From Gemmatimonadota bacterium (GTDB taxonomy: Bacteria > Gemmatimonadota > Gemmatimonadetes > Longimicrobiales > Gaopeijiaceae): a stretch of DNA of 64,000 bases. Below, one piece after another: positions 1 to 64,000 of the stretch. The position numbers were made by a program, and so were the translations under genes. The stretch lies in contig JAURER010000013.1 in the NCBI GenBank assembly GCA_030827315.1, forward strand, positions 1 through 64,000, written 5' to 3'. The notes beneath the pieces are model-generated. The model was not told the origin of the DNA, searched no databases, and saw only the letters and a program-made list of their open reading frames with translations. Within the stretch, counting starts at the first letter, position 1. The number at the start of each line of letters is the position of its first letter.

Positions 1-1
1 C

Positions 2-574
2 GCCCGGCGCGTCGCGTTCGTACCCCAGGCAGAGCCGCTTGCCTTCCCGATGTCGGTGAGAACCCTCGTCGAAATGGGTCGGTACCCGCACGTCGGTGTT
101 CTGGGGCGCACGACATCGGCGGACCTCGATGCGGTGGAGCGGGCGATGGAGCGCGCCGGCGTTCTCGAGCTCGCTGACCGGTCCATCAACACGCTGTCCG
201 GCGGTGAACGTCAACGGGCGCGAATCGCGCGGGCGCTCGCTCAGGAGCCGACCACCCTGGTTCTCGACGAGCCGACCGCGGCGCTCGATCTCCACTTCGA
301 GATGGAAACGTTCGAGCTCATGCGCGACCTCGCCCGGGACTCGGGCTTCACCGTGGTGGTGGCCACGCACAACCTGAACCTGGCTGCCCGCTTTTCGTCG
401 CATCTCGTCCTGCTGGCGGGGGGAAGGGTCGAGGCGGTCGGCACTCCCGCCGACGTGTTGGTCGACGATACGCTGGAGCGTGTGTTCCAGTGGCCGGTCG
501 TGATTACGCCGCATCCCGGTCCAGGCCCGGACGAGGGAGCTCCGCAGGTGCTGCCGCTGAGTCGCGACGGGTAG
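2..574 (+). CDS. btuD: ABC transporter ATP-binding protein, BtuD/FecE-like (5' truncated by the window)
   Basis: This is the C-terminal part of a nucleotide-binding subunit of a metal-chelate or vitamin importer. The frame is already open at base 2, and the first visible residues include the Q-loop (AFVPQAE), so the start codon and Walker A lie upstream of the window. Visible motifs are the ABC signature LSGGERQR, Walker B TLVLDEPT, the D-loop, and the switch histidine in VVATHN. LVEMGRYPHVG just after the Q-loop is typical of the BtuD/FecE/HmuV branch. The next gene downstream is a cobalamin-riboswitch-controlled BtuB-like receptor, which favours vitamin B12 as substrate. BtuC and BtuF homologues would be expected upstream, outside the window. 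A siderophore or heme importer cannot be excluded from this fragment alone. Confidence 0.85.
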   Translation, partial: ARRVAFVPQAEPLAFPMSVRTLVEMGRYPHVGVLGRTTSADLDAVERAMERAGVLELADRSINTLSGGERQRARIARALAQEPTTLVLDEPTAALDLHFEMETFELMRDLARDSGFTVVVATHNLNLAARFSSHLVLLAGGRVEAVGTPADVLVDDTLERVFQWPVVITPHPGPGPDEGAPQVLPLSRDG

Positions 575-607
575 CCTGGATCGGAAAGTCGGCTGCACGA
601 CGTTCGC

Positions 608-636
608 TTGACCTCATCTGAGATGGCCGCGATCAT
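608..636 (+). promoter_or_regulatory. Possible sigma70-type promoter for the btuB leader
   Basis: A TTGACC box at 608-613 and GATCAT at 631-636 are separated by 17 bases. They would place the transcription start near 643, just upstream of the first paired strand of the cobalamin aptamer at 654. The -10 match is only 4 of 6, so this is a position-supported guess. Confidence 0.4.
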
Positions 637-647
637 GCGGCACAATC

Positions 648-815
648 GAACACGAGGGTGCGGCCAATACGGAAGCCGGTGAAAGTCCGGTGCGGCCCCG
701 CCACTGTGAGAGGTCCGGGACGAATCCCGGAACGCCGGTCCGAGATGCCACTGGGGAGATCCCCGGGAAGGCGGATCGCGCGGCCTCGAGCCAGGAGACC
801 TGGCCCACCCTCACG
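648..815 (+). promoter_or_regulatory. Cobalamin (adenosylcobalamin) riboswitch
   Basis: The leader has the conserved cobalamin aptamer blocks in order: GCCGGTGAAAGTCCGGTGCG near 674, then CCCCGCCACTGT (B12 core) at 696-707, GCCACTGGGG near 747, GGGAAGGCGG near 764, and GAGCCAGGAGACC at 788-800. The closing stem pairs GAGGGTG (654-660) with CACCCTC (806-812). A second 9-bp pairing is possible between 794-802 (GGAGACCTG) and 824-832 (CAGGTCTCC), which would disrupt the aptamer end and could be the expression switch. A perfect 8-bp hairpin at 874-895 follows without a U-tract. In the family, cobalamin binding switches off downstream uptake genes, here the TonB receptor at 979. Confidence 0.93.
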
Positions 816-978
816 CCCGAAATCAGGTCTCCGGAGGGGAGGCCGGGCGAGTCGGCCGCCGCGCCAGCGGAGCCGCGCTCCCGAGACGGAGCGCGTCACG
901 CTTCGCCGCCGCTGCTCCTCCGGCCGGCACTTCGCGTGACCGCCAACGTTCCCGCGCGGGCGGGGAGGAGGACCCGAC

Positions 979-2985
979 ATGCGAAGGATCGCCAGAGCAC
1001 CCGTTACCACGCTCGCTCTCGCTCTCGTGACCACGGCCCCGCTCGCCGCTCGGCAGCAGCGAGCGCAGGCGACTGATCCGCCGCTGCCGGACTCGGCCGC
1101 GTACCATCTCGACGGACTTGTCGTGACCGGAACCTCGGTCCCACGGAAGTTGTCGGCCATGGGTGTACACGTCACCGTCCTTCAGGGTGACGAGCTGAGG
1201 GCCCGCGGGGTGGTGCGCGTCGTCGAGGCGCTCCGTGAGGTTGCGGGCGTCGGGGTCGTGCAGTCCGGCTCGTTCGGCGCGGTGACCTCGGTCTTCATGC
1301 GTGGCGGCGAAAGCGACTACGTGCAGGTACTGGTGGACGGGGTGAAGGTGAACCAGCCGGGCGGCGCCTTCGACTTCTCCGGGCTCACCACCGAACACGT
1401 GGAGCGCATCGAAGTCGTGCGCGGGCCGGCGAGCGCGCTGTACGGGTCGGACGCGGTGGCAGGGGTCGTTCATATCATCTCGCGTACCGGCCGCGGCGCC
1501 CCTGCTGGCTCCGTCACGTACCGGGCTGGCAGCTTCGGAAGCTCCGAGTTGGTGGCCGACCTCGCGGGTGCGGCCGGCCCGGCGCGGTATGGTTTCACGC
1601 TGGCCCGACGAGACACCGACGGCATTCTCGAATACAACAACCAGGCCGAGAACCAGGTCTTCAACGGTTTCGTTCTGCTGGCACCCGACGACCGCACGTC
1701 GCTGCGCCTTTCGACGCGACTCGGGAGCCGGTCGTACCACTACCCCACGGACGGGACGGGAAACGTGGTCGACCTCAACGCCTACACGTTCGGTGACGAG
1801 GCCTCCGTCGGCGTCGATCTGTCGAGGCGCGTGTCGAGCGGTGTCGAGATCGCGGCGCTCCTGACCTCGTACGAGATGGAGGGCGGCAGCGACGACCGGA
1901 TGGACGACGTGGCCGACACCCTCGGCTTCTTCGGGTACACGAGTCTGGACGCGATGCGGCGCTCCGGGGCGGAGGTGCGTGCCAACGTCGCGCTTGGCAG
2001 GATCGGTACTGGAACGGTCGGAGTCGAGGTGGAGACTCAGTCGCATCGGTCGTTCAGCGAGTCGTCGAGCGAGTTCGGAGCGTCCACGTCCCGCAGCGAC
2101 AACAGCCGCTGGAACCGCGGCGGATACGTCCACCTGGTGAGCGACGTCGGTCCGGTCGCGCTGAGCGGAGGTGTGCGCTCCGAGAACAACGAACGCTTTG
2201 GTCGTTTCCTGACCTGGCAGGCGGCGGCGTCGCTGGCGTGGTCCGCGACCGGGCGTCTGCGTGGCGCCGCCGGTCGTGCCATCAAGGAGCCCACCTTCTT
2301 CGAGAATTTCTCGAGTGGTTTCGCCATGGGTAATCCCGACCTGGATCCCGAGCGGTCCTCCTCCTGGGAGGTCGGCGTCGAGCAGTCACTCCTCGACGGC
2401 GCCATCACGCTGGACGCGACGTGGTTCGACCAGAAGTTCCGTGATCTGATCCAGTACACATTTTCGCCTCCCCAGCCGGGTGATCCGAATTTCTTCAATG
2501 TGGCGGAGGCCGATTCACGCGGAGTGGAGGCGGGGGCGAGGTTCCTCGTCGGTGCGCTGAGCGCCCGCGCGGAGGTGACCTGGCTCACGACCGAGGTGGT
2601 CGATGCCGGCTTCGACCAGGGACAGGGGGCGACGTTCGTGAAGGGGGAACCCCTGCTGCGCCGTCCGGGCCGGACGCTCGGTGCCTCTGCGGCCTGGACC
2701 CCCCTGGAAAGACTGCGACTCCAGGCCGGCGTGCTGCGCGTGGGCGCGCGCTCGGACCGTGACTTCACGACCTTCCCGGCGAGCGCCGTCGTCCTCGACG
2801 CCTACACGCTCCTGAGTGCCGGTGCCCAGGCGACACTCCTGGACGCGCGGCCCGGGAGGCCGGGGCTCGAGCTCACACTCCGAGGTGAGAATCTGCTCGA
2901 CGTGTCGTACCAGGAGGTGTTCGGATTCGCAGCTCCGGGGCGGGGTATCTACGTCGGCGGACGGGTAACGTTCGGAGCTCGCTGA
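979..2985 (+). CDS. btuB: TonB-dependent outer-membrane receptor, BtuB-like (vitamin B12 uptake)
   Basis: A 668-residue outer-membrane receptor with a signal peptide (about residues 1-25), a TonB-box-like stretch (LDGLVVTGT), a plug domain about 50-160 with VFMRGGESDYVQVLVDG and VEVVRGPASALYGSDA-type motifs, and a 22-strand barrel as the remainder. The start is the ATG preceded by GGGGAGGAGG at 961-973. The plug and barrel resemble BtuB rather than large siderophore receptors in length (E. coli BtuB is about 600 residues). The gene stands alone behind a cobalamin riboswitch and after a BtuD-like ATPase, so cobalamin or a related corrinoid is the likely substrate. Substrate identity comes mainly from this regulation. 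Confidence 0.92.
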   Translation: MRRIARAPVTTLALALVTTAPLAARQQRAQATDPPLPDSAAYHLDGLVVTGTSVPRKLSAMGVHVTVLQGDELRARGVVRVVEALREVAGVGVVQSGSFGAVTSVFMRGGESDYVQVLVDGVKVNQPGGAFDFSGLTTEHVERIEVVRGPASALYGSDAVAGVVHIISRTGRGAPAGSVTYRAGSFGSSELVADLAGAAGPARYGFTLARRDTDGILEYNNQAENQVFNGFVLLAPDDRTSLRLSTRLGSRSYHYPTDGTGNVVDLNAYTFGDEASVGVDLSRRVSSGVEIAALLTSYEMEGGSDDRMDDVADTLGFFGYTSLDAMRRSGAEVRANVALGRIGTGTVGVEVETQSHRSFSESSSEFGASTSRSDNSRWNRGGYVHLVSDVGPVALSGGVRSENNERFGRFLTWQAAASLAWSATGRLRGAAGRAIKEPTFFENFSSGFAMGNPDLDPERSSSWEVGVEQSLLDGAITLDATWFDQKFRDLIQYTFSPPQPGDPNFFNVAEADSRGVEAGARFLVGALSARAEVTWLTTEVVDAGFDQGQGATFVKGEPLLRRPGRTLGASAAWTPLERLRLQAGVLRVGARSDRDFTTFPASAVVLDAYTLLSAGAQATLLDARPGRPGLELTLRGENLLDVSYQEVFGFAAPGRGIYVGGRVTFGAR

Positions 2986-3019
2986 GGCCGGTCGGGCCCG
3001 ATGCCCGCACGTGCGCACA

Positions 3020-3050
3020 GGCCGCGGCGAAGATGAGCGCCGCCGCGGCC
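3020..3050. terminator. GC-rich hairpin between convergent genes
   Basis: GGCCGCGG (3020-3027) pairs perfectly with CCGCGGCC (3043-3050) across a 15-base loop. It lies in the 81-bp gap between the stop of btuB and the stop of the convergent VWA gene. There is no T-run, so a factor-independent terminator is not proven. Confidence 0.35.
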
Positions 3051-3066
3051 GTCAGGGTCGCCGCCC

Positions 3067-4359
3067 TCAACCAGCCTTCCTGCGCTTGTTCCGCATGAAG
3101 TCCATCATGATGTACTGGCCCAGCGTCATCGTGCTCGTGAAGTAGGCCTTTCCACGTGCGATCTCCGACACCTTCTGGACGAACTGCACGAGATAGGGGT
3201 CCTGCGCCAGCATGAAGGTGTTGATGAGAATGCCACCCTTCCTGCACGCCGCCACCTCGTCGAAGGTCCGCTTGAGGATCATCGGGTCGAGCCCACCCGA
3301 GTTCGTGTAGACCCGTCCGTCGGGCAGCGTGATCGCACTCGGCTTTCCGTCGGTGATCATGATGATCTGCCGCATGTCCTTCTTCTGGCTGTTCAGGATG
3401 CGGCGGGCGATCTCCAGGCCCTCGGCGGTGTTGGTGTGGAAGGGTCCGACCTGAGCCTTCGCGAGCTGCGAGAGGGGGATCTCCTGGGCGCGATCGCCGA
3501 AGGTGACGACGCGCAGCGTGTCTCCCGGAAACTGCGTGCGGATCATGTGCGACATCGCCAGCGCGACCCGTTTGGCGGGAGCGAAGCGGTCTTCGCCGTA
3601 CAGCACCATCGAGTGGCTGATGTCGAGCAGGAGCACCGTGGCGCACGAGGACCGGTACTCCGACTGGTTCACCATCAGGTCCCCGTATTCCAGGTCGAGC
3701 GGGACGCTGAGGCCCTCGCGCTCGATCGCCCGCTTGAGCGTCGCCGGGATGTCGAGGTTCATGGTGTCGCCGAATTCGTACGGCCGGGACGCGGCCTCGG
3801 CCTCCACGCCCGTGGACAGGTGCGGGGTGTCGTGCGAGCCGGCACTCGACTTCCCGAGCGCGCCGAGCAGCCCCTTCAGCGCGCGGTAACCGAGGAAGTC
3901 CATTCCCTTCTGCGTGAGTCCGAACTGGACCTGCTGAGCCGCCTGCTTCGCTTCGTCGATCTCTCCCTGGCCGGTCACGTCGTACGTGGCACCCGGCATC
4001 TGGGGATTGCCCGTCTCGAGGTTGATGAAGCCCTCCTCGGCCATGCGGGCGACGAGGTCGTCGAGGAGTTGGGCGATCTGCTTCCGGACGTCGTCGTCAC
4101 CTTCACCCTCGCCGCGGAGCTCGTCGATCATCTCGGGGGTCAGCTGCCCGCTTTCGAGCAGCGCCTTGAGCAGCGCCCGCTTGAGCGCGTCGGTGGAGTT
4201 CACGTCCTCGTCGCCCGACCATCCCCAGTAGGGATGGAAGTGCGGTCCTCCGGCGAAACCTCCGTCCATGAGAAAGTCGGACAGGTGTTCGAGGAGGGAC
4301 TCGAGGTTCAGGGCGTCGAGCCACTTGCCCTTGTATTTGGAATACGTCGTGAAGCGCAT
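3067..4359 (-). CDS. von Willebrand factor A domain protein (MoxR-partner type)
   Basis: A 430-residue soluble protein. Residues about 1-190 form an uncharacterised N-terminal region including a run with histidines and tryptophans ([11 protein letters not shown]). The C-terminal half is a VWA fold with an intact metal-ion-dependent adhesion site, D246-I-S-H-S250, and downstream conserved aspartates (MITDGKPSA). Proteins of this CoxE/YehP-like type normally work with a MoxR or magnesium-chelatase-like AAA ATPase that remodels or activates a metalloenzyme. The AAA ATPase of matching type here is at 8904-10373, five genes away, rather than adjacent. No signal peptide is seen, so a cytoplasmic role is likely. 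The target is unknown. It is divergent from mutY, with only 34 bp between the starts. Confidence 0.8.
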
Positions 4360-4393
4360 GACACCATGCTACCTGGCGGGGTACCTTCCCGCC

Positions 4394-5554
4394 ATGAAGT
4401 ACACTCCGGTCGGGCCCGCCTCGCGCGCCGAGCTGCGTGCCGCGCTTCTCGCCCAATACGATCGCGCTGCACGCGAGCTGCCCTGGCGAGCGGACACCGA
4501 TCCGTATCGGATCCTCGTGTCGGAGATCATGCTCCAGCAGACGCGCGTCGAGACCGTGCGGAGGTACTACGGTCCCTGGCTCGATCGGTTCCCGACCATC
4601 GACGCCCTGGCGTCCGCGCGGGAAGACGTCGTGCTCAAGGCGTGGGAGGGTCTCGGCTATTACCGGCGGGCGCGCAACCTTCACCGGGCGGCCCGCGTGG
4701 TCCGGGAGAGTCACGGCGGAACGATCCCCCGCACCTTCGAGGGCCTTCGGGGCCTTCCAGGGGTCGGAGAGTACACGGCCGGCGCCGTGGCGAGCATCGC
4801 GTTCGGAGCCGCCGTGCCCGCTGTCGACGGGAACGTGCGAAGGGTGCTCGCCCGACTCTTCGACGCCCCGGCACCGACGCCTGCCTGGCTCCGCGAGCGA
4901 GCATCCGAGCTCGTCGACCCCGAGCGACCCGGCGACTGGAACCAGGCGGTCATGGAGCTGGGGGCCACCGTGTGCACGCCGCGCGGTCCCCGGTGCGCCG
5001 CGTGTCCGGTCGCGCCCTGGTGTGCCGCCCGTGCTGCCGGAACGCAGGCCGAGCGTCCGGCTCCTCTTCGGAAGCGCGCGGTGCCGACGTCCGCAATCGC
5101 GCTCGCCGTGATTCAGCACCGCGGCCGCCTTCTGCTCGAGAAGAGGCCGCCCGATGGTCTCCTCGCCGGGATGTGGGCCTTCCCGGAGCGGCACCTGCCC
5201 GACGATCCCGCGGAGGCGGAAGAGCGAGCGGGGACGGGCCGGCCGGAGCGCGAAGCCGGCCCGGACGGGGCCCCGGGGGAGGAGCCCGGGCGCGCGGAGG
5301 CTCTCGCCCTGGTGCGATCCATGGGTCTGGCGGTCGTGGGTGAGCCCCTTCCGCTCGAGCCCTGCCGGCACCGCTTCACCCACCTCGAAGCGGTGTACCT
5401 TCCCTGGGCGCTCGAGGTGGCGAAGTGCGACGTCGTGGCCTCGGGCGAGGTCGCATGGGTCGAAGCCGGCGCGCCCGGGAACCGGGCCATGCCCCGGGCG
5501 CAACAGCGGGTCCTCGATTCATGGATGCGGACCATCGGAGTGAACACGGAATGA
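4394..5554 (+). CDS. mutY: A/G-specific adenine DNA glycosylase MutY
   Basis: A 386-residue base-excision repair enzyme that removes adenine mispaired with 8-oxoguanine. It has the helix-hairpin-helix glycosylase fold: LPWR near the N terminus, E44 in SEIMLQQT, the hairpin LPGVGEYTAGAV, and D145 in VDGN. The E44/D145 spacing equals that of E. coli E37/D138. The [4Fe-4S] loop is Cys-x6-Cys-x2-Cys-x5-Cys (CTPRGPRCAACPVAPWC). A C-terminal NUDIX-like 8-oxoG recognition domain starts about residue 240 and contains an acidic low-complexity insert (about 275-300). The open frame extends to 4268, but ATG 4394 gives the usual N terminus. The stop overlaps the next start (ATGA). Confidence 0.93.
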   Translation: MKYTPVGPASRAELRAALLAQYDRAARELPWRADTDPYRILVSEIMLQQTRVETVRRYYGPWLDRFPTIDALASAREDVVLKAWEGLGYYRRARNLHRAARVVRESHGGTIPRTFEGLRGLPGVGEYTAGAVASIAFGAAVPAVDGNVRRVLARLFDAPAPTPAWLRERASELVDPERPGDWNQAVMELGATVCTPRGPRCAACPVAPWCAARAAGTQAERPAPLRKRAVPTSAIALAVIQHRGRLLLEKRPPDGLLAGMWAFPERHLPDDPAEAEERAGTGRPEREAGPDGAPGEEPGRAEALALVRSMGLAVVGEPLPLEPCRHRFTHLEAVYLPWALEVAKCDVVASGEVAWVEAGAPGNRAMPRAQQRVLDSWMRTIGVNTE

Positions 5555-6255
5555 AGATCGCGCAGATGACGTGGATGCAGGTCGAGTCCTACCTCGGGGA
5601 GGACGACCGGTGCGTCCTCCCGCTCGGCAGCACGGAGCAGCACGCATACGCGAGTCTGTCAGTCGACAGCATACTCGCAGAAAAGGTCGGCTTCGATGCG
5701 GCCGAGCCCCTCGGTATTCCGGTCTTCCCCGTGGTGCCGTACGGGATCACGCCGTACTTCATGGCTTTCCCCGGCACCGTGACGCTCTCGCCCGACACCT
5801 ACGAACGCGTGGTAGCCGACGTCCTGAAGAGCCTGTACCGGCACGGATTCCGGCGCATCCTGGTCGTCAACGGGCACGGGGGGAACGCGCCCGCACGTCC
5901 CGCGGCCGAGGCCTGGGCCACGAGCGCGGACGGCGTGCGTCTGCTCTGGCACGACTGGTGGAAGGGTCCGGAGGTGCGCGCGGCGATCGACGCGATCGAC
6001 CCGGCGGCGTCGCACGCTTCATGGATGGAGACGTTTCCCTGGACCCGTATACACGGCATTGTCGCTCCCGACAGGCATAAGCCACCGGTGGATCTCACCG
6101 GACGCGAGGACATGTCGCCCGAGCGCTTCCGCGAGACGATCGGGGACGGGTCGTTTGGGGGGTGGTATTCCAGGCCCGACGACGAGATGATGCGGATCTG
6201 GGAGATCGCCGTCCGGGAGACCCGGACCCTGCTCAGCGAGGGGTGGCCCGAGTGA
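5551..6255 (+). CDS. Creatininase family protein
   Basis: A 234-residue metal-dependent amidohydrolase of the creatininase/MftE-like family. The metal-site motif is present as GSTEQHAYASLSVD (E29, H31, D39), one residue shorter between His and Asp than the common EQHGPHLPLxTD form. NGHGGN about residue 110 supplies further ligands. Members hydrolyse creatinine, formamidopyrimidine or similar amide substrates, or process peptide-derived cofactors, and the substrate here is not known. It begins by a 4-base ATGA overlap with mutY and ends by a GTGA overlap with the SDR gene, so the three are probably co-translated. The link with mutY looks like genomic packing rather than function. Confidence 0.85.
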   Translation: MKIAQMTWMQVESYLGEDDRCVLPLGSTEQHAYASLSVDSILAEKVGFDAAEPLGIPVFPVVPYGITPYFMAFPGTVTLSPDTYERVVADVLKSLYRHGFRRILVVNGHGGNAPARPAAEAWATSADGVRLLWHDWWKGPEVRAAIDAIDPAASHASWMETFPWTRIHGIVAPDRHKPPVDLTGREDMSPERFRETIGDGSFGGWYSRPDDEMMRIWEIAVRETRTLLSEGWPE

Positions 6256-7010
6256 ACATCGATTTCAGCGGCATGACCGTGCTCGTAACCGGCGCGGCCC
6301 ACGGCTTCGGGCGCGCGATCGCGGGGGCGTTCGCCACCCGCGGCGCCGACGTCTTCGCCTGCGACGTGGCGGTCGAGGAGCTGGAACAGACCGTGGCCAT
6401 CCTGGGGCCGCGGGGACGCGGCATGGCCGTCGACGTCACGGACAGGGGAGCCGTTCAGGCCTGGGTCGACGCGGCGGTTTCCGCGACCGGCCGTGTCGAC
6501 GTTCTGGTCAACAACGCGGGTGGCGTGCTCGGTCAGGTCGGCCGACCCCTCGAGGAGGTCGGCGTCGCGGAGTGGGAGTCCATCGTGGCGGTGAACCAGA
6601 CCGCCGCCTTCTGGACATCCCAGGCGGTCGCGCCGCACATGAAGGCCGCGGGGTCAGGGCGTATCGTCAACATCTCGAGCGGGGCCGGACTCGGCGTCAG
6701 CAAGACGGGGATCCAGGCGTACGCCTCGGCCAAGGCGGGGCAGATCGGGCTCACCCGGCAGCTCGCGCACGAGCTGGGTCCCTATGGTGTCACGGTGAAC
6801 AACATCGCGCCCGGCTTCGTGCTCTCGAACGACTCGACGCGCCGCCAGTGGGAATCGTACGGGGTGGACGGACAGAACGACCTGCTGCGCGGAATCGCTC
6901 TCAAGAGACTCGGCACGCCTGCCGACATCGCCCACGCGGTTCTCTTCTTCGCGTCGGAGCACGCGGGCTGGATCACCGGAGTCGTTCTGCCCGTGGACGG
7001 AGGCAAGTAG
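6252..7010 (+). CDS. Short-chain dehydrogenase/reductase (SDR)
   Basis: A 252-residue classical SDR oxidoreductase. It has the NAD(P)-binding TGAAHGFG motif at about residues 13-20, the NNAGG motif, the catalytic Ser in NISSGAG, Tyr-x3-Lys as YASAK, and the C-terminal GWITGVVLPVDGG stretch. The Asp at the end of the second strand (CDVA) suggests a preference for NAD(H). The start is GTG 6252, overlapping the creatininase stop as GTGA. Co-translation with the creatininase-like hydrolase suggests a small catabolic unit, but the substrate cannot be read from the sequence. It is convergent with the Lrp regulator. Confidence 0.9.
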   Translation: MNIDFSGMTVLVTGAAHGFGRAIAGAFATRGADVFACDVAVEELEQTVAILGPRGRGMAVDVTDRGAVQAWVDAAVSATGRVDVLVNNAGGVLGQVGRPLEEVGVAEWESIVAVNQTAAFWTSQAVAPHMKAAGSGRIVNISSGAGLGVSKTGIQAYASAKAGQIGLTRQLAHELGPYGVTVNNIAPGFVLSNDSTRRQWESYGVDGQNDLLRGIALKRLGTPADIAHAVLFFASEHAGWITGVVLPVDGGK

Positions 7011-7019
7011 CCCGCGCGA

Positions 7020-7038
7020 GCCGTCCCCACGCGACGGC
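7020..7038. terminator. Hairpin between convergent SDR and Lrp genes
   Basis: GCCGTC (7020-7025) and GACGGC (7033-7038) form a perfect 6-bp stem with a 7-base loop in the 33-bp gap between the two stop codons. It could serve either strand. There is no U-tract. Confidence 0.35.
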
Positions 7039-7043
7039 CGACG

Positions 7044-7526
7044 TCAGCTTTCGCCGGTGAGGTCGGGCCAGACCGGCTTCGTGGTCGATCGGAAGAGCAG
7101 GGACGTCTCCACGCGCGCTACGTCGGGCAGGCTCGTGATCGCGTCCAGCGTGAAGTCCCGGAGGTGCTCCATGTCCTGAGCGACCGCGTGCGCGAGGTAG
7201 TCGGTGCCACCGGTCACATGGTACAGCGCGACCACCTGCGGCAGAGCGATCGCGCGCTCCTCGAAGCGGGCGACCGCCGACCGCGTGTGTCGCTTCAGCT
7301 GGACAGAGACGAGGGCCTGGACCCCGATCCCGAATGCCGTCGGATCCACGTCGGCATGGGCACCCCGGATCGCGCCGCGGTCCGTGAGGCGGCGCACGCG
7401 TTCGAGGCATGCGGACTGCGACAGGCCGACGCGCTCCGCGAGGTCCTTGTTGGTGATCCGTGCATCCTGCGCCAGAAGCGCCAGGATGGTCCGATCGATT
7501 CGGTCAAAGTCGGCGAAGGTGTCCAT
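7044..7526 (-). CDS. Lrp/AsnC family transcriptional regulator
   Basis: A 160-residue regulator with an N-terminal winged helix-turn-helix (RIDRTILALLAQDARI through LSQSACLERVRRL) and a C-terminal ligand-binding RAM domain (about residues 70-150, with VVALYHVTGGTDYLA). It is divergent from a Cys/Met PLP lyase, the arrangement of mdeR/mdeA in Pseudomonas putida and of other Lrp-type regulators with amino-acid catabolic genes, so it probably controls that neighbour and itself in response to an amino acid. No Shine-Dalgarno lies before ATG 7526. A TATTAT box at 7534-7539 on this strand is only 8 bases away, which suggests a leaderless transcript. Longer upstream frames reaching 8750 are antisense to the lyase and are not used. 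Confidence 0.9.
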   Translation of the reverse strand: MDTFADFDRIDRTILALLAQDARITNKDLAERVGLSQSACLERVRRLTDRGAIRGAHADVDPTAFGIGVQALVSVQLKRHTRSAVARFEERAIALPQVVALYHVTGGTDYLAHAVAQDMEHLRDFTLDAITSLPDVARVETSLLFRSTTKPVWPDLTGES

Positions 7527-7533
7527 AAACAGA

Positions 7534-7539
7534 ATAATA
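7534..7539 (-). promoter_or_regulatory. Candidate -10 box of a leaderless lrp promoter
   Basis: TATTAT reads on the minus strand here. A start 7-8 bases further on would fall at the ATG itself (7524-7526), consistent with the absence of a ribosome binding site. Confidence 0.35.
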
Positions 7540-7546
7540 TGCGGCC

Positions 7547-7562
7547 TGTGAGCTCTATCACA
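7547..7562. promoter_or_regulatory. CRP-type palindrome between divergent lrp and PLP lyase genes
   Basis: TGTGA (7547-7551), six bases, and TCACA (7558-7562) match the classical CRP/FNR-superfamily TGTGA-N6-TCACA operator exactly. It lies in the 126-bp divergent promoter region, where the -35 element of the lrp promoter would fall. A CRP-family activator or repressor is inferred and none is encoded in the window. Confidence 0.5.
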
Positions 7563-7652
7563 GCATCGATAGGTAAATTTGATTCCATAGGGAACGGGAT
7601 CCGGGCCTCGATGCCCGGGCCCCTGCCGTCGTCGATGTCCGAGGAGGCGATC

Positions 7653-8957
7653 ATGAGAATCGAGACCCGCGCCGTTCACGCGGCCCGTGGCCACGAGCCC
7701 CGGGATCCGGCCCGGGAGTTCGGGGAGCCCCACGTTCCCGCCATCGATCTCTCCACCACCTACGGCTTTCGCACGTCGTCCGCCGCCGCGGACTCCATGG
7801 AGGCTCTGATCCAGGGAGAGGCCCAGGCGCCCAATCCCATCTACGCGCGCCTCCACAATCCGACGGTCGCCGCCTTCGAGCGGGCGCTCGCCGAGCTCGA
7901 GGGTGCGGACGCGGCGGTGGCGTTCGCCACCGGGATGGCCGCCATCACCGCGGTCGTGATGGCGGCGGCGGCGCCCGACGCGGGCATGCGGCGGACCCAC
8001 GTGGTGGCGGTGCGCCCCGTGTACGGTGGCACCGACCACCTGCTCACTTCCGGGCTCCTCGGATCCGAGGTGTCGTGGGTCGCCCCGGAAGACGTCGGCG
8101 GCGCGATTCGCGCCGACACCTCGCTCGTCTTCCTCGAGACGCCCGCGAACCCGACGCTGGCGATGGTCGACATCCGGGCGGTCGTCGCGCTGGTGCGCGC
8201 GGCGGAGGTCCGTTGCGGACACCACGTACCCGTAGTGGTCGATTCCACCTTCGCGACGCCCGTGCTCCAGAATCCGATCGCGCTCGGGGCGGACATGTCC
8301 GTCCACAGCGCGACCAAGTTCCTCGGCGGGCACGGCGACGTCATGGGCGGAGCGGTGGCGACGTCGGAGGCGTGGGCGAGAGCGCTTCGGCAGGTCCGCA
8401 TGATCACGGGCGGTATCCTGCACCCGCTCGCCGGCTACCTCCTCCACCGCGGACTCCAGACCCTCCCCGTGCGGGTGCGCGAACAGCAGGCGAACGCCCG
8501 GGTGCTGGCCGAGCGACTCGCTCGTCATCCTGAGGTTTCGGAGGTGCACTTCCCCGGTAGTTCGGGGGATCCCCTCGAGACGCGTCTGCTCGGAACGCAG
8601 CAGCGTGGGCCGGGCTCGGTGCTCTCCTTCCGGGTGCGCGAGGGTGCGGACGCCGCGCGACGCGTCGTGGAGGCACTCCGGCTGATCACGCGTGCCGTGT
8701 CCCTGGGATCCGTCGACACGCTGATCCAGGCCCCGGCACACCTCACCCACCGCGTGGTGGATGCCGAAGACCGGGAAGCGTCCGGGGTCCCGGACGATCT
8801 GCTCAGGCTTTCGGTCGGTCTCGAGGCCGTGGAGGATCTCTGGGAAGACCTGGAGAGGGCGCTCTCGGCCGCCGCGCCGGGGAGGGGGCGGCCCGCTGGA
8901 GCGTCAGAGGTCGAGCCCGCCCATCGGGTCGAAGCCCTGGTACCCCTTTCCGTGTGA
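7653..8957 (+). CDS. Cys/Met metabolism PLP-dependent enzyme (trans-sulfuration type)
   Basis: A 434-residue fold-type I PLP enzyme of the cystathionine gamma-synthase / methionine gamma-lyase family. The cofactor lysine is K222 in SATKFLGGHGD. Other family marks are IYARLHNPT, the FATGMAAIT phosphate-binding region, FLETPANPT, and the C-terminal SLGSVDTLIQAPAHLTH. The start is ATG 7653 with GAGGAGG at 7641. A divergent Lrp-type regulator favours a catabolic role such as methionine or cystathionine lyase over biosynthesis, but motif reading cannot separate the activities. Its last 54 bases overlap the 3' end of the convergent AAA ATPase gene. Confidence 0.88.
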   Translation: MRIETRAVHAARGHEPRDPAREFGEPHVPAIDLSTTYGFRTSSAAADSMEALIQGEAQAPNPIYARLHNPTVAAFERALAELEGADAAVAFATGMAAITAVVMAAAAPDAGMRRTHVVAVRPVYGGTDHLLTSGLLGSEVSWVAPEDVGGAIRADTSLVFLETPANPTLAMVDIRAVVALVRAAEVRCGHHVPVVVDSTFATPVLQNPIALGADMSVHSATKFLGGHGDVMGGAVATSEAWARALRQVRMITGGILHPLAGYLLHRGLQTLPVRVREQQANARVLAERLARHPEVSEVHFPGSSGDPLETRLLGTQQRGPGSVLSFRVREGADAARRVVEALRLITRAVSLGSVDTLIQAPAHLTHRVVDAEDREASGVPDDLLRLSVGLEAVEDLWEDLERALSAAAPGRGRPAGASEVEPAHRVEALVPLSV

Positions 8958-10373
8958 AGGTCCCTGGTGCGGCGCACGGGTGTAGCCTGCCGTGCTCCGG
9001 CTGATCCGCCTCTGGGCGACGAGCGCCTCGAGCACGAGCTCGCAGGCGGACGCCCGGGCGCCCGCGCTGGCCGACTTCGCCGCGAGTCCCACGTTGTGGA
9101 CCAGATCCAGGAGTCCCGGCACGGTGCTGAAGCCCCGTACGCATGCTTCGGACGCGGCGTCGTCCCCGACCTGAAGCGCGCCGCCGGTCTCGAAGTAGTC
9201 GACGATGTCGGCCACGTCGGCGCCGGCAGCACGGACGTCGAAGGCGTGTGAGCAGGCCTGCTGGATGAGCTCGCGAGCGATGCGATCACCTCCATGCAGC
9301 TCGCCCTCGTACTCGAGCTCCATCTTTCCAGTGATCGCGGGGAGCGCCGCGTAGACGTCGGCGACCCGCGGGACGGTGAGCTGCTCGCCGTGCTGCAGGG
9401 TCCGTCGCTCGGCGTTCGAGACCGCGGTCTCCATGACCGTGATGGGCATCCGCTGGCTCACCCCCGAACGCTGATCGACGCGCTTGTCGTTCCGCGCGAT
9501 GAAGGCGACGCGCTCGACGACCTCCTCGAGGAAGTCGGGGACCTCCACCACCGACCCGTCGCGCGAGACCCACGCCTCCTGGCGGGTGATCCCGACACCG
9601 ATCTCCAGCTCCTCGGGGTAGTGCGTGCGGATTTCCGCGCCGATCCGATCCTTGAGCGGGGTGATGATCTTGCCGCGCGCCGTGTAGTCCTCGGGGTTGG
9701 CGGTAAACACCATCAGCACGTCGAGCGCGAGCCGGATCGGGTACCCCTTCACCTGCACGTCCCCCTCCTGGAGGATGTTGAACAGGCCCACCTGGATCTT
9801 ACCGGCGAGGTCCGGAAGCTCGTTGATGGCGAAGATGCCGCGGTTGGCCCGGGGCAGCAGGCCGTAGTGGATCGTCAGCTCGTCGGCGAGGATGTGCCCG
9901 CCGCGCGCCGCCTTGATGGGGTCGACGTCGCCGATCATGTCGGCGATGGTCACGTCGGGAGTCGCCAGCTTCTCGACGTAACGGGCGTCGCGATCGACCC
10001 ACTCCACGGGGGCCGCGTCCCCCATGCTTTCGACGATCTGACGGCCGAACTTGGAGAGCGGGTGGAGGGGATCGTCGTTGACCTCGCTCCCCGCGAGGAT
10101 GGGGATCTGGTCGTCGAGCAGGAGCGCCAGCTGACGCAGGATCCGGCTCTTCGCCTGGCCGCGCAGCCCGAGCAGGATGAAGTCGTGCCTCGCGAGGATC
10201 GCGTTGACGATCTGGGGCACCACGGAGTCCTCGTAGCCGCGGACACCCGGAAAGAGCTCCTCCCCGGACTGGAGCTTCCGGACGAGGTTGGCGCGCATCT
10301 CGTCCTTGACCGAGCGGCTTCGGTAGCCGCTCGCGCGGAGCTCACCGAGGGTGCGGGGGCGGGTCTCGGCCAT
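8904..10373 (-). CDS. AAA ATPase, magnesium-chelatase subunit I / MoxR-like
   Basis: A 489-residue AAA+ protein of the ChlI/MoxR type. The P-loop is LLGLRGQAKSR, with Ala in place of the second Gly of GKS. The acidic ATPase region is HILADEL followed by the NRGIFAINELPDL stretch, and a sensor region VMVFTANPEDYTARGKI follows. Such proteins act as cytoplasmic chaperones with a VWA partner, here probably the VWA protein at 3067-4359. The start MAETRPRT at 10373 is preferred, and the frame stays open to 10502. It ends within the convergent PLP lyase gene (54-bp overlap). Chlorophyll-type magnesium insertion is not implied. Confidence 0.82.
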   Translation of the reverse strand: MAETRPRTLGELRASGYRSRSVKDEMRANLVRKLQSGEELFPGVRGYEDSVVPQIVNAILARHDFILLGLRGQAKSRILRQLALLLDDQIPILAGSEVNDDPLHPLSKFGRQIVESMGDAAPVEWVDRDARYVEKLATPDVTIADMIGDVDPIKAARGGHILADELTIHYGLLPRANRGIFAINELPDLAGKIQVGLFNILQEGDVQVKGYPIRLALDVLMVFTANPEDYTARGKIITPLKDRIGAEIRTHYPEELEIGVGITRQEAWVSRDGSVVEVPDFLEEVVERVAFIARNDKRVDQRSGVSQRMPITVMETAVSNAERRTLQHGEQLTVPRVADVYAALPAITGKMELEYEGELHGGDRIARELIQQACSHAFDVRAAGADVADIVDYFETGGALQVGDDAASEACVRGFSTVPGLLDLVHNVGLAAKSASAGARASACELVLEALVAQRRISRSTAGYTRAPHQGPSHGKGYQGFDPMGGLDL

Positions 10374-10525
10374 GACTTGGATCTTCCGTCGATTCGAGGC
10401 TTTGGCTCGGATCGCGATCACGGGTCGAGGGTACAGGCGCCCGTCCGTCTTCGCGATCTTTTGAGAGCGATTCGATACACGCGTCCGTCGACGCGGATCC
10501 AACCCCGTACAGCACCGGAGTCACC

Positions 10526-12211
10526 ATGGCCGAGCGCACGCGCGTGCTGCGCCCGTCGATCCGTTCCCTCGATGATCAGCCGCCACTCCCGCGCGAGCGC
10601 TTCATCGTGGCCGACCAGCCCGACGACGAGGCGATCCCGATGGACGTGGTCTTCGTGGGCGGGGGGCCCGCCGGACTCGCGGGCGCGATCGAGCTCGCGC
10701 GTCTGGTGAAGGCCGACAACGAGGCGGGCGGGGGGATCGGCGAGATCGAGATCGGCGTGCTGGAAAAGGCCGGACAGCTCGGTGAGCACACGCTCTCCGG
10801 GGCGGTCGTGAATCCGAGCGCCTTCCGGGAGCTCTTTCCCGACGTGCCCTTCGAGGAGCTACCGCTGCGCCGGCCGGTCGAGAAGGAGTCGGTTTACGTC
10901 ATGACCGCGTCGAAGGCGCACCGCATTCCGACGCCTCCGACCATGAGGAACCACGGCAACTGGATCGCGTCGATCTGCGAGATCGTGCGCTGGCTCGGCG
11001 AACAGGCCGAAGGCATGGGGGTGAACGTCTTTCCCGGCTTTCCGGTCGACTCCCTGCTGGTCGAAGGCCGGAACGTCATCGGCGTGCGGACTACGCCGTC
11101 GGGACTCGGTCGCGACGGCCAGCCGTCCAGCGCTGACGCGATGCCCCCGGTGGACCTCACCGCCCGGGTGACCGTGCTCGCCGAAGGGTCGCGCGGACCC
11201 CTCTCGCAGGCCTGGTACGACTGGCAGGGAGTGACGTCGGAGAACCCCCAGATCTACGCCCTCGGCGTGAAGGAGCTCTGGGAGGTGAAGAAGCCCCTGG
11301 ACCGGATCGTGCATACGATGGCGTGGCCACTTCCCGGCGACGCATTCGGGGGGAGTTTCGCGTATCCGATGTCGGACAGCCTCGTCGCGCTGGGGCTCGT
11401 GGTCGGACTCGACTACGGCGACGCCCGCTTCGACGTGCACGACGCCCTGCAGCGCCTGAAGCTGCACCCGCTCTTCCGGGAGATGCTCGAGGGTGGCGAG
11501 ATGGTGGAGTGGGGCGCGAAGACGATTCCCGAGGGGGGCTACTACGCGGTGCCGAAGCGTCGGCATGGTGACGGTCTGATCGTCGTGGGTGACGCCGCGG
11601 GCTACGTCGAGGTGTCGTCCCTCAAGGGGATCCACTACGCGATGCACTCGGGCATCATGGCCGCCCGCCAGATTTTCGCGGCGCTCAAGGCCGACGACGT
11701 GAGCGAGGCAGGACTCGCCGGGTACACGAAGGCGGTGGACGAGAGCCTCATCATGAAGGATCTCCAGGGTCGGCGGAACATGCGACTCGCCTTCAAGAGC
11801 GGCTTCCTCGTCGGCGGAGCGAAGGCCGGCCTGATGACGCTCACGAAGGGCGCGTTTCCCGGAAGGAAGATCTCCGTCGAGGAGGACGCGGCCCATCCGA
11901 AGCGCCTCGGCCCCGAGGTCGACAAGGTCGTGCCCGACGGAAAGCTGACCTTCTCCAAGGTCGATGCCGTCTACAAGTCCGGAAACCAGACGCGAGACGA
12001 CATCCCTTCGCACCTCATCGTCGGCGAGGACGTGAGCCCGGAAGCCGCGGAGCTCTATGTGCACCTGTGCCCGGCGGGCGTGTACGAGCGCGATGGCGAC
12101 AGACTCGTCGTCAACGCGCCGAACTGCGTCGACTGCAAGGCGACGGACGTACTCGGACCACGCTGGACGCCGCGCGAAGGTGGAAGCGGGCCGGCGTACC
12201 GCCAGATGTGA
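10526..12211 (+). CDS. Electron transfer flavoprotein-ubiquinone oxidoreductase (ETF-QO)
   Basis: A 561-residue membrane-associated flavoprotein that takes electrons from ETF, as in fatty-acid and amino-acid oxidation, and passes them to the quinone pool. The FAD site GGGPAGLAGAIELARL is at about residues 45-60. LGEHTLSGAVVNP, PEGGYYAVPK and GDAAGYVEVSSLKGIHYAM are ETF-QO signatures. The C-terminal ferredoxin-like domain has HLCPAGVYE and NCVDCKATD, so only three of the usual four cluster cysteines are present. The position that is normally Cys in CxxCxxC is Thr. No etfAB genes lie in the window. The start is ATG 10526, 152 bp upstream of which the AAA gene starts divergently. Confidence 0.92.
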   Translation: MAERTRVLRPSIRSLDDQPPLPRERFIVADQPDDEAIPMDVVFVGGGPAGLAGAIELARLVKADNEAGGGIGEIEIGVLEKAGQLGEHTLSGAVVNPSAFRELFPDVPFEELPLRRPVEKESVYVMTASKAHRIPTPPTMRNHGNWIASICEIVRWLGEQAEGMGVNVFPGFPVDSLLVEGRNVIGVRTTPSGLGRDGQPSSADAMPPVDLTARVTVLAEGSRGPLSQAWYDWQGVTSENPQIYALGVKELWEVKKPLDRIVHTMAWPLPGDAFGGSFAYPMSDSLVALGLVVGLDYGDARFDVHDALQRLKLHPLFREMLEGGEMVEWGAKTIPEGGYYAVPKRRHGDGLIVVGDAAGYVEVSSLKGIHYAMHSGIMAARQIFAALKADDVSEAGLAGYTKAVDESLIMKDLQGRRNMRLAFKSGFLVGGAKAGLMTLTKGAFPGRKISVEEDAAHPKRLGPEVDKVVPDGKLTFSKVDAVYKSGNQTRDDIPSHLIVGEDVSPEAAELYVHLCPAGVYERDGDRLVVNAPNCVDCKATDVLGPRWTPREGGSGPAYRQM

Positions 12212-13296
12212 CGAGGGAGCCGCTACCGGGCCCTGGCGCGCCCGTCCATGAGCCCGGGTCGAGCGCTCGCAACGTCCCTGCGGCGGGTCCGGTCGTGGTG
12301 TGGGGGGCAGGGGCCATGGGAGGGACGATCGGAGCGCGGTTGATCCGAGCGGGGCGCGACGTGCTGTTCGTGGACGCCGACCCGGCCCACGCCCGAGCCA
12401 TTCGAGACCGCGGCCTCAGGATCACCGGTCCGGTCGACGACTTCACCGTGCCGGCGTCATGCGTGACGCCGGACACCGTCACCGCTCCGCTGAGCGTCGT
12501 CCTGCTCGCGGTGAAGGCGCATCACACGCGCGGCGCCATGGACGCCATCAACCCGCTGCTGGCGCCGGAGGGCTTCGTGGTTTCCGTTCAGAACGGGCTG
12601 AACGAGCACGTCATCGCGGAGTCGGTCGGCGTCGGGCGAACTGTCGGATGCTTCGTGAATTACGGCGCGGACGTGATCGAGCCCGGGGTGATCATGCGCG
12701 GCAACCGCGGGGCGGTGGTGGTCGGCGAGCTCGACGGTGCGCGTACGCCGCGCATCGGTTGGGTGCACCGCCTCTTCCTGGACTTCGAGCCCGACGCTCT
12801 CCTGACCGCCAACATCCTCGGATTCCTGTGGGGGAAGCTCGCGTACGGCTCGATGCTCTTCGCGACCGCGCTCGCGGAGGCTTCCATCGCGGACGTCCTC
12901 GACGCCCCGGAACACCGTCCCGCGGTCATCGGTCTCGCGCGGGAGGCTATGGCCGTCGCGGAGGCGCTGGGCATCGAGCCGGAATCCTTCGACGGATTCG
13001 ACCCGTCGGCGTTCTCGACACGGAGCGGCGACGCGGCCGCGCACGCGAGCCTCGACCGCCTGGTCGCGTTCAACCGTGGCTCGGCGAAGAGCCACAGCGG
13101 GGTCTGGCGTGATCTGGCCGTACGGAAGCGCCGGACCGAGGTCGACGCTCAGATCGCGCCCATCGCGCGGCTCGGCGCCGAGGCCGGCGTCGGCACGCCG
13201 CTCACGATGCGGCTCGTCGAGCTGATCCACGACGTCGAGGAGGGGCGGCTTCCGCAGGCGTGGAGCACGCTGGCCGAGCTCACCCGGCTCGTCTGA
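12208..13296 (+). CDS. 2-dehydropantoate 2-reductase family protein (ApbA/PanE-like)
   Basis: A ketopantoate-reductase-fold NADPH oxidoreductase. The Rossmann motif GAGAMGG is followed by LLAVKAHHT, SVQNGLNE, and a helical C-terminal domain with a WGKLAYGS-type motif and LVAFNRGSAKSHSG. In pantothenate synthesis PanE reduces 2-dehydropantoate, but many paralogues act on other 2-oxo acids, and no pantothenate genes are near. GTG 12208 overlaps the ETF-QO stop (GTGA) and gives 362 residues. GTG 12295 would give 333 residues and place the Rossmann strand at the N terminus, closer to the usual length, so the start is unsettled. Confidence 0.78.
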   Translation: MTREPLPGPGAPVHEPGSSARNVPAAGPVVVWGAGAMGGTIGARLIRAGRDVLFVDADPAHARAIRDRGLRITGPVDDFTVPASCVTPDTVTAPLSVVLLAVKAHHTRGAMDAINPLLAPEGFVVSVQNGLNEHVIAESVGVGRTVGCFVNYGADVIEPGVIMRGNRGAVVVGELDGARTPRIGWVHRLFLDFEPDALLTANILGFLWGKLAYGSMLFATALAEASIADVLDAPEHRPAVIGLAREAMAVAEALGIEPESFDGFDPSAFSTRSGDAAAHASLDRLVAFNRGSAKSHSGVWRDLAVRKRRTEVDAQIAPIARLGAEAGVGTPLTMRLVELIHDVEEGRLPQAWSTLAELTRLV

Positions 13297-13352
13297 TCAG
13301 CCAACCCCGGCTGGAGCGGCCGGCGGTCGCCGCACCGAACGCGTGCTGTGGC

Positions 13353-13922
13353 CTAGCGCCCGTCGGGCAGCTCGACCACGCCGCCGCCCGGCATCTCGAT
13401 GCGCGCCCCCATCTGGAGGAGCAGCGGCGCCGTGTCCATGTAGTCGGCCGCGCGGATGATGCGTCCTCCGTCCAGCTCGATGAGGGTCACCCCGTTCGTG
13501 ACCACTTCGCGACCGCTGCCGACGGGGATCTGGCTGCCGATGGGTCGCGCCTGAATGGCGGAGAAGACCCACTCGGCCACGGCCCCGTGCTCCGTGACGT
13601 GGACGGCGCCGACGTTCCAGTAGACATCGTCCGCCCATGCGTGCACCGCGGTCACGTAGCCGACGATCTCCTCGATGCCCTCGTACGTCTGCTGGCTGGC
13701 GAAGTCGTCGTACGTCGCCTGTGGCCAGAAGAGGTCTTCGATGAGGGCCTGGTCCCCGCTCTCCCACGCGGCCATCAGCGATCGAACGGCGAGCTCCGCC
13801 GCTCGCGCGGCCGAATCCGGGGAGGGCTCGGGACTGCACGCCGTCCACGGAAGAGCGACGGCGAGTCCGGTAACGAGCAGCCGAAGCACGCGGCCAGCCC
13901 GGCGGCCCGTGTCAGCCGCCAC
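13353..13922 (-). CDS. NTF2-like (SnoaL/DUF4440-type) lipoprotein
   Basis: A protein of about 189 residues with a hydrophobic leader ending LPWTAC, a weak lipobox, followed by an NTF2-like cone (about residues 50-165): AAWESGDQALIEDLFW, GIEEIVGYV, and a closing GGRIIRAADYMD. This fold binds small hydrophobic ligands or acts as a ketosteroid-isomerase-like enzyme, and the function here is unknown. The GTG start at 13922 lies inside the end of the preceding amidohydrolase gene (11-base overlap). A shorter start at 13889 gives a tidier signal peptide. The amidohydrolase itself ends with an NTF2-like domain, so this may be a duplicated, separated copy. Confidence 0.68.
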   Translation of the reverse strand: MAADTGRRAGRVLRLLVTGLAVALPWTACSPEPSPDSAARAAELAVRSLMAAWESGDQALIEDLFWPQATYDDFASQQTYEGIEEIVGYVTAVHAWADDVYWNVGAVHVTEHGAVAEWVFSAIQARPIGSQIPVGSGREVVTNGVTLIELDGGRIIRAADYMDTAPLLLQMGARIEMPGGGVVELPDGR

Positions 13923-15681
13923 GGGGGTAGTTCCCCATGTTGACGTGCACGATCCGGTACCCGGCACGCGTGCGCACGATGACGATGGTGAGTGGGCCGC
14001 CCGGGGCCTCGTCGGCCAGCACGCGGCTCCCGTAGCGCCAGACGGCGCTCACGCTAGAGCTCTGGTCGAAGTCCGACACGACCACGTCCTCGATCCAGAG
14101 TTCGGCGTCGGGGCGGAAGCCGCCCTCCACGAAGCCCAGTCCTGCGTGGTACGCGCGCACGGCATCGAACCCCTCGATCAGCCCGGCGGAGTCGTTGGGG
14201 AAGTACGTCAGCGCGGGGTCGTCGAGGAAGACCTCGTCGAAGTGCGAGAGGTCGTAGCGGCGCCACAGTCCGAGCCAGTGCTCGAGCGCCTCGTGCGCCG
14301 AGGCGGGACCGCTCTGCGGCGTGGACTGGTCCGGCTGGGCGGCCGAGGGAACGCGATAGCCACGCCGGTCGAAGCGCTCTGCATTCTTCCAGACAGCCTT
14401 CACGGAGCGGAGGTTCGTGATGTCTTCGAGCGGGTCGTCCGCGAGGAGCACGAAGGTCACGGGGCGGCCGTGCTCCAGGACCCCGTGCGTATCCTCGATG
14501 CCGATGGCCTCGGCCGCGACGCGCGTGGCGCTTTCGATGGCGTTCATCGGCGTGAGGCCACCGTTGGCCACGAGCTCCTCCAGCTCCACGTGCAGGGCCG
14601 GGAATGGCGAGTCCGGGGGCAGGGTGAAATCGGTGCCGGCGGCGACGGGCACGCCCTGGGCGTGCGCACGCGCTACCAGCGCGCGGGCGAAGCCCACGTC
14701 GCACCTGTCGGAAAGCGGATTGTCGGGGTCCGCGTCCGCGCGGGCGTACATGGCGAGCGTGGCGTCGAGGATCGTCCCCCGGGCCTTCATGGCTTCGAAG
14801 AGCTCGGTGAAGACCGGGGAGGCCGCCGAGAAGCTGCCGTACTGCGGAACCTGGTCGTGATGGTACTCGGTGGGGGCGTCCGCCATGCCCTCCCATGCCA
14901 GGCGGCACACGTGTGAGACGACGTCGACCCCGGCACGGACGACCTCGATCGGGCGGGACGGGAAGACCATGGAGTGGGCCCAGACCTTCATGCCCTGCCG
15001 GTGCGCCTCCTCCGTGATGTGCGTGACCTCCGCGGCGGCGAGATTCGCGTAGATCTTGATGCCGGACGCGTAGGTGCCCTTCGCCTGCGCGACGGTCGTG
15101 ACGAGCTCCGTCTCGGGGGTGATCGCCTGCATCCAGGGAACCTCGCCCGCGATCTCCCCGGCTGCGGAGGACTGTGGTCTCGGGTCCGCCAGGAACGACG
15201 GACCCGCCATGAGCGCGGAGAAGTAGACGTCCGGGCCGGCGATCTGACCGAGGCGGGTGTCTCTCGCCAGGGAGGCGAGGGCGCGGGCGTCTCCGGCCAT
15301 GTCGCGGACCGCCGTGACGCCGCCGTAGAGCAGCCGCTGGAGCTCGGCCTCGGCCCGCGGCCGGTTCGGGACGGTGGCGAGATGCACGTGGGCGTCGATC
15401 AGCCCCGGCACCACGTAGCCACCGCCGAGGTTCGTCGCGAGGGCGTCGCGAGGCGCGTTCGGGCCGGACAGCAGCTCGCGTCGGCTGGAGATCGTGAGGA
15501 TCTGGTTTCCGCGAACGGCCATGGCCGCATCGGGGATCGGCGGTCCGCCCCGTCCGTCGATGAGCGTGAAGCCGTACAGGATCTCGAGCGGCGCCGTTCC
15601 CGGGGCCTGGGCAGACAGGGGCACCGGCGCCGTGTGCGTCACGGCGAGGATGAGCGCGAGTGGAATGGGAGACCGCATCAT
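13912..15681 (-). CDS. Secreted amidohydrolase with C-terminal NTF2-like domain
   Basis: A 589-residue exported protein. The signal peptide (about residues 1-24, ending LSAQ) is followed by an imidazolonepropionase-like TIM-barrel amidohydrolase with metal ligands in DAHVHL, a likely carbamylated Lys in SGIKIYAN, HS in KVWAHSM, H in VVSHVC, and D in AGTDFT. The barrel ends about residue 450. After a linker, residues about 465-585 form an NTF2/SnoaL-like domain (HWLGLWRRYDLSHFDEVFL to RIVHVNMGNY). Substrates could be dipeptides or cyclic amides. Start MM at 15681/15678 was chosen because it sits directly before the signal peptide. Confidence 0.85.
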   Translation of the reverse strand: MMRSPIPLALILAVTHTAPVPLSAQAPGTAPLEILYGFTLIDGRGGPPIPDAAMAVRGNQILTISSRRELLSGPNAPRDALATNLGGGYVVPGLIDAHVHLATVPNRPRAEAELQRLLYGGVTAVRDMAGDARALASLARDTRLGQIAGPDVYFSALMAGPSFLADPRPQSSAAGEIAGEVPWMQAITPETELVTTVAQAKGTYASGIKIYANLAAAEVTHITEEAHRQGMKVWAHSMVFPSRPIEVVRAGVDVVSHVCRLAWEGMADAPTEYHHDQVPQYGSFSAASPVFTELFEAMKARGTILDATLAMYARADADPDNPLSDRCDVGFARALVARAHAQGVPVAAGTDFTLPPDSPFPALHVELEELVANGGLTPMNAIESATRVAAEAIGIEDTHGVLEHGRPVTFVLLADDPLEDITNLRSVKAVWKNAERFDRRGYRVPSAAQPDQSTPQSGPASAHEALEHWLGLWRRYDLSHFDEVFLDDPALTYFPNDSAGLIEGFDAVRAYHAGLGFVEGGFRPDAELWIEDVVVSDFDQSSSVSAVWRYGSRVLADEAPGGPLTIVIVRTRAGYRIVHVNMGNYPRGG

Positions 15682-15822
15682 CGCAGCGTGGGCTGTGTGG
15701 GTGCCCGCAGCGTGTCGGGGCCCGTGCGTGCGACCGGGCGGGCTCGTGCCAATTCTCGTCGGTGGTACCACGCGGGCAAGGAAAAAGGTCGGACCGGCGC
15801 GCAGCCCGTCGCCGCGACGGCG

Positions 15823-16671
15823 CTACCGCTCGAGCTCCATCCCCACGCCGGTGGGCGTGATGACGAGGGTCGGCATGATGGTCCGCACCGCTGACCCGGC
15901 GAAGCCCGCGAGCGCGTCGTCCGCGGTTCGATACCGCGCGAGCTGCTCGAGCGTCTTGATGGTCGGGAAGACCATCGGGACGTCCCCGCGGTCGCAGCGG
16001 AGCAGTGCCTCGGCCGGGGTGAGCCAGAGAGCGTCCGTCATCTCGCGCGGATCGACGATGGGCCTGGCGCCGGGCCGCACCTTCGCGGCGAAGAAGCGGG
16101 TGTCGTAGCGACGCGGCTCCGGCTCCGGGGTGATCCAGTGGGCGATGTATTCGACGGCGTCCCCCGCGATACGGCACTGCATCAGGGCGATCGCCTCCGC
16201 GAACGAAATGCGATCCTGCATGAGATCGTCGCGCACGGAGTCGATGCGCGCGTCTTCCGCGGCGGTGGGCGGAGCGGAGCCGTCGGACCTGAGTCCCACG
16301 AGAATGCCGGTCTCCTCGAACGCCTCGCGCAGCGCAGCCAGGTAGTACGCGATGGCGGGCGGCTGGGCGTCCGGGAGCCCGAGGCGCTCCGCCGCCAGAT
16401 CCGAGGTGAGCCGGTCGAGGTGGTCGATCACGTCCGGCATCGCGTCCGTGCCGTCGACGCGTCCACCCGGAAACACGTACGCGCCGGGCACGAAGCCCGC
16501 CCGTCTGCTCCGGCGCATCAGCAGCACCTCCATGCCCGGCGCCGCGTCACGCAGGAGCACGATCGTGGCGGCCGGCGTCGGGTCGGAGGGCACCGGCGGT
16601 GGATTGCGGATGCTCTCCGCGAACCTCTCCGGAAGATTCTCGAAGGGGATGACGAACTCCGGATCGGTCAC
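15823..16671 (-). CDS. NUDIX hydrolase, NUDT19/NUDT7-like
   Basis: A 282-residue NUDIX pyrophosphohydrolase. The Nudix box reads as GGRVDGTD, then a long insert, then REAFEETGIL. This split box with an intervening helical region is characteristic of the NUDT19-type acyl-CoA diphosphatases. LMRRSRRAGFVPGAYVFPGG precedes it. CoA or a nucleotide derivative is the likely substrate. The start is GTG 16671, 17 bases after the stop of the upstream gamma-glutamyltransferase gene, so the two are probably co-transcribed. Confidence 0.83.
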   Translation of the reverse strand: MTDPEFVIPFENLPERFAESIRNPPPVPSDPTPAATIVLLRDAAPGMEVLLMRRSRRAGFVPGAYVFPGGRVDGTDAMPDVIDHLDRLTSDLAAERLGLPDAQPPAIAYYLAALREAFEETGILVGLRSDGSAPPTAAEDARIDSVRDDLMQDRISFAEAIALMQCRIAGDAVEYIAHWITPEPEPRRYDTRFFAAKVRPGARPIVDPREMTDALWLTPAEALLRCDRGDVPMVFPTIKTLEQLARYRTADDALAGFAGSAVRTIMPTLVITPTGVGMELER

Positions 16672-16688
16672 GTGCCTGCTCCTCGCTC

Positions 16689-18380
16689 TCAGTTTCCCGC
16701 GGCCATGCCGTCCTTTCGAGGGTCCGAGGCCGCCGCCCAGCCTCGCGCGAGTCGAAGGATGGCCTGCCCGCCGCCGAAGGCGACCCCGATCGGGTCACGC
16801 AGCTCGTGGCCGAGTGCCTCGAGCCGGGCCGCGACCTCGGGATCGAGGTTCTCGATGGCGACCGTCGTACCGTTGAGGTGGCGAAAACGTGCCGCGTCGA
16901 TCGCCTCCTGCGGGTCCATCCCGTACTCGATGATGTTCAGCAGGACCTGGACGTGACCCTGCGGCTGCATCGATCCACCCATGACCCCGTAGGACATCCA
17001 GGGCTGTCCGTCCCGCGTCACGAACGCCGGGATGATCGTGTGCAGCGGGCGCTTGTTCGGGCCGAGGCGGTTGGGGTGCCCTTCCTCGATGGTGAAGCCG
17101 GCGCCGCGGTTCTGCAGAATGAGGCCTGTGCCCGGCACGACGACACCGGATCCGAAGTAGTCGTACACGGAGTTGATGAAGGAGATCATGTTGCCGTGCC
17201 GGTCGGCGACGGTCAGGTAGATGGTCTCCGAAGCCATGGTCGGTTCGCCCGGCTCGGGGCGCTCGGCCGCGCGGGCCGGGTCGATCAGGGTCGCGCGTTC
17301 TCTCAGGTACGCGGGCTCGAGAAGTGCCTCGGGCCGCACGTCCATGTGGTCCGGGTCCGCCACGTACCGAGCGAGATCCGCGTGCGCGAGCTTCTTGGCT
17401 TCGATGAGCGTGTGCAGGTACTCGGCGGAATTGTGCCGCATCGAGGAGAAGTCGACACCCTCGAGCATCTTCAGCATCTGCAGGGCGGCGATTCCCTGCC
17501 CGGCGGGCGGAAGCTCGTGCAGCGTGTATCCCTTGTAGTCGACGCTCAGCGGCTCGACCCAGCGAATGGCATGGTTTGCGAGGTCCTCGACGGTGAGGAA
17601 CCCACCCAGCTCGTCGAGCCCGGCGACGATCTCCCTGCCGAGCTCGCCCCCGTAGAAGACCGCCGTTCCCTCCTCCGCCACGCGCCGGAAGGTCTGGGCG
17701 AGGTCCGGGTTCCGGAACCACTGGCCTGCCCGGGGAGCCTCGCCGTCCAGGAGGAAGGTCGCGGCCGCTCCGGGGTTCCGGCGGAGCGTTTCCACGGAGC
17801 CGGCCCAGTCCTGCGCGATGATGGGCGTCACCGGGAATCCCTCCTCGGCGACGCGGATGGCGGGCGCGAGCACCTCGGCGAGCGTCATCGTGCCGTACGT
17901 CTCGACGAGGGCGCTCCATCCGGAGAGCGCACCGGGCACCGTGACCGCGCGAGCACCCCGGTTGGGCACCCGCTCCACGCCGGCGGCCAGCAGCGCGTCG
18001 ACGTCGATCTTCGATCCGGACTTCCCGCTCGCGTCGAGTCCGACGAGACGTCCCTCCTGGGCGGACCAGAGGATCGCGAACATGTCCCCGCCCATGCCCG
18101 TCATGTGAGGCTCGGTGACGTTCAGCACCGCCGCGGCGGCGACCGCGGCGTCGATGGCGTTCCCGCCGTCCTGGAGGATCTCGAGTGCCGCGGCCGTGGC
18201 AAGCGGCTGACTCGTCGCCGCGACCCCGTTGGGCGCGTAGACCGTCGAGCGCCCGGAGTAGGTGGCGGGGCTGGTGACGGGTCCCGTCATGCGGGACGCC
18301 TGCTGGGCCGCCAGGGTACGCGGTTCGTCGGCGCCGAGGATCATCAGGATCGCGAGGAGGAGGGGGAGGGGAGCGCGCAT
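16689..18380 (-). CDS. ggt: Gamma-glutamyltransferase (N-terminal nucleophile hydrolase)
   Basis: A 563-residue secreted enzyme that cleaves the gamma-glutamyl bond of glutathione-like peptides. It has a signal peptide (residues about 1-25, ending LAAQ), a large-subunit region with GGNAIDAAVAAAAVLNVTEPHMTGMGGD-type motif (about 72-100), and the autocatalytic Thr386 within SETIYLT that becomes the N terminus of the small subunit. The small subunit carries FGSGVVVPGTG, the Asn-rich NRGAGF loop, and YGVMGGSMQPQGHVQ. The sequence around Thr386 (SETIYLT rather than TTHYSV) is divergent, so a cephalosporin-acylase-like or other gamma-glutamyl specificity is possible. It is the first gene of a likely ggt-NUDIX unit. 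Confidence 0.9.
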   Translation of the reverse strand: MRAPLPLLLAILMILGADEPRTLAAQQASRMTGPVTSPATYSGRSTVYAPNGVAATSQPLATAAALEILQDGGNAIDAAVAAAAVLNVTEPHMTGMGGDMFAILWSAQEGRLVGLDASGKSGSKIDVDALLAAGVERVPNRGARAVTVPGALSGWSALVETYGTMTLAEVLAPAIRVAEEGFPVTPIIAQDWAGSVETLRRNPGAAATFLLDGEAPRAGQWFRNPDLAQTFRRVAEEGTAVFYGGELGREIVAGLDELGGFLTVEDLANHAIRWVEPLSVDYKGYTLHELPPAGQGIAALQMLKMLEGVDFSSMRHNSAEYLHTLIEAKKLAHADLARYVADPDHMDVRPEALLEPAYLRERATLIDPARAAERPEPGEPTMASETIYLTVADRHGNMISFINSVYDYFGSGVVVPGTGLILQNRGAGFTIEEGHPNRLGPNKRPLHTIIPAFVTRDGQPWMSYGVMGGSMQPQGHVQVLLNIIEYGMDPQEAIDAARFRHLNGTTVAIENLDPEVAARLEALGHELRDPIGVAFGGGQAILRLARGWAAASDPRKDGMAAGN

Positions 18381-18444
18381 GAGTCTGTCTGTCCGAAGTC
18401 GTGAGGTGTGTGCACCGGGGTGCCGCGCCCGACCGCCGGGCGCC

Positions 18445-19068
18445 TCAGCCCTGACGGGGGAGAACGTGGACCGTCCGAGGGAAGAGCGTCTTCAGCCGCT
18501 CGATATCCTCGCCCCTTCCGTGGGGCTCTCCCCAGTGGACGGGAATGATCACCTCTGCACCGCACGCCTCCCCGGCCCGGGCCGCATCTTCGACGTCCAT
18601 GGTGTAGTGTCCGCCGACGGGCAGAAAGGCCACGTCGCAGCGGATTCCACCCATGGAAGGGAGCAGGTCGGTGTCACCGGCGTGGTAGAAGGTCGTGTCG
18701 CCGATGGTGAAGACGTACCCGAGCCAGCCCTGCTGGGGCGTGTGGAACTTCTTGTCGACGTTGTGGGCGGGGACCGCGAGCACGTCGAAGCCGTCCAGCT
18801 GCAGCATGTCTCCGGGGCGCATGAAGTGGTCGGCATCGGCGAGCTGCTTCTTCATCGACGCCGGTGCTACGATCACGGTGTTCGGGCCCCGGACCCTTTC
18901 GATGTCCGCCTCCGAGAAGTTGTCGTAGTGCGGGTGGGTCAGGAGTACGACGTCCGCCTCGGAATCCTCGTCGACCCCGTGTGGATCGACGTTGATTTCC
19001 ACGCCGTCACGACGGATGCGGACGGATGTGCCGCGAAACCACGTGATGCCGTCGAGGGAAACGCCCAT
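18445..19068 (-). CDS. MBL-fold metallo-hydrolase (UlaG-like)
   Basis: A 207-residue cytoplasmic metallo-beta-lactamase-fold protein. Metal ligands are in THPHYDNF (the HxHxD motif), a later His in VPAHNVD, Asp in HAGDTD, and the closing His in PVHWG. GGHYTMDVEDAARA is typical of the UlaG-like YcbL/RomA subgroup. Members hydrolyse lactones, cyclic or phosphodiester substrates, and the substrate here is not known. It stands alone on the minus strand, divergent from lon and 64 bp before ggt. Confidence 0.82.
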   Translation of the reverse strand: MGVSLDGITWFRGTSVRIRRDGVEINVDPHGVDEDSEADVVLLTHPHYDNFSEADIERVRGPNTVIVAPASMKKQLADADHFMRPGDMLQLDGFDVLAVPAHNVDKKFHTPQQGWLGYVFTIGDTTFYHAGDTDLLPSMGGIRCDVAFLPVGGHYTMDVEDAARAGEACGAEVIIPVHWGEPHGRGEDIERLKTLFPRTVHVLPRQG

Positions 19069-19387
19069 GGAGATCGGCCGCCGGTGGCGCGAGGAGGGTC
19101 AAGGTGCCAACCTAACCGCCCCCGCCGGGGCGTAAAAGTGGCGTGGACGGTCGTATGCACCGGCGCCAATGTGGCAGTGGTTCCTGCGGTTCCGGCGTGA
19201 ATCGGGCCCCGCAACTCTGGCAAGGAACGTGCAACGATCGTAACCGACCGGCGTGTAACGTCGGCCGGGTCAGGCCGGACCGGTGGAAGTGCAGTGACAA
19301 CGGAAGAACGCCGGAGCGATCACTCTGTCAGAACTCGATCACGCCCCCGACCTCGACGAGGCGGTGGGCCAGGAGAATGAAGAACCG
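19069..19387. other. Intergenic region between metallo-hydrolase and lon starts
   Basis: About 320 bp that should hold the divergent promoters for the MBL gene and lon. I see no confident -35/-10 pair, CIRCE element or HrcA-like repeat. The lon frame stays open back to 19298, so GTG 19364 or an upstream start is possible. Two short cysteine-containing frames on opposite strands overlap one another and are not convincing genes. Confidence 0.4.
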
Positions 19388-22063
19388 ATGGCCGAGCGAT
19401 TCACGCTGCCGGTCCTGCCACTCCGGGACACCGTCGTGTACCCCGGCGTCGCAGTACCCATTTCTGCCGGGCGACCCGGAACCGTCGAAGCGGTACAAGA
19501 GGCCCTCGAAGGTGACAGGCGCCTCTTCGCCGTGGCGCAACGGGAGAATGTGGACGATCCCGCCCCCGAGTACCTGTACTCGGTAGGGACCGTCGTCCGA
19601 ATCATCCAGACGCACCGCGTGCGCGGCGGGGTGCAACTGCTGGTCCAGGGCGAGAGCCGTGCTCAGGCTCTCTCCTATCATCAGGAAGGGCAGGCGATGT
19701 TCAACGCCGTGTTGCTCGAGATGAAGACGCTCGAGCCCCGTGACGCGAACGATCCCGCCTTCCAGGCGCTCGACAGCGAGCTTCGTGACCGGGCGGCCGA
19801 ACTCGGAACGCGGCGCGGCGTTCCGGCGGAGGCGTTGAACCAGCTGATTCAGGGCGTCGACGAGCCCGGCGCCTTCGCCGATCTGGTGGCGTTCTACCTC
19901 GAGCTGGAAACCGCCGACAAGCAGAGGCTGCTCGAGCTGCTCGACGACGAGGAGCGCATGCGCGCGTGCCTGCTGTCGGTCGAGCGCGAGCTCGCGCGCA
20001 TCGACGCCCAGGAGGACATCCAGGCGAAGGTGCAGTCGGAGCTCGGCGAGCGTCAGCGCGAGATGCTGCTTCGGGAACAGCTCAAGGCCATCCAGAAGGA
20101 GCTCGGCGAGGAGGAGGAGCGCGACGACATCGAGGAGATCCGCAAGCGGATCGAGGCGCTCGAGCTCAACGACGAGCAGCGGTCGGAAGTCGACCGCGAA
20201 CTCCGCCGTCTCGAGCGGACGAGCCCGCAGTCCGCGGAGTACCAGGTCATCCGGACCTTCCTCGAATGGGTCACGGAACTGCCCTGGAGCGAGCGGAGCG
20301 AGGAGAAGATCGACCTGGCCCGGGCCGAGGAGATCCTCCACGAGGATCACTACGGGCTCGAGGACGTGAAGGACCGGGTTCTCGAGTTTCTCGCCGTCCG
20401 GAAGCTCGCCCTGGACCGCGCGGAGGCGGAAGCGAAAGGAAAGGCCGAGGTCGATACCGCCGACGAGGCCGTTACCGCCGGGCGTGGCCCGATCCTCCTG
20501 TTCGTCGGACCGCCCGGCGTGGGCAAGACGTCGATCGCGCAGTCGATCGCTCGCTCGCTGGGTCGCGAATACGTGAGGATCTCGCTGGGAGGCGCGCGCG
20601 ACGAGGCCGACATCCGGGGACATCGCCGCACGTACGTGGGCGCGATGCCGGGGCGGATCATCCAGGGGATGCGCCAGGCGAAGAGCAAGAACCCGGTCTT
20701 CCTCCTGGACGAGGTCGACAAGCTTGGCGTCTCGTACCAGGGCGATCCGAGCTCGGCCCTGCTCGAGGTGCTCGATCCGGCCCAGAATTCGACATTCGTC
20801 GACCACTATCTGGGCATTCCCTTCGACCTCTCCGAGGTCCTCTTCGTCGCGACGGCGAACTACCTCGACCGCATTCCAGGACCGCTCCTGGACCGCATGG
20901 AGCGCGTGGACTTCGCCGGCTACACGGAGGCGGAGAAGCTCGAGATCGTGAAGCGCTACCTCCTGCGCCGGCAGCGAAAGGAGAACAGCCTGAAGGAAGC
21001 CGAGTTCGGCGTGACCGACCGAGCGATCCTGGCACTCATCCAGAACTACACCCGAGAAGCGGGGGTGCGTCAGCTCGAACGCGAGGTGGGCAAGCTGGCG
21101 CGCAAGGTCGCGAGGCGAATCGCCGGCGGGAAGCTGAAGAAGGTACGGGCCGGACCCGACGAAGTGCGCGAGCTGCTGGGTCGCCCCCGGGTGCATCCGG
21201 AGCGGATGGCGGACGAAGACACGCTCGGTGTGGCGACCGGCATGTTCTACACCCCCATGGGGGGCGACATCATGTTCGTCGAAGCGAGCGTCATGCCGGG
21301 GGAGGGTGGCTTCGTCCTGACGGGTCAACTGGGCGACGTGATGAAGGAGTCAGGGCGGGCGGCGCTCTCGTTCGCGAAGGCGAACGCGGAACGTCTCCGC
21401 ATTCCCGAGGACTCCCTGCGGAACCGGGAGGTGCACATCCACGTTCCGGCCGGCGCCATCCCGAAGGACGGTCCGTCGGCGGGGATCACGATGGCGACCG
21501 CGCTGGTTTCGGCCGTATCAGGACGGAAGGTGCGGCGCGACGTGTCGATGACCGGGGAGCTTACACTGACCGGCCGAGTGCTGCCGATCGGCGGCGTGAA
21601 GGAGAAGGTGCTCGGCGCCGTTCGGGCCGGCATCCGCGAGATCATCCTGCCGATCGACAACGAGGCCGACATCGACGACATCCCCCAGGACGTGCGCGAC
21701 CACATGACGTTCCACCTGGCGGAAACCCTCGACGACGTGATCGACGTCGCGCTGGTGGGAGGCTCCAAGCGGGAGCGCGCGGGGGCGAAGACGGTGCCGC
21801 CGGCGGCCGAAGCGAAGGCTCCGGCCAGGAAGCGCTCCGGCGGAAAGACAGCCAAAACGAGGGCTCCCGCGAAAAAACCCACCGCGAAGACGGGGGTCTC
21901 GAGGAAGGACGCCTCGAAGAAGGACACCTCCGGCAAGGGTGGTCCGAAGAAGCGGCAGGCGAAGCAGCCGGCTTCGAAGAAGTCTGCCTCGAAGAAGTCT
22001 GCCTCGAAGAAGCCTGCCGGGAAGAAGCCCGTCGGGAAGAAGCGGCCCGCAAACAAGCGGTAG
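19388..22063 (+). CDS. lon: ATP-dependent Lon protease with a histone-H1-like C-terminal tail
   Basis: An 891-residue LonA. The N-terminal substrate-binding domain (LPVLPLRDTVVYPG) and a coiled coil (about 200-285) precede the AAA domain with Walker A GPPGVGKTS and Walker B VFLLDEVDK. The protease domain has the Ser-Lys dyad at S697 (KDGPSAG) and K738 (GGVKEK). After residue about 790 comes a roughly 100-residue Lys/Ala/Pro/Ser tail (KKSASKK, KKPAGKKPVGKK), which ordinary LonA lacks. It resembles bacterial histone-H1-like (Hc1/AlgP) tails and is likely to bind DNA or polyphosphate. ATG 19388 fits the family N terminus, with GTG 19364 as an alternative. It degrades damaged or regulatory proteins in the cytoplasm. 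Confidence 0.95.
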   Translation: MAERFTLPVLPLRDTVVYPGVAVPISAGRPGTVEAVQEALEGDRRLFAVAQRENVDDPAPEYLYSVGTVVRIIQTHRVRGGVQLLVQGESRAQALSYHQEGQAMFNAVLLEMKTLEPRDANDPAFQALDSELRDRAAELGTRRGVPAEALNQLIQGVDEPGAFADLVAFYLELETADKQRLLELLDDEERMRACLLSVERELARIDAQEDIQAKVQSELGERQREMLLREQLKAIQKELGEEEERDDIEEIRKRIEALELNDEQRSEVDRELRRLERTSPQSAEYQVIRTFLEWVTELPWSERSEEKIDLARAEEILHEDHYGLEDVKDRVLEFLAVRKLALDRAEAEAKGKAEVDTADEAVTAGRGPILLFVGPPGVGKTSIAQSIARSLGREYVRISLGGARDEADIRGHRRTYVGAMPGRIIQGMRQAKSKNPVFLLDEVDKLGVSYQGDPSSALLEVLDPAQNSTFVDHYLGIPFDLSEVLFVATANYLDRIPGPLLDRMERVDFAGYTEAEKLEIVKRYLLRRQRKENSLKEAEFGVTDRAILALIQNYTREAGVRQLEREVGKLARKVARRIAGGKLKKVRAGPDEVRELLGRPRVHPERMADEDTLGVATGMFYTPMGGDIMFVEASVMPGEGGFVLTGQLGDVMKESGRAALSFAKANAERLRIPEDSLRNREVHIHVPAGAIPKDGPSAGITMATALVSAVSGRKVRRDVSMTGELTLTGRVLPIGGVKEKVLGAVRAGIREIILPIDNEADIDDIPQDVRDHMTFHLAETLDDVIDVALVGGSKRERAGAKTVPPAAEAKAPARKRSGGKTAKTRAPAKKPTAKTGVSRKDASKKDTSGKGGPKKRQAKQPASKKSASKKSASKKPAGKKPVGKKRPANKR
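21974..22018 (+). repeat. Three 15-bp tandem repeats in the lon tail
   Basis: The unit TCGAAGAAGTCTGCC occurs at 21974-21988 and 21989-22003 and, with one base changed, at 22004-22018. Each encodes Ser-Lys-Lys-Ser/Pro-Ala. The repeats show that the basic tail grows and shrinks by slippage or unequal exchange in units of five residues. Confidence 0.85.
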
Positions 22064-22072
22064 CCTGCCGGT

Positions 22073-23134
22073 CTACTCCACGCGGATGGTTCCGGCCGGG
22101 CCTTCGCCCACTTCGCCGATCACGGCGAGGGCGGGGGTCCGGCCCTCGAGTCGCCGCAGGAGCGCGTCGAGCCTGTCCGGCGGCACGGCCATGAGCATCC
22201 CACCGGAGGTCTGCGCGTCCGCGAGCAGGACGTGCAGAATCGGGTCGACGGAATCCGCGAACGTCACTGCGCCGCGCACGTCCTCGAGGTTCCGTGTGCT
22301 GCCACCGGGCACGTGCCCGCCCTTCGCCAGCTCCACCGCGCCCTCGAGGAGCGGTACGTCGGCCGCACGCAGGGTCGCCGAGGCGCTCGACGCGCGGAGC
22401 ATGCTCCGGAGGTGTCCGAGGAGGCCGAAGCCCGTGACGTCCGTCGCGGCAGAGACACCGATCTCGGCCATGGCCGATGCGGGTGCCGCGTTGAGTGCGG
22501 TCATGACGGCGACGGCGCGCTCGATCTCCGTATCCGTGGCGTCCCCGCGCTTGAGCGCCGTCGCGATCACCCCGGATCCCAGCGGCTTGGTGAGCACCAG
22601 GCGGTCGCCCGGGCGCGCCCCGGCGTTGGTGACCATGTGCGCGGGGTGCACCTCGCCGACCACCACGAGTCCGTACTTGGGCTCGGCGTCGTCGATGGAA
22701 TGTCCGCCCAGTACCGGCATGCCGACGGAACGGGCGACGTCGTTCCCGCCGCGCAGGACCTCGTCGAGTATGCCGTGTGCGAGCAGCTTCCGGGGAAAGC
22801 CCACGAGGTTGAGCGCGAAGAGGGGTCGCGCGCCCATCGCGTAGACGTCGGACAGCGCGTTGGTGGCGGCGATGCGCCCGAAGTCGTAAGGGTCGTCGAC
22901 GATGGGCGTGAAGAAGTCTGCCGTCACGACCAGCGCGCGGTCGTCGGCGATGCGATAGACGGCCGCGTCGTCTCCCGTCAGGTGGCCGACGAGGACGTTC
23001 GGATCGTCTACCGGAACGATGTGACGCAGAACCTGCGTCAGCTCGGACATGCCGAGTTTACACGCTCAGCCGGCGCCGTGGCTGAGCTGGGACAGCCGGA
23101 TCTCCGGCCGTTGATCCCTGGGCTCGCTTGCCAT
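22073..23134 (-). CDS. selD: Selenide, water dikinase SelD, itself a selenocysteine (UGA) protein
   Basis: SelD makes selenophosphate from selenide and ATP. From ATG 23134, behind GAGGAG, the frame reads IRLSQLSHGAG, then TGA at 23066-23068, then ACKLG and the rest of a complete SelD, 353 residues counting the UGA. The TGA is residue 23 and falls where E. coli SelD has catalytic Cys17; Lys26 matches Lys20. Downstream marks are GDDAAVY, DFFTPIVDDPYDFGRIAATNA, GGHSIDD, TDVTGFGLLGH and DAQTSGG. A perfect 7-bp hairpin follows the UGA by 26 bases. Starting at ATG 23050 would drop both catalytic residues. Sec-containing SelD is known in other bacteria. The gene is convergent with lon. Confidence 0.93.
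23023..23039 (-). promoter_or_regulatory. bSECIS element of selD
   Basis: On the minus strand GACGCAG, loop GTT, CTGCGTC form a perfect 7-bp stem with a 3-nt loop whose first base is G. The loop starts 33 bases after the UGA codon, within the known bacterial SECIS range. SelB would bind it to decode the UGA. A nearer 5-bp hairpin (23042-23056, loop CATGT) lacks the G at the loop start and is the weaker candidate. Confidence 0.75.
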
Positions 23135-23137
23135 CGT

Positions 23138-23143
23138 CTCCTC
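23138..23143 (-). promoter_or_regulatory. selD: Ribosome binding site deciding the selD start
   Basis: GAGGAG on the minus strand lies 3 bases before ATG 23134. No comparable sequence precedes ATG 23050. It supports initiation upstream of the in-frame UGA, hence read-through as selenocysteine. Confidence 0.7.
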
Positions 23144-23210
23144 GCGTTCGTGCGGAAACCATTTCCCCGAGTCGGGTAAGCCCCACCTGAAGCACCGAAG
23201 CTAACGTCCG

Positions 23211-24107
23211 ATGCCTCGGACGCGCGCCACCCTCGTACCGCACGGACCCGTGAGCCCCCTTCAGCGATCTCCGAGACAGCTTCTCGCGGAAGAGCTCTCC
23301 CGCTCGGAGTCCGAGATGAACCTCGCCCGGGCTGCGCTCCTGGTGGCGTCCGAGGAGTACCCGCAGCTCTGCGTCGACCTCTATCTCGCCAGGCTCGATC
23401 AGGTCGCCGAGGAGGTGAAGGACCGCCTCGCGAACGAGACGGCGCCGCTCGTCGTGCTCGACGAGGTCATCCGAACGCTGTACGTGCGCCGAAAGCTCTC
23501 CGGTAACCGCGACGCGTATTACGATCCGCGCAACTCCTTTCTCAACGACGTGCTCGATCGCGGGGTTGGAATTCCCCTGACCCTCGCCATCGTACTTCTC
23601 GAGGTTGGCTGGCGACTCGACCTCCCTCTGGAGGGCGTGAACTTTCCAGGCCACTTCCTCGTGCGCTACGCGGGGAGTGAGGTACGCCTGCTGATCGATC
23701 CGTTCGACGGCGGCAGGATCCGATTCGAGGACGAGGCGCAGCAGCTGCTCGACCAGGGGTACGGCGGCGTGGTCGCCATGCGCAGTTCGTTCCTCCGACA
23801 CGCTTCCCGGCGGGAGATGCTGGTCCGACTGCTCACGAACCTGAAGGGGATCTACGCGCGCGTCGGCGACGACCGCCGTGCGCTCGCCGTCGTGGACCGT
23901 CTCCTCATGATCCGCCCGACCGCACCGCCCGAGAGCCGGTCCAGAGGGATGCTGCTCGCCCGCCTCGGACGGCACGAGGAGGCCGTCCGTCAGCTCGAGG
24001 CGTACCTGCGCGTGTCGCCGACCGCGAAGGATCGTGACCAGGTGCTCGAGGTCGTCCAGGCGCTGCGTTCGGGACGCTTCGCGGACGACGCGGGAGAGGC
24101 CGAGTGA
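23211..24107 (+). CDS. SirB1 family protein (transglutaminase-like with TPR)
   Basis: A 298-residue cytoplasmic protein. The N-terminal two thirds is the SirB1-type transglutaminase-like fold (YYDPRNSFLNDVLDRGVGIPLTLAIVL, then EGVNFPGHFLVR), in which the classical Cys is replaced. The C-terminal third has tetratricopeptide-like helices (LLTNLKGIYARVGDDRRALAVVDRLL and LARLGRHEEAVRQLEAYL). The biochemical role of the family is not settled. It starts 76 bp from selD, divergently, and its stop overlaps the start of the YgfZ gene by GTGA, so the two are co-translated. A later start at Met 36 (MNLARAAL) is possible. Confidence 0.82.
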   Translation: MPRTRATLVPHGPVSPLQRSPRQLLAEELSRSESEMNLARAALLVASEEYPQLCVDLYLARLDQVAEEVKDRLANETAPLVVLDEVIRTLYVRRKLSGNRDAYYDPRNSFLNDVLDRGVGIPLTLAIVLLEVGWRLDLPLEGVNFPGHFLVRYAGSEVRLLIDPFDGGRIRFEDEAQQLLDQGYGGVVAMRSSFLRHASRREMLVRLLTNLKGIYARVGDDRRALAVVDRLLMIRPTAPPESRSRGMLLARLGRHEEAVRQLEAYLRVSPTAKDRDQVLEVVQALRSGRFADDAGEAE

Positions 24108-25240
24108 GTGTGGGCGCTCCGGTGCAGGCAAGCCCTCTGCTGCCCCTGCTCCTCGAAGCCGGTGGCATAGCGGCGGAGTATCACGGTACCCGGCTCGTGC
24201 GCCACTTCGGAGACCCGGGAGCCGAGTACCGGGCCGCGGTCGAAGGTGTGGCCGTCTTCGACCGCGGTCACCGCACGCGGCTCGTCGTGTCGGGTCGTGC
24301 CCCGGGCCAGATGCTCAGCGGGGTCCTGACCGGCGTAATGCCCTCCCCGCCGCACGAGGCGGAACCCGGGGTCGAGACGGGCGTCGCGAGGTACCAGGCC
24401 GTGCTCACCCCGAAGGGCAAGATGATCAGCGACTGCGTCGTGCTGCTGCCGGGTGACGAGCAGACGGCAGGGTTTCTGCTCGACGTGCCGGCGGCGGGAC
24501 GGGAAGGGCTCCTCGCACACTTCGCGCGCTTCCTGCCTCCGCGATTCGCGGCGGTGAAAGACGTGTCCGCCGCACTGGCGTCGATCTCGGTGGCCGGCCC
24601 CGGAGGAGCCGTGGCCCTCGCGAAGCTCGCGCTCGGCCTTTCGGTCGACCCGGCGCGGATGGAAGACGTCGAGGAGGGCCTCTGGTGGGCCCGGCATCCG
24701 GCCCGCGAGAGCCTGATCGTGGTCCGCAGCCGAGACGTCTGGCCTCCGGCGTGGACCGTCTACGGGCCGGTCGAGTCGGTGGCGGCGCTCTGGCGTGCGC
24801 TCGTGCGCGAAGGTGCCGCGCCCGCGGGTCTGGGCGTCTGGCAGACCCTCGGGGTGGAGGCCGGCCGGCCGGTGTTCGGCACCGACATGGACGAGGACAC
24901 GCTGCCGCCTGAGGCGGGCATCGTGGAGCGCGCCATCGACCAGACGAAGGGGTGCTACACCGGTCAGGAGGTCATCGTGCGCATCCGCGACCGGGGACAC
25001 GTGAACCGGCACCTGCGGCGGCTTCTGCTCGGTGACGTCCCGGCACCCGCGCCCGGCACGGAGCTGCATGCCTGTGACGGCGAGGGGAAGGTGGTCGGGA
25101 AGGTGACTTCGTCGGTCCAGTCGCCTCGGTTCGGAGGCGTGGCCGCGCTCGCTTTCGTCCGCCGTGGCGTCCGGCGCGTCCGGCTCGGGGAGCTCGAGGT
25201 CGAGGTGCCCGACGACTTCCCGGGGCCCGAGGCTCCGTAG
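24104..25240 (+). CDS. ygfZ: YgfZ/GcvT-domain folate-binding protein
   Basis: A 378-residue member of the GcvT/YgfZ fold. The diagnostic K-G-C-Y-T-G-Q-E motif is present at about residues 284-291, near the typical position, after AGIVERAIDQT. YgfZ acts with tetrahydrofolate in maintenance of iron-sulfur enzymes such as MiaB under oxidative stress, which fits the redox setting. The N-terminal part (HYHGTRLVRHFGD-like, FDRGHRTRLVVSGR) is a GcvT-like fold used for binding rather than glycine cleavage. GTG 24104 overlaps the SirB1-like stop (GTGA). It is convergent with the selenoprotein peroxiredoxin, 47 bp away. Confidence 0.9.
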   Translation: MSVGAPVQASPLLPLLLEAGGIAAEYHGTRLVRHFGDPGAEYRAAVEGVAVFDRGHRTRLVVSGRAPGQMLSGVLTGVMPSPPHEAEPGVETGVARYQAVLTPKGKMISDCVVLLPGDEQTAGFLLDVPAAGREGLLAHFARFLPPRFAAVKDVSAALASISVAGPGGAVALAKLALGLSVDPARMEDVEEGLWWARHPARESLIVVRSRDVWPPAWTVYGPVESVAALWRALVREGAAPAGLGVWQTLGVEAGRPVFGTDMDEDTLPPEAGIVERAIDQTKGCYTGQEVIVRIRDRGHVNRHLRRLLLGDVPAPAPGTELHACDGEGKVVGKVTSSVQSPRFGGVAALAFVRRGVRRVRLGELEVEVPDDFPGPEAP

Positions 25241-25287
25241 ACGGACCCCAGCCCGTCCCTTCTCGAGCTCTCCGCGATGCTGTGCCG

Positions 25288-25935
25288 TCAGCCTCCGAGC
25301 GCGTCGAGTGCCGCGAGGATGTCCGCGTTCTCCGGGCGAATGCGGTAGTTCACCTCCGTCATCTTCCAGCGGACCACGCCGTTCGTATCGATCACGTAGG
25401 TGGTGGGATGCGGGATCGCGCGGCCGCGGGGGTCGTCCTGGTTGAACAGCCCATACCGGTTGATGACGGCGGCACCCGGGTCGGAGAGGAGCGTGTAGTC
25501 GAGCACGAGGCCGTCGTTCTCCTCCGCGACCCGATCGACCATCCGCTGGAGATCCGACGGATCATCGGAGGAGATGGCCGCGAGCTTCGTGGACGCCGCC
25601 TGCTTCTCGCTCAGCATTCCCTGCAGCTCCCCGAGCTGCTGCGCACAGTAGGGTCACCAGTGCCCGCGGTAGAAGACGAGGATCACGTTCTTCGCGCCAC
25701 GAAAGTCGGAGAGCGTCCATGTGGGACCGGCCAGTGAGGCCAGCGCGAAGTCGGGCGCCGGCTCCCCGACCCGAACGCGGTCCAGATCGACGCCGGGAAG
25801 GTCCGCACCATCGACCGGGCCGAGAACGACGACGTCGGGCCGCCGTGTGCCGGTGTCGCCGGCCGGCTCCGCTCCGGTGCCGCATGCGGCCAGCGCCGTC
25901 AGTACCAGCAAGCATGCCGCGCGTCCTCGGATCAT
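25288..25935 (-). CDS. Lipoprotein peroxiredoxin-like protein with in-frame UGA (selenocysteine)
   Basis: Read from ATG 25935, the gene gives a 215-residue protein. The signal peptide ends LTALAAC (lipid Cys18), followed by a thioredoxin-fold AhpC/TSA domain (GEPAPDFAL, VILVFYRGHW). UGA at 25654-25656 is residue 94, followed by P-Y-C97, so the active site is U-x-x-C where homologues have CPYC. Beyond the UGA the fold continues: QLGELQ, LAAISSDDPSDL, YGLFNQDDPRG, PHPTTYVIDTNGVVRW. A perfect hairpin lies 14 bases after the UGA. ATG 25935 overlaps the YpdA stop by 4 bases. It probably reduces peroxides or disulfides at the periplasmic face. A Cys-to-stop pseudogene is less likely because the frame continues intact for 121 residues. 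Confidence 0.9.
25623..25639 (-). promoter_or_regulatory. bSECIS element of the selenoperoxiredoxin
   Basis: On the minus strand GCAGCTC, loop GGG, GAGCTGC form a perfect 7-bp stem with a 3-nt loop starting with G. The stem begins 14 bases after the UGA and the loop 21 bases after it. The same stem length, loop length and leading G occur in selD, although the sequences differ and both lie inside coding sequence. Confidence 0.75.
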
Positions 25936-26936
25936 CCGCCAACTCCCGTCCGGCCCCGGGAGAGCCGGTCCGCCACGATCCGTGCGCCGTGCTCGCGGCC
26001 GTTCTCGATGAAGATCCTGTTCGCATTGTGCCCCGCGGCGATGACGCCCGCGATGTAGAGACCCGGCACGTCCGTTTCCATCGTCGAGGGCTCGTGGGCG
26101 GGAATCCCCGTCTCGTCGTCGATGGCCACACCCAGCGCCGCGAGCTGGGCGTGATCGGAGCGCCAGCCGGTCATCGCCACCACGAAGTCGTTCGCGATTT
26201 CGGTCGTGGCGCCGTCTTCCTCGGACCGCAGCACCACGGAGCCCGGACGGATCTCCGCCACCCGGTGCTTCCAGTACACGGGGATCTCTCCGCGCTCCAG
26301 CCGGTTCGTGATGTCGGGCACCACCCACGGCTTCACTCCACGGTCGATCGTGTCGAGGAAGTGCACCAGGGTCACACGCGCGCCGTTGCGGAACATCTCC
26401 AGGGCCGACTCGACGGCCGAGTTGCCGGCTCCGACCACGAGCACGTCCTGGTCGAAATACGGGTACGGTTCCCGGTAGTAGTGCCGGACCTTGGGCATCT
26501 CTTCCCCCGGAACGCCGAGGAAGTTCGGTGCCTGGAAGCCTCCGGTGGCGACGACGACGGCGGCCGCACCATATTCGCGCTGTGAGCCTTCGGCCTTCTC
26601 GGTGCGCACCGTGAAGCTGCCTTCCGCTCCCTCGATGGCGACGACCTTTTCGTACTGACGCACGTCGAGTTCCCAGTGGCTCACCACCCGCCGGTAATAG
26701 GCGAGCGCGTCCCGGCGCGTGGGCTTCTGGTCGGGAATGGTGAACGGGACGTCGCCGACCTCCAGCATGACCGCCGTGCTGAAGAAGGTCATGTAGTAGG
26801 GGTACGCCACGATGGAGCTCGTGACGCACCCCTTGTCGAAGAGCGCACAGGACAGCCCTGCCTGGCGGGCTGCCGCACCGACGGCGATCCCGCATGGTCC
26901 GGCGCCCACCACGATGAGGTCGAATCGATCGGTCAT
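25932..26936 (-). CDS. ypdA: YpdA family FAD-dependent (bacillithiol) disulfide reductase
   Basis: A 334-residue single-FAD flavoprotein. The FAD motif is GAGPCGIAVGAA with Cys15 in the GPCG position, the residue shown in YpdA/Bdr of Gram-positive bacteria to be needed for bacillithiol disulfide reduction. An NADPH motif GAGNSAVESAL lies near residue 180, GGFQAPNFLGVPGEEMPKVRHY between the domains, and a C-terminal TDVPGLYIAGVIAAGHNANRIFIENG. ATG 26936 begins the canonical N terminus. It is the first gene of a two-gene unit, and its stop overlaps the peroxiredoxin start as ATGA, so the reductase and the selenoprotein are co-translated. Bacillithiol synthesis genes are not in the window. Confidence 0.9.
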   Translation of the reverse strand: MTDRFDLIVVGAGPCGIAVGAAARQAGLSCALFDKGCVTSSIVAYPYYMTFFSTAVMLEVGDVPFTIPDQKPTRRDALAYYRRVVSHWELDVRQYEKVVAIEGAEGSFTVRTEKAEGSQREYGAAAVVVATGGFQAPNFLGVPGEEMPKVRHYYREPYPYFDQDVLVVGAGNSAVESALEMFRNGARVTLVHFLDTIDRGVKPWVVPDITNRLERGEIPVYWKHRVAEIRPGSVVLRSEEDGATTEIANDFVVAMTGWRSDHAQLAALGVAIDDETGIPAHEPSTMETDVPGLYIAGVIAAGHNANRIFIENGREHGARIVADRLSRGRTGVGG

Positions 26937-27019
26937 GTCCAGTGCGTTACCCTTTTCGCTCGATCTGTTCCTGTGCCGGCCGCCTTCCCCGCCGAGCATT
27001 CCCGCCGCATGATGACGCA

Positions 27020-27280
27020 ATGACATCCGCAGAATCCGAAGCACGCAAGGCGCTGAACCGGCTCCGTCGCGCCATGGAGAAGGCCGAGCGCGAAATGGAT
27101 GCGCTCCACGGGGCCCTGGTCCATGCCGAAGGGGACGATTTCCCGGCCGAAAGGTATGACGAAATCACGGCCGCCGTTCGCCGAGTCCTGGAATTCACGG
27201 ACGACGAGGGGGAGCGCCTTCGGGAGAAGATTCTGCATGCGGGCGGGCTCGAGCCGGGTCGTGTCCGAAGGAATTCCTGA
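27020..27280 (+). CDS. Small charged hypothetical protein
   Basis: An 86-residue protein predicted to be almost entirely helical, with heptad-like runs (ALNRLRRAMEKAERE, then a second helix AAVRRVLEFTDDEGERLREKI) suggesting a short coiled coil. No signal peptide, membrane segment or cysteines are present. It begins 83 bp upstream of and divergent from ypdA, and ends 42 bp before the D-aminoacylase-like gene on the same strand. I do not recognise a family. ATG 27020 is the first in-frame start that leaves the ypdA leader free. Confidence 0.6.
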   Translation: MTSAESEARKALNRLRRAMEKAEREMDALHGALVHAEGDDFPAERYDEITAAVRRVLEFTDDEGERLREKILHAGGLEPGRVRRNS

Positions 27281-27322
27281 CCCACGGGGTCACCGCCGCC
27301 AAGGCAAGGCGAGGGAAGCAAG

Positions 27323-29014
27323 ATGAAGAGACGTTCGTTCGTGCGCGCGGCCGCGGTGGCGGGCGCGGGGGCCGTGATCTCCCCGGGTCGCGCCCACGGA
27401 ATCCTCCGCGATCGCCGGCGCGCGGATCTCGTGCTGCGCGGCGGTACGGTGTTCGACGGCACCGGCGCGCCGGGTCGTGAGCTGGACGTGGCGGTCACCG
27501 GCGACCGAATCACGGAGATCGGCCGGAACCTGCCCCCGGGTTCGAGCGAGATCGACATCCGCGGCCTCGCGGTGGCGCCCGGCTTCATCGACATCCACTC
27601 GCACGCGGACATGAACCTCCTCGTGAACAACCGGGCGGAGAGTCGCATCCGTCAGGGCGTGACGCTGGAAGTGGTGGGCCAGGATGGGAGCTCCATCGGT
27701 CCCTGGTCGGACGGGGAGTTCGAAGACACGCGCGATCGTTACCGCCAGCGTGGGATCGACATCGACTTCCGGGACCCCGCGGGCTTCGTCGAGCGAATCA
27801 GCCGCGAGCGCCCGGCCGTGAGCGTCGCGACGATGGTGGGCAACGGCGCGCTGCGGGGTCACGTCGTCGGGAACGAGGACCGGCCCGCGACCGAAGCCGA
27901 GATCGCGCGCATGAAGGAGCTCCTCGCCGACCAGATCGGACGCGGATGCGTGGGCCTGTCGTCGGGCCTCGAGTACGCGCCGAGCGGCTTCGCGGACGCC
28001 GCGGAGCTCGCGCAGCTCGCCGGCGTGCTGCGGGGCACGGGGTATCCGTATTCTTCGCACATGCGCAACGAGGACGACCGTCTGCTCGGGGCGGTCGAGG
28101 AGGCGCTGCACGTGGGCCGCCTCGCCGGGGTGCCGGTCCAGATCGCGCACCTCAAGGCCCAGGGGCAGAGGAACTACTGGAAGGCGGGCGCTGCCCTCGA
28201 CCTCATCGAGCGGGCGCGAGCGGACGGGGTCGACGTCCACTTCGACCGCTACCCGTACACCGCGTACGCGACGGGCCTGTCGAACCTCTTTCCGAGCGCT
28301 TCGCGTTCCGGCGGGAACGCGGCCTTCCTTCGCCGTCTGCGCGATGCGGATACCGCGGCGTCCCTGGAGCGCGCGTGCCGCGACAAGGTCGCTCTCCTCG
28401 GCGACTGGAACTCCGTGCAGATCTCCAGCACCAACGACGAGACCGCATGGGCGCGTGGACGGCGCATGGGGGACCTCGCGCGTGAGCGCGGCGTCGAGCC
28501 CTACGCGCTCACCGTGCAGCTTCTCGAGGCGAACGGGGGAGGCGTGGGCATGATCGGCCACGGGATGGGCGAGGAGAACACCGCGCGCATCCTGGCGCAC
28601 CCCCTCGGTATGCTCTGTTCGGACGGCGGCGCCTACGCGCCGTACGGGCCGCTGTCCGAGGGCGCACCGCATCCACGTGGCTATGGCTCGTTCCCCCGCC
28701 TCCTGGGTCACTACGTCCGTGACACGGGGGCGCTCACACTCGAATCCGCGATCCACAAGGTCACGCAGATGCCGGCGCGCAAGCTGCGACTCGACCGTCG
28801 GGGCGTCGTCGAGCCGGGTGCGTTCGCGGATCTGGTCGCGTTCGACCCCGCGACGGTCTCCGACCGGGCCACCTTCGACGACCCCCACCAGTACCCGGTG
28901 GGGATCGAGCACGTGGTGGTCAACGGCGTCCTCACGCTCCGGGACCACGAACACACCGGCGACCTCGGGGGTCGAGGCGTCCGCGGAGCCGGAGGGCCAC
29001 CGCACCGCGGCTGA
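27323..29014 (+). CDS. N-acyl-D-amino-acid deacylase family amidohydrolase, Tat-exported
   Basis: A 563-residue amidohydrolase of the D-aminoacylase type. The N terminus MKRRSFVRAAAVAGAG is a twin-arginine signal (RRSFVR), so it is exported folded with its metal. The catalytic barrel shows IDIHSHADMN, SSGLEYAPSG, SSHMRNEDD, QIAHLKAQG and a late Asp in LCSDGGAY, followed by the small beta domain (LDRRGVVEPGAFADLVAFDP). The family removes N-acyl groups from D-amino acids or cleaves D-configured dipeptides. Here it may act in peptide or peptidoglycan-fragment turnover in the periplasm. It has AAGCAAGATG-type spacing with a GAGGGAAG ribosome binding site before ATG 27323. Confidence 0.88.
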   Translation: MKRRSFVRAAAVAGAGAVISPGRAHGILRDRRRADLVLRGGTVFDGTGAPGRELDVAVTGDRITEIGRNLPPGSSEIDIRGLAVAPGFIDIHSHADMNLLVNNRAESRIRQGVTLEVVGQDGSSIGPWSDGEFEDTRDRYRQRGIDIDFRDPAGFVERISRERPAVSVATMVGNGALRGHVVGNEDRPATEAEIARMKELLADQIGRGCVGLSSGLEYAPSGFADAAELAQLAGVLRGTGYPYSSHMRNEDDRLLGAVEEALHVGRLAGVPVQIAHLKAQGQRNYWKAGAALDLIERARADGVDVHFDRYPYTAYATGLSNLFPSASRSGGNAAFLRRLRDADTAASLERACRDKVALLGDWNSVQISSTNDETAWARGRRMGDLARERGVEPYALTVQLLEANGGGVGMIGHGMGEENTARILAHPLGMLCSDGGAYAPYGPLSEGAPHPRGYGSFPRLLGHYVRDTGALTLESAIHKVTQMPARKLRLDRRGVVEPGAFADLVAFDPATVSDRATFDDPHQYPVGIEHVVVNGVLTLRDHEHTGDLGGRGVRGAGGPPHRG

Positions 29015-29058
29015 GCCAGGCAGGCGGACGCGGCGAGCCCCGCCGCCGGCGACGCGGC

Positions 29059-31455
29059 CTAGAAACGGTACGTGTAGCTCGCCTTGATGGATCCGCCGCG
29101 TGAAAGCGTGTTGAAGCTCTTCGGGCTCCTCGGGTCCAGGCTGTCGAGGAGCTCGTTGCGCCAATTGTGCGTGTAGACGAGGTAGACGTCGTTGCCGGGC
29201 CTCACGATCCAGCGGAGCCGGGTGAACAGGCCGATGATGTCCGACTGGTCGTCGTACTGCAGCTGCCCGGTGACCGCGACCCACGGCGTCGGCGTCCAGT
29301 CCGACTCCAGCTCGTAGAGAGAGACGGTGAACTCCCCGGCCGGAAGCTGCACGTCGTTGCGCTGGATGTTCGTCGACAGTGACACGCCGGGCCCGGGGCG
29401 CACGGTCACGCGCCCGCCGTACTGCTGGGTGGTGCCGTCCCAGAAGCCGCCCCACGAGAATCCGCCGAACACGGAAACGCGGCGCTGCCCCGCCGTGCGC
29501 CCGTTGATCCGGTACTCCCAGATCGTGTAGTCACCGGGCGCCACCACGAACCCGTCGCTCGGCCGGTACTCCCGATCCAGGTACTCGTAGGTCTGCGTCG
29601 CCTGGAATCCGATGTTGTCGCCGGACTCGAAGTTGAGCCCCAGGAGGTTGAAGTCCCACACCTGCTCCGCCACCCCGCCCACGCCGCGCAGGAGCCACCC
29701 GTCGCGACCCGGAAAGGTCTCGTCCAGGCTCACCAGCTCCCGGAACTGCGCCGAGAAGTCGAGTCGGCGGAGCCAGGAGATGCCCGGCGTGCGCGGTGAC
29801 CAGCCGATCCGCGGTTCGATCCGGCGGAATTCGTTCCGCTGCACGAAGCCGAGGGCCGGGTCGTATGCACCACCGAACTGCCGGTACGAGACGTGTCCGG
29901 TCCAGATGTCGTTGGGGTACTCGACCCGGAGACCGTGCGCGGAGAGGTCACGGAAGGTGAGCTCCTCGTACTCCGGGTCCGAGGCCGCGAGCGGGTTCGA
30001 GTTCCAGACGACGAACGCCTCGGCCTCGAGGTTCTTGTTGCCAAGGAAGTTCCGCGTCTTGAAGTCGAGGTCCACTCCGGCCGTGTGCTGCTCGGGCGGT
30101 GCGAAGCCGATGGAATCCGGCGACGTTCCCCGGCGCGTGTAGATCGCGCCGATGGCCGACTGCTCGAAGAGTCGCCGCTTCACGCGGCCCACGGTGAAGC
30201 TTTCGCCCGGGATGGTCAGGTCGCCGAGCGCGCTCTCACTGAAGTCGTAGTCCGCGGTGCCGATCTGATAGAAACCCAGCTCGTAGGCACCCGCCTGACC
30301 GGTGAGACGCGTTCCGTACTGGATGGGGATCTGCTGCCCCGAACTCAGGCCGATGTTCCGGGAGTAGAATGGCGACGGGCCGCTGCTCGGGGCGAAGGAG
30401 AAGACGCCGGAGCCTTCCAGGAAGAAATCGCGCCGTTCGGAGAACCGGAGGGGGAAACGCGTCAGGTTGACCCGGCGCTCGTCGCTCTCGACTTCTGCAA
30501 AGTCGGTGTTCACGCTCACCGAGGCGCGCAGGCTCGACGTGACGCTGTAGTTCACGTCCAGGCTCAGGTCGGTCGGAAACGTGTTCGGGTCGGAAGCGCT
30601 CGGAATGTTGCGCCAGTTGGCGATTCCGGACGGAACCGCCTCGAGGCCGACGCCTTGCGACATGCCCGCGAGCCCGGTCAGGCGCCCCGCGAAGACCGGA
30701 CTGCGCAGCCCCTCCGTTCGCCGCCAGCCGCGCCACAGGATCTCCTCGTTTCGGCGCCGGATGGTGCGCTGAAAGTTGATGCCCCACTCGGTCTGGGTCG
30801 GATTGAAGTTGAGCGTGCGGAAGGGGATCTGGATTTCGGCGGACCAGCCGTTGGGCAGCATGGTGGTCTGGGCTTCCCAGATGCCGTCCCACGCCTTGTT
30901 CGTCCCGCCGCCACCGAAGCCTCCCGGTCCGCCGCCACCACCGCGGCCGCCGCCACCGGCCGTGATCACGCCGTCACCCATGAGGCCCGCGGCGTTGATC
31001 TCGAAGAAGTATCCGGTACGGCCATCGCGGAAGGTGTCGAGGATCCACATGAAGCGGTCGTCGGTGCTCAACGGCGCGTCTCGCTCGCGCTGATACGCCA
31101 GGACCCCGGCGGGATCGTCGTAGATCATCACGCCGATGTAGAGGTTGTCCTCGTCGTAGAGGACGCGGATCTCCGTCTCCTCGGAGGGCTGCCCACCCTC
31201 CACGGGCTCCTGCTGGGTGAAGTCGGTGATCGGCGTCGCCTGGAGCCACACCGCCTCGTCGAGCCGACCGTCGAGGTCGATGCTGAGCCCGTCGCCGGGC
31301 CTGTGGGCGACCAGCGCGACCTCGGCTGCCGGCCGTGCGACCTGGCGCTCGGTCTGTTGAGCGGACAGAGGCGTCACGCACGCGAGCACGAGGAGGCAGT
31401 ATTTCCAGGCGGCGGTCCGTGCCGTCCGACGATTCAAGACAGTGCTCCGGGTCAT
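29059..31455 (-). CDS. DUF5916 / CBM9-like outer-membrane protein
   Basis: A 798-residue exported protein. The signal peptide ends TPLSAQ. Residues about 40-240 form a carbohydrate-binding-module-9-like domain (DGRLDEAVWLQATPITDF, VLYDEDNLYIGV), interrupted by a glycine-rich stretch near residue 170. The remainder is an all-beta DUF5916 barrel with alternating aromatic strands, ending in ...SYTYRF, the aromatic C terminus recognised by the BAM machinery. The family is abundant in Gemmatimonadota and Bacteroidota and its substrate is unsettled, with roles in sugar or peptide binding at the surface suggested. The start MTRSTVLN at 31455 is preferred over 31491 because it leads directly into the signal peptide. 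Confidence 0.88.
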   Translation of the reverse strand: MTRSTVLNRRTARTAAWKYCLLVLACVTPLSAQQTERQVARPAAEVALVAHRPGDGLSIDLDGRLDEAVWLQATPITDFTQQEPVEGGQPSEETEIRVLYDEDNLYIGVMIYDDPAGVLAYQRERDAPLSTDDRFMWILDTFRDGRTGYFFEINAAGLMGDGVITAGGGGRGGGGGPGGFGGGGTNKAWDGIWEAQTTMLPNGWSAEIQIPFRTLNFNPTQTEWGINFQRTIRRRNEEILWRGWRRTEGLRSPVFAGRLTGLAGMSQGVGLEAVPSGIANWRNIPSASDPNTFPTDLSLDVNYSVTSSLRASVSVNTDFAEVESDERRVNLTRFPLRFSERRDFFLEGSGVFSFAPSSGPSPFYSRNIGLSSGQQIPIQYGTRLTGQAGAYELGFYQIGTADYDFSESALGDLTIPGESFTVGRVKRRLFEQSAIGAIYTRRGTSPDSIGFAPPEQHTAGVDLDFKTRNFLGNKNLEAEAFVVWNSNPLAASDPEYEELTFRDLSAHGLRVEYPNDIWTGHVSYRQFGGAYDPALGFVQRNEFRRIEPRIGWSPRTPGISWLRRLDFSAQFRELVSLDETFPGRDGWLLRGVGGVAEQVWDFNLLGLNFESGDNIGFQATQTYEYLDREYRPSDGFVVAPGDYTIWEYRINGRTAGQRRVSVFGGFSWGGFWDGTTQQYGGRVTVRPGPGVSLSTNIQRNDVQLPAGEFTVSLYELESDWTPTPWVAVTGQLQYDDQSDIIGLFTRLRWIVRPGNDVYLVYTHNWRNELLDSLDPRSPKSFNTLSRGGSIKASYTYRF

Positions 31456-31555
31456 CAGGGGCCTGCAGTGGTGTGACACCGAACGAGACACGGGAAAGTG
31501 CTCGGATGTTGGTGCCAGCGCGGCCTCGAGCGGGCGGGTCGCTTAGATTCCGACG

Positions 31556-32665
31556 ATGCATCCCCGATTCGAAGAGACCGCGGCCATCCTTGAGGCCCGA
31601 TTCGCCGAAGGCTCCGCCGTGCCCTGGACCGACGACGCCTTCGGGTCTCATGCGTTCGCCGTATTCGTGGTCCAGTACGAGTCTTGCTCCGTATACCGGT
31701 CGCTCTGCGACGCCCGGGGCATCACCCCCGCGAACCTCGCGGCGTGGACCGACATCCCCGCGGTGCCCGCGACGGCGTTCAAGTACTTCGACTTCATCGA
31801 TGACGGGGCCGGCGCACCCGAGGCGACGTTCCGGACCAGCGGCACCACGCGGGGAGACGAGGCCCGCGGGCGTCACCTCGTCCCGCGCCTGTCGCTGTAC
31901 CGGGCGGCGCTCCTCGCCCCGTTGCGTGCCGCGCTCATGCCAGACCGCGGGAGGGCGCGCTTCATCTCGCTCATTCCGAATCCCGTCGAAGTGCCGGACT
32001 CCTCGCTCTCCTACATGGTGGGGGCCGCCGCCGACACGCTCGCGGGCGGGATCGACTGGCTGGTGGACGCCGCCGGGGCCTGGAGCAGTGAGACGGAAGC
32101 GGTGTGCCGCCGCGCTGCCGCGACCGGCGAGCCCGTGGTGCTCCTGGGCACCGCGCTGGCGTTCCAGCACGCGATCGAGCGTGCGGCGCGGGGCGAACCG
32201 TCCCTGGGTCGGCTTCCTGACGGAAGCAGGGTCATGGAGACGGGGGGATTTAAGGGTGCCACCCGCCACGTCTCGCGGGACGAACTCCATGGCGGCATCA
32301 CCGGCCTGACGGGGATTCCGGCCGAGCGCATCGTCAACGAATACGGAATGACGGAACTCCTCTCACAACTGTGGGAGCCGGTTCTCGTGGAGGGTCTCGC
32401 CGGGCGAGGCGTGCATCGGCCGGCGCCGTGGCTTCGGGTGCGCGCGCTGGATCCGGTGACCCTCCACCCCGTGCCGGAGGGACGGGACGGAATCCTCTGC
32501 TTCTTCGATCTGGCCAACCTGGGGTCCGTCGCGCACGTGCTGACCGAGGATGTCGGCTCGGTCGTCGACGGCCGCGTGCGGCTTCGCGGCCGCGCGCCGG
32601 GTGCGGAACCGCGTGGCTGCTCGCGCGCGATGGACGAACTGATGTCCGCCGCGGGGCAGCCATGA
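31556..32665 (+). CDS. LuxE-like acyl-protein synthetase
   Basis: A 369-residue adenylating enzyme of the LuxE / acyl-protein synthetase family. The ATP-binding loop is FRTSGTTRG at about residues 97-105, and the adenylate motif NEYGMTEL is at about 261-268. LuxE in luminous bacteria activates a fatty acid as acyl-AMP and hands the acyl group to its reductase partner LuxC. The LuxC-like gene follows directly with an ATGA overlap, so the pair can be expected to reduce a carboxylic acid to an aldehyde. No luxAB or luxD genes are nearby, and light emission is not implied. The upstream neighbour is divergent. Confidence 0.83.
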   Translation: MHPRFEETAAILEARFAEGSAVPWTDDAFGSHAFAVFVVQYESCSVYRSLCDARGITPANLAAWTDIPAVPATAFKYFDFIDDGAGAPEATFRTSGTTRGDEARGRHLVPRLSLYRAALLAPLRAALMPDRGRARFISLIPNPVEVPDSSLSYMVGAAADTLAGGIDWLVDAAGAWSSETEAVCRRAAATGEPVVLLGTALAFQHAIERAARGEPSLGRLPDGSRVMETGGFKGATRHVSRDELHGGITGLTGIPAERIVNEYGMTELLSQLWEPVLVEGLAGRGVHRPAPWLRVRALDPVTLHPVPEGRDGILCFFDLANLGSVAHVLTEDVGSVVDGRVRLRGRAPGAEPRGCSRAMDELMSAAGQP

Positions 32666-33993
32666 GGCGCCTAGGTCCGGGTGGCCAGGGGGTGGGCGCG
32701 CGCGAGGCGAGTGCCGGGGACGTGCGCGAAGCGTGCGCGCGCCTGCGGGCCGCGGGCCCGGAGCTGATTCGCCGCTCCACCGACGACATCGCCGGCGTTC
32801 TGGGCGTCGTGGGCGTCCGTTTCCTCGACTCCGACGACCCACTCCGCCGGGAGGCGCTGGAGCGGCTGCCGCACGAGTCGGGGCTGAGCCCCCGCATGGC
32901 GAGCGAGGTGCTGGAGGGGATGGCGAGTGACTGGTCCGCGGAGCGTCTGCGGCGGATGCTCCGGGCCGAGTTTGGCGATCCGCGCTGCCTCGACCGCCCG
33001 ACGGAGCTGAACGGCCGGCGCCTCATGGCTCACGGACCCGGCCTGTGCGTGCAGATCGTCTCGGGCAGCGTGCCGGGGGTCGGCGTTCACGCGCTCCTGC
33101 GGAGCCTGCTCGTCAAGGCGCCCACCCTCATCAAGCCCGGGCGAGGGGACGAGCTCCTCACGGAACTGTTCGCGCAGGGGCTCGGAGAGGTCGACTCCGG
33201 ACTGGCCGGCGCGCTCGCCGTCCTCCGCTGGCGGGGCGGGTCCGAGGCCATCGAGCGCGAGGCCATGACCGCGGCGGACGTGGCGATCGTGTACGGATCG
33301 GACGCGACGGTCGGAGCCCTGCGCGCGATGGCGCCGGCGACCACGCGCGTCGTCGGCTACCACCATCGGACAGGCGTCGCGCTGGTGGGCCGCGACAGCG
33401 AACCGGACCGGGCGGCGAGCGACCTGGCCCGTTCCGTCGCCTTCTTCGACCAGAGGGGGTGCGTGTGCCCGCACCGTACCTGGGTCGAGACGGGCGGCCC
33501 CCTGGACGCGATGGACTTCGCGGCGCGGGTAGCCCAAGCGATGGCCCATCTCGAGTCGTCCCTGCCTGCGGCGCCTCTTTCGCCCGAGGAGGCTTCGGCG
33601 CTGCAGCAGCTGCGCGGCACGGCGGAGCTTCGGGCCGGTGCGAGCGGCGGGCGGGTCTGGCACGGAGGGGCGGCGGCTCCGTGGACCGTCATCTTCGAGC
33701 CGGATCCGGTGCCGGGCCCGACGACGCTGGCGCGCGGCGTGCGCGTACACGCTCTCCAGGACCTCGAGGTAGCTGGCGAGGCGCTCGCGCCCCTCGGCGA
33801 GCACCTCCAGACTGTGGGCTACGCCGGATTCGGTGCGCGGCTCGACCGGCTCATGGAAATCGCCGGGCGCTCGGGGGCTTCACGTGTGGTTCCGCTGCGC
33901 GCGATGTCCTTCCCACCGCCGTGGTGGCTCCACGACGGTCGAGGCCCGCTGCTCGAGCTCGTCCGATGGGTCGAGGTCGAGGCGGAGCGCTGA
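32662..33993 (+). CDS. LuxC-like acyl-CoA / acyl-protein reductase
   Basis: A 443-residue protein of the LuxC acyl-CoA reductase family, an aldehyde-dehydrogenase-fold enzyme that reduces an acyl thioester to aldehyde with NADPH. The nucleophile region is FDQRGCVCPHRTWVE, with C267 the likely acyl-accepting cysteine, and the cofactor region ILLVKAPTLIKPG-type (SLLVKAPTLIKPGRGDE) lies near residue 152. ATG 32662 overlaps the LuxE-like stop. The frame is open from 32371, but that part is antisense-like sequence inside the luxE-like gene. The aldehyde could feed hydrocarbon, ester or lipid synthesis, and the product is not apparent from the neighbours. Confidence 0.83.
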   Translation: MRRLGPGGQGVGAREASAGDVREACARLRAAGPELIRRSTDDIAGVLGVVGVRFLDSDDPLRREALERLPHESGLSPRMASEVLEGMASDWSAERLRRMLRAEFGDPRCLDRPTELNGRRLMAHGPGLCVQIVSGSVPGVGVHALLRSLLVKAPTLIKPGRGDELLTELFAQGLGEVDSGLAGALAVLRWRGGSEAIEREAMTAADVAIVYGSDATVGALRAMAPATTRVVGYHHRTGVALVGRDSEPDRAASDLARSVAFFDQRGCVCPHRTWVETGGPLDAMDFAARVAQAMAHLESSLPAAPLSPEEASALQQLRGTAELRAGASGGRVWHGGAAAPWTVIFEPDPVPGPTTLARGVRVHALQDLEVAGEALAPLGEHLQTVGYAGFGARLDRLMEIAGRSGASRVVPLRAMSFPPPWWLHDGRGPLLELVRWVEVEAER

Positions 33994-33996
33994 CTT

Positions 33997-34194
33997 CTAC
34001 GCTTCGTCCTCGGCGGGCTGCTCGGACCGCCAGATCACCATCTGACGACCCCCGCGGGGGTTTTCCTCCACCCGGACGGTGAGGGAGTCGCCCTCGTCGA
34101 TGCCCAGATCCTCGCGCATGTCCTGCGGAATCGTCACGCGCCCACCCACGCCGACGCTGACATCCGTGTAGTAGAGGGTACGATAGATGGCCAT
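33997..34194 (-). CDS. AbrB/MazE/SpoVT-type DNA-binding protein
   Basis: A 65-residue swapped-hairpin AbrB domain: VSVGVGGRVTIPQDMREDLGIDEGDSLTVRVE covers almost the entire protein, with the GRVTIP core. ATG 34194 is preceded by GAGGAG five bases upstream, while Met at 34209 has no such site. Such proteins are transition-state regulators or the antitoxin half of a toxin-antitoxin pair. No toxin-sized gene is adjacent, so a solitary regulator is more likely. It is convergent with the LuxC-like gene (3 bp between the stops) and divergent from the ABC exporter. Confidence 0.82.
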   Translation of the reverse strand: MAIYRTLYYTDVSVGVGGRVTIPQDMREDLGIDEGDSLTVRVEENPRGGRQMVIWRSEQPAEDEA

Positions 34195-34448
34195 CTGTGC
34201 TCCTCGCATGGTCCCGTCCAGCCGACAAATGTAAGGCGTGCGGTGCATTTAGGGTACGCACGGACGGAGATTCGCCGGGGGTCGATCGGAATCGGGCAAG
34301 CCTTCGGCCAGTTTGGCCGATCGGCACCCCCTTTTCGCGGGACGTCAGTCCGGTGAAGATGCGGGGCCGGGCGCATGAACTCGAATGCGTTCGGCGGCCG
34401 CGGCGCGGGGTGCGGGCCGCGGAGACTCCTCAGGCAGTGCAGGCATCG

Positions 34449-35420
34449 ATGAGAGACGACGGGTACGCCATCCGTCTTCGAGGCGTTACGAAACGCTTCG
34501 GGAAGCACACGGCGGTCGACGGATTCGACTTCGACGTTCCGCGGGGCACGATCTGCGGCCTCCTGGGCCCCAACGGATCCGGGAAGACCACGAGCATCCG
34601 CATGATCATGGGCATCCTCCTGCCGGATGAAGGGAGCGTCTCGCTCTTCGGGGGCGACCCGGACGCGACGCGCCGCACGAAGGTCGGTTACCTCCCGGAG
34701 GAGCGCGGCGTCTATCGGAAGATGAAGTGCCTGGAGCTGCTCACCTTCCTCGCCGAGATTCGCGGTGTCCGGCGGCCGGAAGGCAGACGGCGCGGCGCGG
34801 AGTGGATGGAGCGGCTGGGTCTCCCGGACTGGATGGACAAGAAGGTCGAGGATCTCTCCAAGGGTATGCAGCAGAAGATCCAGTTCATCGGGACCGTCAT
34901 CCACGAGCCCGAGCTCCTCATTCTCGACGAGCCGTTCTCCGGGCTGGATCCCATCAACCAGGACGTCCTGGAGGAGATCGTCCGCGACTTTCACGCCCGA
35001 GGCACCACGATCCTCTTCTCCACGCACCTCATGGACCAGGCCGAGCGCCTCTGTGAACGGGTGTGCCTCATCTCGCGTGCCCGGAAGGTGCTCGACGCGG
35101 ATCTGCGGGCGCTGAAGGCCGCGGAGCGGAAGGGGGTCGTCGCGGTGGAGTTCGAGGGCTCCGACTCCTGGATCCAGGGGCCGGAGATCGAACGGGTCGT
35201 GCCGGTCAACGGCGCGCTTCATCTCATGCTCCGGGAGGCCGCCGATCATCAGCCGGTTCTCGAGCGAGCCGTCGCTTCCGGTGCGCGCATCCTGCGCTTC
35301 GACCTTCTGGAACCCCGTCTGCACGAGATCTTCGTGCGGCACGCCGGGGCGGGCGCCGTGGGGGACGCGGGGGTTCCGGCCGGCCGATCGTTCACCGGCT
35401 CCTCGACGGGAGGTGCCTGA
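34449..35420 (+). CDS. ABC transporter ATP-binding protein, NatA-like
   Basis: A 323-residue ATPase of a drug/sodium exporter family. Walker A is GLLGPNGSGKTT, the signature is DLSKGMQQK, Walker B is LLILDEPFSGLDP, and the H-loop is LFSTHLM. The C-terminal 90 residues form a DUF4162-like extension. The start ATG 34449 precedes the core strand, and the frame is open upstream without a better start. The next gene overlaps as ATGA and encodes the six-helix permease, so together they form a NatAB-type exporter of unknown substrate. Confidence 0.87.
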   Translation: MRDDGYAIRLRGVTKRFGKHTAVDGFDFDVPRGTICGLLGPNGSGKTTSIRMIMGILLPDEGSVSLFGGDPDATRRTKVGYLPEERGVYRKMKCLELLTFLAEIRGVRRPEGRRRGAEWMERLGLPDWMDKKVEDLSKGMQQKIQFIGTVIHEPELLILDEPFSGLDPINQDVLEEIVRDFHARGTTILFSTHLMDQAERLCERVCLISRARKVLDADLRALKAAERKGVVAVEFEGSDSWIQGPEIERVVPVNGALHLMLREAADHQPVLERAVASGARILRFDLLEPRLHEIFVRHAGAGAVGDAGVPAGRSFTGSSTGGA

Positions 35421-36667
35421 TGTGGCACAACGTGTGGGCGGTGATCCGCCGCGAGTACCTGCAGCGCGTCCGGTCGAAGTGGTTCATCGCGGCGACGATC
35501 CTCGGGCCGCTCTTCATGGGTGGCCTCATCGTGGTGCCCGCGTACTTCGCTTCGAAGGGGGAGCAGGGGGCCCGTGACCTGGCCATCGTGGACGGGACGA
35601 ACGTCCTTTACGACCGTCTGGCGCCGAAGCTCGTCGAGGCCGGGTGGACGGTGCACGAGGAGCGGTGGCACGCGGACGTCGTCACCGAGCTGAGAGAAGC
35701 GGCGAACGAGGGTGCCATCGGCGGCTTCATCATGCTCGACGAGATCACGCTCGAGAACGGTGAGGCCGTGCTGTACACGACCGACCGGCCGAGCGCGCTC
35801 CGGCAGGTCACCCTGCGCGGCTCCATCGCGCGCTCGGCCCTGGAGTACCAGCTGGAGCAGCGGAACGTCGACGTGGAGTCGATGCTGCGCGGTGGGGAGC
35901 TCCGCGTGGAGATGCTCGCGAACGCGGGCGCCGACATGGAGGACCCTCAGTTCGTCGTCGCCTACATCGGCGCCTTCTTCCTCTACATGGTCATCCTCAT
36001 CTACGCCGTCGCGGTCATGCGCGCCACGCTCGAGGAGAAGACGAACCGGATCGTCGAGGTGATCATCTCGTCGATGAAGCCGTGGCACCTGATGCTCGGC
36101 AAGATCCTAGGCGTCGGCGCCGTCTCGATGACGCAGATGGCCATCTGGGCCCTCGCCGGCGTCCTCCTCTTCGCCGCGGGCGTGCCGATGCTGATCGCGG
36201 CCCGCCCGGAGCTCGCGAACCTGGCGGAGATCCGGGAGGCGCTGCCCGGCATCGGTCTCCTTCCGCTCTTCCTGGCCTACTTCGTCTTCGGATTCTTCAT
36301 GTACTCCGGCCTGTACGCGGCCGTGGGGGCGATGTGCAACTCGGACGAGGAGGCGCAGCAGGCCCAGTGGCCCGTGATCATGCTGCTCGTCGTGCCGATC
36401 ATCATGGTGACCAACGTCATCGAGGATCCGACCTCGTCCATGGCCACCGGCCTGTCTCTCTTCCCGCTCTTCAGTCCCATTCTCATGTGGGGCCGGATCG
36501 CAGGCGGTGGCGTGCCGGGGTGGCAGATCGCGCTGTCCTTCGTCCTCATGATCGGGGCGGTCTTCGCGATCGCCTGGGTCGCGGGACGCATCTACCGGGT
36601 CGGGATCCTGATGGCCGGCAAGCGTCCGACGCTTCCCGAGCTGTGGAGGTGGGTCCGCCAGAGCTAG
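35420..36667 (+). CDS. ABC transporter permease, NatB-like (ABC-2 type)
   Basis: A 415-residue membrane protein with one N-terminal membrane helix (residues about 20-40), a 130-residue extracytoplasmic region, and five hydrophobic segments in the C-terminal half (about 185-400). It contains EEKTNRIVEVIISSMKPWHLMLGKILGVG, the characteristic motif of ABC-2 permeases of the NatB/YhaP type. It overlaps the ATPase stop by ATGA. Exports of sodium, antibiotics or lipids are known in the family, and the substrate here is open. Confidence 0.86.
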   Translation: MWHNVWAVIRREYLQRVRSKWFIAATILGPLFMGGLIVVPAYFASKGEQGARDLAIVDGTNVLYDRLAPKLVEAGWTVHEERWHADVVTELREAANEGAIGGFIMLDEITLENGEAVLYTTDRPSALRQVTLRGSIARSALEYQLEQRNVDVESMLRGGELRVEMLANAGADMEDPQFVVAYIGAFFLYMVILIYAVAVMRATLEEKTNRIVEVIISSMKPWHLMLGKILGVGAVSMTQMAIWALAGVLLFAAGVPMLIAARPELANLAEIREALPGIGLLPLFLAYFVFGFFMYSGLYAAVGAMCNSDEEAQQAQWPVIMLLVVPIIMVTNVIEDPTSSMATGLSLFPLFSPILMWGRIAGGGVPGWQIALSFVLMIGAVFAIAWVAGRIYRVGILMAGKRPTLPELWRWVRQS

Positions 36668-36701
36668 GTGGTGGTAACCCCGACCCCGCGGCGCTGCGGT
36701 T

Positions 36702-36722
36702 CGCACGGGCTGAGCCCGTGCG
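36702..36722. terminator. Bidirectional terminator-like hairpin
   Basis: CGCACGGGC (36702-36710) and GCCCGTGCG (36714-36722) form a perfect 9-bp stem with loop TGA between the convergent stops of the permease and the small hypothetical gene. A flanking ACCCCG/CGGGGGT pair may extend it. No T-run follows on either side. Confidence 0.5.
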
Positions 36723-36733
36723 CCGGGGGTGTC

Positions 36734-37045
36734 CTACTCGTCCGACTCGGCGTCGGGCAGCGTCGAGCGGAGCAGCCCTTGGAGCTGGCGGTCGTCGAAG
36801 GCGCGCGCCCGGGCTGCGGCCTCCTCGTAGCTGTCCTCGATGATGAGCACGGTCGTCTGCGTCGCGTGCAGGCCTTCCGCCCCGGTAGGCGGCTCGAAGC
36901 GGAGACGTGCCCGGCACGAGTAGGGGTCGCGCGGGTCTTCCTCGAATTCGAGGTACGCGTCCCAGATGACGCCCCCGTGCGCGATCGTCGCCAGATGCAT
37001 GCTCGGCGACGAGTCCTGGCCGGATCGGGAGGAGCGGTGGCTCAT
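36734..37045 (-). CDS. Conserved-looking hypothetical protein, 103 residues
   Basis: A small protein downstream of the transglutaminase gene in the MoxR-DUF58-TgpA operon, separated from it by 38 bp. The core (AYLEFEEDPRDPYSCRARLRFEP, LIIEDSYEEAAARARAFDD) looks like a small alpha/beta domain with a two-strand sheet. There are no signal or membrane segments. ATG 37045 is the first Met of the solid-looking frame, and longer frames run antisense into the operon. No family is recognised. Confidence 0.55.
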   Translation of the reverse strand: MSHRSSRSGQDSSPSMHLATIAHGGVIWDAYLEFEEDPRDPYSCRARLRFEPPTGAEGLHATQTTVLIIEDSYEEAAARARAFDDRQLQGLLRSTLPDAESDE

Positions 37046-37083
37046 GGATTCACGATACGCGCTCGGGAGCCCGTCGTACACCG

Positions 37084-39093
37084 TCACCCGCGAAGAAGCC
37101 TCCTCGCGGCGGCGAGCGCCTGGCGCATTTCGCGCATCTCCGCCTCGCCCAGCGTCTCCCGGCCGTAGCGAGCGCGGAGATAGAGGTCGACCACCCGGCC
37201 CGCGGGCCCGCCGGCCGGCTCGCGCTCCGACCTGATCCGATCCAGGAGCGCCAGCGGCGTGACTCCCGGCCCGACGGCCAGCCCGGCCCGGGCCGTGGCG
37301 TTGCGCAGCCCGAGGTATGTCCGCGTCCATGGGTCCTGCATGCGGCGTTTGCGCCCGAACCAGAGGAGGCCGGCGGCGAGCACCACGAGCAGCGCCGCGG
37401 CCCCGAGGGGGAAAGACCTCCGCTCGAAGGGCACGGCGTCGGGAGACGTCGATGTCTCCGCGTCCCGCGTCCGGAGCAGACCGGAGAGAAGTCCGTTCTG
37501 GTCGTCGACGCTGTAGTCGAGCACCCACTTGTTCCACCGGTGCTGGATTCCGTCGAAGACGATGCGCCCGGGCCAGAACCAGGTGGTCGCCGCGACGTCC
37601 GCGCCCGAACCGGCGGGGGTCGGATCGAACGTCACCCATCCGTAGCCCGGGAACCACGCCTCGACCCACGAGTGAGCCTCGTTCTGGGTGACCACGAGAT
37701 AGTTGCCGAAGTTGTTCCACTGCCCGCCGAGGAATCCGTTCACGTTGCGCGCCTCGATGCCGAGCGAGCGGAGCATGACCACCATGGCCGTGCTGAAGTA
37801 CTCGCAGTGCCCGGCACGACGTTCGAAGAGGAAGTGCGCGAGGGTCGCCTCCCCGGCAGTTGCGGGGAGTTGTCGCGTGTAGCCGAACGTCTGGAGCCAG
37901 TCGCGGATGGCGACGGCCTGGTCGTAGCGGTTGTCGATGCCCGAGGTGAGCGAGTCCGCGACCTGCGCGATGCGGTCGTCGAGCCTCCGGGGGAGCTGGA
38001 GATAGTGGTCGTCGGACGGGCGGAAGCCGCGGGCCGGTGCGCGAAGCTGGTCCGCAGGCGGGGGGGCGGCGGGCGACCAGGCCGTGTACACCGGAGCGCC
38101 ACGTCCCCAGTACACGAAGTCGCCGGCGCTGTCGAAGAGCGGCTGCACGCCGTTGTTCGAGTCGATGTCTACCGCCGGGTGCAGGGCGAACAGGACCCGA
38201 GCGTCCAGCACGGAGCCGAAGATCCGCTGCTCGATGAACGGACCGGTCCATCGATCACGGTACCAGGACGAGGGAGCGGACGAGGGCGGGAGGCCCTCGG
38301 AGCGGGTCCAGCGCACCCCGTCGAAGCGATCGTAGGAGCGACCGCGCCAGTGCAGTCCGCCGATTCCGGCCGGGGCACCCGACGGAAATTCGACGCGCAG
38401 CACGATCTGCGGATTCCCGAGAATGGTCGCGCCGTGCTGTCCGATGGAAACCTGATCGCTGAATCCCGCGATCGGCGCCGCCGGCGTCTCGCCGCGTCCG
38501 GCCCAGCCCTGCGACACTCGTGGGAACGTCACGAAGACCACGAGCGCCACCGCGAGAATGCCTCCGGACAGGGCAGCGGTGGTGGTGAGCATACGTCTGC
38601 CGACCGGGACCGCCGCGACAGTGTGCCGCCGGGCCTGCCTCCGCAGGTGACCGACCATGAGCGCCACGGTGGTCAGCCCCACGTACGCGACGAACGCGCC
38701 GAGGAAGAGGATGCCGGGGCGGTAGGCGGTCGAGGCGAGGAGAAGCGCGAAGGAGAGCGCGTAGAGACGCAGGTCGTTCGGGGCCTCGAGGGCGCGGAGC
38801 GCCTCGGCCGCGAGGAGAAGCAGCAGCAGGTCCACGACCGGGATGACGATGTCGTCTTCCACGACCGTCAGGTGCCACAGCGCCCGGGCGACGAGCAGGG
38901 CCGCGAGGGGCAGCCAGACCCGCTCGAGGCGGTCGGAGAGTTCTTCGTCGGGTTGCCAGAAGAACGCCACTCCGAGGGCGAGGGTCGCCAGGAGCGCGGA
39001 AACGGGTTCGAAGCCGGCGCCCCCGGCGAAGGCCACGAGCCCGGCGACACCCATGAGCACCGTCAGGCGACGGTGCAGGAGAGAGAGGTTCAT
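37084..39093 (-). CDS. TgpA family transglutaminase-like membrane protein
   Basis: A 669-residue integral-membrane protein. About six hydrophobic segments occupy residues 10-190, then a periplasmic transglutaminase-like core with C430 in RAGHCEYFST, His in NEAHSWVEAW, and Asp in WVTFDPTP. A further membrane segment near residue 555 is followed by a DUF4129-like tail. TgpA proteins are periplasmic transglutaminases of uncertain substrate, always linked to MoxR and DUF58 proteins as here. Its start overlaps the DUF58 gene stop by 4 bases (39090-39093). Confidence 0.92.
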   Translation of the reverse strand: MNLSLLHRRLTVLMGVAGLVAFAGGAGFEPVSALLATLALGVAFFWQPDEELSDRLERVWLPLAALLVARALWHLTVVEDDIVIPVVDLLLLLLAAEALRALEAPNDLRLYALSFALLLASTAYRPGILFLGAFVAYVGLTTVALMVGHLRRQARRHTVAAVPVGRRMLTTTAALSGGILAVALVVFVTFPRVSQGWAGRGETPAAPIAGFSDQVSIGQHGATILGNPQIVLRVEFPSGAPAGIGGLHWRGRSYDRFDGVRWTRSEGLPPSSAPSSWYRDRWTGPFIEQRIFGSVLDARVLFALHPAVDIDSNNGVQPLFDSAGDFVYWGRGAPVYTAWSPAAPPPADQLRAPARGFRPSDDHYLQLPRRLDDRIAQVADSLTSGIDNRYDQAVAIRDWLQTFGYTRQLPATAGEATLAHFLFERRAGHCEYFSTAMVVMLRSLGIEARNVNGFLGGQWNNFGNYLVVTQNEAHSWVEAWFPGYGWVTFDPTPAGSGADVAATTWFWPGRIVFDGIQHRWNKWVLDYSVDDQNGLLSGLLRTRDAETSTSPDAVPFERRSFPLGAAALLVVLAAGLLWFGRKRRMQDPWTRTYLGLRNATARAGLAVGPGVTPLALLDRIRSEREPAGGPAGRVVDLYLRARYGRETLGEAEMREMRQALAAARRLLRG

Positions 39094-40208
39094 GCGGGAA
39101 CCTCTCCCGCGAGGGGCGCGAGCCGCGCGGAGCGGCCCACCGCGATGACGTCGCCGAAGCCCCGACGCCCGTCGATCGCCACCAGCACGCACGCTTCGGC
39201 CGGCACGGGCGGGTTCGGTACGGGCGCGTCCGGCGTGAAGTCCACGCGCGCCAGGATATCGAGCGCGCGTTCGAGCTGGCCCCCGCCGTCTCCGGGTTCG
39301 AGCATCTCGCCGCCCGCCATCAGCGCGAAGGGTCGGTGGTCCGCAACGGCTCTCGAGGCCAGTGCGGCGGCGATCTCGACGGCCACTTCCGCCGCGTCGC
39401 CGGGTTCGCCCCGCAGGTCGAGGCAGATCCAGCGGGTCTCGGCGCCGGGGCGCTCGTACTCCCGGATGACCGGGTCGCGGAGTCGCGCGGACGACTTCCA
39501 GTGGATGTCGCGCGAATCGTCTCCCGTGCGGTAGGCGCGAAGGCTGCGGTACTCGCCGCGAATGCCCGGTAACCCCCTCGTGGAAACACCGGCCCGTGGG
39601 ATGCGCCCGGCGCCGGAGGAAGGGTCACGCACGGGGCGGTCGGTTCGCGGCCAGACCACGACCTCGCCGGGAATCTCGAGGTCCCGCTCCTTCCGGAAGA
39701 AGCCGAATGGGAAGCCCGTGGACAGCGTGACCGTCCCGAGCGGATAGATCCCGCGTCGCACGAACGAGTTGACGGACCGGGTCGAGGCGTGCCCGCCGGG
39801 GCCGACATGTGAGAGGAAGGCCCGGTTGGGGAGTCCGGCCTCGGAGATCTCGACGGCCAGGGAGGGGAGGTGCCTCTTGTGATTCGCCACCTCGTACACG
39901 ATCCGGAGGTCGTGGCCGACGGTCACCGCGTGCGGGGCGCGCCGCTCGACGCGCAGCGCCCGGATCGCCTGTTCCGAGAGCCAGCCACTCACCGCGATGA
40001 AGCCGAGCATCGCGCCGAGAAGGAGGTAGAGGAGATTGTTGCCGGTATTCATGGCGGCGAAGCCGACGAGCATCGTGCCGAGGGTGAAGACGGCCCCGCC
40101 GGAGGTGAACCGGATGCGACGCCACGCGCGGATGCGCGCCCAGGTCGAACGGAGCGCACCGAACACGCGTCGGGGCAGCCCGGTCACGCGGCGCCCCGTA
40201 GCGCTCAT
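39090..40208 (-). CDS. DUF58 domain-containing protein
   Basis: A 372-residue protein with two N-terminal hydrophobic segments (about residues 34-80), then an all-beta part and a VWA-related DUF58 domain whose signature is GIRGEYRSLRAYRTGDDSRDIHWKSSARL. It sits between a MoxR ATPase and TgpA, overlapping both by 1 to 4 bases, the standard arrangement of this operon. It is thought to present a substrate or ligand to the AAA ATPase at the membrane. Confidence 0.9.
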   Translation of the reverse strand: MSATGRRVTGLPRRVFGALRSTWARIRAWRRIRFTSGGAVFTLGTMLVGFAAMNTGNNLLYLLLGAMLGFIAVSGWLSEQAIRALRVERRAPHAVTVGHDLRIVYEVANHKRHLPSLAVEISEAGLPNRAFLSHVGPGGHASTRSVNSFVRRGIYPLGTVTLSTGFPFGFFRKERDLEIPGEVVVWPRTDRPVRDPSSGAGRIPRAGVSTRGLPGIRGEYRSLRAYRTGDDSRDIHWKSSARLRDPVIREYERPGAETRWICLDLRGEPGDAAEVAVEIAAALASRAVADHRPFALMAGGEMLEPGDGGGQLERALDILARVDFTPDAPVPNPPVPAEACVLVAIDGRRGFGDVIAVGRSARLAPLAGEVPA

Positions 40209-41191
40209 CAGAGCGGCGACTCCACCTCTTCGAGGATCCCCTCGAGGATCGCGGCGGCCTCGTCGTGCATGTCGAACGTGGCGGCCGATGCCCCCGCCGG
40301 GAGAATCCGGTGCGCCAGGCAGGGCACGATGAGATCACGCACGTCGTCCGGAACCAGGTAGGTGCGCCCGTGCGTCATCGCGTAGGCCCGCGCCGCCCGA
40401 AAGACCGCAATGTTGCCCCGCGGGCTCACCCCCATGCGCAGCTTCGGCGTCGTGCGGGTGCGATGCACGACGGCCATCAGGTAGTCCAGGATGGCGGGGT
40501 CGACCTCGACCTCGTCGACGCGCTCCTGCAGCAGGACGACCTGAGTTGGCGAGAGCACCGTCCGGACGCGGTCGATGACGGGTTCGAGCGACTTCGACTC
40601 GGTGAGGATGCGGCGCTCGGCTTCTTCGTCCGGGTAACCGATCTTGACCCGCATCAGGAAGCGGTCGAGCTGGCTTTCGGGCAGCGGATAGGTGCCGTGG
40701 TGCTCGAGCGGGTTCTGCGTCGCCATCACCAGGAACGGCCCCGGGAGCGTAAAGGTCCGGTCGTCGATGGTGACGCTGCCGTCCTGCATCGCTTCCAGCA
40801 GGCCGCTCTGCGTGCGGGGCGGAGCGCGGTTGATCTCGTCGGCGACGACGACGTTGGTGAAGATCGGACCCTGCCGGATCTCGAATTCCGCCGTGCGCGG
40901 ATTGTAGACGGACACGCCGAGCACGTCCGACGGGAGCAGGTCCGAGGTGAACTGGATTCTGCGGAAGCCAAGACCCAGCGCCTTCGCCAGCGCGTGGGAC
41001 AGCGTCGTCTTGCCGACCCCCGGCACGTCCTCGAAGAGGATGTGCCCGCGCGCGAGCAGTGCCGCGACGGCGAGCCGTACCACTTCCTTCTTGCCATGAA
41101 AGACCGTCTGCACCTCCTGGACGAGGTGGTCGAGAAGCTCCAGCGACGGGCGGGATTCCCGGGGTGGAGCGGGCGCGGTCGTGTCGGACAC
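40208..41191 (-). CDS. MoxR family AAA ATPase
   Basis: A 327-residue AAA+ ATPase. Walker A is EDVPGVGKTTL at about residues 54-64, Walker B is VVADEINRAPP, the sensor is ATQNPLEHHGTYPLPESQLDRF, and sensor 2 lies in the C-terminal helical lid. It is the first gene of a four-gene minus-strand operon with DUF58, TgpA and a small protein. It probably works as a chaperone for the periplasmic or membrane complex formed by those partners. A TATACT box at 41226-41231 on the minus strand is a candidate -10. Confidence 0.93.
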   Translation of the reverse strand: MSDTTAPAPPRESRPSLELLDHLVQEVQTVFHGKKEVVRLAVAALLARGHILFEDVPGVGKTTLSHALAKALGLGFRRIQFTSDLLPSDVLGVSVYNPRTAEFEIRQGPIFTNVVVADEINRAPPRTQSGLLEAMQDGSVTIDDRTFTLPGPFLVMATQNPLEHHGTYPLPESQLDRFLMRVKIGYPDEEAERRILTESKSLEPVIDRVRTVLSPTQVVLLQERVDEVEVDPAILDYLMAVVHRTRTTPKLRMGVSPRGNIAVFRAARAYAMTHGRTYLVPDDVRDLIVPCLAHRILPAGASAATFDMHDEAAAILEGILEEVESPL

Positions 41192-41225
41192 CGGAATGCC
41201 TCATCCGGAAGGGTCGAAGGCGAGA

Positions 41226-41231
41226 AAGTAT
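41226..41231 (-). promoter_or_regulatory. Candidate -10 box of the moxR operon
   Basis: TATACT reads on the minus strand 34 bases before the moxR start codon, in an AT-rich patch of a GC-rich spacer. No strong -35 was seen. Confidence 0.35.
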
Positions 41232-41277
41232 AACACCGGCCCATCCGGGAAAGTGCTGATGCGGGGGCTTCCGCCGC

Positions 41278-41307
41278 CTTGACCCGACTGCCGGGACAAA
41301 GGTAGGT
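41278..41307 (+). promoter_or_regulatory. Candidate promoter of the act operon
   Basis: TTGACC (41278-41283) and TAGGTT (41302-41307) are 18 bases apart in the 237-bp gap between moxR and actA. The start would be near 41315, giving a leader of about 115 bases. The -10 match is moderate. Confidence 0.35.
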
Positions 41308-41428
41308 TCAGGGCCGTTTCCAGGGTCATGTTCCGTTTGTCACAAGCGTTGTCTGACGCGGTAAAACCCTGCCTTGGCGCCCGGTTCGCAAGGGGCGCGA
41401 CGCTGCACTCAGGAGCCGTGGCTTCGAG

Positions 41429-42019
41429 ATGAAAAAGAACTGGTTGATCGGCGGACTCGCCGGCGTCTTCGCGCTGGCGGGCCTCGCGTTCGTCCAGGGT
41501 GGTGGTGCCGAAGGCGAGGCCGCTGTGGCCGCGACCATTCAGCCGATCGCCTTCCCCCACAACCAGCACGCCGGCAGCGAGCCCGGGCAGAACCGCATGG
41601 ACTGCCAGTTCTGCCACTTCTCGGCGGAGCGCTCGGTGGACGCGGGGATTCCCGCGGTCTCCAGCTGCTGGGGCTGTCACCAGGTGGTTCAGGGGACGAC
41701 GCCGCAGCAGCAGGCCGAGATCGCCAAGATCCGCGGCTACGTCGAGAGCGGCGAGCCGATCCCGTGGGTCCGGATCCACAAGATTTCCGACCACGCCCAC
41801 TTCCCCCACATGCGCCATGTCAACGCGGGCCTCCAGTGCCAGCAGTGTCATGGCGAGGTCCAGACCATGGGCACGTTCGAGGCGCCCGATCCGGTCTGGG
41901 GCGGAAGCAACATGGGCTGGTGCATCGAATGCCACCGCAATCCTCCAGAAGGCCTCCAGAAGGCTGACGGCACCCCGATCGAGGAAGCCTCGATCGACTG
42001 CGCCGTCTGTCACTACTAA
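41429..42019 (+). CDS. actA: Alternative complex III pentaheme cytochrome c subunit ActA
   Basis: A 196-residue protein with one N-terminal membrane anchor (about residues 5-24) and five CxxCH heme motifs: CQFCH, CWGCH, CQQCH, CIECH and CAVCH. In alternative complex III (menaquinol:cytochrome c/oxidase oxidoreductase) ActA forms the periplasmic heme wire that carries electrons from the iron-sulfur subunit. It starts the operon actABCDEF, and actB follows after 15 bases. Confidence 0.94.
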   Translation: MKKNWLIGGLAGVFALAGLAFVQGGGAEGEAAVAATIQPIAFPHNQHAGSEPGQNRMDCQFCHFSAERSVDAGIPAVSSCWGCHQVVQGTTPQQQAEIAKIRGYVESGEPIPWVRIHKISDHAHFPHMRHVNAGLQCQQCHGEVQTMGTFEAPDPVWGGSNMGWCIECHRNPPEGLQKADGTPIEEASIDCAVCHY

Positions 42020-42034
42020 GGGGCCATCGAATCC

Positions 42035-45000
42035 ATGACTGTGACTGACGGCATCAAGCGCCGCGACTTCCTGAAGGTCCTCGGCGTCACCGGCGCGGGT
42101 GCGACCATGACGGGGTGCGGCACCGGCGAGGTCGAGAAGCTCCTTCCCTACGTGGTCGCGCCCGAGGAGATCACCCCCGGGGTCGCGACGTGGTACGCCA
42201 CGACGTGCGGCGGCTGCTCCGCGGGATGCGGCATGTGGGTGCGCACCCGCGAGGGGCGCGCGGTGAAGGTGGAGGGCAACCCGAACCACCCCATCTCGAA
42301 GGGCGGCCTGTGCGCCAGGGGGCACGCCACCCTGCAGCACCTCTACAACCCCGATCGCTTCGCGGGCCCGATGATCCGCGAGGGCGACCGCTTCCGGCAG
42401 GGTACCTGGGACGAGGCCGAGCGGCTGCTCGCGGCTCGCATTCAGGGAGCCCGCACGGCCGGCCAGCAGGTGATGTTCGTCGGCGGGCACACGGGCCCGA
42501 CCATGAGCCGCCTCGTCGACGCCTTCCTGAGTGCCGTGGGCTCCGGGACGCGCGTCGAGTACGACGCGGTTTCCGATGCCCCGCTGCGCGAGGCGACCCG
42601 CCTCGCCTACGGCGTGGACCAGCTGCCGACGTACGACATCGCGGCTGCGCACCTGCTCCTCTCCTTCGGGAACGACTTCATCGAGGACGGCTCCTCGCCG
42701 GTGGCCCACAACAAGGGTCTCGCGCAGATGAGCTCCGTGGACGCAGCCGGGCACGAGAAGGGGACGTTCGTCTATCTCGGGCCGCGGCTCTCCACCACAG
42801 GCCTGAATGCCGACGAGTGGCTGCCGATCCGGCCGGGCTCGGAGGCGACGGTCGCGCTCGGCATGGCGTCGTACCTGGCCGGCGCCGACGCGCCGCCGGC
42901 GTACGCGAACCTGCTCCAGGGATACGACCTGGCGCGGGCCGCCGCGGCTTCCGGCATCGGAGAGGACACGCTGCGCGAGCTCGCCGAGCGTTTCCGTGAC
43001 GCCGGCCCGAGCCTCGCGATGGGGCCGGGCGCCGGTGCACACCACCGCAACGCCACGGCCGCGAACCTGGCGGTTCTGATCCTGAACGAGGTGGCAGGCA
43101 ACGTCGGCCGTACCGTCATGGTCGGTGACGGACAGAACGCCGCCTCTTCGCCGTTCTCGTCGATGGCCGACGCCATCGCCATGATGGCGGGCGGCGGCGT
43201 GGGCGTCGCGCTCGTGCACGGGACGAATCCGGCGTACTCGCTCCCGGTCGGCTCGGGCTTCGCGGCCGCCTTCGACCAGGTGCCGTTCAAGGTGTCCTTC
43301 GCTTCGGCCATGGACGAGACCGCCGCGATGGCCGACCTGATCATGCCGGACCGGCACTTCCTTGAGGCCTGGGGCGACGCGCACCCGCGTCGGGGCGTGC
43401 ACTCGGTTCAGCAGCCGGTCATGCAGGCGGTGCCGCACTTCGACTCGAAGCAGTCCGGCGACGCGCTCATCGCGGTGGCTCGTCATCTGGGCACCGACAT
43501 GGGCGCTGCGACCTTCTACGAGTACTTCCGCGCGCCGCACCAGGCGATGCACGCCGACGACCCCGCCGCCTTCGAGCGGATGTGGCACGAGCATCTCCGG
43601 ACCGGAATGTTCGGGATGGGTGGCATGGCGATGGGCGGCATGGGGATGGGGATGGCTGCCGGCGCGGGCATGGGCCCGGCGGGCGATGCGGTGCAGCTGC
43701 GAGCGCCCGACGTGGCGCTCACGTTCGACGTGCCGGCTTTCGACGGCAGCGGGGATCTCACGCTGATCGTCCACCCGTCGCCCCGCTTCGGCGGGGGCGA
43801 GTTCTCGAACAGCCCCTGGATGCAGGAGCTCCCGGATCCGGTCTCGAAGATCACCTGGCACTCGTGGCTGGAGATGAATCCGGCCACTGCGGAGGCCCGC
43901 GGCATCCGCGAGGGTGACATCGTCACCGTCACGTCGCCGCACGGCTCCGTCGAGGTGCCCGTGTGGATCTACCCCGGGATCCGTGAAGACGCGGTCGCGC
44001 TCGCCATGGGCGGCGGCCACACCGAGATGGGTCGCTGGGCCACCGGCTCCGGCGTCAACGCCATGCAGCTCCTTCCGGCGGCGGCCGAGCAGCCCTCGGG
44101 CGCCTTCGTCACGCTCGCGACGACGGTGTCGGTCGCGCCGACGGGACAGCGTCGTCGGATCGCGACGATCGAGGGTTCGAACCAGCAGTACGACCGCCCC
44201 ATCGCGCCGGCCGTCGCGCTCGCCGCGCTCGGCCACGCGGGCGAGGAGCACGAGGAGGGCGCGCACCACGAACCGCTTCAGGAGCTCCAGGGGTACGGAG
44301 GCGTCCAGCCGGTGCCGGCCGAGGAGGGCGCGCCCACCGCGTACCCGCTCGCGGGAGCGGACCACGGCCTCTATGCCGACGCACACGAGAAGCCCCGGTG
44401 GGGCATGGCGATCGACCTGGACAAGTGCACGGGGTGCAGCGCCTGCGTCACGGCGTGCCACGCCGAGAACAACGTCCCGTGGGTCGGTGAGCAGCAGGTC
44501 GTCATGGGCCGCGACATGAGCTGGGTGCGCATCGAGCGCTACTACGAGCACATCGACGCGACGCACGCCAGCCACCTCGACGTGCGCTTCCTCCCCATGA
44601 TCTGCCAGCACTGCGGCAACGCGCCGTGCGAGCCGGTCTGCCCGGTGTACGCGACGTACCACACGCCCGAGGGCGTGAACGCGCAGGTCTACAACCGCTG
44701 CGTCGGCACGCGCTACTGCGCGAACAACTGCCCTTACAAGGTCCGGGTCTACAACTGGTACCGCTACGCGGACGAGAACGTACCCGAGCCGATGACGTGG
44801 CAGTGGAACCCCGACGTGACCGTTCGGACGAACGGAATCATGGAGAAGTGCTCGTTCTGCATGCAGCGCATCCGCGACGCGGAGAACCGCGCCGCGCTCG
44901 AGGAGGGCCGCGAGGTACGCGACGGCGAGATCGTGCCGGCGTGTCAGCAGAGCTGCCCCGCCGAGGCGATCGTCTTCGGGAATCTGCGTGATCCGGAGTC

Positions 45001-45124
45001 GAGGGTGTCGCAGGTGGTTGCGAACGAGCGTACCTACCGGGTGCTCGACGAACTCATCAACACACAGCCTGCCGTGAACTACCTCAAGAAGGTCACCTTC
45101 CACGAAGTCTCGGGAGGGCACTGA
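42035..45124 (+). CDS. actB: Alternative complex III ActB (molybdopterin-oxidoreductase-like fused to ferredoxin domain)
   Basis: A 1029-residue subunit of two parts. A Tat signal (KRRDFLKVLG) leads to a molybdopterin-oxidoreductase-like domain that in this complex lacks the molybdenum cofactor; its N-terminal cluster residues are TTCGGCSAGCGMW and, further on, GLCARG. The second part (from about residue 785) has four cysteine clusters, CTGCSACVTACH, CQHCGNAPCEPVC, CVGTRYCANNC and CSFCMQRI plus CQQSC. It transfers electrons from quinol to ActA. A Met/Gly-rich stretch starts at M525 (about 25 residues). The stop is 2 bases before actC. Confidence 0.95.
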   Translation: MTVTDGIKRRDFLKVLGVTGAGATMTGCGTGEVEKLLPYVVAPEEITPGVATWYATTCGGCSAGCGMWVRTREGRAVKVEGNPNHPISKGGLCARGHATLQHLYNPDRFAGPMIREGDRFRQGTWDEAERLLAARIQGARTAGQQVMFVGGHTGPTMSRLVDAFLSAVGSGTRVEYDAVSDAPLREATRLAYGVDQLPTYDIAAAHLLLSFGNDFIEDGSSPVAHNKGLAQMSSVDAAGHEKGTFVYLGPRLSTTGLNADEWLPIRPGSEATVALGMASYLAGADAPPAYANLLQGYDLARAAAASGIGEDTLRELAERFRDAGPSLAMGPGAGAHHRNATAANLAVLILNEVAGNVGRTVMVGDGQNAASSPFSSMADAIAMMAGGGVGVALVHGTNPAYSLPVGSGFAAAFDQVPFKVSFASAMDETAAMADLIMPDRHFLEAWGDAHPRRGVHSVQQPVMQAVPHFDSKQSGDALIAVARHLGTDMGAATFYEYFRAPHQAMHADDPAAFERMWHEHLRTGMFGMGGMAMGGMGMGMAAGAGMGPAGDAVQLRAPDVALTFDVPAFDGSGDLTLIVHPSPRFGGGEFSNSPWMQELPDPVSKITWHSWLEMNPATAEARGIREGDIVTVTSPHGSVEVPVWIYPGIREDAVALAMGGGHTEMGRWATGSGVNAMQLLPAAAEQPSGAFVTLATTVSVAPTGQRRRIATIEGSNQQYDRPIAPAVALAALGHAGEEHEEGAHHEPLQELQGYGGVQPVPAEEGAPTAYPLAGADHGLYADAHEKPRWGMAIDLDKCTGCSACVTACHAENNVPWVGEQQVVMGRDMSWVRIERYYEHIDATHASHLDVRFLPMICQHCGNAPCEPVCPVYATYHTPEGVNAQVYNRCVGTRYCANNCPYKVRVYNWYRYADENVPEPMTWQWNPDVTVRTNGIMEKCSFCMQRIRDAENRAALEEGREVRDGEIVPACQQSCPAEAIVFGNLRDPESRVSQVVANERTYRVLDELINTQPAVNYLKKVTFHEVSGGH

Positions 45125-45126
45125 GC

Positions 45127-46503
45127 ATGGCCGTCGGAACGACAGAACGCGGCGCCCTGACCCATCCCGACGTCCACCGTCTGGACGACGTCAACCGCGA
45201 CGTCCTCAAGATGCTGTCCACTCCCGGCAAGGGGTGGTGGGCGCTCTTCGGCATGTGCCTGGCGGGTGTCGGGCTCTTCCTCGGGGCCTGGTTCTACCAG
45301 ATCTACCGGGGAATCGGCGTCTCGGGGCTCATGTCGCCGGTCGGGTGGGGCGTGTACATCACGACCTTCGTCTTCTGGGTCGGTATCGCCCACTCCGGAA
45401 CGCTCATCTCGGCGATCCTCTTCCTTTTCCGGGCGCCGTGGCGTCAGTCGATCTACCGCGCCGCGGAGGCGATGACGGTCTTCGCGGTCATGACCGCGGG
45501 CCTCTTCCCGCTCATCCACGTCGGTCGCGTCTGGCACGCGTACTGGCTGATTCCGTATCCGAATTCCCGCTTCCTCTGGCCGAACTTCAAGTCGCCGCTG
45601 GTCTGGGACGTCTTCGCGGTCACGACCTACTTCACCGTGTCCGCGGTCTTTTTCTACCTCGGCACCATCCCTGACGTCGCCGCCGCCCGTGACCGGGCGA
45701 CGGGGCTCCGTCGGAAGCTCTACAGCATCATCTCGCTGGGGTGGCAGGGCACGGACCAACAGTGGCACCACTTCGGCAAGGCGTACATCTTCCTCGCCGC
45801 GCTGGCGACGCCGCTGGTTCTCTCGGTGCACTCCGTCGTTTCGTGGGACTTCGCGATGTCGATCGTGCCCGGCTGGCACGCGACGATCTTCGCACCGTAC
45901 TTCGTGGCCGGCGCCATCTTCTCGGGCGTCGCGATGGTCATCACGCTGACCGTCCCGCTCCGGAAGGTGTTCGGCCTCGAGGCCTACCTGACGATCAAGC
46001 ACTTCGACGCGATGGCGAAGCTCTGTCTCTTCACCTCGCTGATCGTCTTCTACGCCTACCTCTCCGAGTTCTTCCTCGCCTGGTACAGCGGCGAGGAGAT
46101 CGAGCGCAGCGCCTTCTGGAACCGCCTGTTCGGTACCTACTGGTGGGCGACCTGGACCATGCTCGTGTGTAACGGCTTCGTGCCGGTCATGCTCTGGTTC
46201 AAGCGGGTGCGGCACTCGATTCCGGCGCTCTTCGTCATCTCGATCTTCGTCAACATCGGAATGTGGTTCGAGCGGTACGTCATCGTCGTCACCTCGCTGC
46301 ACCACGAGTACGAGCCGTTCGCCTGGGGCATCTACCGCCCGTCGATCGTAGAGATGTCGATCATGGTCGGCAGCTTCTTCTGGTTCGGCTTCTGGTTCCT
46401 GCTCTTCACGCGCCTCCTGCCGCCCATCGCGATCCAGGAGCTCAAGGAGGTCCTGCCGCCGCCGATGCGGAAGAAGAAGTCCGACGCGGAGGCGCACGCA
46501 TGA
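45127..46503 (+). CDS. actC: Alternative complex III ActC (NrfD-like membrane subunit)
   Basis: A 458-residue polytopic membrane protein of the NrfD/PsrC family. It has about ten hydrophobic segments, with the motif WGVYITTFVFWVGIAHSGTLISAI near residue 75 and FAMSIVPGWHATIFAPYFVAGAIFSG near residue 240 typical of ActC. It houses the quinol-oxidation site and probably a proton path. Its stop overlaps actD by ATGA. Confidence 0.95.
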   Translation: MAVGTTERGALTHPDVHRLDDVNRDVLKMLSTPGKGWWALFGMCLAGVGLFLGAWFYQIYRGIGVSGLMSPVGWGVYITTFVFWVGIAHSGTLISAILFLFRAPWRQSIYRAAEAMTVFAVMTAGLFPLIHVGRVWHAYWLIPYPNSRFLWPNFKSPLVWDVFAVTTYFTVSAVFFYLGTIPDVAAARDRATGLRRKLYSIISLGWQGTDQQWHHFGKAYIFLAALATPLVLSVHSVVSWDFAMSIVPGWHATIFAPYFVAGAIFSGVAMVITLTVPLRKVFGLEAYLTIKHFDAMAKLCLFTSLIVFYAYLSEFFLAWYSGEEIERSAFWNRLFGTYWWATWTMLVCNGFVPVMLWFKRVRHSIPALFVISIFVNIGMWFERYVIVVTSLHHEYEPFAWGIYRPSIVEMSIMVGSFFWFGFWFLLFTRLLPPIAIQELKEVLPPPMRKKKSDAEAHA

Positions 46504-47018
46504 GCACCATGACCGGCATACTCGCCTCGTACGAGTACCTCGATTCCACGGTCGACGCGATCGAGAATCTGAGGAAGGCGGGGTTCAAGAACGTGAAGGC
46601 GTACGCTCCGTACCCGGAGCACCACATCGAGCACGCGCTCGGCTACGACCAGAGCCCGGTCCGGGTCTTCACCCTGGTCGGCGCACTCACGGGTACGGCG
46701 GCCGGTTTCGGCTTCACCAGCTGGACTTCGGTCGACTGGCCGCTGGTCGTCGGGGGCAAGCCGATCATCTCGATTCCGGCTTTCGTACCGATCGCGTTCG
46801 AGATGACCGTCCTGTTCGGGGCGCTCGCGACCGTGATTGGTCTCTTCATTCTGAGCAAGATCCCGAACGTGAAGCCCGCGGTCGTCTACGACCCGGAGTT
46901 CACGGCGGGACGCTACGGCGTCTACGTGGAAGCGGAAGGCGCCCGTCTCGAGGAAGCACGCAAGATCATGAATGCCGAAGAGCCCGTGGAGATGCGGGAG
47001 GGGGCCGTCGATGCGTAA
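46500..47018 (+). CDS. actD: Alternative complex III ActD (DUF3341)
   Basis: A 172-residue DUF3341 protein. A cytoplasmic ferredoxin-like N-terminal part (VDAIENLRKAGFKNVKAYAPYPE) is followed by two membrane helices (about residues 60-85 and 95-120). It contacts ActC in the complex and has no cofactor. It overlaps actC by ATGA and actE by 8 bases. Confidence 0.93.
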   Translation: MSTMTGILASYEYLDSTVDAIENLRKAGFKNVKAYAPYPEHHIEHALGYDQSPVRVFTLVGALTGTAAGFGFTSWTSVDWPLVVGGKPIISIPAFVPIAFEMTVLFGALATVIGLFILSKIPNVKPAVVYDPEFTAGRYGVYVEAEGARLEEARKIMNAEEPVEMREGAVDA

Positions 47019-47709
47019 CACCCCCACGAACCCCGTGACGAGCCGAGGACGATGGATGCGTCCGCTGGTGGCCGCGCTCGCCCTCACCACGCTCGCCGGG
47101 TGCAAGCCACTCGACGACGGCATGGTGGCGATCTTCGGGCGTTCGATGCGCGACCAGCGCTCGTTCGATCCGTACGAGAACACGAGGCCTGCACCGGAGC
47201 ACTCGGTCGCCTTTGCGGCCGGCAACTTCCCGACGGCCGACGGGGTGGTGAACCTCGGACAGCCCGAGGGCGTCGCCATCCCGCCGTTCACGCAGTTCGA
47301 CCTCGGCGTGCCCGGGGTCGGCGGGCCGACCATTCAGGGACTCGTGAACCCCACGGACCCGACCTCCGCCCAGTCTCTGGCCCGCGGCGAGGAGCTGTAC
47401 CTGCGCTTCTGCGTCGTCTGTCACGGACCCGACGGCGTGGGCGCCAACGCCTACGTCGCCGCCAAGCACCCGCTGCTCCCGGCATACAACGTCTCCGGCG
47501 CCAACGTGGCCGCCTACTCGGACGCGTACATCTACGCGATGATCCGAGTCGGCCGCGGCCTCATGCCGGAGTACGGAAGCCGCATCACCCACTACGACCG
47601 CTGGCACGTCGTGAACTACGTCCGACAGCTCCAGCGTCAGGCGGGCACGCTGCAGGCGCAGGCCGACGCGCCGGCGCCAGCCCCCGACGCCGACGGAGGT
47701 GACGAGTAA
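47011..47709 (+). CDS. actE: Alternative complex III ActE (monoheme cytochrome c lipoprotein)
   Basis: A protein of up to 232 residues with a lipobox LTTLAGC (near residue 28) and a single heme motif CVVCHGPDG, with the axial Met probably in RGLMPEYGSR. In the complex ActE is a periplasmic c-type cytochrome anchored by lipid. ATG 47011 overlaps actD, while ATG 47056 would start directly at the lipoprotein signal, so the first 15 residues may not be translated. The stop overlaps actF (TAATG). Confidence 0.93.
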   Translation: MRNTPTNPVTSRGRWMRPLVAALALTTLAGCKPLDDGMVAIFGRSMRDQRSFDPYENTRPAPEHSVAFAAGNFPTADGVVNLGQPEGVAIPPFTQFDLGVPGVGGPTIQGLVNPTDPTSAQSLARGEELYLRFCVVCHGPDGVGANAYVAAKHPLLPAYNVSGANVAAYSDAYIYAMIRVGRGLMPEYGSRITHYDRWHVVNYVRQLQRQAGTLQAQADAPAPAPDADGGDE

Positions 47710-49013
47710 TGCATCACCACATCCCCTCCGAGGTGCCGGTCCGGTACCTGCCACGCGACCGGAACATGAACATGGTCGCCGGGGCCTTCTTCGTGATCGG
47801 CCTCCTGTCGTTCGTGCTGCGCCTGACGCAGGACAGCCAATCCGCGTGGATCAGCTACATCACGAACTGGATGTTCTTCTCCAGCATCGCCATGGGCAGC
47901 GTCATGTTCGCCGTGGCGACGTGGATCGTGAAGGCGAAGTGGAACTGGTCGGTCCGCCGCGTCAGTCAGGCGGCGGCGGCGTACCTGCCCGTCGCCTTCG
48001 TGCTGATGCTGCCGATGCTCTTCCTCGGCGAGAGCTACTTCCCGTGGATCGAGATGATGGCGACCGACGCCATCGTCCAGAAGAAGCAGGCCTACCTGAA
48101 CATGCCCTTCCTGATCACGCGCAACGTGGTCGGGCTCGCGGTGCTGTTCGGGCTCGGATGCTACTTCGTCTACCTCGCCGTGCGGCCCGACATGGGACTC
48201 ACCGCGGGCGCCGCCGACGACGAGGGCCGCCGCTCCTGGCGTGAGAAGCTCACGCAGGGGTGGATGGGGCAGGAGGCCGAGGAGGTCGCGAGCTACCGGC
48301 GCATGACGACGATGGGCCCGGGCATGGTGCTCGTGTATGCCTTCGTCATGACCATCGTCGCCTACGACTGGGCGATGTCGCTCGAGCCGCACTGGTTCAG
48401 CACCATGTTCGGCCCCTGGTACTTCATGGGCGCCTTCTGGGGCGGTGTGACCGCCACGGGACTCTGGAGCATCTACCTGCGTCGCAAGGACAAGGACGTG
48501 GCCAACATGATCGGGCTGCAGCAGCGCCACGATCTGGGCAAGCTCACCTTCGCCTTCACCGTGTTCTGGGGCTACCTCTTCTTCTCCCAGTACATCGTCA
48601 TCTGGTACGGCAAGCTGCCCTGGGAGCAGGCGTGGATCATCCGCCGCTCCGGCGAGACGTGGGGCGGGTACTCGACGCTCACGATCGTTCTCTGCTTCCT
48701 GGCGCCCTTCATCGGACTCATCGGGCGCAAGCCGAAGATGCGGCCGCAGATCTACGGCATCTTCGCTTCGATCATCCTGCTCGGCCTCTGGCTCGAGCGC
48801 TACGGGATGGTCGCGCCTTCGCTGCACCACGAGGGTGATCCGATCTTCACGATCTGGCAGCCGCTCATCGGCCTCATGTTCCTCGGCCTTTATCTGGGCG
48901 CCGTACGCTGGTTCCTGTCGACCTTCCCGGTGGTCCAGGTCTGGCAGCCGATGGTGGATCCCGAATCGTTCGAGGCGGAGCTTCCGGTATCGATTGGGGC
49001 CGCCGGAGACTGA
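47709..49013 (+). CDS. actF: Alternative complex III ActF (NrfD-like membrane subunit)
   Basis: A 434-residue polytopic membrane protein with about ten hydrophobic segments, homologous to ActC. Motifs include TIVAYDWAMSLEPHWFSTMFGPWYFMG and LEQAWIIRRSGETW-type region, matching ActF. It is the last gene of the operon, and a terminator-like hairpin follows 86 bases later. Genes for a cytochrome oxidase, which often follow act genes, are absent here. Confidence 0.94.
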   Translation: MHHHIPSEVPVRYLPRDRNMNMVAGAFFVIGLLSFVLRLTQDSQSAWISYITNWMFFSSIAMGSVMFAVATWIVKAKWNWSVRRVSQAAAAYLPVAFVLMLPMLFLGESYFPWIEMMATDAIVQKKQAYLNMPFLITRNVVGLAVLFGLGCYFVYLAVRPDMGLTAGAADDEGRRSWREKLTQGWMGQEAEEVASYRRMTTMGPGMVLVYAFVMTIVAYDWAMSLEPHWFSTMFGPWYFMGAFWGGVTATGLWSIYLRRKDKDVANMIGLQQRHDLGKLTFAFTVFWGYLFFSQYIVIWYGKLPWEQAWIIRRSGETWGGYSTLTIVLCFLAPFIGLIGRKPKMRPQIYGIFASIILLGLWLERYGMVAPSLHHEGDPIFTIWQPLIGLMFLGLYLGAVRWFLSTFPVVQVWQPMVDPESFEAELPVSIGAAGD

Positions 49014-49099
49014 GTCGGGCCGAAGCGCGAGCGTCGTCGTGGGCCGGCCGAGGGGGTCGGAGGCGGAAACCCGAGGCGGCCTCGAGCGTACCATTACAC

Positions 49100-49132
49100 G
49101 AGGCCCTTCCGCTGAGAAGGCGGAGGGGCCTC
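49100..49132 (+). terminator. Intrinsic terminator after the act operon
   Basis: GAGGCCCTTCCGC (49100-49112) and GCGGAGGGGCCTC (49120-49132) form a 13-position stem with one G:T pair and a 7-base loop, followed by GGCGTTTGTC, a weak T-rich end. It lies 86 bases after actF and 26 bases before the next gene, so it can separate the respiratory operon from the FKBP genes. Confidence 0.7.
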
Positions 49133-49158
49133 GGCGTTTGTCATACATCGGGGGAGCC

Positions 49159-49674
49159 ATGAAGCAGCGCCTGAACCCGGCGGACCCGTCGCGGGCCGCT
49201 CGAGCCGATCGGCCGCGCAGGATCGCGGCCGGCCTGACCCTGGCCGTGTCGCTCGGCCTCGCGGCGTGCAACGGCACGCCCTTCCAGGTCATCGAGGACG
49301 TTGAGTTCGCGTCGAGCCTCGAGATCGACCTGGCTCAGATGGAGCGCCTGCCCAGCGGCGTGTACATCGAGGACGAGGTCGTCGGCGCCGGCGCGCCGGT
49401 GACCTCCGTTTCCGACGTGCGCGTCACGTACGAGGGCTTCCTCGTGAACGGCACCAAGTTCGGGGAGGGGCCGCTCCGCTTCGTGCTCGGAACCCGGTCC
49501 GTCATTGCCGGCTTCGAGCTCGGGCTCATCGGTGCACTCGAGTTGGGGACGCGGAAGATGGTGGTCCCGCCGGCCCTCGCGTACGGCGATGCGCAGCAGA
49601 AGACGATCCCCGCTGGCTCGGTGCTCGTGTTCCGGGTCACGGTGGACGAGGTCTACGACGACAGCACCGAGTGA
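49159..49674 (+). CDS. FKBP-type peptidyl-prolyl isomerase lipoprotein 1
   Basis: A 171-residue lipoprotein. The signal peptide ends LGLAAC (lipobox), then a spacer FQVIEDVEFASSLEIDLAQM, and an FKBP fold (about residues 70-165) with VRVTYEGFLVNGTKFGEG, FVLGTRSVIAGFELGLIGA, and PPALAYGD. It should accelerate proline isomerisation of envelope proteins. It is the first of two tandem related genes 10 bases apart. Confidence 0.87.
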   Translation: MKQRLNPADPSRAARADRPRRIAAGLTLAVSLGLAACNGTPFQVIEDVEFASSLEIDLAQMERLPSGVYIEDEVVGAGAPVTSVSDVRVTYEGFLVNGTKFGEGPLRFVLGTRSVIAGFELGLIGALELGTRKMVVPPALAYGDAQQKTIPAGSVLVFRVTVDEVYDDSTE

Positions 49675-49684
49675 TCAACCACCC

Positions 49685-50224
49685 ATGAGAACCGACATGG
49701 ATCAGTCCGTGACGCGGCGGCCGGCGCGCCGCAACGCCCTCGGGGCGACGCTCGCCATGGTGACGCTGGTTGCGGCGGCAGCGTGCGGAGAGGACGGCCC
49801 CACCGAGGTCCAGTTCCAGGTCATCGAGGAGACCGACTTCGCACCCAGCCTCGGCATCGACCTCGCGTCGATGACGCTCACCAGCACGGGCGTGTACTGG
49901 AAGGACATCACGGTCGGAACCGGAGACGCCGCGACCTTCGGCACGAGACCCTTCGTGAGCTACACCGGCTGGCTCGCGGACGGCTCGCGGTTCGACACCG
50001 GGTCCTTCAATTTCCTCATGGGAAACAACCAGGTCGTCGGCGGCTTCGAGGATGGCCTCCTCAACGCCAGGGTCGGAGGGACGCGCTTCATGATCGTGCC
50101 CCCGAACCGCGGATACGGCGGCCGGGAGATCCGGGACGGCTTCGGCAACGTCGTGATCCCCGCCGGGTCGATTCTGGTGTTCGAGGTGACGGTGGACTCG
50201 GTGGGGCCGGCGGTGGGCGGGTAG
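49685..50224 (+). CDS. FKBP-type peptidyl-prolyl isomerase lipoprotein 2
   Basis: A 179-residue lipoprotein with signal ending LVAAAAC and the same spacer theme (FQVIEETDFAPSLGIDLASM) as its upstream neighbour, then an FKBP fold (PFVSYTGWLADGSRFDTG, VVGGFEDGLLNARVGG, VPPNRGYGG). The shared spacer shows the two arose by tandem duplication, but the FKBP cores have diverged. A shorter start at ATG 49697 is possible. It is convergent with the OmpA lipoprotein gene. Confidence 0.86.
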   Translation: MRTDMDQSVTRRPARRNALGATLAMVTLVAAAACGEDGPTEVQFQVIEETDFAPSLGIDLASMTLTSTGVYWKDITVGTGDAATFGTRPFVSYTGWLADGSRFDTGSFNFLMGNNQVVGGFEDGLLNARVGGTRFMIVPPNRGYGGREIRDGFGNVVIPAGSILVFEVTVDSVGPAVGG

Positions 50225-50263
50225 GCTCGCGGAGGCTCACCGCCCCGCCCGGACTGCCGCCGC

Positions 50264-50929
50264 TCAGCCCCCGTGGCGGCGGAGCATCTCGCGCTGCATC
50301 TCCTCGCTGGCGAAGATCGCGACCTCGACACGGCGGTTCGCCTGGCGTCCCGCGTCGGTGTCGTTCGTGTCGATCGGCTCGTCTTCACCCACGCCCATGG
50401 CGGTGATCCGATCGGCCGAGAGGCCGGCCCCGACCAGGAAGTTGCGCGCCGCGTCCGCGCGCCGCTCGGAAAGCCCCTGGTTGTAGGAGGCCTCGCCCGT
50501 GGAGTCCGTGTGGCCGACCACGAGGACGTCCGTCCCCTCGTAGTCCTCGAGCGAGGCCACCAGGTCACGCAGGTTCTGCTGCGCCGCCGGCTTGAGCGTG
50601 GACTGGTTCACGTCGAAGAGGATCCCCGAGTCGAAGGTGACCTGGATCCCCTCGCCCACGCGCTCGACCCTGGCGTTCGGCAGCTTGTCCTGCAGGTCCT
50701 CGGCCTGTGCGTCCATGACCCCGCCGATGGCCGCACCCGCCGCACCCCCGATGGCCGCCCCGATGATGGCGCCCTTGGCGCTCCCCGAAGCGATGCCGCC
50801 GATGATGGCGCCGGCGCCGGCGCCCGCGAGGGCGCCGGTGCGGAGGTTGGAGGAGCAGGCCTGGAGGGTGAAGGCGAGGAGCAGCAGAATGGCCGTCCGG
50901 GCGGAGCGGCGCAGCGTGGTCGGGGTCAT
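50264..50929 (-). CDS. OmpA family lipoprotein (YiaD-like)
   Basis: A 221-residue lipoprotein: signal ending LLAFTLQAC, a glycine-zipper region (about residues 32-70, GAGAGAIIGGIASGSAKGAIIGAAIGGAAGAAIGG-type repeats), then an OmpA C-terminal peptidoglycan-binding domain (FDVNQSTLKPAA, VVGHTDSTGEASYNQGLSERRA, NRRVEVAI). It links the outer membrane to peptidoglycan. It is preceded by a 168-bp spacer that includes an AT-rich patch near 50964-50990, probably its promoter. Confidence 0.92.
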   Translation of the reverse strand: MTPTTLRRSARTAILLLLAFTLQACSSNLRTGALAGAGAGAIIGGIASGSAKGAIIGAAIGGAAGAAIGGVMDAQAEDLQDKLPNARVERVGEGIQVTFDSGILFDVNQSTLKPAAQQNLRDLVASLEDYEGTDVLVVGHTDSTGEASYNQGLSERRADAARNFLVGAGLSADRITAMGVGEDEPIDTNDTDAGRQANRRVEVAIFASEEMQREMLRRHGG

Positions 50930-51022
50930 GGGGTTGGACTCCGAGTGAGAGAGTAGAGCCGACAGTATGCTTTATGCTTTAATTGTGGTGGAGAGCCGTG
51001 TTGAGCGGTAGGCTGGCGGAAC

Positions 51023-51042
51023 GGGGAGTCCGTGGACTCCCC
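51023..51042. terminator. Terminator-like hairpin
   Basis: GGGGAGTC (51023-51030) and GACTCCCC (51035-51042) make a perfect 8-bp stem with loop CGTG, 56 bases beyond the stop of the minus-strand deacetylase gene and before the ompA promoter region. No T-run follows. Confidence 0.4.
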
Positions 51043-51097
51043 TGTCTGCGTAGGGGCGCTCGGCAGGGCGCGGGCACCGTCCGTCGCGCAAGTCGTC

Positions 51098-52018
51098 TCA
51101 GGTCAGCAGGCCACTCAGCCGAAGCGCCAGCCCCTCCAGACTCATCCCCCGGGGGACGTTGATTCTGGGTACGAGGTAGTTGCCCGAAGCACGCTCGCCA
51201 CGGCGTACGGCGAGTCCGCCATCCACGCGCAGTGCTCCCTCGAAGATCCGGGATGCGCCGTCGGCTACCGCCGTACTCCAGAGTCCGTACGGGTAGGCCA
51301 GCCAGTCGATGTAGGCGTCCGTTTCCGACACCAGCCATTCCTTAGAACGACGCATCTCGCTCTCCGCGTCGCCGCCGGCCAGCGAAGTGAGGTTGGCGTG
51401 ATGCCACGTGTGGGCGCCCAGCGTGATGCCTTCGGGAAGCGACCCGCCTGTGAGTTCCTGGCGGGTGACGGGTCGTGCATGGTCGGGCAGCTCCTGGAGC
51501 GCGATACCCTGGTCCAACGCCCAGGGAATGATCCTGGCATCGAGCCCATGGAGCTTATCCAGGGCATGGCTGCGCAGTCGCGGATCCAGCGGGGCATCCC
51601 CGGTTGGCGCCAGGCGATCCCACCAGAATCCCTCGGTCCCGAGAAGGCCGGGTGGCACGAAGACGGTTGCCGCCAGGCCACGGGCGACCAGCTCGTGCAG
51701 TCCCGCCGTCATGGTTCCCCGGTACGCGTCGTCGAAGGTGATGGCGACGTACAGACCTCGGCCGCGCGAGCTTCGCGACGCATCCAGGAGCGCGTCGAGG
51801 GGCACGACGGTCGCGTGGGCCTGGATCCAGTCGAGGTGCCGCGCGAACACGGTCTGGTCGACGTGGAGGCTCACGTCTCCCGCGGCGGGCTCCCCCGCCG
51901 GCACGATGTTGTGATAGGCCAGCACGGCGGCTCGAGGTGCGGTGCGGTGCCCTGCGACGGCAGCGGCTCCCCCACGCGTGAGGAGGATCTCCGCCGCTCG
52001 CTTCCAGCCCGTGGCCAT
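51098..52018 (-). CDS. Polysaccharide deacetylase family protein
   Basis: A 306-residue NodB-homology (CE4) hydrolase. The metal-site motif 1 is TFDDAY, motif 2 is HTWHHANL, and DWLAYPYG resembles motif 3. No clear signal peptide is present, so it is likely cytoplasmic or membrane-associated. Its start overlaps the stop of the glycosyltransferase at 52018-53142 (TGATG), so the pair is co-translated and probably modifies a cell-surface glycan. Confidence 0.86.
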   Translation of the reverse strand: MATGWKRAAEILLTRGGAAAVAGHRTAPRAAVLAYHNIVPAGEPAAGDVSLHVDQTVFARHLDWIQAHATVVPLDALLDASRSSRGRGLYVAITFDDAYRGTMTAGLHELVARGLAATVFVPPGLLGTEGFWWDRLAPTGDAPLDPRLRSHALDKLHGLDARIIPWALDQGIALQELPDHARPVTRQELTGGSLPEGITLGAHTWHHANLTSLAGGDAESEMRRSKEWLVSETDAYIDWLAYPYGLWSTAVADGASRIFEGALRVDGGLAVRRGERASGNYLVPRINVPRGMSLEGLALRLSGLLT

Positions 52019-53142
52019 CAGAAGAGGAGCTCCTCGTAGAGCGCTTCGTAGCGATCGAGCATCCGGTCGATGGAGTAATGCCGGCGGGCATGGTCGCGCG
52101 CTTTCTCTCCTAGCACCTTCCTGAGCTCAGGGTCAGTGCCCAGGCGGTTCATGGCGGCGGCGAGTGCCTGGGGTTTGCCCGGTGGTACGAGAAGCGCGGC
52201 GCCGGAGGGACCCACGATGTTCTCGGGACCTCCGCTGAGCGTCAGCGCGCATGCCCGGCCGGCCGCCATGGCCTGCACCGTCACGAGAGAGAATCCCTCG
52301 TCGCTGGACGACAGGACGAATACGTCGAGATCGTTCAGAAAGCGCGGTATGTCTTCACGGAACCCGAGGAAGTGAACCCGCTCATCGACCTGCAGCGTGG
52401 CGGCCAGGCGCTCGAGCGCACGGAAGGCCTCCCAGTCCGGACCATAATGCCCGGCGATGACCAGATGGGGAGCCGAGTTGCCGGCGTCGACCCGGGCGAA
52501 CGCACGAAGCATGTTCGCGTAGTCCTTCGAGGGCCGCACGTTGCCCACCGCGCCGAACAACAGCGTTTCGGAACCGAGACGGAGCTCGTCGCGAAGACCG
52601 GCCGTCTCGGTGCCATGGAAACGGTCCGCTCGAATGCCGTTCTCGATGACCCGTGCCCTGGCGTCTACGTCCCCTGTAGACACGAAGTGATCTCGTAACG
52701 AAGCAGACACGCACACGACGCGGTTAGAGGCCCGTCGCAGGACGCGTGTTTTCAGGGCGCGAAATCTGGCAGTTGGAGGGATGTCCGGACGACCGTGCAG
52801 CGTGCACACGAGCGGGGTCTGCGTCCCCAGGCACGCCAGGGTGCCATAAAGGCCCGACCCGAGAAGGTGCGCATGCACGATGTCGACGTGCTGCGAGCGC
52901 AGCAGGCGGCGAAGCGAGCGAATGTAGGGCCAATCGAAGGAACCCTGATTTGCAAGCAAAATGGGGTTCAGGCCGGTCTTCTTCAGCGCGCCATCCAGCC
53001 AGTCGACTTCCGGGATCACGGGGGTTGGCGTCCACCCTCGCTGGGCCATCCCCACGGCGAGCTCGAGAAAGACCGTCTCGGCCCCACCGGGTCCCCCGGT
53101 GTCGATCAAATGGAGGATTCGGCCTCTCGGCATACCCGACAT
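52018..53142 (-). CDS. Glycosyltransferase family 4
   Basis: A 374-residue GT-B glycosyltransferase. The N-terminal domain begins RILHLIDTGGPGGAETV, and the nucleotide-sugar site is SSSDEGFSLVTVQAMAAGRACA (E-x7-E). ATG 53142 is preceded by GGAAG and is preferred; Met at 53133 is an alternative. It is divergent from the second GT4 gene, 45 bp away, and co-translated with the deacetylase gene downstream. The acceptor and sugar are unknown. Confidence 0.86.
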   Translation of the reverse strand: MSGMPRGRILHLIDTGGPGGAETVFLELAVGMAQRGWTPTPVIPEVDWLDGALKKTGLNPILLANQGSFDWPYIRSLRRLLRSQHVDIVHAHLLGSGLYGTLACLGTQTPLVCTLHGRPDIPPTARFRALKTRVLRRASNRVVCVSASLRDHFVSTGDVDARARVIENGIRADRFHGTETAGLRDELRLGSETLLFGAVGNVRPSKDYANMLRAFARVDAGNSAPHLVIAGHYGPDWEAFRALERLAATLQVDERVHFLGFREDIPRFLNDLDVFVLSSSDEGFSLVTVQAMAAGRACALTLSGGPENIVGPSGAALLVPPGKPQALAAAMNRLGTDPELRKVLGEKARDHARRHYSIDRMLDRYEALYEELLF

Positions 53143-53187
53143 ATCTTCCAGAGATGAATTCCGCGCCTGCCCTGATAGTCTAATTCG

Positions 53188-54330
53188 ATGGAGCCGCGAC
53201 CGCCTTCGGTTTCCGTTATCCATGTGCTCGCGCCCGCGCGTTTCGGGGGCCTCGAGAGCGTGATCGCGACGCTGTGCAGCGCGCAGCGGAGCGCAGGCGA
53301 TTCCGTTCTCGTGGTGCCGGTACTGGAGCCGGACGATGCGCGCGGGCATCCTCTGGTCGAGAAGCTGTCCTCGGAGGGCATCGACGTCATGCCGGTCGTC
53401 GTCACGGGCCGGGACTACCGCGGTGAGCGTGCCGCCCTTCGTCGTCTTCTGGTCGATCGAAGGCCGGACGTCGTGCACACGCACGGCTACCGTCCCGATG
53501 TCATCGACGCACCCGTCGCTCGTGGGCTCGGCATCCCTACGGTGACGACCGTTCACGGCTTTACCCGAGGTGGCTTCGGTGGCCGCGGCTGGAAGGGACG
53601 GTTTTACGAGTGGCTCCAGATCCGGAGCTTCCGGAGGTTCGATGCCGTCGTGGTGGTGTCCGAGCGGCTTCGCGGGGAGCTCGCGGGTGAAGGGGTCCGT
53701 GAGGATCGCCTTCATGTCCTCCGGAATGCGTGGGACGCGGGCGCGGATGCGCTCCCGGACCGTGCCGAGGCCCGGGCTCGCCTCGGCGTCGGTGCGCAGA
53801 GCCCCGCCGTGGCATGGGTGGGTCGCCTCTCCTCGGAAAAAGCCCCCGACCTCTTCGTGCGGGCTGCCCGGGCAGTGACAGGGGAGGCCGAATACCACGT
53901 CCTCGGGACCGGGCCCATGCTTTCGGACTGTCGGGAGCTGGCCGAGCGTCTCTCGGTGGGCGAGCAATTCACGTGGCATGGCCCGGTGCCGGAAGCCGGA
54001 CGATGGCTCTCGGCCTTCGACGCGCTGGTGATCAGCTCCTGGACCGAAGGCACGCCCATGGTCCTGCTCGAGGCGATGGCGGCGGGCGTGCCCGTGGTGA
54101 CGACCGCCGTGGGCGGGATCCCGGACGTCGTGTCTCCGGCAGAGGCGATTCTGTGCGAGGCCGGCGACGTGCCCTGCCTTGCTGAGGGCATCGACGCAAT
54201 TCTCGCCGACCCGGCCGCGGCCCGGGTGCGGGCGGCCGCGGCGCGGCGTCGCCTCGAGGCCGAGTTCGCCGTCGAGCCGTGGGCTCGGCGGTACAGGGAC
54301 CTCTACCTCTCCCTCCGCACCGATCGATGA
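53188..54330 (+). CDS. Glycosyltransferase family 4
   Basis: A 380-residue GT-B glycosyltransferase, with SVIHVLAPARFGGLESVIATL at the N terminus, HTHGYRPDVID, and the donor motif SSWTEGTPMVLLEAMAAGVPVV. BshA of bacillithiol synthesis is in the same family, but the neighbours here are polysaccharide genes and no BshB or BshC is present. Its stop overlaps the next glycosyltransferase gene as ATGA. Confidence 0.87.
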   Translation: MEPRPPSVSVIHVLAPARFGGLESVIATLCSAQRSAGDSVLVVPVLEPDDARGHPLVEKLSSEGIDVMPVVVTGRDYRGERAALRRLLVDRRPDVVHTHGYRPDVIDAPVARGLGIPTVTTVHGFTRGGFGGRGWKGRFYEWLQIRSFRRFDAVVVVSERLRGELAGEGVREDRLHVLRNAWDAGADALPDRAEARARLGVGAQSPAVAWVGRLSSEKAPDLFVRAARAVTGEAEYHVLGTGPMLSDCRELAERLSVGEQFTWHGPVPEAGRWLSAFDALVISSWTEGTPMVLLEAMAAGVPVVTTAVGGIPDVVSPAEAILCEAGDVPCLAEGIDAILADPAAARVRAAAARRRLEAEFAVEPWARRYRDLYLSLRTDR

Positions 54331-55511
54331 TCGATTTCATCTCCGTCTGGACGCTGGCCGCGAGCCTCGGCCTGTTCGGCTACACGTACTTCGGCTACCC
54401 GGGCCTGCTGTGGCTCATCGGCCGGATCGCCGCGAAGCCGATCCCGACGGGGGGTGATGAAGACGGTCTCTGGCCCACGGTCTCCATCTCGGTGCCGGCG
54501 TACAACGAGGAGGCCCAGATCGAGGATCTCATCAAGAGCCTTCTCGCCCTCGACTATCCGAGGGACCGGCTTCAGATCGTCGTCACGTCGGACGGCTCCT
54601 CGGACGGCACGGAAGGGATCGTCGAACGCTACGCGGGTCAGGGCGTCGAACTGTTGCGAACGCCGGAACGGGGTGGCAAGACCAGGGCCGAGAACTTCGC
54701 GGCGCGGCATCTCACCGGTGACATCATCGTGAACACCGACGCCTCCATCCGCATCGCGCCGGACGCCCTCAAACCGCTGCTCGCGGTCTTTCGAGATCCG
54801 GAGATCGGGTGCGCGTCGGGTCGGGACGTGAGCGTGAGCTCGGAGGCGGACACGGCGAACGCCGGCGAATCCGGGTACGTCGGCTACGAGATGGCGGTGC
54901 GCGACCTCGAGACGCAGGTCGCGGGCATCGTGGGCGCCTCGGGGTGCTTCTACGCCATCCGCGCGGAGCTTCACCGCCTGCCGCTTCCCGAGTCGCTCTC
55001 CCGGGACTTTGCGGCGGCGCTCAACACCCGCGAGCAGGGGTACCGCCCGGTCTCCGTAGCGGAGGCGGTCTGCTATGTCCCGCGGACGACGTCGCTTCGC
55101 AAGGAGTACCGGCGGAAGGTCCGGACGATCACCCGTGGCATGCAGACCCTCTGGTACAAGCGCCACATGATGAATCCCTTCCGTTTTGGGTGGTTCGCCT
55201 GGATGCTGGTGAGCCACAAGGTTTGCCGCTGGGCCCTGCCGTGGGCGGTCGTGGCGGCGGGGCTCGCCATGGTCGCGCTGGCCACCGGGTCCGCGGTGGC
55301 GGCTGCGGTGGTGGCCGTCGGCCTGATCGGTCTCGTCCTCGCGGCCGTGGGGTGGATGCGGGCCGAGGCGGAGTCCGTGCCGAAGCTCTTTTCGGTGCCG
55401 GCCTACCTCGTGGCCGGGAACCTCGCGGCCGCGCATGCGTTCGTTCGTGCCGTGACGGGTGCGCGCGACGCGCTCTGGGAGCCGACGCGTCGTGAGGTGG
55501 TGAAAGCCTGA
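54327..55511 (+). CDS. Membrane glycosyltransferase family 2
   Basis: A 394-residue inverting glycosyltransferase. One hydrophobic helix at the N terminus (about residues 10-35), a GT2 core with SVPAYNEEAQIEDLI, NTDASIRIAP (DxD), and then two or three membrane helices in the C-terminal 130 residues. RTTSLRKEYRRKVRTITRGMQTLW is the processive-like acceptor region. Co-translated with the upstream GT4, it likely acts in synthesis of a surface or capsular sugar chain. It is convergent with the TIGR03545 gene, 19 bp apart. Confidence 0.87.
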   Translation: MIDFISVWTLAASLGLFGYTYFGYPGLLWLIGRIAAKPIPTGGDEDGLWPTVSISVPAYNEEAQIEDLIKSLLALDYPRDRLQIVVTSDGSSDGTEGIVERYAGQGVELLRTPERGGKTRAENFAARHLTGDIIVNTDASIRIAPDALKPLLAVFRDPEIGCASGRDVSVSSEADTANAGESGYVGYEMAVRDLETQVAGIVGASGCFYAIRAELHRLPLPESLSRDFAAALNTREQGYRPVSVAEAVCYVPRTTSLRKEYRRKVRTITRGMQTLWYKRHMMNPFRFGWFAWMLVSHKVCRWALPWAVVAAGLAMVALATGSAVAAAVVAVGLIGLVLAAVGWMRAEAESVPKLFSVPAYLVAGNLAAAHAFVRAVTGARDALWEPTRREVVKA

Positions 55512-55530
55512 AGCCCGAGTGGGCAGGCGG

Positions 55531-57501
55531 TCAGTTCCCGTCCCGCCCCACCAGGCGCTCGACTTCGGCCTCGAGCCTGCCCCTCAGCTCTTCGACTTCC
55601 GCCAGCTGCGCCGCGACCCGCTCGCCCACCTCGGACGTGAGCGCGTCCACCCGGGCGCGGGCATCCTGGACCACGGGCTGGATGTACCCGTTCACCTCGG
55701 CCCGCACTCTGGACTCGGCGGCTTCGATCTCGGCGCCCACCTCGCGCCGCAGTGATGCAGCGACGGCATCCCCGAGGTTCGAGGAGATGTCCAGCGAGGG
55801 ATCCGCGAGGGTTCCCGTGAGGCCCATGTCGAGTTCGATGCGCTCCATCCCGGCGATGGTCCGTCGCACCAGATCGCGCACCCACGCCTCCGAGCCGACT
55901 TCCCCCTGAATGCGACCCAGGGCGGCCTGGGCACGACCGGCGTCCGCGAGGTCCCGGAGGCTCTGGCCGAGGTCGCCCGGCTGGGCGGGTGCTGCCGGCG
56001 CGTCGGCCGTGATTGCCGGCTCACCGCTCTGAACACCCGGACGCGCGTCCTCCCAGAGAACGCTCTCCGATACCCAGCGCATTCTGGCCTCGATCCGCTC
56101 GCCCTCGCGCCGCAACATGAAGGTGTTTTCTCCGACGCCGAGGTCGAGCACGCCCCCGAAGGCATCGATCTCCACTCTGGGAAGGTCGAAGCCGGACACG
56201 TGGAGGGAGACGGAGTCACGGAGAACGGCGCCGGTGTGGTCGAGCACGGCGGCGAGGGAGAGGCCCGACAGCCCCCGGGCGCCGTCTGCCCGTCGGAGCG
56301 TGATCTCCACGGGGCGCCCGAGGAGCGCCGGAGCCGACGTGAGGTTCACGAGCCGGGCCGTGTACGAGCCGGCGAACGCGCCGTCGCCCGCGAGCGCCAT
56401 GCCCAGATCGGCCTCCTGGAGCCAGAAGGCCGGGTACTCCGCCCCCTGGCGGAAGTCGTAGGTGGTGCCCGAAGCGCGCGCGCGCGACGGTCCCGGCCGA
56501 TTGCGGGGATCGAGGCCGGGGGGCAGGAAGCGCTCCGCGGAGTGCGCCCAGTAGAGCACGGGCTTGAGCCACGAGAGTGCGGTCCCGCCGAAGAGTGCGG
56601 GAGAGATGGTGGGAGCATCGATCGACGGGATCTCCAGAAGGCCACGCGCGTACGCCACGTCCTGCGCCCGCAGATCCGCGATCAGCTCGCCGTCCACCGA
56701 CAGGCTGGATAGGCCGGCGTGGACCGCGTCGTTGAGCGCCGCGATGTCCGACTGGAGGCGGGTCACGCCCCCAAGCGAGCGTCGACCGTCCTGGATCAGC
56801 TGCGGTACCTGCAGAGCGTTGAGCGGCGTGAGGCGGAAGTTCTCGAGCCGCTGCACCACCGCCTCGATCGAGTCGATCCGGGGACGGGGATCGAGGGCCC
56901 GGACCTGCGACTCCCAGTCGGTGCGGAGGGAGTCGGCGCGGTGCACGAGGCCGCGGGCGTATCGAACCGTCGCCAGGCTGTCGGCATGGATGGCCTCGGT
57001 ACGCACGACGTCCCCGAGGCCCTGGAGGCTCAACTCCGGAATCTGCAAGGAGTTCGCCCACGCGTCGATGTCCTGGAAGAGCGTGCGGGCTTCGGGGTCC
57101 AGGTTCTCGACGGCGCCGGAGGTCTCGCGGTCGGTGTTGAAGCGCACGCCCGTCACCACCAGCCGTTCCACCACGACCTTCTTCTCGAGGAGGGGTTCGA
57201 GCATGAGGTCCCCGAAGATCTCTTCCGCCTCGAACAGATTCTTCATCGGCGCGTTCGGGTTGGTGACCTGAAGCCCGTTCAGGCGGATGCTCCCCTCCGA
57301 AGGGCGCACGTGCGCCGACTCGATCTCGACGAGTGCGCCCACCAGCGCCGTGCCCGTCTTCTCGAAGCCACGCTCCACGAGCGTGTCGGCGTACAGCCAC
57401 CACCCGATCGCCACCAGCACGAGGAGCCCCGCGAAGACGGCGAGGCCCGGAGGGCGCAGGATCCTGCTCTTCGGCTTCGGTCCAACCGCTGGGTCGGTCA
57501 T
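55531..57501 (-). CDS. TIGR03545 family protein
   Basis: A 656-residue protein with one N-terminal membrane helix (about residues 18-38), an AsmA-like beginning ([24 protein letters not shown]), long mixed regions, and a C-terminal coiled coil ([19 protein letters not shown]). It matches the TIGR03545 family, which always lies next to a TIGR03546 gene, as here, with a TGATG overlap. The function of the pair is not established. An AsmA-like fold suggests an envelope lipid or protein role. Confidence 0.85.
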
Positions 57502-58025
57502 CAGACCCTCGGCCGGAAGAGGCGGTACACACTGTAGAGCTTCGACGCGCGGAGCGCCTTGAACACCCTCGCGTCCCTGTACTTCGCGTAGAGGGTTCGG
57601 CGGTACCGGTCGACGCCGAGGCGGGCGAGGAAGAAGATCGGAATCGCGCCGACGAGCCAGGACGCGACGCTCCCGACGACGATCGTGTTCGTCGGATTCC
57701 CGAGGGCGAGGATCGGCGTGTTGTAGAGCCAGACCCAGAGCGGCAGCAGGGCGGACGTGTCGGCGCGCAGTCCGGTGCCGACGGCGTCGAAGAGGGGATC
57801 GAGCGCGAAACCGACAGGCGTGAAGATCAGCATGCCCAGCATCGACCCGGGCACCGAGACCCGGAAGAAGAGGATCACGCCCGCGATCAGCAGGTTGTGC
57901 AGGCTCATGAGGGGCGTGAGGCCGAGACATGCCCCGAACGCGATGCCGGCGGCCACCTGTCCGGGCGTGCCTTCCGAGTTCAGGGCTTTCGCGAGGCTCT
58001 GAACGAGCTTGACGATCCAGTACAC
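57501..58025 (-). CDS. TIGR03546 family membrane protein
   Basis: A 174-residue protein with about four membrane segments ([45 protein letters not shown], and two more). It is the partner of the TIGR03545 protein. It has the DUF2062-like GxxxGxxxG feature near its start ([17 protein letters not shown]). It precedes TIGR03545 by a 1-base overlap. Confidence 0.87.
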
Positions 58026-58109
58026 GACGCGTCGGGCTCCGGGCTACGTTCGTTGCGGCTCTCTCTGGAAGCTAATGGGAGCCGCTTTGGTGCAGCCAGC
58101 GGGCGGACA

Positions 58110-59261
58110 CTACCGCCCCGGAAACGCCTCCCTCACCCCCGCCCACACCGCCTCGTCCCCGTACGCGAGCGGAAAGAGCGCGATTCCGCCGAGCCCCCGG
58201 CTGCGCACGAAGTCGTACTTGCGCCGCAGGCTTTCCGGGTCGTCGTACCACCCCTGGACCCAGCCTTCCCGCGTTTCGAGCGCGTACCAGGGGACGCCGC
58301 TCTCGGGGTCACGCCGCGCCCCGGCCTGGGCGGCCCGGGCCCGGGCGCGGGGTTCGTCCGGAAGTACGTCGTCGGCTGCCGTGTAGGGAATCGTGCGGCC
58401 CATCCCGCGCACCGCCGCGCCCATCTCCGAGGACTCGACCGGCCACTCGTATCCGTAGAGGGGCACCCCCATGACGATCTTCTTCCGGGGGACGCCGAAC
58501 GACTCGAAGCGGTCCACGACGTAGTCCCAGTTGAGGCGGCCCCACCCCTCGGTCGCGCCGAGCGGTCCCGCGGTCTCGCTGCCCATGCTGAAGTAGTCGT
58601 AGCCCTGCACGACCAGGTAGTCAGCGAGGACACCGAGGGTCCGCTCGTTGTAGGCGTCGTCGTCGTCGAACGCGAGCGCGAACACGGAGAGGGATTTGCC
58701 GGGGTACCGCGCCCGAAGGCGCTCGGCGAGCAGGGCCACGAAGGCCGTGAACCCATCGCGCGCGTCCATCGACACGGGCTGGAAGACCTCGAAGTCGAGG
58801 TGGATGCCGGCCAGCTGGGGGCGGGCCGACAGGAGGCCGAGCGACGACTCGACGAGCCGGTCGATGCGTCCCGCGTCCGTGAAGACGGCCTCGAACGCGT
58901 CGGGGTCGTGCATGGAGACGGTAGGGATCACCCGCACGCCCTCCTCGAGCGCCCGGTCGACCATGGGTTCCCACGCCATCGGCCACCCGTTCAGGTCGGC
59001 CAGGGTCCCGTCCGCGCCGGCCTCGGCTTCGAAAAAGAAGAGTTCGTCGAGGATGTCGAGCGGGTACCCGGTCCAGCTCGTCCCTGCCCAGTAGGGATGG
59101 TATCCGGTGACGAAGAAATCACCCGCCGATGCCGGCGTGATGGGCGACGGTGGCCCGCCGCCGGCGGCGCATGCGGACGACAGGGCCGCGCAGGCGGCGA
59201 GCAGCAGTCCCCTCGACGGGCCGGCCGGAATCGAGCCCGCCCTGCGGGACCCGGCGCGCAC
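58110..59261 (-). CDS. Glycoside hydrolase family 18-like lipoprotein
   Basis: A 383-residue protein with a lipoprotein signal (LSSAC near residue 30) and a GH18-like barrel whose catalytic motif is AGIHLDFEVF, ending D-x-E, and a substrate region VVQGYDYFSMGSETAG. VPRKKIVMGVPLYGYEW is typical of chitinase-like folds. GTG 59261 begins 2 bases after the stop of the neighbouring deacetylase-like gene. In PNAG systems PgaB carries a deacetylase and a C-terminal hydrolase-like domain, so this may supply the latter as a separate protein. Hydrolytic activity on PNAG-like polymer is inferred. Confidence 0.78.
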   Translation of the reverse strand: MRAGSRRAGSIPAGPSRGLLLAACAALSSACAAGGGPPSPITPASAGDFFVTGYHPYWAGTSWTGYPLDILDELFFFEAEAGADGTLADLNGWPMAWEPMVDRALEEGVRVIPTVSMHDPDAFEAVFTDAGRIDRLVESSLGLLSARPQLAGIHLDFEVFQPVSMDARDGFTAFVALLAERLRARYPGKSLSVFALAFDDDDAYNERTLGVLADYLVVQGYDYFSMGSETAGPLGATEGWGRLNWDYVVDRFESFGVPRKKIVMGVPLYGYEWPVESSEMGAAVRGMGRTIPYTAADDVLPDEPRARARAAQAGARRDPESGVPWYALETREGWVQGWYDDPESLRRKYDFVRSRGLGGIALFPLAYGDEAVWAGVREAFPGR

Positions 59262-59263
59262 GG

Positions 59264-61174
59264 TCAGCGCGTCTCGGTCGTCGGGTCGTCCTCGACCGCG
59301 GGCACCTCGAACGACACCCGCCGCACTTCCCCCGCATCCAGCGAGCCGACGCGTACGCGCATCCCCCAGGGCTCGACGGCGTATTCGACCGAGATCCCGT
59401 CCACGAAGGGGATGGCCCCGGCCGGAAGTCGCGGCATCACCACGTCCAGCCAGAGCTCGCGCACGGAGCGACCGGAGTCGACCGACACCTGGAGCTCCGG
59501 TACGGCCCCCGGGGTGGCGGCTTCCGCGTCCCACCGCAGCACCACGCCCGACCGCGCCATCCACCACTGCGCCACCTCGTCGGCCCGCGCGATCCACCAG
59601 TCTCCCCGAGCCCGCGCGGAGTCCGCAACCATGCGGAACGCGTCGAGCCTGGGTCCTGCCGTGATGATCTGGGTGTGGCCCGCGATCACCGCCAGGCCGC
59701 CGATGGCGTACATCTTGCTCATGCCCGCCAGGAACGCTTCTCCAAGGCTGCTGGACCGCAGCGTCGCGTCGCGCACCACGACGGAGTAGTCGTCCTTCAG
59801 GAGCCGGGGGAGCACGATCATGCCACCCCCGTCCGTCCCGTGGACCTCCGGGGAGGCCGAGCGGGCGTCGTTCCCGGCGAGCACGTAGGTCCCACCCGCG
59901 TTCTTCCAGGCCTGGAGCGTCGACGCGTCGTACGACTCCTCGGGCGGGCGGAGTCCTTCGGGTGCCACGCCGGTCCACGCCTGGATGTCCCGCCAGCTGC
60001 GCCGGAGGCGCAGACCCTGTTCCTGTGGCGTCAGCCCGGCCAGGGGCGTGTGGTCGACGGTCTGCGTGCCGACCTCACCGGCAGCGATGAGGTCCCGCGC
60101 CAGCTCGTCGTCTCCTTCCACGAGCTGCGAGACCGCGAAGAAGGAGATGGGCATGTTCGCGGTCCGGAAGGCGGCGGCTGCGTCGCGGGCGTTGACGAAG
60201 CTCTCCAGTCCTTCGACGTCGAGGACGAACACCAGGGCGGCCTGGGCGGCGCCGGGCCACGCACTCGCCGATGCCAGGGGCGTGCCGGCGGCCCAGATCA
60301 GGCCGTTCTCGAGCACGCGCGCGACCTTGACGCTGTCCGCGGGCGTCGCCGCCTGGCTCGCGCGGAACCCGAACCACGTCACCCTGCCGCCTTCCTCGGT
60401 GCGTGACGTCACGACGGCGACGTCCGCCAGCGCGCCCTCGGGATCGGGGGCGGGGTTGAGGGCCCAGTCCGACCAGTAGGCTCGGGCACCCTCCCTGCGT
60501 ACTGCCAGCGAGGGGTCGGGACGGAGTTCGATCTTCGTGCCCGGGTCGATCCCGGGCGAGACGGGAAGCCCCGCCGGCACGGTCAGGAAGAGTCCGGCGC
60601 GGGAGGGGATCTCGCGGATGTCTTCGGCCTGGGTTACGTCGAGGAGCGTGGACCACCCCCGCCACTCGCACGCGCCGTCGCGGACCCCCATCGCCCAGTT
60701 CGTGGCCAAGCTTCCGCCTGCCCTCAGGTGCGCCGAGACCGCGGCGAGCTCGTCCGGCGAGAGGCAAGGCGCCTCCGGGAGCACCAGGAGCTCGTCGGGC
60801 GTCGCAGTCGAGAGATCCTCGACGGTCCGCGCTTCCCGGACCCTTCCCCCGATGCTCTCGACGAGCCCGCGCCAGATCCCGATCTCGGTGTCGTAGTAGC
60901 TCGCGTCCGGAAAGTATGCGGCGTTGGCCTCGCTGCGGAGCAGGACCGCGGAGAACGGGATCCGCGCCACGGCGGGCGGGAGCGGAGGCTCCGGCGTGGG
61001 CGTGGGGCCGGGGGCTTCCACGAGCCCGGGCGTCAGTTGCCGAAGGTCGAGGTTCTCCCACAGGGAGAAGCCCGCGACGGCGACCCCGGCGGCCACGATC
61101 CCCAGGCTGAGGAGGCCTCCGAGCCACCACCAGGCCTCCTTGGCGCGGGGTACGGGATCACGCCTGGGACGCAT
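59264..61174 (-). CDS. Membrane-anchored polysaccharide-deacetylase-like protein
   Basis: A 636-residue protein. A single membrane helix (about residues 18-38) is followed by a proline-rich linker and a large extracytoplasmic region. The central part (about 345-560) has NodB-like features, ALVFVLDVEGLESF in place of TFDDG, EVGTQTVDHTPLAG as the histidine region, and PPEESYDAST, followed by an all-beta C-terminal domain. The metal-site residues are unconventional, so deacetylase activity is doubtful or differently specific. It begins inside the end of the small membrane gene and its product is likely to act on the polymer made by the neighbouring GT2. Confidence 0.68.
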   Translation of the reverse strand: MRPRRDPVPRAKEAWWWLGGLLSLGIVAAGVAVAGFSLWENLDLRQLTPGLVEAPGPTPTPEPPLPPAVARIPFSAVLLRSEANAAYFPDASYYDTEIGIWRGLVESIGGRVREARTVEDLSTATPDELLVLPEAPCLSPDELAAVSAHLRAGGSLATNWAMGVRDGACEWRGWSTLLDVTQAEDIREIPSRAGLFLTVPAGLPVSPGIDPGTKIELRPDPSLAVRREGARAYWSDWALNPAPDPEGALADVAVVTSRTEEGGRVTWFGFRASQAATPADSVKVARVLENGLIWAAGTPLASASAWPGAAQAALVFVLDVEGLESFVNARDAAAAFRTANMPISFFAVSQLVEGDDELARDLIAAGEVGTQTVDHTPLAGLTPQEQGLRLRRSWRDIQAWTGVAPEGLRPPEESYDASTLQAWKNAGGTYVLAGNDARSASPEVHGTDGGGMIVLPRLLKDDYSVVVRDATLRSSSLGEAFLAGMSKMYAIGGLAVIAGHTQIITAGPRLDAFRMVADSARARGDWWIARADEVAQWWMARSGVVLRWDAEAATPGAVPELQVSVDSGRSVRELWLDVVMPRLPAGAIPFVDGISVEYAVEPWGMRVRVGSLDAGEVRRVSFEVPAVEDDPTTETR

Positions 61175-61400
61175 TGCCCTCCATCGCGGCGATATCGCCA
61201 TCCAGCTGACGAAGCGTCGATCCACCGGCCGATGGCGCGTCGTAGCGCACGAAGTAGCGCAGCGTGTCCGGATCATCCTCGGCGCGCGCGGGCTCGCGCG
61301 CGAGACGCAGCTTGTAGGCGATGTACGTCACGATCGCCAGGATGATGGTCACGAGGATCGTCACCACGACCACCGTAATGAGAATACCGACTACGTCCAT
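61158..61400 (-). CDS. Small membrane protein in a PNAG-like operon (PgaD position)
   Basis: An 80-residue protein with one strong membrane helix (about residues 5-28, VGILITVVVVTILVTIILAIVTY) and a charged C-terminal tail. It follows the GT2 gene by 28 bases, the position occupied by PgaD in PNAG operons, and PgaD binds the synthase and c-di-GMP. No sequence motif confirms that role. Its last 17 bases overlap the start of the deacetylase-like gene. Confidence 0.6.
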   Translation of the reverse strand: MDVVGILITVVVVTILVTIILAIVTYIAYKLRLAREPARAEDDPDTLRYFVRYDAPSAGGSTLRQLDGDIAAMEGNASQA

Positions 61401-61428
61401 GTCCCCTCCGTCGGGGATGTGAGATGCA

Positions 61429-62754
61429 TCATGTGGCAGCTTCGTTGAGGCGCTGGAGCTTGCCCCACCCCATGCTCAGTCCGAACAGCTCCTCCATGGT
61501 CGCGAACATCTTCACGACGTCGAGGAAGAGGATGAAGACGAAGCGGTAGATCAGCGCCAGCGGCACGAGGCCCAGGGACTCCTCCTCCATGGAGACGGTC
61601 ACCAGGGCCGCGACCAGATCCAGCAGCGTGAGGAGGATTATCCAGTACAGGATGAACTCGCCGGCTCCGAAGAGGATCGCCACGATGGCGAAGAAGAGGT
61701 GCGCCAGCACGTTCATCGCGGGCCATACGAGTGCCTCGAAGCCCAGCTGCACCGTCGAGATCCAGAGGGGGAAATCCGGGAACGGCCGAAGGAAGATGCC
61801 TTTCCTCTTACGGAGCGCCTGCAGGATACCACGGGTCCAGCGGTAGCGCTGCTGCGTGAGATCGCGCCACGTCACGGGCGCCTCGCTCCACGCGATCGCC
61901 TGGTCTTCGTACTCTACGCGCCATCCGGCGGCCATGATCTTCAGCGTGAGGTCCGCGTCCTCGGCGAAGGTGTCCATGTCGTACCCGCCGATCTCCTCCA
62001 GCGCCTCTCTGCGGAAGAGGCCGACCGGGCCCGGAACGATGTTCACCGCCGCCACGAAGCCCTGGGCCCGGCGAGGCATGTTGAGCCCCTCGATGTACTC
62101 GAGCGCCTGGAGTCGCGTGATGAGCCTGTCCCGGTTCTCCACCTTGACGTTGCCCGCGACCCCTCCGACAGCCGGGTCACTGAAGTGCCGGGCGGCGTGG
62201 AGGAGCGTGCGCGGCTCGAGGTACGAGTCCGCATCCATGCACATGATGAGCGGGTGCCGGGAGTGCGCGATGCCCGCGTTGAGCGCCGAGGCCTTCCCGC
62301 CGTTGGGCTTGGTGATGACCCGGAACGTACCGGAGCCGCGCTGGCCCTCCCAACGTGCGGCGATCTCCAGCGTGTCGTCGGAGGACCCGTCGTCGACCAC
62401 GAGAACCTCGTACTCCGGGTATTCCACCTGCATGAGACTCGTCAGCGCCCGCTCGAGTACCAGACCTTCGTTGTAGGCCGGAACGAGAATGGAGACGGGC
62501 GGAAGCTCACGCAGTTCTCGCATCCCCAGCATGTTGCGCTCGGCGTGGCCGAGGTACGCGAACCAGAGCAGCGCGAAGTATCGGAGGAAGAGGATCGTGA
62601 GGAAGATGACGAGCGTGATCACCACGAACCGCACGATGACGATCTGAGTCGCGGGGCCTGCGAGGATCGCCCAGACGATGAACGCGACGATCAGCCCCAG
62701 CGTCACGAAGACGACCGCGAGGGACTGCCAGATGGACTCGCGTGGGCGGCTCAT
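61429..62754 (-). CDS. Processive glycosyltransferase 2, PgaC-like
   Basis: A 441-residue membrane synthase. Two N-terminal helices, the GT2 core with LVPAYNEGLVLERAL, VVDDGSSDDT, MDADS (D,D), EDADLT, and the processivity motif QQRYRW, then three or four C-terminal helices. These are features of poly-N-acetylglucosamine or cellulose-like synthases. Its start overlaps the stop of the outer-membrane gene upstream as ATGA. With the TPR/barrel protein, small membrane protein, deacetylase-like and GH18-like proteins it forms a PNAG-type synthesis and export operon. Confidence 0.88.
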   Translation of the reverse strand: MSRPRESIWQSLAVVFVTLGLIVAFIVWAILAGPATQIVIVRFVVITLVIFLTILFLRYFALLWFAYLGHAERNMLGMRELRELPPVSILVPAYNEGLVLERALTSLMQVEYPEYEVLVVDDGSSDDTLEIAARWEGQRGSGTFRVITKPNGGKASALNAGIAHSRHPLIMCMDADSYLEPRTLLHAARHFSDPAVGGVAGNVKVENRDRLITRLQALEYIEGLNMPRRAQGFVAAVNIVPGPVGLFRREALEEIGGYDMDTFAEDADLTLKIMAAGWRVEYEDQAIAWSEAPVTWRDLTQQRYRWTRGILQALRKRKGIFLRPFPDFPLWISTVQLGFEALVWPAMNVLAHLFFAIVAILFGAGEFILYWIILLTLLDLVAALVTVSMEEESLGLVPLALIYRFVFILFLDVVKMFATMEELFGLSMGWGKLQRLNEAAT

Positions 62755-64000
62755 GATCCTCCTCCGGCCCGCCCGAGCCAGCCGCGACCCGCGACGGAGA
62801 CGTTCACCCCGTAGGACCTGTACCCGGTGAAGCGTCCCTGCCCGTAGAAGAAGTCGATACCCGTGGAGTACCGCGCGCCTTCACGCGCGAAGCCGAGGGA
62901 GGCGGAGAGATCCGGCACCCACGCGCCGCCCGGAGCGGAGCGCTCGTCGATCCACGCGACGCCGGGGTTCACACGTGCGGTGAATTCCCACCACGTGGAC
63001 AGCGGTCGCGTGTACTGCGCGTACGGTCCCGTGGAGAGGCTGACCTCGGGGTCCCAGTAGAGCGGCAACCCTCCGGCCGGGGGCGCTGCGTCGGCGTACG
63101 TGAGCGCCCGACCCGAGATTCCGAGGGTCAGGCTCCTCGAGAGTACTCGGCCCAGGCTCACGCCACCCTGCAGACGGGTGTTCCGGCCTGCCCCCGCGAT
63201 GCCCAGGTGCGCGAGCGACGCACCCTCCGCTGTGGCGGCGGCGACCCATCGCTCGCCCAGGGGCTGACTCAGCGCGACGTAGACCTTGTCCTGCTGCACC
63301 TGGCCGAGGACGGACTGCAGCGTGTTCGAGATCCCGTAGGCCGGTTCATGGTCGAACCGCACGTCCAGACGGTGTCCGGACGCACCGAGGAAGCGGGCGG
63401 ATGCACCGGCCGCCAGGTCGACCTTCCCGTCGCGGATCGTCTGGACACCGAGATGCAGCGCCGTGCGGATCGTGCCCCACCGCCACCACCGCGCACCCTC
63501 GAGATCGGCGAAGAGACCCTGCTGCCGGCTTAGAGCGCCCGCGAGTCCGAATCCCTCGACCCACCGCGCTCCGGAGGCCGTGCCCCAGACCCAGTCGTCG
63601 TGAATGCCGCGCCACTCGCCACCGAGATCGATCCGCATGAACTCTTCGGTGTCGGCCAGCGACCGTCCGATCCCGCCGAGGCGAGGCTCCTCCACCTCGA
63701 CGTACATCCGGTCCACCTCCGCACGCACCGCTGCGAGGCCGTCGCGCGCGGGGACGTGGTCGGGGTCCTCGGCCAGCGCCGCTTCGTATCGGTCCACCGC
63801 CGCGAGGCGCCGACCGCTCCAGCGGTCCAGGTCGCCGAGAAGGGCGAGGACGTCGGGGCGGGTCACCGCCACCGCGCTGTCGGGCTCGGTCAAGGGTGCC
63901 GCATCCACACCCTCGAGAAGGGCCAGTAGTGACTCCAGGCGGACCCGCGCTGCATCCGTCTGATCGGTCCACACCTCCAGCTGCGCCATCCGGTACTGAA
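62751..64000 (-). CDS. Outer-membrane TPR/beta-barrel exporter, PgaA-like (5' end outside window)
   Basis: At least 416 residues are visible, and the frame is still open at the window edge. Residues near the start are helical repeats (ARVRLESLLALLEG, AVDRYEAALAEDPDHVPARDGLAAV), followed by a beta-rich region of repeated amphipathic strands ending in SVAGRGWLG, consistent with a C-terminal 16-strand barrel. This matches PgaA/BcsC-type exporters with N-terminal TPRs. It overlaps the synthase gene by 4 bases. Confidence 0.75.
   Translation of the reverse strand, partial: QYRMAQLEVWTDQTDAARVRLESLLALLEGVDAAPLTEPDSAVAVTRPDVLALLGDLDRWSGRRLAAVDRYEAALAEDPDHVPARDGLAAVRAEVDRMYVEVEEPRLGGIGRSLADTEEFMRIDLGGEWRGIHDDWVWGTASGARWVEGFGLAGALSRQQGLFADLEGARWWRWGTIRTALHLGVQTIRDGKVDLAAGASARFLGASGHRLDVRFDHEPAYGISNTLQSVLGQVQQDKVYVALSQPLGERWVAAATAEGASLAHLGIAGAGRNTRLQGGVSLGRVLSRSLTLGISGRALTYADAAPPAGGLPLYWDPEVSLSTGPYAQYTRPLSTWWEFTARVNPGVAWIDERSAPGGAWVPDLSASLGFAREGARYSTGIDFFYGQGRFTGYRSYGVNVSVAGRGWLGRAGGGS

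Follow-up and report, generated by a model that had tools for sequence, protein, structure and literature searches.

An in-frame UGA codon at the catalytic cysteine position of selD in a Gemmatimonadota genome is very probably read as selenocysteine

The selD gene (selenide, water dikinase) of a Gemmatimonadota bacterium contains an in-frame TGA at the position of the catalytic cysteine, and this UGA is very probably read as selenocysteine (Sec). From the sequence comparisons described below, we estimate a probability of about 97% that the codon is translated as Sec, that delivery involves SelB and a hairpin downstream of it, and that Sec23 is catalytic in SelD. An earlier note on this DNA had proposed that selD is itself a selenocysteine gene, and the proposal is supported by codon conservation, by the Sec-decoding machinery of the genome, and by the hairpin. 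The sequence itself shows the reading frame, the conserved codon, the decoding genes, and the hairpin. The gene is located in a stretch of 64,000 nucleotides that was analyzed as a whole (the window) and that belongs to a Gemmatimonadota MAG of 3.07 Mb in 99 contigs (98% complete, 1.73% contamination). Its closest relatives with a name are likewise Gemmatimonadota.

The selD reading frame and codon 23

The selD frame (22073–23134, minus strand) runs from the ATG at 23134 to the stop at 22073, and the TGA at 23068–23066 is its sole internal stop; if the UGA is Sec, the gene is complete and encodes 353 aa. The earlier note had placed this TGA (23066–23068) immediately before ACKLG, and the coordinates were correct. 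The readthrough product begins MASEPRDQRPEIRLSQLSHGAG-U-ACKLGMSEL and carries the motif GAG-U-ACK. In a profile search, it matched TIGR00476 with 392.8 bits (cut-off, 125) over positions 1–309 of the 311 in the profile, which agrees with the earlier description of a complete SelD across the TGA. The solved SelD 3u0o aligns with the product from residue 11 on, i.e., from SHGAG-C-GCK onward. In this alignment, U23 is opposite the Cys and K26 is opposite the Lys of that motif, so the TGA at residue 23 occupies the catalytic Cys position, as had been claimed. The next three residues, Ala24-Cys25-Lys26, are encoded by GCG TGT AAA (23057–23065, minus strand), and Lys26 corresponds to the catalytic Lys of SelD.

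A sequence resembling a ribosome-binding site, GAGGAG (23138–23143, minus strand), is present before the ATG at 23134 as previously described, but its spacer is only 3 nt, which is rather close and makes it a usable, not an ideal, site. The start at 23134 is better supported by the homologues because they align from residue 1. A standard gene caller is expected to report a shortened 325-aa ORF from the ATG at 23050 (22073–23050, minus strand), which lacks U23, C25, and K26; both the shortening of SelD by gene callers and the loss of the catalytic Lys had been correctly anticipated.

In 143 homologues from Gemmatimonadota and other phyla, codon 23 was TGA in 92, TGC in 40, TGT in 11, and any other codon in none, although these taxa are related, so that the TGA/Cys counts, like the hairpin counts given below, do not equal independent events. 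This restriction to TGA or Cys exceeds chance and is the signature of Sec/Cys exchange. The 92 TGA-bearing homologues span several phyla and independent assemblies, and the residues before the TGA are conserved (LSQLSHGAG). Residue 23 of the relatives is either UGA (92) or Cys (51), the outcome that the earlier note had expected of a Sec codon, and among close relatives this site always carries TGA or a Cys codon, with no unrelated stop. In the 59 nearest genomes, each close SelD orthologue had exactly one internal stop, TGA, except in G043 and G055, which belong to one genus; SelD had no internal stop in these two genomes, and a Cys codon was read in both (L048, L170). Every SelD orthologue matched in the genus of the source genome had TGA as its one internal stop.

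A SelD match was found in 222 of the 297 genomes sampled across the phylum, and among the matches listed, all but 15 showed one TGA in SelD, some of these 15 being N-terminally incomplete. The earlier note had left the frequency of the Sec form in this lineage unjudged. We found that the UGA form is the majority across Gemmatimonadota, which indicates that Sec-SelD is the predominant form in the phylum. Seven changes between Sec and Cys were needed in a quick tree of 109 SelD sequences, in which the Gemmatimonadota Cys forms L048 and L057/L098 fell within Sec clades. If this tree, which was made with a quick method and has some weak branches, is right, Cys would have replaced Sec at least twice within Gemmatimonadota. 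Probably, Sec-SelD was ancestral in the phylum and Cys took the place of Sec more than once afterwards.

Sec-decoding machinery and the downstream hairpin

The earlier note had pointed to selA, selB, and selC elsewhere in the genome as support for decoding, and all three were found, on contigs of the MAG other than that of selD; given the 1.73% contamination of the bin, this separation counts somewhat against the reading. The scores were 518.5 bits for selA, 316.6 bits for the first segment of selB (344.7 bits with the neighboring segment; 633-aa ORF), and 68.8 bits for selC, the tRNA-Sec (gathering score, 47); ARAGORN independently called selC as tRNA-SeC with the anticodon tca. The genome thus does not lack selB or selC, a lack that had been named as evidence against Sec. 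Furthermore, selB was above the cut-off in 12 of 12 genomes with UGA-SelD, and in 11 of 12 genomes with Cys-SelD (the twelfth had a partial match, probably because the contig begins within the gene). With G011 left out of the count, none of the five SelD-free genomes had it. G011, of the same genus as the source genome and 96% complete, had selB above the cut-off and no SelD match; this is most likely an assembly gap, and is otherwise a case of a Sec user without SelD. Because the Cys-SelD genomes retain selB, they still decode Sec, and SelD alone has swapped its residue. A family search of the source genome did not find selenouridine synthase (TIGR03167), so selenouridine offers no reason for SelD to be maintained in this genome.

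Two other explanations of the TGA were considered. The codon might be a true stop, a sequencing error, or a pseudogene mutation, with a working protein made from the ATG at 23050 without Sec, Cys25, and Lys26. An ATG-initiated ORF of 325 aa does exist there, and default annotation would call it. However, this short form has no catalytic Lys, 92 homologues from several phyla share the TGA in independent assemblies, the residues upstream of it show a conservation that an untranslated leader would lack, and the bin holds the whole Sec machinery; we regard this explanation as extremely improbable. We give equally little credence to reading of the UGA by a near-cognate tRNA (e.g., for Trp or Arg) or under a reassigned code. 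Such a reading would accommodate a selD frame that is open over its full length except for the TGA, but wherever a homologue lacks TGA at codon 23 it has Cys, never Trp, Arg, or another residue, and the tRNA with the UCA anticodon was identified as tRNA-Sec, not tRNA-Trp. Moreover, few TGA codons in the window join two coding-like stretches, which argues against a genome-wide reassignment.

For the preferred reading as Sec, a recoding signal was sought by a bSECIS search, as the earlier note had suggested, and a candidate was obtained. This bSECIS-like hairpin, UGACGCAG-GUU-CUGCGUCA (23022–23040, minus strand), has a stem of 8 bp and an energy of −10.8 kcal/mol, and its apical loop, of the GUN type, opens with G at a distance of 33 nt from the UGA. 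The published bSECIS limits are a loop of 3–9 nt, a stem of 4–16 bp, a G within the first two loop positions, a spacing of 16–37 nt, and an energy of ≤ −7.5 kcal/mol (PMC13188914), and the selD hairpin is within all of them. A smaller hairpin, CUCGG-CAUGU-CCGAG (23042–23056, minus strand), follows the UGA ahead of the main one and may simply result from codon conservation.

The main hairpin, with its spacing unchanged, was present in nearly all the UGA forms examined in the phylum, and it was enriched in UGA over Cys forms. In Gemmatimonadota, −7.5 kcal/mol was reached by 56 of 60 UGA forms vs. 6 of 15 Cys forms. When synonymous shuffles were made with each gene's own codons and the Cys homologues were taken from the same phylum, an energy of ≤ −7.5 kcal/mol together with a shuffle fraction of ≤ 0.1 was found in 39 of 60 UGA forms and in 0 of 15 Cys forms, and a rank test of the UGA vs. 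Cys hairpins gave p ∼1e-8. Shuffles based on the codon usage of the window for all taxa were discarded because they were unfair to low-GC Cys homologues. The G+C content was 0.71 in the Cys forms vs. 0.63 in the UGA forms; the Cys forms being the richer in G+C, low G+C does not explain their hairpin loss. These comparisons indicate that the presence of the hairpin follows the UGA and not the protein family: the UGA forms keep it, and in the Cys forms it has decayed. The pair counts carry less weight. In the main stem, 96.9% of the cells pair. Only 1 of 13 pairs had changed on both sides (A-U/G-U/G-C), and 6 of 500 shuffles attained the covariation score; the covariation is thin because a stem inside coding sequence that hardly varies leaves little room for it. 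A 63-nt segment folded alone was only mildly more stable than its shuffles (z = −1.69). Across the whole window, Rfam detected no SECIS and ARAGORN detected no tRNA. The only Rfam match in the window was a cobalamin riboswitch (RF00174; 671–799, plus strand; 72.8 bits).

Sec insertion could also be real while the hairpin at 23040–23022 merely reflects the conserved residues ELTQVLRH and SelB uses another signal. This would fit a stem that lies within conserved codons and shows slight covariation, as well as the shortened hairpin that persists in two Cys forms (L170, L173). However, in Cys homologues with similar amino acids the hairpin is mostly gone or reduced in length, and the UGA forms retain it beyond synonymous shuffles. 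We therefore consider this alternative very unlikely and prefer the hairpin as the predicted site of SelB.

Other Sec genes in the genome

Family searches identified at least five further Sec genes in the genome (FdhA, a CMD-like gene, and three Prx-like genes), with the UGA at the expected redox positions. These kinds of Sec gene are among the listed known prokaryotic selenoproteins (PMC13188914). One of them is in the window, 2.6 kb from selD: a Sec peroxiredoxin-like (AhpC/TSA) gene (25288–25935, minus strand) with a lipoprotein-like N-terminus and a TGA at 25656–25654 (FYRGHW-U-PYC). Exactly one TGA was present in this gene in 21 of 21 matched genomes, including the source genome, and in about ten of the 21 it was within a few kb of selD on the same contig. 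The gene is related to selD by theme, and SelD does not need it. Its start overlaps, as ATGA, the stop of a gene for a YpdA-family putative bacillithiol disulfide reductase (25932–27044, minus strand; TIGR04018, 410 bits), which suggests that the two are translationally coupled. A convergent gene for Lon protease (19364–22063, plus strand) adjoins selD, and this protease has a repetitive lysine/alanine/serine-rich C-terminal tail beyond its proteolytic domain.

The other Sec genes have in-frame TGA codons in formate dehydrogenase alpha (L129:1885–1887, G000:C41; SRA-U-HAPTVAGL), in a CMD/AhpD-like protein (L133:1600–1602, G000:C84; DCFY-U-VTHH, a CxxU motif), and in two Prx-type genes, L140 (1094–1096, G000:C82, plus strand; RTRG-U-TVQM) and L141 (G000:C66:5586–5981, minus strand; RTPG-U-TVQM). 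The two Prx-type genes share a hairpin, GCGUAC-CGUGAUCA-GUACGC, just downstream of the TGA, which is likely a shared bSECIS. In the window, nine TGA codons passed a crude codon-usage score, including those of selD and the peroxiredoxin-like gene; the other seven resemble antisense frames or the normal ends of genes.

Proposed mechanism and comparison with known systems

Based on these results, we infer that Sec is inserted at codon 23, that SelB uses the hairpin, and that Sec23 has a catalytic role. SelB on the hairpin just downstream would bring Sec-tRNA(Sec) to the UGA, and Sec23 would replace the catalytic Cys (Cys17 in E. coli) in the flexible N-terminal loop, beside Cys25 and Lys26. SelD would then make selenophosphate from selenide and ATP and supply it to SelA, which would make Sec for SelD itself and also for the formate dehydrogenase, the peroxiredoxins, and the AhpD/CMD-like protein of the same cell. 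It has long been known that SelD can be a selenoprotein that helps to make its own Sec. A wider proposal is that the use of Sec in Gemmatimonadota has been overlooked, that the ancestral SelD of the phylum was the Sec form, that selD is kept near the genes for the Sec peroxiredoxin-like lipoprotein and the YpdA-type reductase, and that UGA decoding may switch this redox module in response to selenium, because SelD would need its own product for its translation; we offer it tentatively and consider it unlikely as a whole.

Default gene calling drops the catalytic residues of SelD and shortens other selenoproteins in this lineage, so annotations of Gemmatimonadota likely miss part of their selenium metabolism. 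With UGA and Cys forms occurring naturally side by side, the phylum also allows a clean test of bSECIS requirements. A search of titles and the opening parts of abstracts found no paper treating Sec use in Gemmatimonadetes or Gemmatimonadota, and the phylum was unnamed in the main text of the selenoprotein surveys examined, supplements and subscription papers being outside the search. Sec-SelD as the usual form is perhaps new for Gemmatimonadota.

Sec-containing SelD itself is established in bacteria (PMC4561486; PMC1794560), as the earlier note had stated. A 2006 classification placed SelD with the most widely distributed selenoproteins of bacteria (PMC1794560), 19% of the SelD genes detected in a reference set of 2015 were Sec-SelD, and SelD ranks second in size among prokaryotic selenoprotein families (PMC13188914). 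The position of Sec in SelD/SPS2 is always the same (PMC4561486). Our selD shares with bacterial Sec-SelD/SPS2 the UGA position, the interchange of Sec and Cys, and the occurrence in genomes with SelA, SelB, and SelC (PMC1794560; PMC4561486), whereas its motif is U-A-C-K, not U-G-C-K, and two relatives have U-A-S-K. Compared with the bSECIS model (PMC13188914), the hairpin agrees in its G-first loop, 8-bp stem, and energy below the limit, whereas its spacing of 33 nt is near the long end of 16–37 nt and its binding by SelB is a prediction. The similarity to 3u0o, a Cys form, extends over the full length, with SHGAG-x-xCK aligned, and both 3u0o and E. coli SelD have Cys where the selD described here is predicted to have Sec.

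Follow-up and report, generated by a model that had tools for sequence, protein, structure and literature searches.

An in-frame UGA in a peroxiredoxin-like lipoprotein gene of Gemmatimonadota very probably encodes selenocysteine in a UxxC redox site

The window analysed here is a stretch of 64,000 nucleotides from a Gemmatimonadota bacterium (contig JAURER010000013.1), on the minus strand of which a peroxiredoxin (Prx)-like gene carries a TGA codon within its reading frame. The question raised by this locus is whether the codon ends the protein or is read as selenocysteine (Sec), and, in the latter case, what kind of redox protein is produced. As detailed below, the TGA very probably encodes Sec in a redox protein with a UxxC site, and the insertion of Sec at this codon (UGA94), taken by itself, is practically certain. 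The gene starts with an ATG at 25935–25933, followed by 93 codons up to the single in-frame TGA, 121 intact codons after it and a terminal TGA stop at 25290–25288. The features concerned are as follows.

25288–25935, minus strand: the selenoprotein gene, encoding a lipobox signal peptide and an AhpC/TSA-Redoxin (thioredoxin-fold) domain, 215 amino acids with Sec94
25654–25656, minus strand: the in-frame UGA, assigned to Sec94, first residue of the UxxC motif; every one of the 18 closest homologues has TGA here, as do 68 of the 71 phylum-sample members

When read through, the protein matches PF00578 (AhpC-TSA, 1.5e-30) and PF08534 (Redoxin, 3.7e-20), which confirms the preliminary description of this locus, where an in-frame UGA followed by 121 intact residues had been reported. 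None of the NCBIfam models passes its own cut-off against the protein. The UGA lies in the motif FYRGHW-U-PYC. By eye, the N-terminus LLVLTALAAC contains a lipobox (LAAC) with Cys18, and in the relatives this region holds a comparable lipobox, a membrane anchor or a signal peptide; the protein is thus predicted from its sequence to be exported as a lipoprotein. The AlphaFold2 model has a mean pLDDT of 81.9, with the domain mostly above 90, and among solved structures it comes closest to AhpE and PrxQ (TM-score normalised by target of ~0.8), so that the overall fold is that of a peroxiredoxin.

A collection comprising 84,980 genomes was searched for homologues of the gene, whereby one of the search patterns demanded a Cys codon at the UGA site and therefore biased the search towards Cys versions. 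All 18 closest homologues, from Gemmatimonadota (11), Acidobacteria (1) and Rokubacteria (6), have TGA at the UGA94 codon. In addition, a profile search was applied to a phylum sample of 298 Gemmatimonadota genomes. Close members of the family, scoring 189–345 bits, were found in 71 of these, about a quarter. TGA interrupts the profile match in 68 members, as checked codon by codon for those examined as individual loci, while the other three (L128, L129 and L130, from genomes G039, G074 and G278, all of one genus) contain TGC and no stop. The comparison of homologues across the UGA, which had been proposed beforehand, therefore returned Cys at this very position of the redox site in three members and TGA in the others. 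The relatives terminate at the corresponding position with any of the three stop codons (TAA, TAG or TGA), whereas an internal stop is without exception TGA. A search of plasmids yielded only distant homologues with less than 60% identity.

Since the same TGA is present in all 18 closest homologues and in 68 of the 71 phylum members, its occurrence in this gene is not due to chance. An in-frame TGA is by default a stop, and the source genome (3.07 Mb, 98% complete) is a draft in 99 contigs, which could suggest a nonsense mutation or a sequencing error, the gene being a pseudogene or the base really belonging to TGC or TGT. This explanation is already refuted by the conservation of the UGA across independent assemblies, and it would be extremely improbable also in view of the substitution pattern: the dN/dS 3′ of the UGA is ~0.08–0.11 relative to the relatives, which in most comparisons does not exceed the value 5′ of the UGA. 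Purifying selection thus acts on the gene downstream of the UGA.

The decoding of UGA as Sec depends on SelA, SelB, SelD and tRNA-Sec, the absence of which had been named in the preliminary description as evidence against Sec. All four are present in the source genome. SelA and SelB scored 518.5 and 344.7 bits, respectively, and the tRNA-Sec, with anticodon UCA, scored 68.8 bits, above the Rfam cut-off. SelD is encoded in the window itself, 2.2 kb from the Prx-like gene.

22073–23134, minus strand: SelD (TIGR00476, 1e-117), with an in-frame TGA at 23068–23066 (GAG-U-ACKLG)

This TGA must also be read in order to obtain a complete SelD. A hairpin, ACGCAG-GUU-CUGCGU, starts ~27 nt after the SelD UGA, with its loop 33 nt from it. 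A codon-bias scan of the window for TGAs that might be read through yielded 32 candidates, among which the downstream signal was strongest in the Prx-like gene (0.48) and SelD (0.45), followed by the next candidate at 0.36.

Across the phylum sample, SelA was found in 221 genomes and was missing from 77. It occurs wherever a TGA member does (68 of 68 genomes) and in none of the three genomes with a TGC member, and these three also have no SelB above the cut-off and no tRNA-Sec. Fisher's test for the association of TGA with SelA gave 1.7e-5 among the family members and 7.7e-11 over all 298 genomes; because the genomes are related and the draws not independent, these values overstate the independence of the data, but the direction is without exception all the same. 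In one genome with SelA and SelB and a family member (G123), no tRNA-Sec was found above the threshold, perhaps as a result of its fragmented assembly. Taken together, the claim of Sec insertion at a UxxC site is strongly supported. As a separate observation, four genomes of the window's own genus (G153, G229, G256 and G277) contain SelA and lack a close member of the family. Three of them are clearly smaller (2.3–2.4 Mb), suggesting that the gene was lost there without losing the Sec machinery.

These distributions also bear on two other ways of reading the codon. An open reading frame of 109 amino acids starts at ATG 25617, from which a second protein could be made after a first one ending at UGA94. 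Such an arrangement would split the conserved UxxC motif, the following helix and the domain core, and the TGC relatives are single, uninterrupted proteins, with TGA tracking SelA; we regard two products as having hardly any likelihood. The frame is equally open when TGA is translated as Trp or Cys, as would be expected for a reassigned code or nonspecific read-through. Nevertheless, the upstream ypdA gene ends in TGA, and TGA also serves as the terminal stop of the Prx-like gene, at a place where relatives use TAA or TAG. Moreover, the full Sec machinery is present, and the genomes devoid of it have Cys (TGC) and never Trp, which makes the insertion of another amino acid exceedingly unlikely. 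Sec at UGA94 is thus retained as the explanation.

Directly after the UGA, the mRNA can form a hairpin of the bacterial SECIS (bSECIS) type.

25624–25638, minus strand: bSECIS hairpin CAGCUC-GGG-GAGCUG, extendable to seven pairs by G25639 and C25623

The four published rules for bSECIS elements specify a loop of 3–9 nt with a G in its first two positions, a stem of 4–16 bp, a loop located 16–37 nt from the UGA and a minimum free energy of at most −7.5 (PMC13188914). The hairpin starts 15 nt after the UGA and agrees with all of them, with a 3-nt GGG loop (GG in the loop positions), a stem of 6–7 bp, a distance of 21 nt between loop and UGA and a folding energy of −12.7 kcal/mol. The hairpin at a fitting distance that had been noted before therefore holds. 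Compared with synonymous shuffles, its free energy was unremarkable (p of 0.38 for this gene; mean z of −0.66 over 46 genes). For this reason, the energy by itself was no longer taken as evidence, and a test based on codon wobble positions was used instead, covering 43 distinct Gemmatimonadota genes. The stem codons proved to be fixed at the wobble base (CAG in 43/43, CTC in 42/43, GAG in 39/39 and CTG in 43/43), whereas the wobble base of the GGN loop codon is spread over all four bases, the most common one reaching 30%, and Leu codons elsewhere vary. This difference between a frozen stem and a free loop is the strong evidence for the hairpin. In Rokubacteria and in the Poribacteria homologue described below, the hairpin persists with a changed sequence and the GG loop is kept. 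In the TGC genes, some of the stem pairs are lost, and two of the three have also lost the GG loop. The comparison thus shows that UGA94 and the downstream hairpin are kept under selection, and only in genomes with the Sec machinery.

In the phylogenetic tree, a single clade made up of the three TGC members is drawn within the TGA members. The topology test did not reject a placement of this clade outside the TGA members (p-AU of 0.165). Given that the Rokubacteria outgroup also has TGA, a single change from Sec to Cys is the most economical reading. It seems reasonably likely that, in this one Gemmatimonadota genus, Sec was replaced by Cys as the whole Sec machinery was lost, leaving the SECIS hairpin to decay.

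To characterise the type of active site, the protein was aligned with peroxiredoxins and with TlpA/ResA-like relatives, in which two further residues are of importance.

25645–25647, minus strand: Cys97, second Cys-type residue of the UxxC motif, aligned with the peroxidatic Cys of peroxiredoxins
25405–25407, minus strand: Pro177, invariant in 18 sequences, in the column that holds the cis-Pro in TlpA/ResA and the catalytic Arg in peroxiredoxins

In place of the Thr/Ser of the peroxiredoxin Thr/Ser-x-x-Cys(P) motif, the protein has Sec94, and the position of the catalytic Arg is taken by the invariant Pro177, followed by Thr. In the TlpA/ResA-like relatives, the same columns contain CxxC and Pro-x-Thr. 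The alignment of Sec94, Cys97 and Pro177 therefore points to a thioredoxin-like site (UPYC) on an AhpC/TSA scaffold, as in Prx-like thiol:disulfide oxidoreductases with a UxxC motif and a PF00578 domain. The protein differs from TlpA/ResA proteins in having Sec for the first Cys, a longer C-terminal part of the AhpC/TSA type and peroxiredoxins as nearest folds. Members of the TlpA/ResA group are typically membrane-anchored or exported.

The locus had been described as encoding a selenocysteine peroxiredoxin, of which the first word stands and the second does not, owing to Cys97 at the peroxidatic position and Pro in place of the catalytic Arg. In Sec-containing peroxiredoxins (TxxU), which share the fold superfamily, Sec is the peroxidatic residue, whereas here that place is occupied by Cys97 and Sec is found at the Thr place. 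Could the protein still be a true peroxiredoxin, with Cys97 as the peroxidatic and Sec94 as the resolving residue, perhaps fed by YpdA and bacillithiol? AhpE and PrxQ as nearest solved folds and the alignment of Cys97 would fit, as would the neighbouring gene and the presence of BshC in the source genome.

25932–27044, minus strand: YpdA-family putative bacillithiol disulfide reductase (TIGR04018, 409.5 bits; cut-off 339.9), its own start being uncertain

The stop codon of ypdA (25934–25932) overlaps the ATG of the Prx-like gene in an ATGA. This coupling, to which attention had been drawn earlier, is real in the window, but as a conserved arrangement it does not hold: YpdA was considered as a conserved operon partner and rejected, because in most relatives the two genes are set apart by a stretch of up to ~2 kb, which varies from one relative to another. 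In addition, the peroxiredoxin catalytic Thr is replaced by Sec and the Arg by an invariant Pro, and, whereas YpdA is cytoplasmic, export is predicted for the Prx-like protein. With BshC present, the cytoplasmic task of YpdA may lie with bacillithiol, separate from the exported protein. A true peroxiredoxin is therefore considered unlikely, while a thioredoxin-like role appears probable from the sequence comparison; the reduction of peroxides is a less likely possibility. In Gemmatimonadota, the conserved gene order is amidohydrolase, YpdA, the Prx-like gene, YgfZ, a transglutaminase-like gene and SelD; of the 11 loci examined, 8 have SelD near the Prx-like gene. The window also contains a cobalamin riboswitch at 671–799 on the plus strand (72.8 bits).

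The literature on Prx-like UxxC selenoproteins of PF00578 goes back at least to 2005 (PMC1088965; PMC13188914). The published Prx-like thiol:disulfide oxidoreductase selenoproteins (UxxC/UxxU; PMC13188914, Table 1; PMC1088965; PMC1794560) share with the present protein the PF00578 domain, a distant homology to peroxiredoxins, UxxC in place of TxxU and a bSECIS just after the UGA. In contrast to that set (type sequence WP_010940744.1), judged by its published descriptions, our protein is a predicted lipoprotein with the motif FYRGHW-U-PYC and the C-terminal blocks IPHPTTYVID...RPEN. A Redoxin family selenoprotein (PF08534, UxxC; PMC13188914, Table 1, HEU0032618.1) has the same domain and motif and, judged by its description, could be identical with the present subfamily or distinct from it. 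In the collection of papers that we searched, none dealt with Gemmatimonadota selenoproteins. The protein is a new member of the known UxxC class of Prx-like thiol:disulfide oxidoreductase selenoproteins, apparently from an unnamed lipoprotein subfamily, which was found here in Gemmatimonadota and Acidobacteria, with a deeper branch in Rokubacteria. More distant Prx-like genes with 29–33% identity (L136 to L139, from G259, G007, G104 and G097, respectively) also carry TGA as the first residue of UxxC, indicating several UxxC selenoprotein families in Gemmatimonadota. A distant homologue from Poribacteria (L037, TGA at 1523–1525) has the motif W-U-PVC and a hairpin that resembles the one described here in shape, though not in sequence, and sits on a very long tree branch.

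Following the established biology of Sec incorporation, SelB carrying Sec-tRNA(Sec) would bind the hairpin and insert Sec at the UGA. The product would be an extracytoplasmic lipoprotein thiol:disulfide oxidoreductase of the thioredoxin/TlpA type on an AhpC/TSA scaffold, in which an attack by Sec94 on an oxidised substrate, such as a disulfide, may be followed by resolution of the intermediate by Cys97. Annotation pipelines that treat TGA as a stop truncate this protein right at its active site. Changes from Sec to Cys in prokaryotes have been documented mainly for FdhA and SelD (2026 review, PMC13188914), which makes a case in a thiol oxidoreductase family worth following. In this family, nature provides a clean comparison between Sec and Cys versions of a single protein, in genomes that have kept or lost the machinery, which is useful for asking why bacteria retain or abandon selenocysteine.

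Follow-up and report, generated by a model that had tools for sequence, protein, structure and literature searches.

A Sec-only peroxiredoxin-fold lipoprotein encoded beside a bacillithiol disulfide reductase in a Gemmatimonadota bacterium: lineage synteny and a likely DsbD/TlpA recharge route

The stretch of 64,000 nucleotides from a Gemmatimonadota bacterium that is analyzed here (the window) carries on its minus strand a gene for a bacillithiol disulfide reductase, ypdA, followed immediately by the gene for an exported selenoprotein, an arrangement from which a preliminary description had proposed a pathway linking cytoplasmic thiol disulfide reduction to a periplasmic selenoenzyme. Our comparison with relatives speaks against that linkage, given that the selenoprotein tracks DsbD rather than ypdA and that the adjacency of the two genes is not conserved. 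The reading that we prefer, and regard as probable though well short of certain, is that a lipid-anchored selenoprotein with a peroxiredoxin fold and a UxxC site is likely recharged via a DsbD/TlpA system and sits beside an independent, cytoplasmic bacillithiol disulfide reductase. The pairing with ypdA is mostly a lineage synteny of one Gemmatimonadota subclade.

The selenoprotein gene (25288-25935, minus strand, its TGA stop at 25288-25290 included) encodes, when TGA is translated as U, a lipoprotein precursor of 215 amino acids in which the TGA of codon 94 (25654-25656, minus) must be selenocysteine, as indicated by the translation (VFYRGHW-U-PYC, with Cys97 at +3) and by the homologues; the frame closes with an ordinary TGA stop. 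A TGA at this codon together with a cysteine at +3 recurs in 19 of 19 aligned family members and in all 80 of the best homologues obtained by scanning 84,980 species genomes, which rules out a sequencing error or a pseudogene as the origin of the in-frame TGA. A SECIS-like hairpin of 7 bp with a G-containing loop of 3 nt, located from pair counts, begins 14 nt past the UGA (25623-25639, minus); 98.5% of its cells are paired, none of 500 shuffles scored as high in cells paired or in covariation, its outer pair varies on both sides (G-C, U-A or A-U), and its five inner pairs are present in every sequence of 80 further loci. Since the conserved QLGEL codons also explain most of the inner pairing, the covariation of the hairpin rests on the outer pair. 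By inspection, a lipobox (LTALAAC, Cys18 codon at 25882-25884, minus) follows a hydrophobic signal and is kept in close relatives, and lipidation is predicted; an N-terminal lipobox, signal peptide or transmembrane anchor was likewise read by eye in nearly all full-length family members. The only Cys or Sec residues of the protein are Cys8 in the signal, Cys18 in the lipobox, Sec94 and Cys97. The family extends over Gemmatimonadota, Acidobacteriota, Binatota, records labelled Myxococcota or Deltaproteobacteria and one Proteobacteria bin, and no relative of the selenoprotein was found on viral contigs. Judged by its sequence and those of its homologues, the selenoprotein is real, is Sec-only in our sample and carries an export signal; the earlier reading of the downstream gene as encoding an exported Sec-x-x-Cys protein is thus upheld by the TGA codon, the hairpin and the lipobox, its position at the outer face being a presumption.

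The machinery for selenocysteine insertion is at hand, since selB, tRNA-Sec and selD were all found in the window genome, which is 98% complete. The selD gene (22073-23134, minus) shares the strand at a distance of 2.2 kb, as had been noted, and is context outside the operon: two plus-strand genes, one transglutaminase-like/TPR (SirB1-like; 23211-24107; PF13369, 158 bits) and one ygfZ/GcvT-like (24104-25240; TIGR03317, 70 bits against a cut-off of 49) and convergent with the selenoprotein gene, intervene and rule out its membership, both being recurrent members of the local synteny. The selD gene is itself a selenoprotein gene, with Sec23 in SHGAG-U-ACK (TGA at 23066-23068), and its true start is at 23134, whereas ORF callers begin at 23050, past the TGA; the Sec site is identical in every syntenic relative in which selD was seen.

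Whether the exported protein deserves the name selenoperoxiredoxin, which it had initially been given, is a question that its fold and its active site answer differently. Its AhpC/TSA domain matches PF00578 with 106 bits, and the AlphaFold model (mean pLDDT 89.6) adopts a peroxiredoxin fold whose nearest neighbour is AhpE of M. tuberculosis (1xvw; Z 21.8, rmsd 1.9 over 157 residues, 30% identity), in a ranking built from Foldseek matches only, so that thioredoxin-type folds, missing from the top, may still be close. When aligned to the peroxiredoxin motif PxxxTxxC, however, Sec94 falls at the Thr position and Cys97 at that of the peroxidatic Cys, so the protein lacks the PxxxT/S-xx-CysP (or SecP) motif; moreover, the region of AhpE Arg116 aligns with PHPTT, the catalytic Arg is missing there family-wide, and the His-Pro-Thr loop found instead resembles that of thioredoxin-like proteins. 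All curated NCBIfam families scored below their cut-offs (38.9 against 120 bits for the SelL-related family, 34.2 against 270 bits for PrxU). The earlier label therefore stands for the fold and the Pfam family but not for the placement of Sec or the catalytic Arg. By its sequence the window protein is one in which a thioredoxin-like Sec-x-x-Cys site is set within a peroxiredoxin fold, with predicted thiol-disulfide activity; it falls into an established kind of selenoprotein, within which it represents an exported, Sec-only and apparently unnamed subfamily.

The upstream gene (ypdA, 25932-26936, minus) encodes 334 amino acids that score 410.1 bits against the TIGR04018 profile (curated cut-off 339.9), match the Pfam profiles PF13738/PF07992 and have the YpdA/Bdr entries 7a76 and 7a7b as their most related solved structures; Cys15, the active-site cysteine of GPCG, lies within GAGPCG, as described before us, and no export signal was seen in the protein. 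The equivalent residue in S. aureus YpdA, Cys14, is required there, and ypdA of that species is induced by disulfide stress (PMC6591457). We infer from the sequence an FAD/NADPH bacillithiol disulfide reductase of the ordinary cytoplasmic type. The genes for making its predicted substrate, bshA, bshC and bshB1 (the last above its cut-off), are present in the genome, a finding that rules out a genome devoid of bacillithiol genes, the circumstance under which the proposal had been expected to fall; a BrxA/B-type bacilliredoxin (PF06491) is also present, and bshA, bshC and proteins of the BrxA/B type occur frequently in the family of the organism. Bacillithiol synthesis in Gemmatimonadetes had earlier been inferred from genomes (PMC6282198).

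As had been reported, the stop codon of ypdA overlaps the start codon of the selenoprotein gene as ATGA (25932-25935, minus). The unit so formed adjoins a divergent small gene at its start, and 47 nt separate its end from the ygfZ-like gene, which is convergent with it; the two genes likely form a two-gene operon in the window genome. A promoter and terminator scan of the region returned nothing, with no sigma-70-like site for either gene, a result that is uninformative in this GC-rich phylum. Overlaps of 4 nt of the ATGA type are a frequent junction in operons and are therefore no special evidence of a pathway, the more so because in one relative (G010) ypdA overlaps a DUF427 gene in exactly the same way.

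The gene order of the closest genus is amidohydrolase, small gene, ypdA and selenoprotein, then ygfZ and the SirB1-like gene on the other strand, and then selD, but the junction within the pair varies: the ATGA is confined to the window, with an overlap of 14 nt in G019 and spacings of 35 nt in L103 and 226 nt in G013. Elsewhere the pair is split, either by genes on the same strand (GAF-GGDEF in G005, DUF427 in G007 and G010) or by genes on the opposite one (an S9 peptidase in G001 and G006, a lipoprotein-like gene in G008 and G009, a Vps10/BNR gene in G032). A small conserved lipoprotein-like gene without a Pfam match lies opposite to ypdA between the pair at L074 3528-3902 and L079 4109-4486. 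In G002, G003 and G012 ypdA stands about 76 nt from ygfZ and the selenoprotein gene is gone from that place; three members of the genus (L082, L083, L084) have an otherwise matching ypdA-ygfZ-selD order from which precisely this gene is absent. Two other genomes, G020 and G025, retain the selenoprotein gene together with ygfZ and selD, whereas ypdA is not its neighbour and in G025 stands at a distance of 24 kb. The ygfZ and SirB1-like genes stay beside the selenoprotein and selD across genera (L091, L105 and L106; ygfZ only in L087), even with ypdA elsewhere.

On a broader scale, ypdA lies within 8 kb in nine of 80 homologous loci, eight of them in the window subclade and one at a distance of 6.6 kb, and none was found in the fetched flanks (up to 8 kb, shorter at some contig ends) of the other 71. 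Linkage holds in 11 of the 21 relatives that possess both genes, far above random placement, while ypdA is present in 21 of 22 genomes with the selenoprotein and 32 of 37 without it (59 relatives, Fisher test, p=0.40). Because the linkage is found in one subclade and has been lost there without loss of either gene, we take it to be old in that subclade and mostly a matter of lineage synteny. Conservation of the neighbourhood, on which the original proposal had been made to depend, is accordingly wanting, with linkage in nine of 80 loci, an overlap in the window and G019 only and the selenoprotein absent from three synteny-matched genomes; of the idea that the two genes form one unit, the likely operon in the window survives, and its general extension to relatives, where the junction varies and the pair is split or the selenoprotein lost, does not.

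A different partner follows the selenoprotein more closely. The window genome encodes three DsbD_TM proteins, one of which (L182 6159-6887) forms a pair with a TlpA-like protein that has a WCEQC motif; facing the pair is another exported selenoprotein, whose RTRG-U-T site is PrxQ-like. This DsbD/TlpA pair sits on another contig than the selenoprotein under study. Two exported PF00578 genes on other contigs of the same genome (L182 4860-5453 and L183 5505-6065) have an in-frame TGA at PrxQ-like RTxG-U-TVQM, the former being the one that faces the TlpA-like/DsbD_TM pair. A stretch of about 4 kb in L168 (4630-8534) contains the genes for the PrxQ-like selenoprotein, TlpA, DsbD and the selenoprotein under study, and in the complete genome G017 the same four fit within 8 kb. 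Clusters that combine both selenoprotein genes with genes of the TlpA-like and DsbD_TM types occur in two Gemmatimonadota (L168 4630-8534 and L192 4674-12301). Of the 80 loci, 9 have such a DsbD in their 8-kb flank. Across the 59 relatives a strong DsbD type, defined by a cut at E <=1e-35 that was set once the table had been seen, occurs in 20 of 22 genomes with the selenoprotein and 13 of 37 without it (p=3e-5; p=4e-4 within the family), by Fisher tests that disregard the tree. The strong type tracks selB as well (p=1e-4), a genome that is 99% complete (G032) has the selenoprotein without it, and the association may in part reflect shared ancestry. That CcdA feeds lipoprotein thioredoxins is established for the pneumococcal Etrx proteins (PMC3914529). 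We regard DsbD/TlpA as a more likely electron donor for the selenoprotein than the bacillithiol system. The open-access literature yielded no description of an exported seleno-peroxiredoxin with a DsbD/TlpA partner, nor of such a protein among the selenoproteins of Gemmatimonadota; work reported on ScsB, TlpA and a peroxiredoxin in Caulobacter was not among the hits.

In the scheme that we propose, NADPH-driven YpdA would reduce oxidized bacillithiol in the cytoplasm, an activity suggested by its family, Cys15, the bsh genes and the bacilliredoxin. The lipid-anchored selenoprotein would presumably face the periplasm, with Sec94 and Cys97 as the sole redox-active pair of the mature protein, and would reduce an oxidized envelope substrate, be it a peroxide, a sulfenic acid or a disulfide, whereupon a Sec94-Cys97 selenenylsulfide would form. 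Recharge would run from cytoplasmic thioredoxin to a DsbD-type membrane protein, on to a TlpA-like CxxC protein and finally to the selenoprotein, a route suggested by gene clusters in relatives, by gene profiles and by what is known of CcdA/DsbD. The adjacency of ypdA would be inherited synteny, entailing at most co-expression under thiol stress and no transfer of electrons.

That YpdA and bacillithiol instead feed the envelope selenoprotein, with bacillithiol itself or a carrier crossing the membrane so that the whole is one envelope redox unit, seems to us very improbable. The ATGA overlap, the full set of bacillithiol genes and the linkage in 11 of 21 relatives are in keeping with it, and the mycobacterial protein nearest in fold, AhpE, receives its electrons from mycothiol/mycoredoxin, an analogous thiol system; yet YpdA and the selenoprotein belong to different compartments, opposite-strand genes interrupt the pair in five relatives, three synteny-matched genomes keep ypdA without the selenoprotein gene, 71 of 80 loci have no nearby ypdA, the two genes show no co-occurrence signal, and a membrane conduit with better links, DsbD/TlpA, exists. 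Co-regulation without electron transfer, whereby one response to thiol or disulfide stress serves two compartments, would be compatible with the preferred reading and is less far-fetched, though we still think it rather unlikely. It would account for the operon-like layout that the window shares with a handful of relatives and for a linkage far above random placement, and the disulfide-stress induction of S. aureus ypdA (PMC6591457) agrees with it; where opposite-strand genes intervene, however, the selenoprotein requires a promoter of its own, and the sigma-70 scan, uninformative in a GC-rich phylum, gave no promoter-like site for either gene.

Equally compatible with the recharge scheme, and a good deal more plausible than co-regulation while stopping somewhat short of an even chance, is that the selenoprotein acts in the envelope as a genuine peroxidase, with a peroxidatic Sec and Cys97 as the resolving residue, rather than as a disulfide reductase or isomerase. 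Sec at a nucleophilic site favours the reduction of peroxide, in line with the established chemistry of selenoenzymes, and both PF00578 and the proximity to AhpE (Z 21.8) fit this role, but PxxxTxxC and the catalytic Arg of peroxiredoxins are missing and the W-U-P-Y-C site with its His-Pro-Thr loop resembles those of thiol-disulfide oxidoreductases. A review, moreover, classes UxxC selenoproteins of PF00578 as peroxiredoxin-like thiol:disulfide oxidoreductases (PMC13188914).

A tentative reading that goes further, with the odds still against it, is that Gemmatimonadota possess an obligately Sec-dependent reducing system of the envelope, made up of the UxxC lipoprotein, the PrxQ-like protein and a dedicated DsbD/TlpA pair, whose expression has in one subclade been tied to YpdA through an operon; if so, cytoplasmic thiol stress and the selenium-based defence of the envelope would respond together. 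The subfamily of exported selenoproteins is widespread, and as no member in our sample has Cys where the others have Sec, selenocysteine would seem to be strongly required in the envelope; DsbD/TlpA provides a testable membrane route for its electrons. Given that the linkage to ypdA is not conserved and that co-occurrence is lacking, the link to bacillithiol fits shared regulation rather than a conserved pathway. The lesson of the pairing is that an ATGA overlap by itself is no proof of a shared pathway.

Among known systems, the window ypdA agrees with the YpdA/Bdr family (TIGR04018; 7a76, 7a7b) in its full-length match, its GPCG cysteine and the bacillithiol genes of its host, and differs in nothing that was compared, the selenoprotein neighbour being lineage-specific. 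With the peroxiredoxin-like UxxC selenoproteins (PMC2398784, PMC13188914) the exported protein shares PF00578 and a UxxC site read through UGA, whereas it is exported and anchored and its subfamily has Sec without exception across the 80 loci, in contrast to the 'Prx-like 1' family with its 2,740 Cys homologues (PMC2398784). AhpE lacks a lipobox, and its Thr-x-x-CysP and catalytic Arg correspond to Sec-x-x-Cys and a Pro in the window protein. The membrane-anchored, presumably outward-facing Cys(Sec)-x-x-Cys site, probably recharged via a conduit of the DsbD/CcdA type, is what it has in common with ResA, StoA and Etrx (PMC3914529), from which it departs in its peroxiredoxin-type fold, in the Sec at the N-terminal position of the motif and in a conduit encoded outside the operon.
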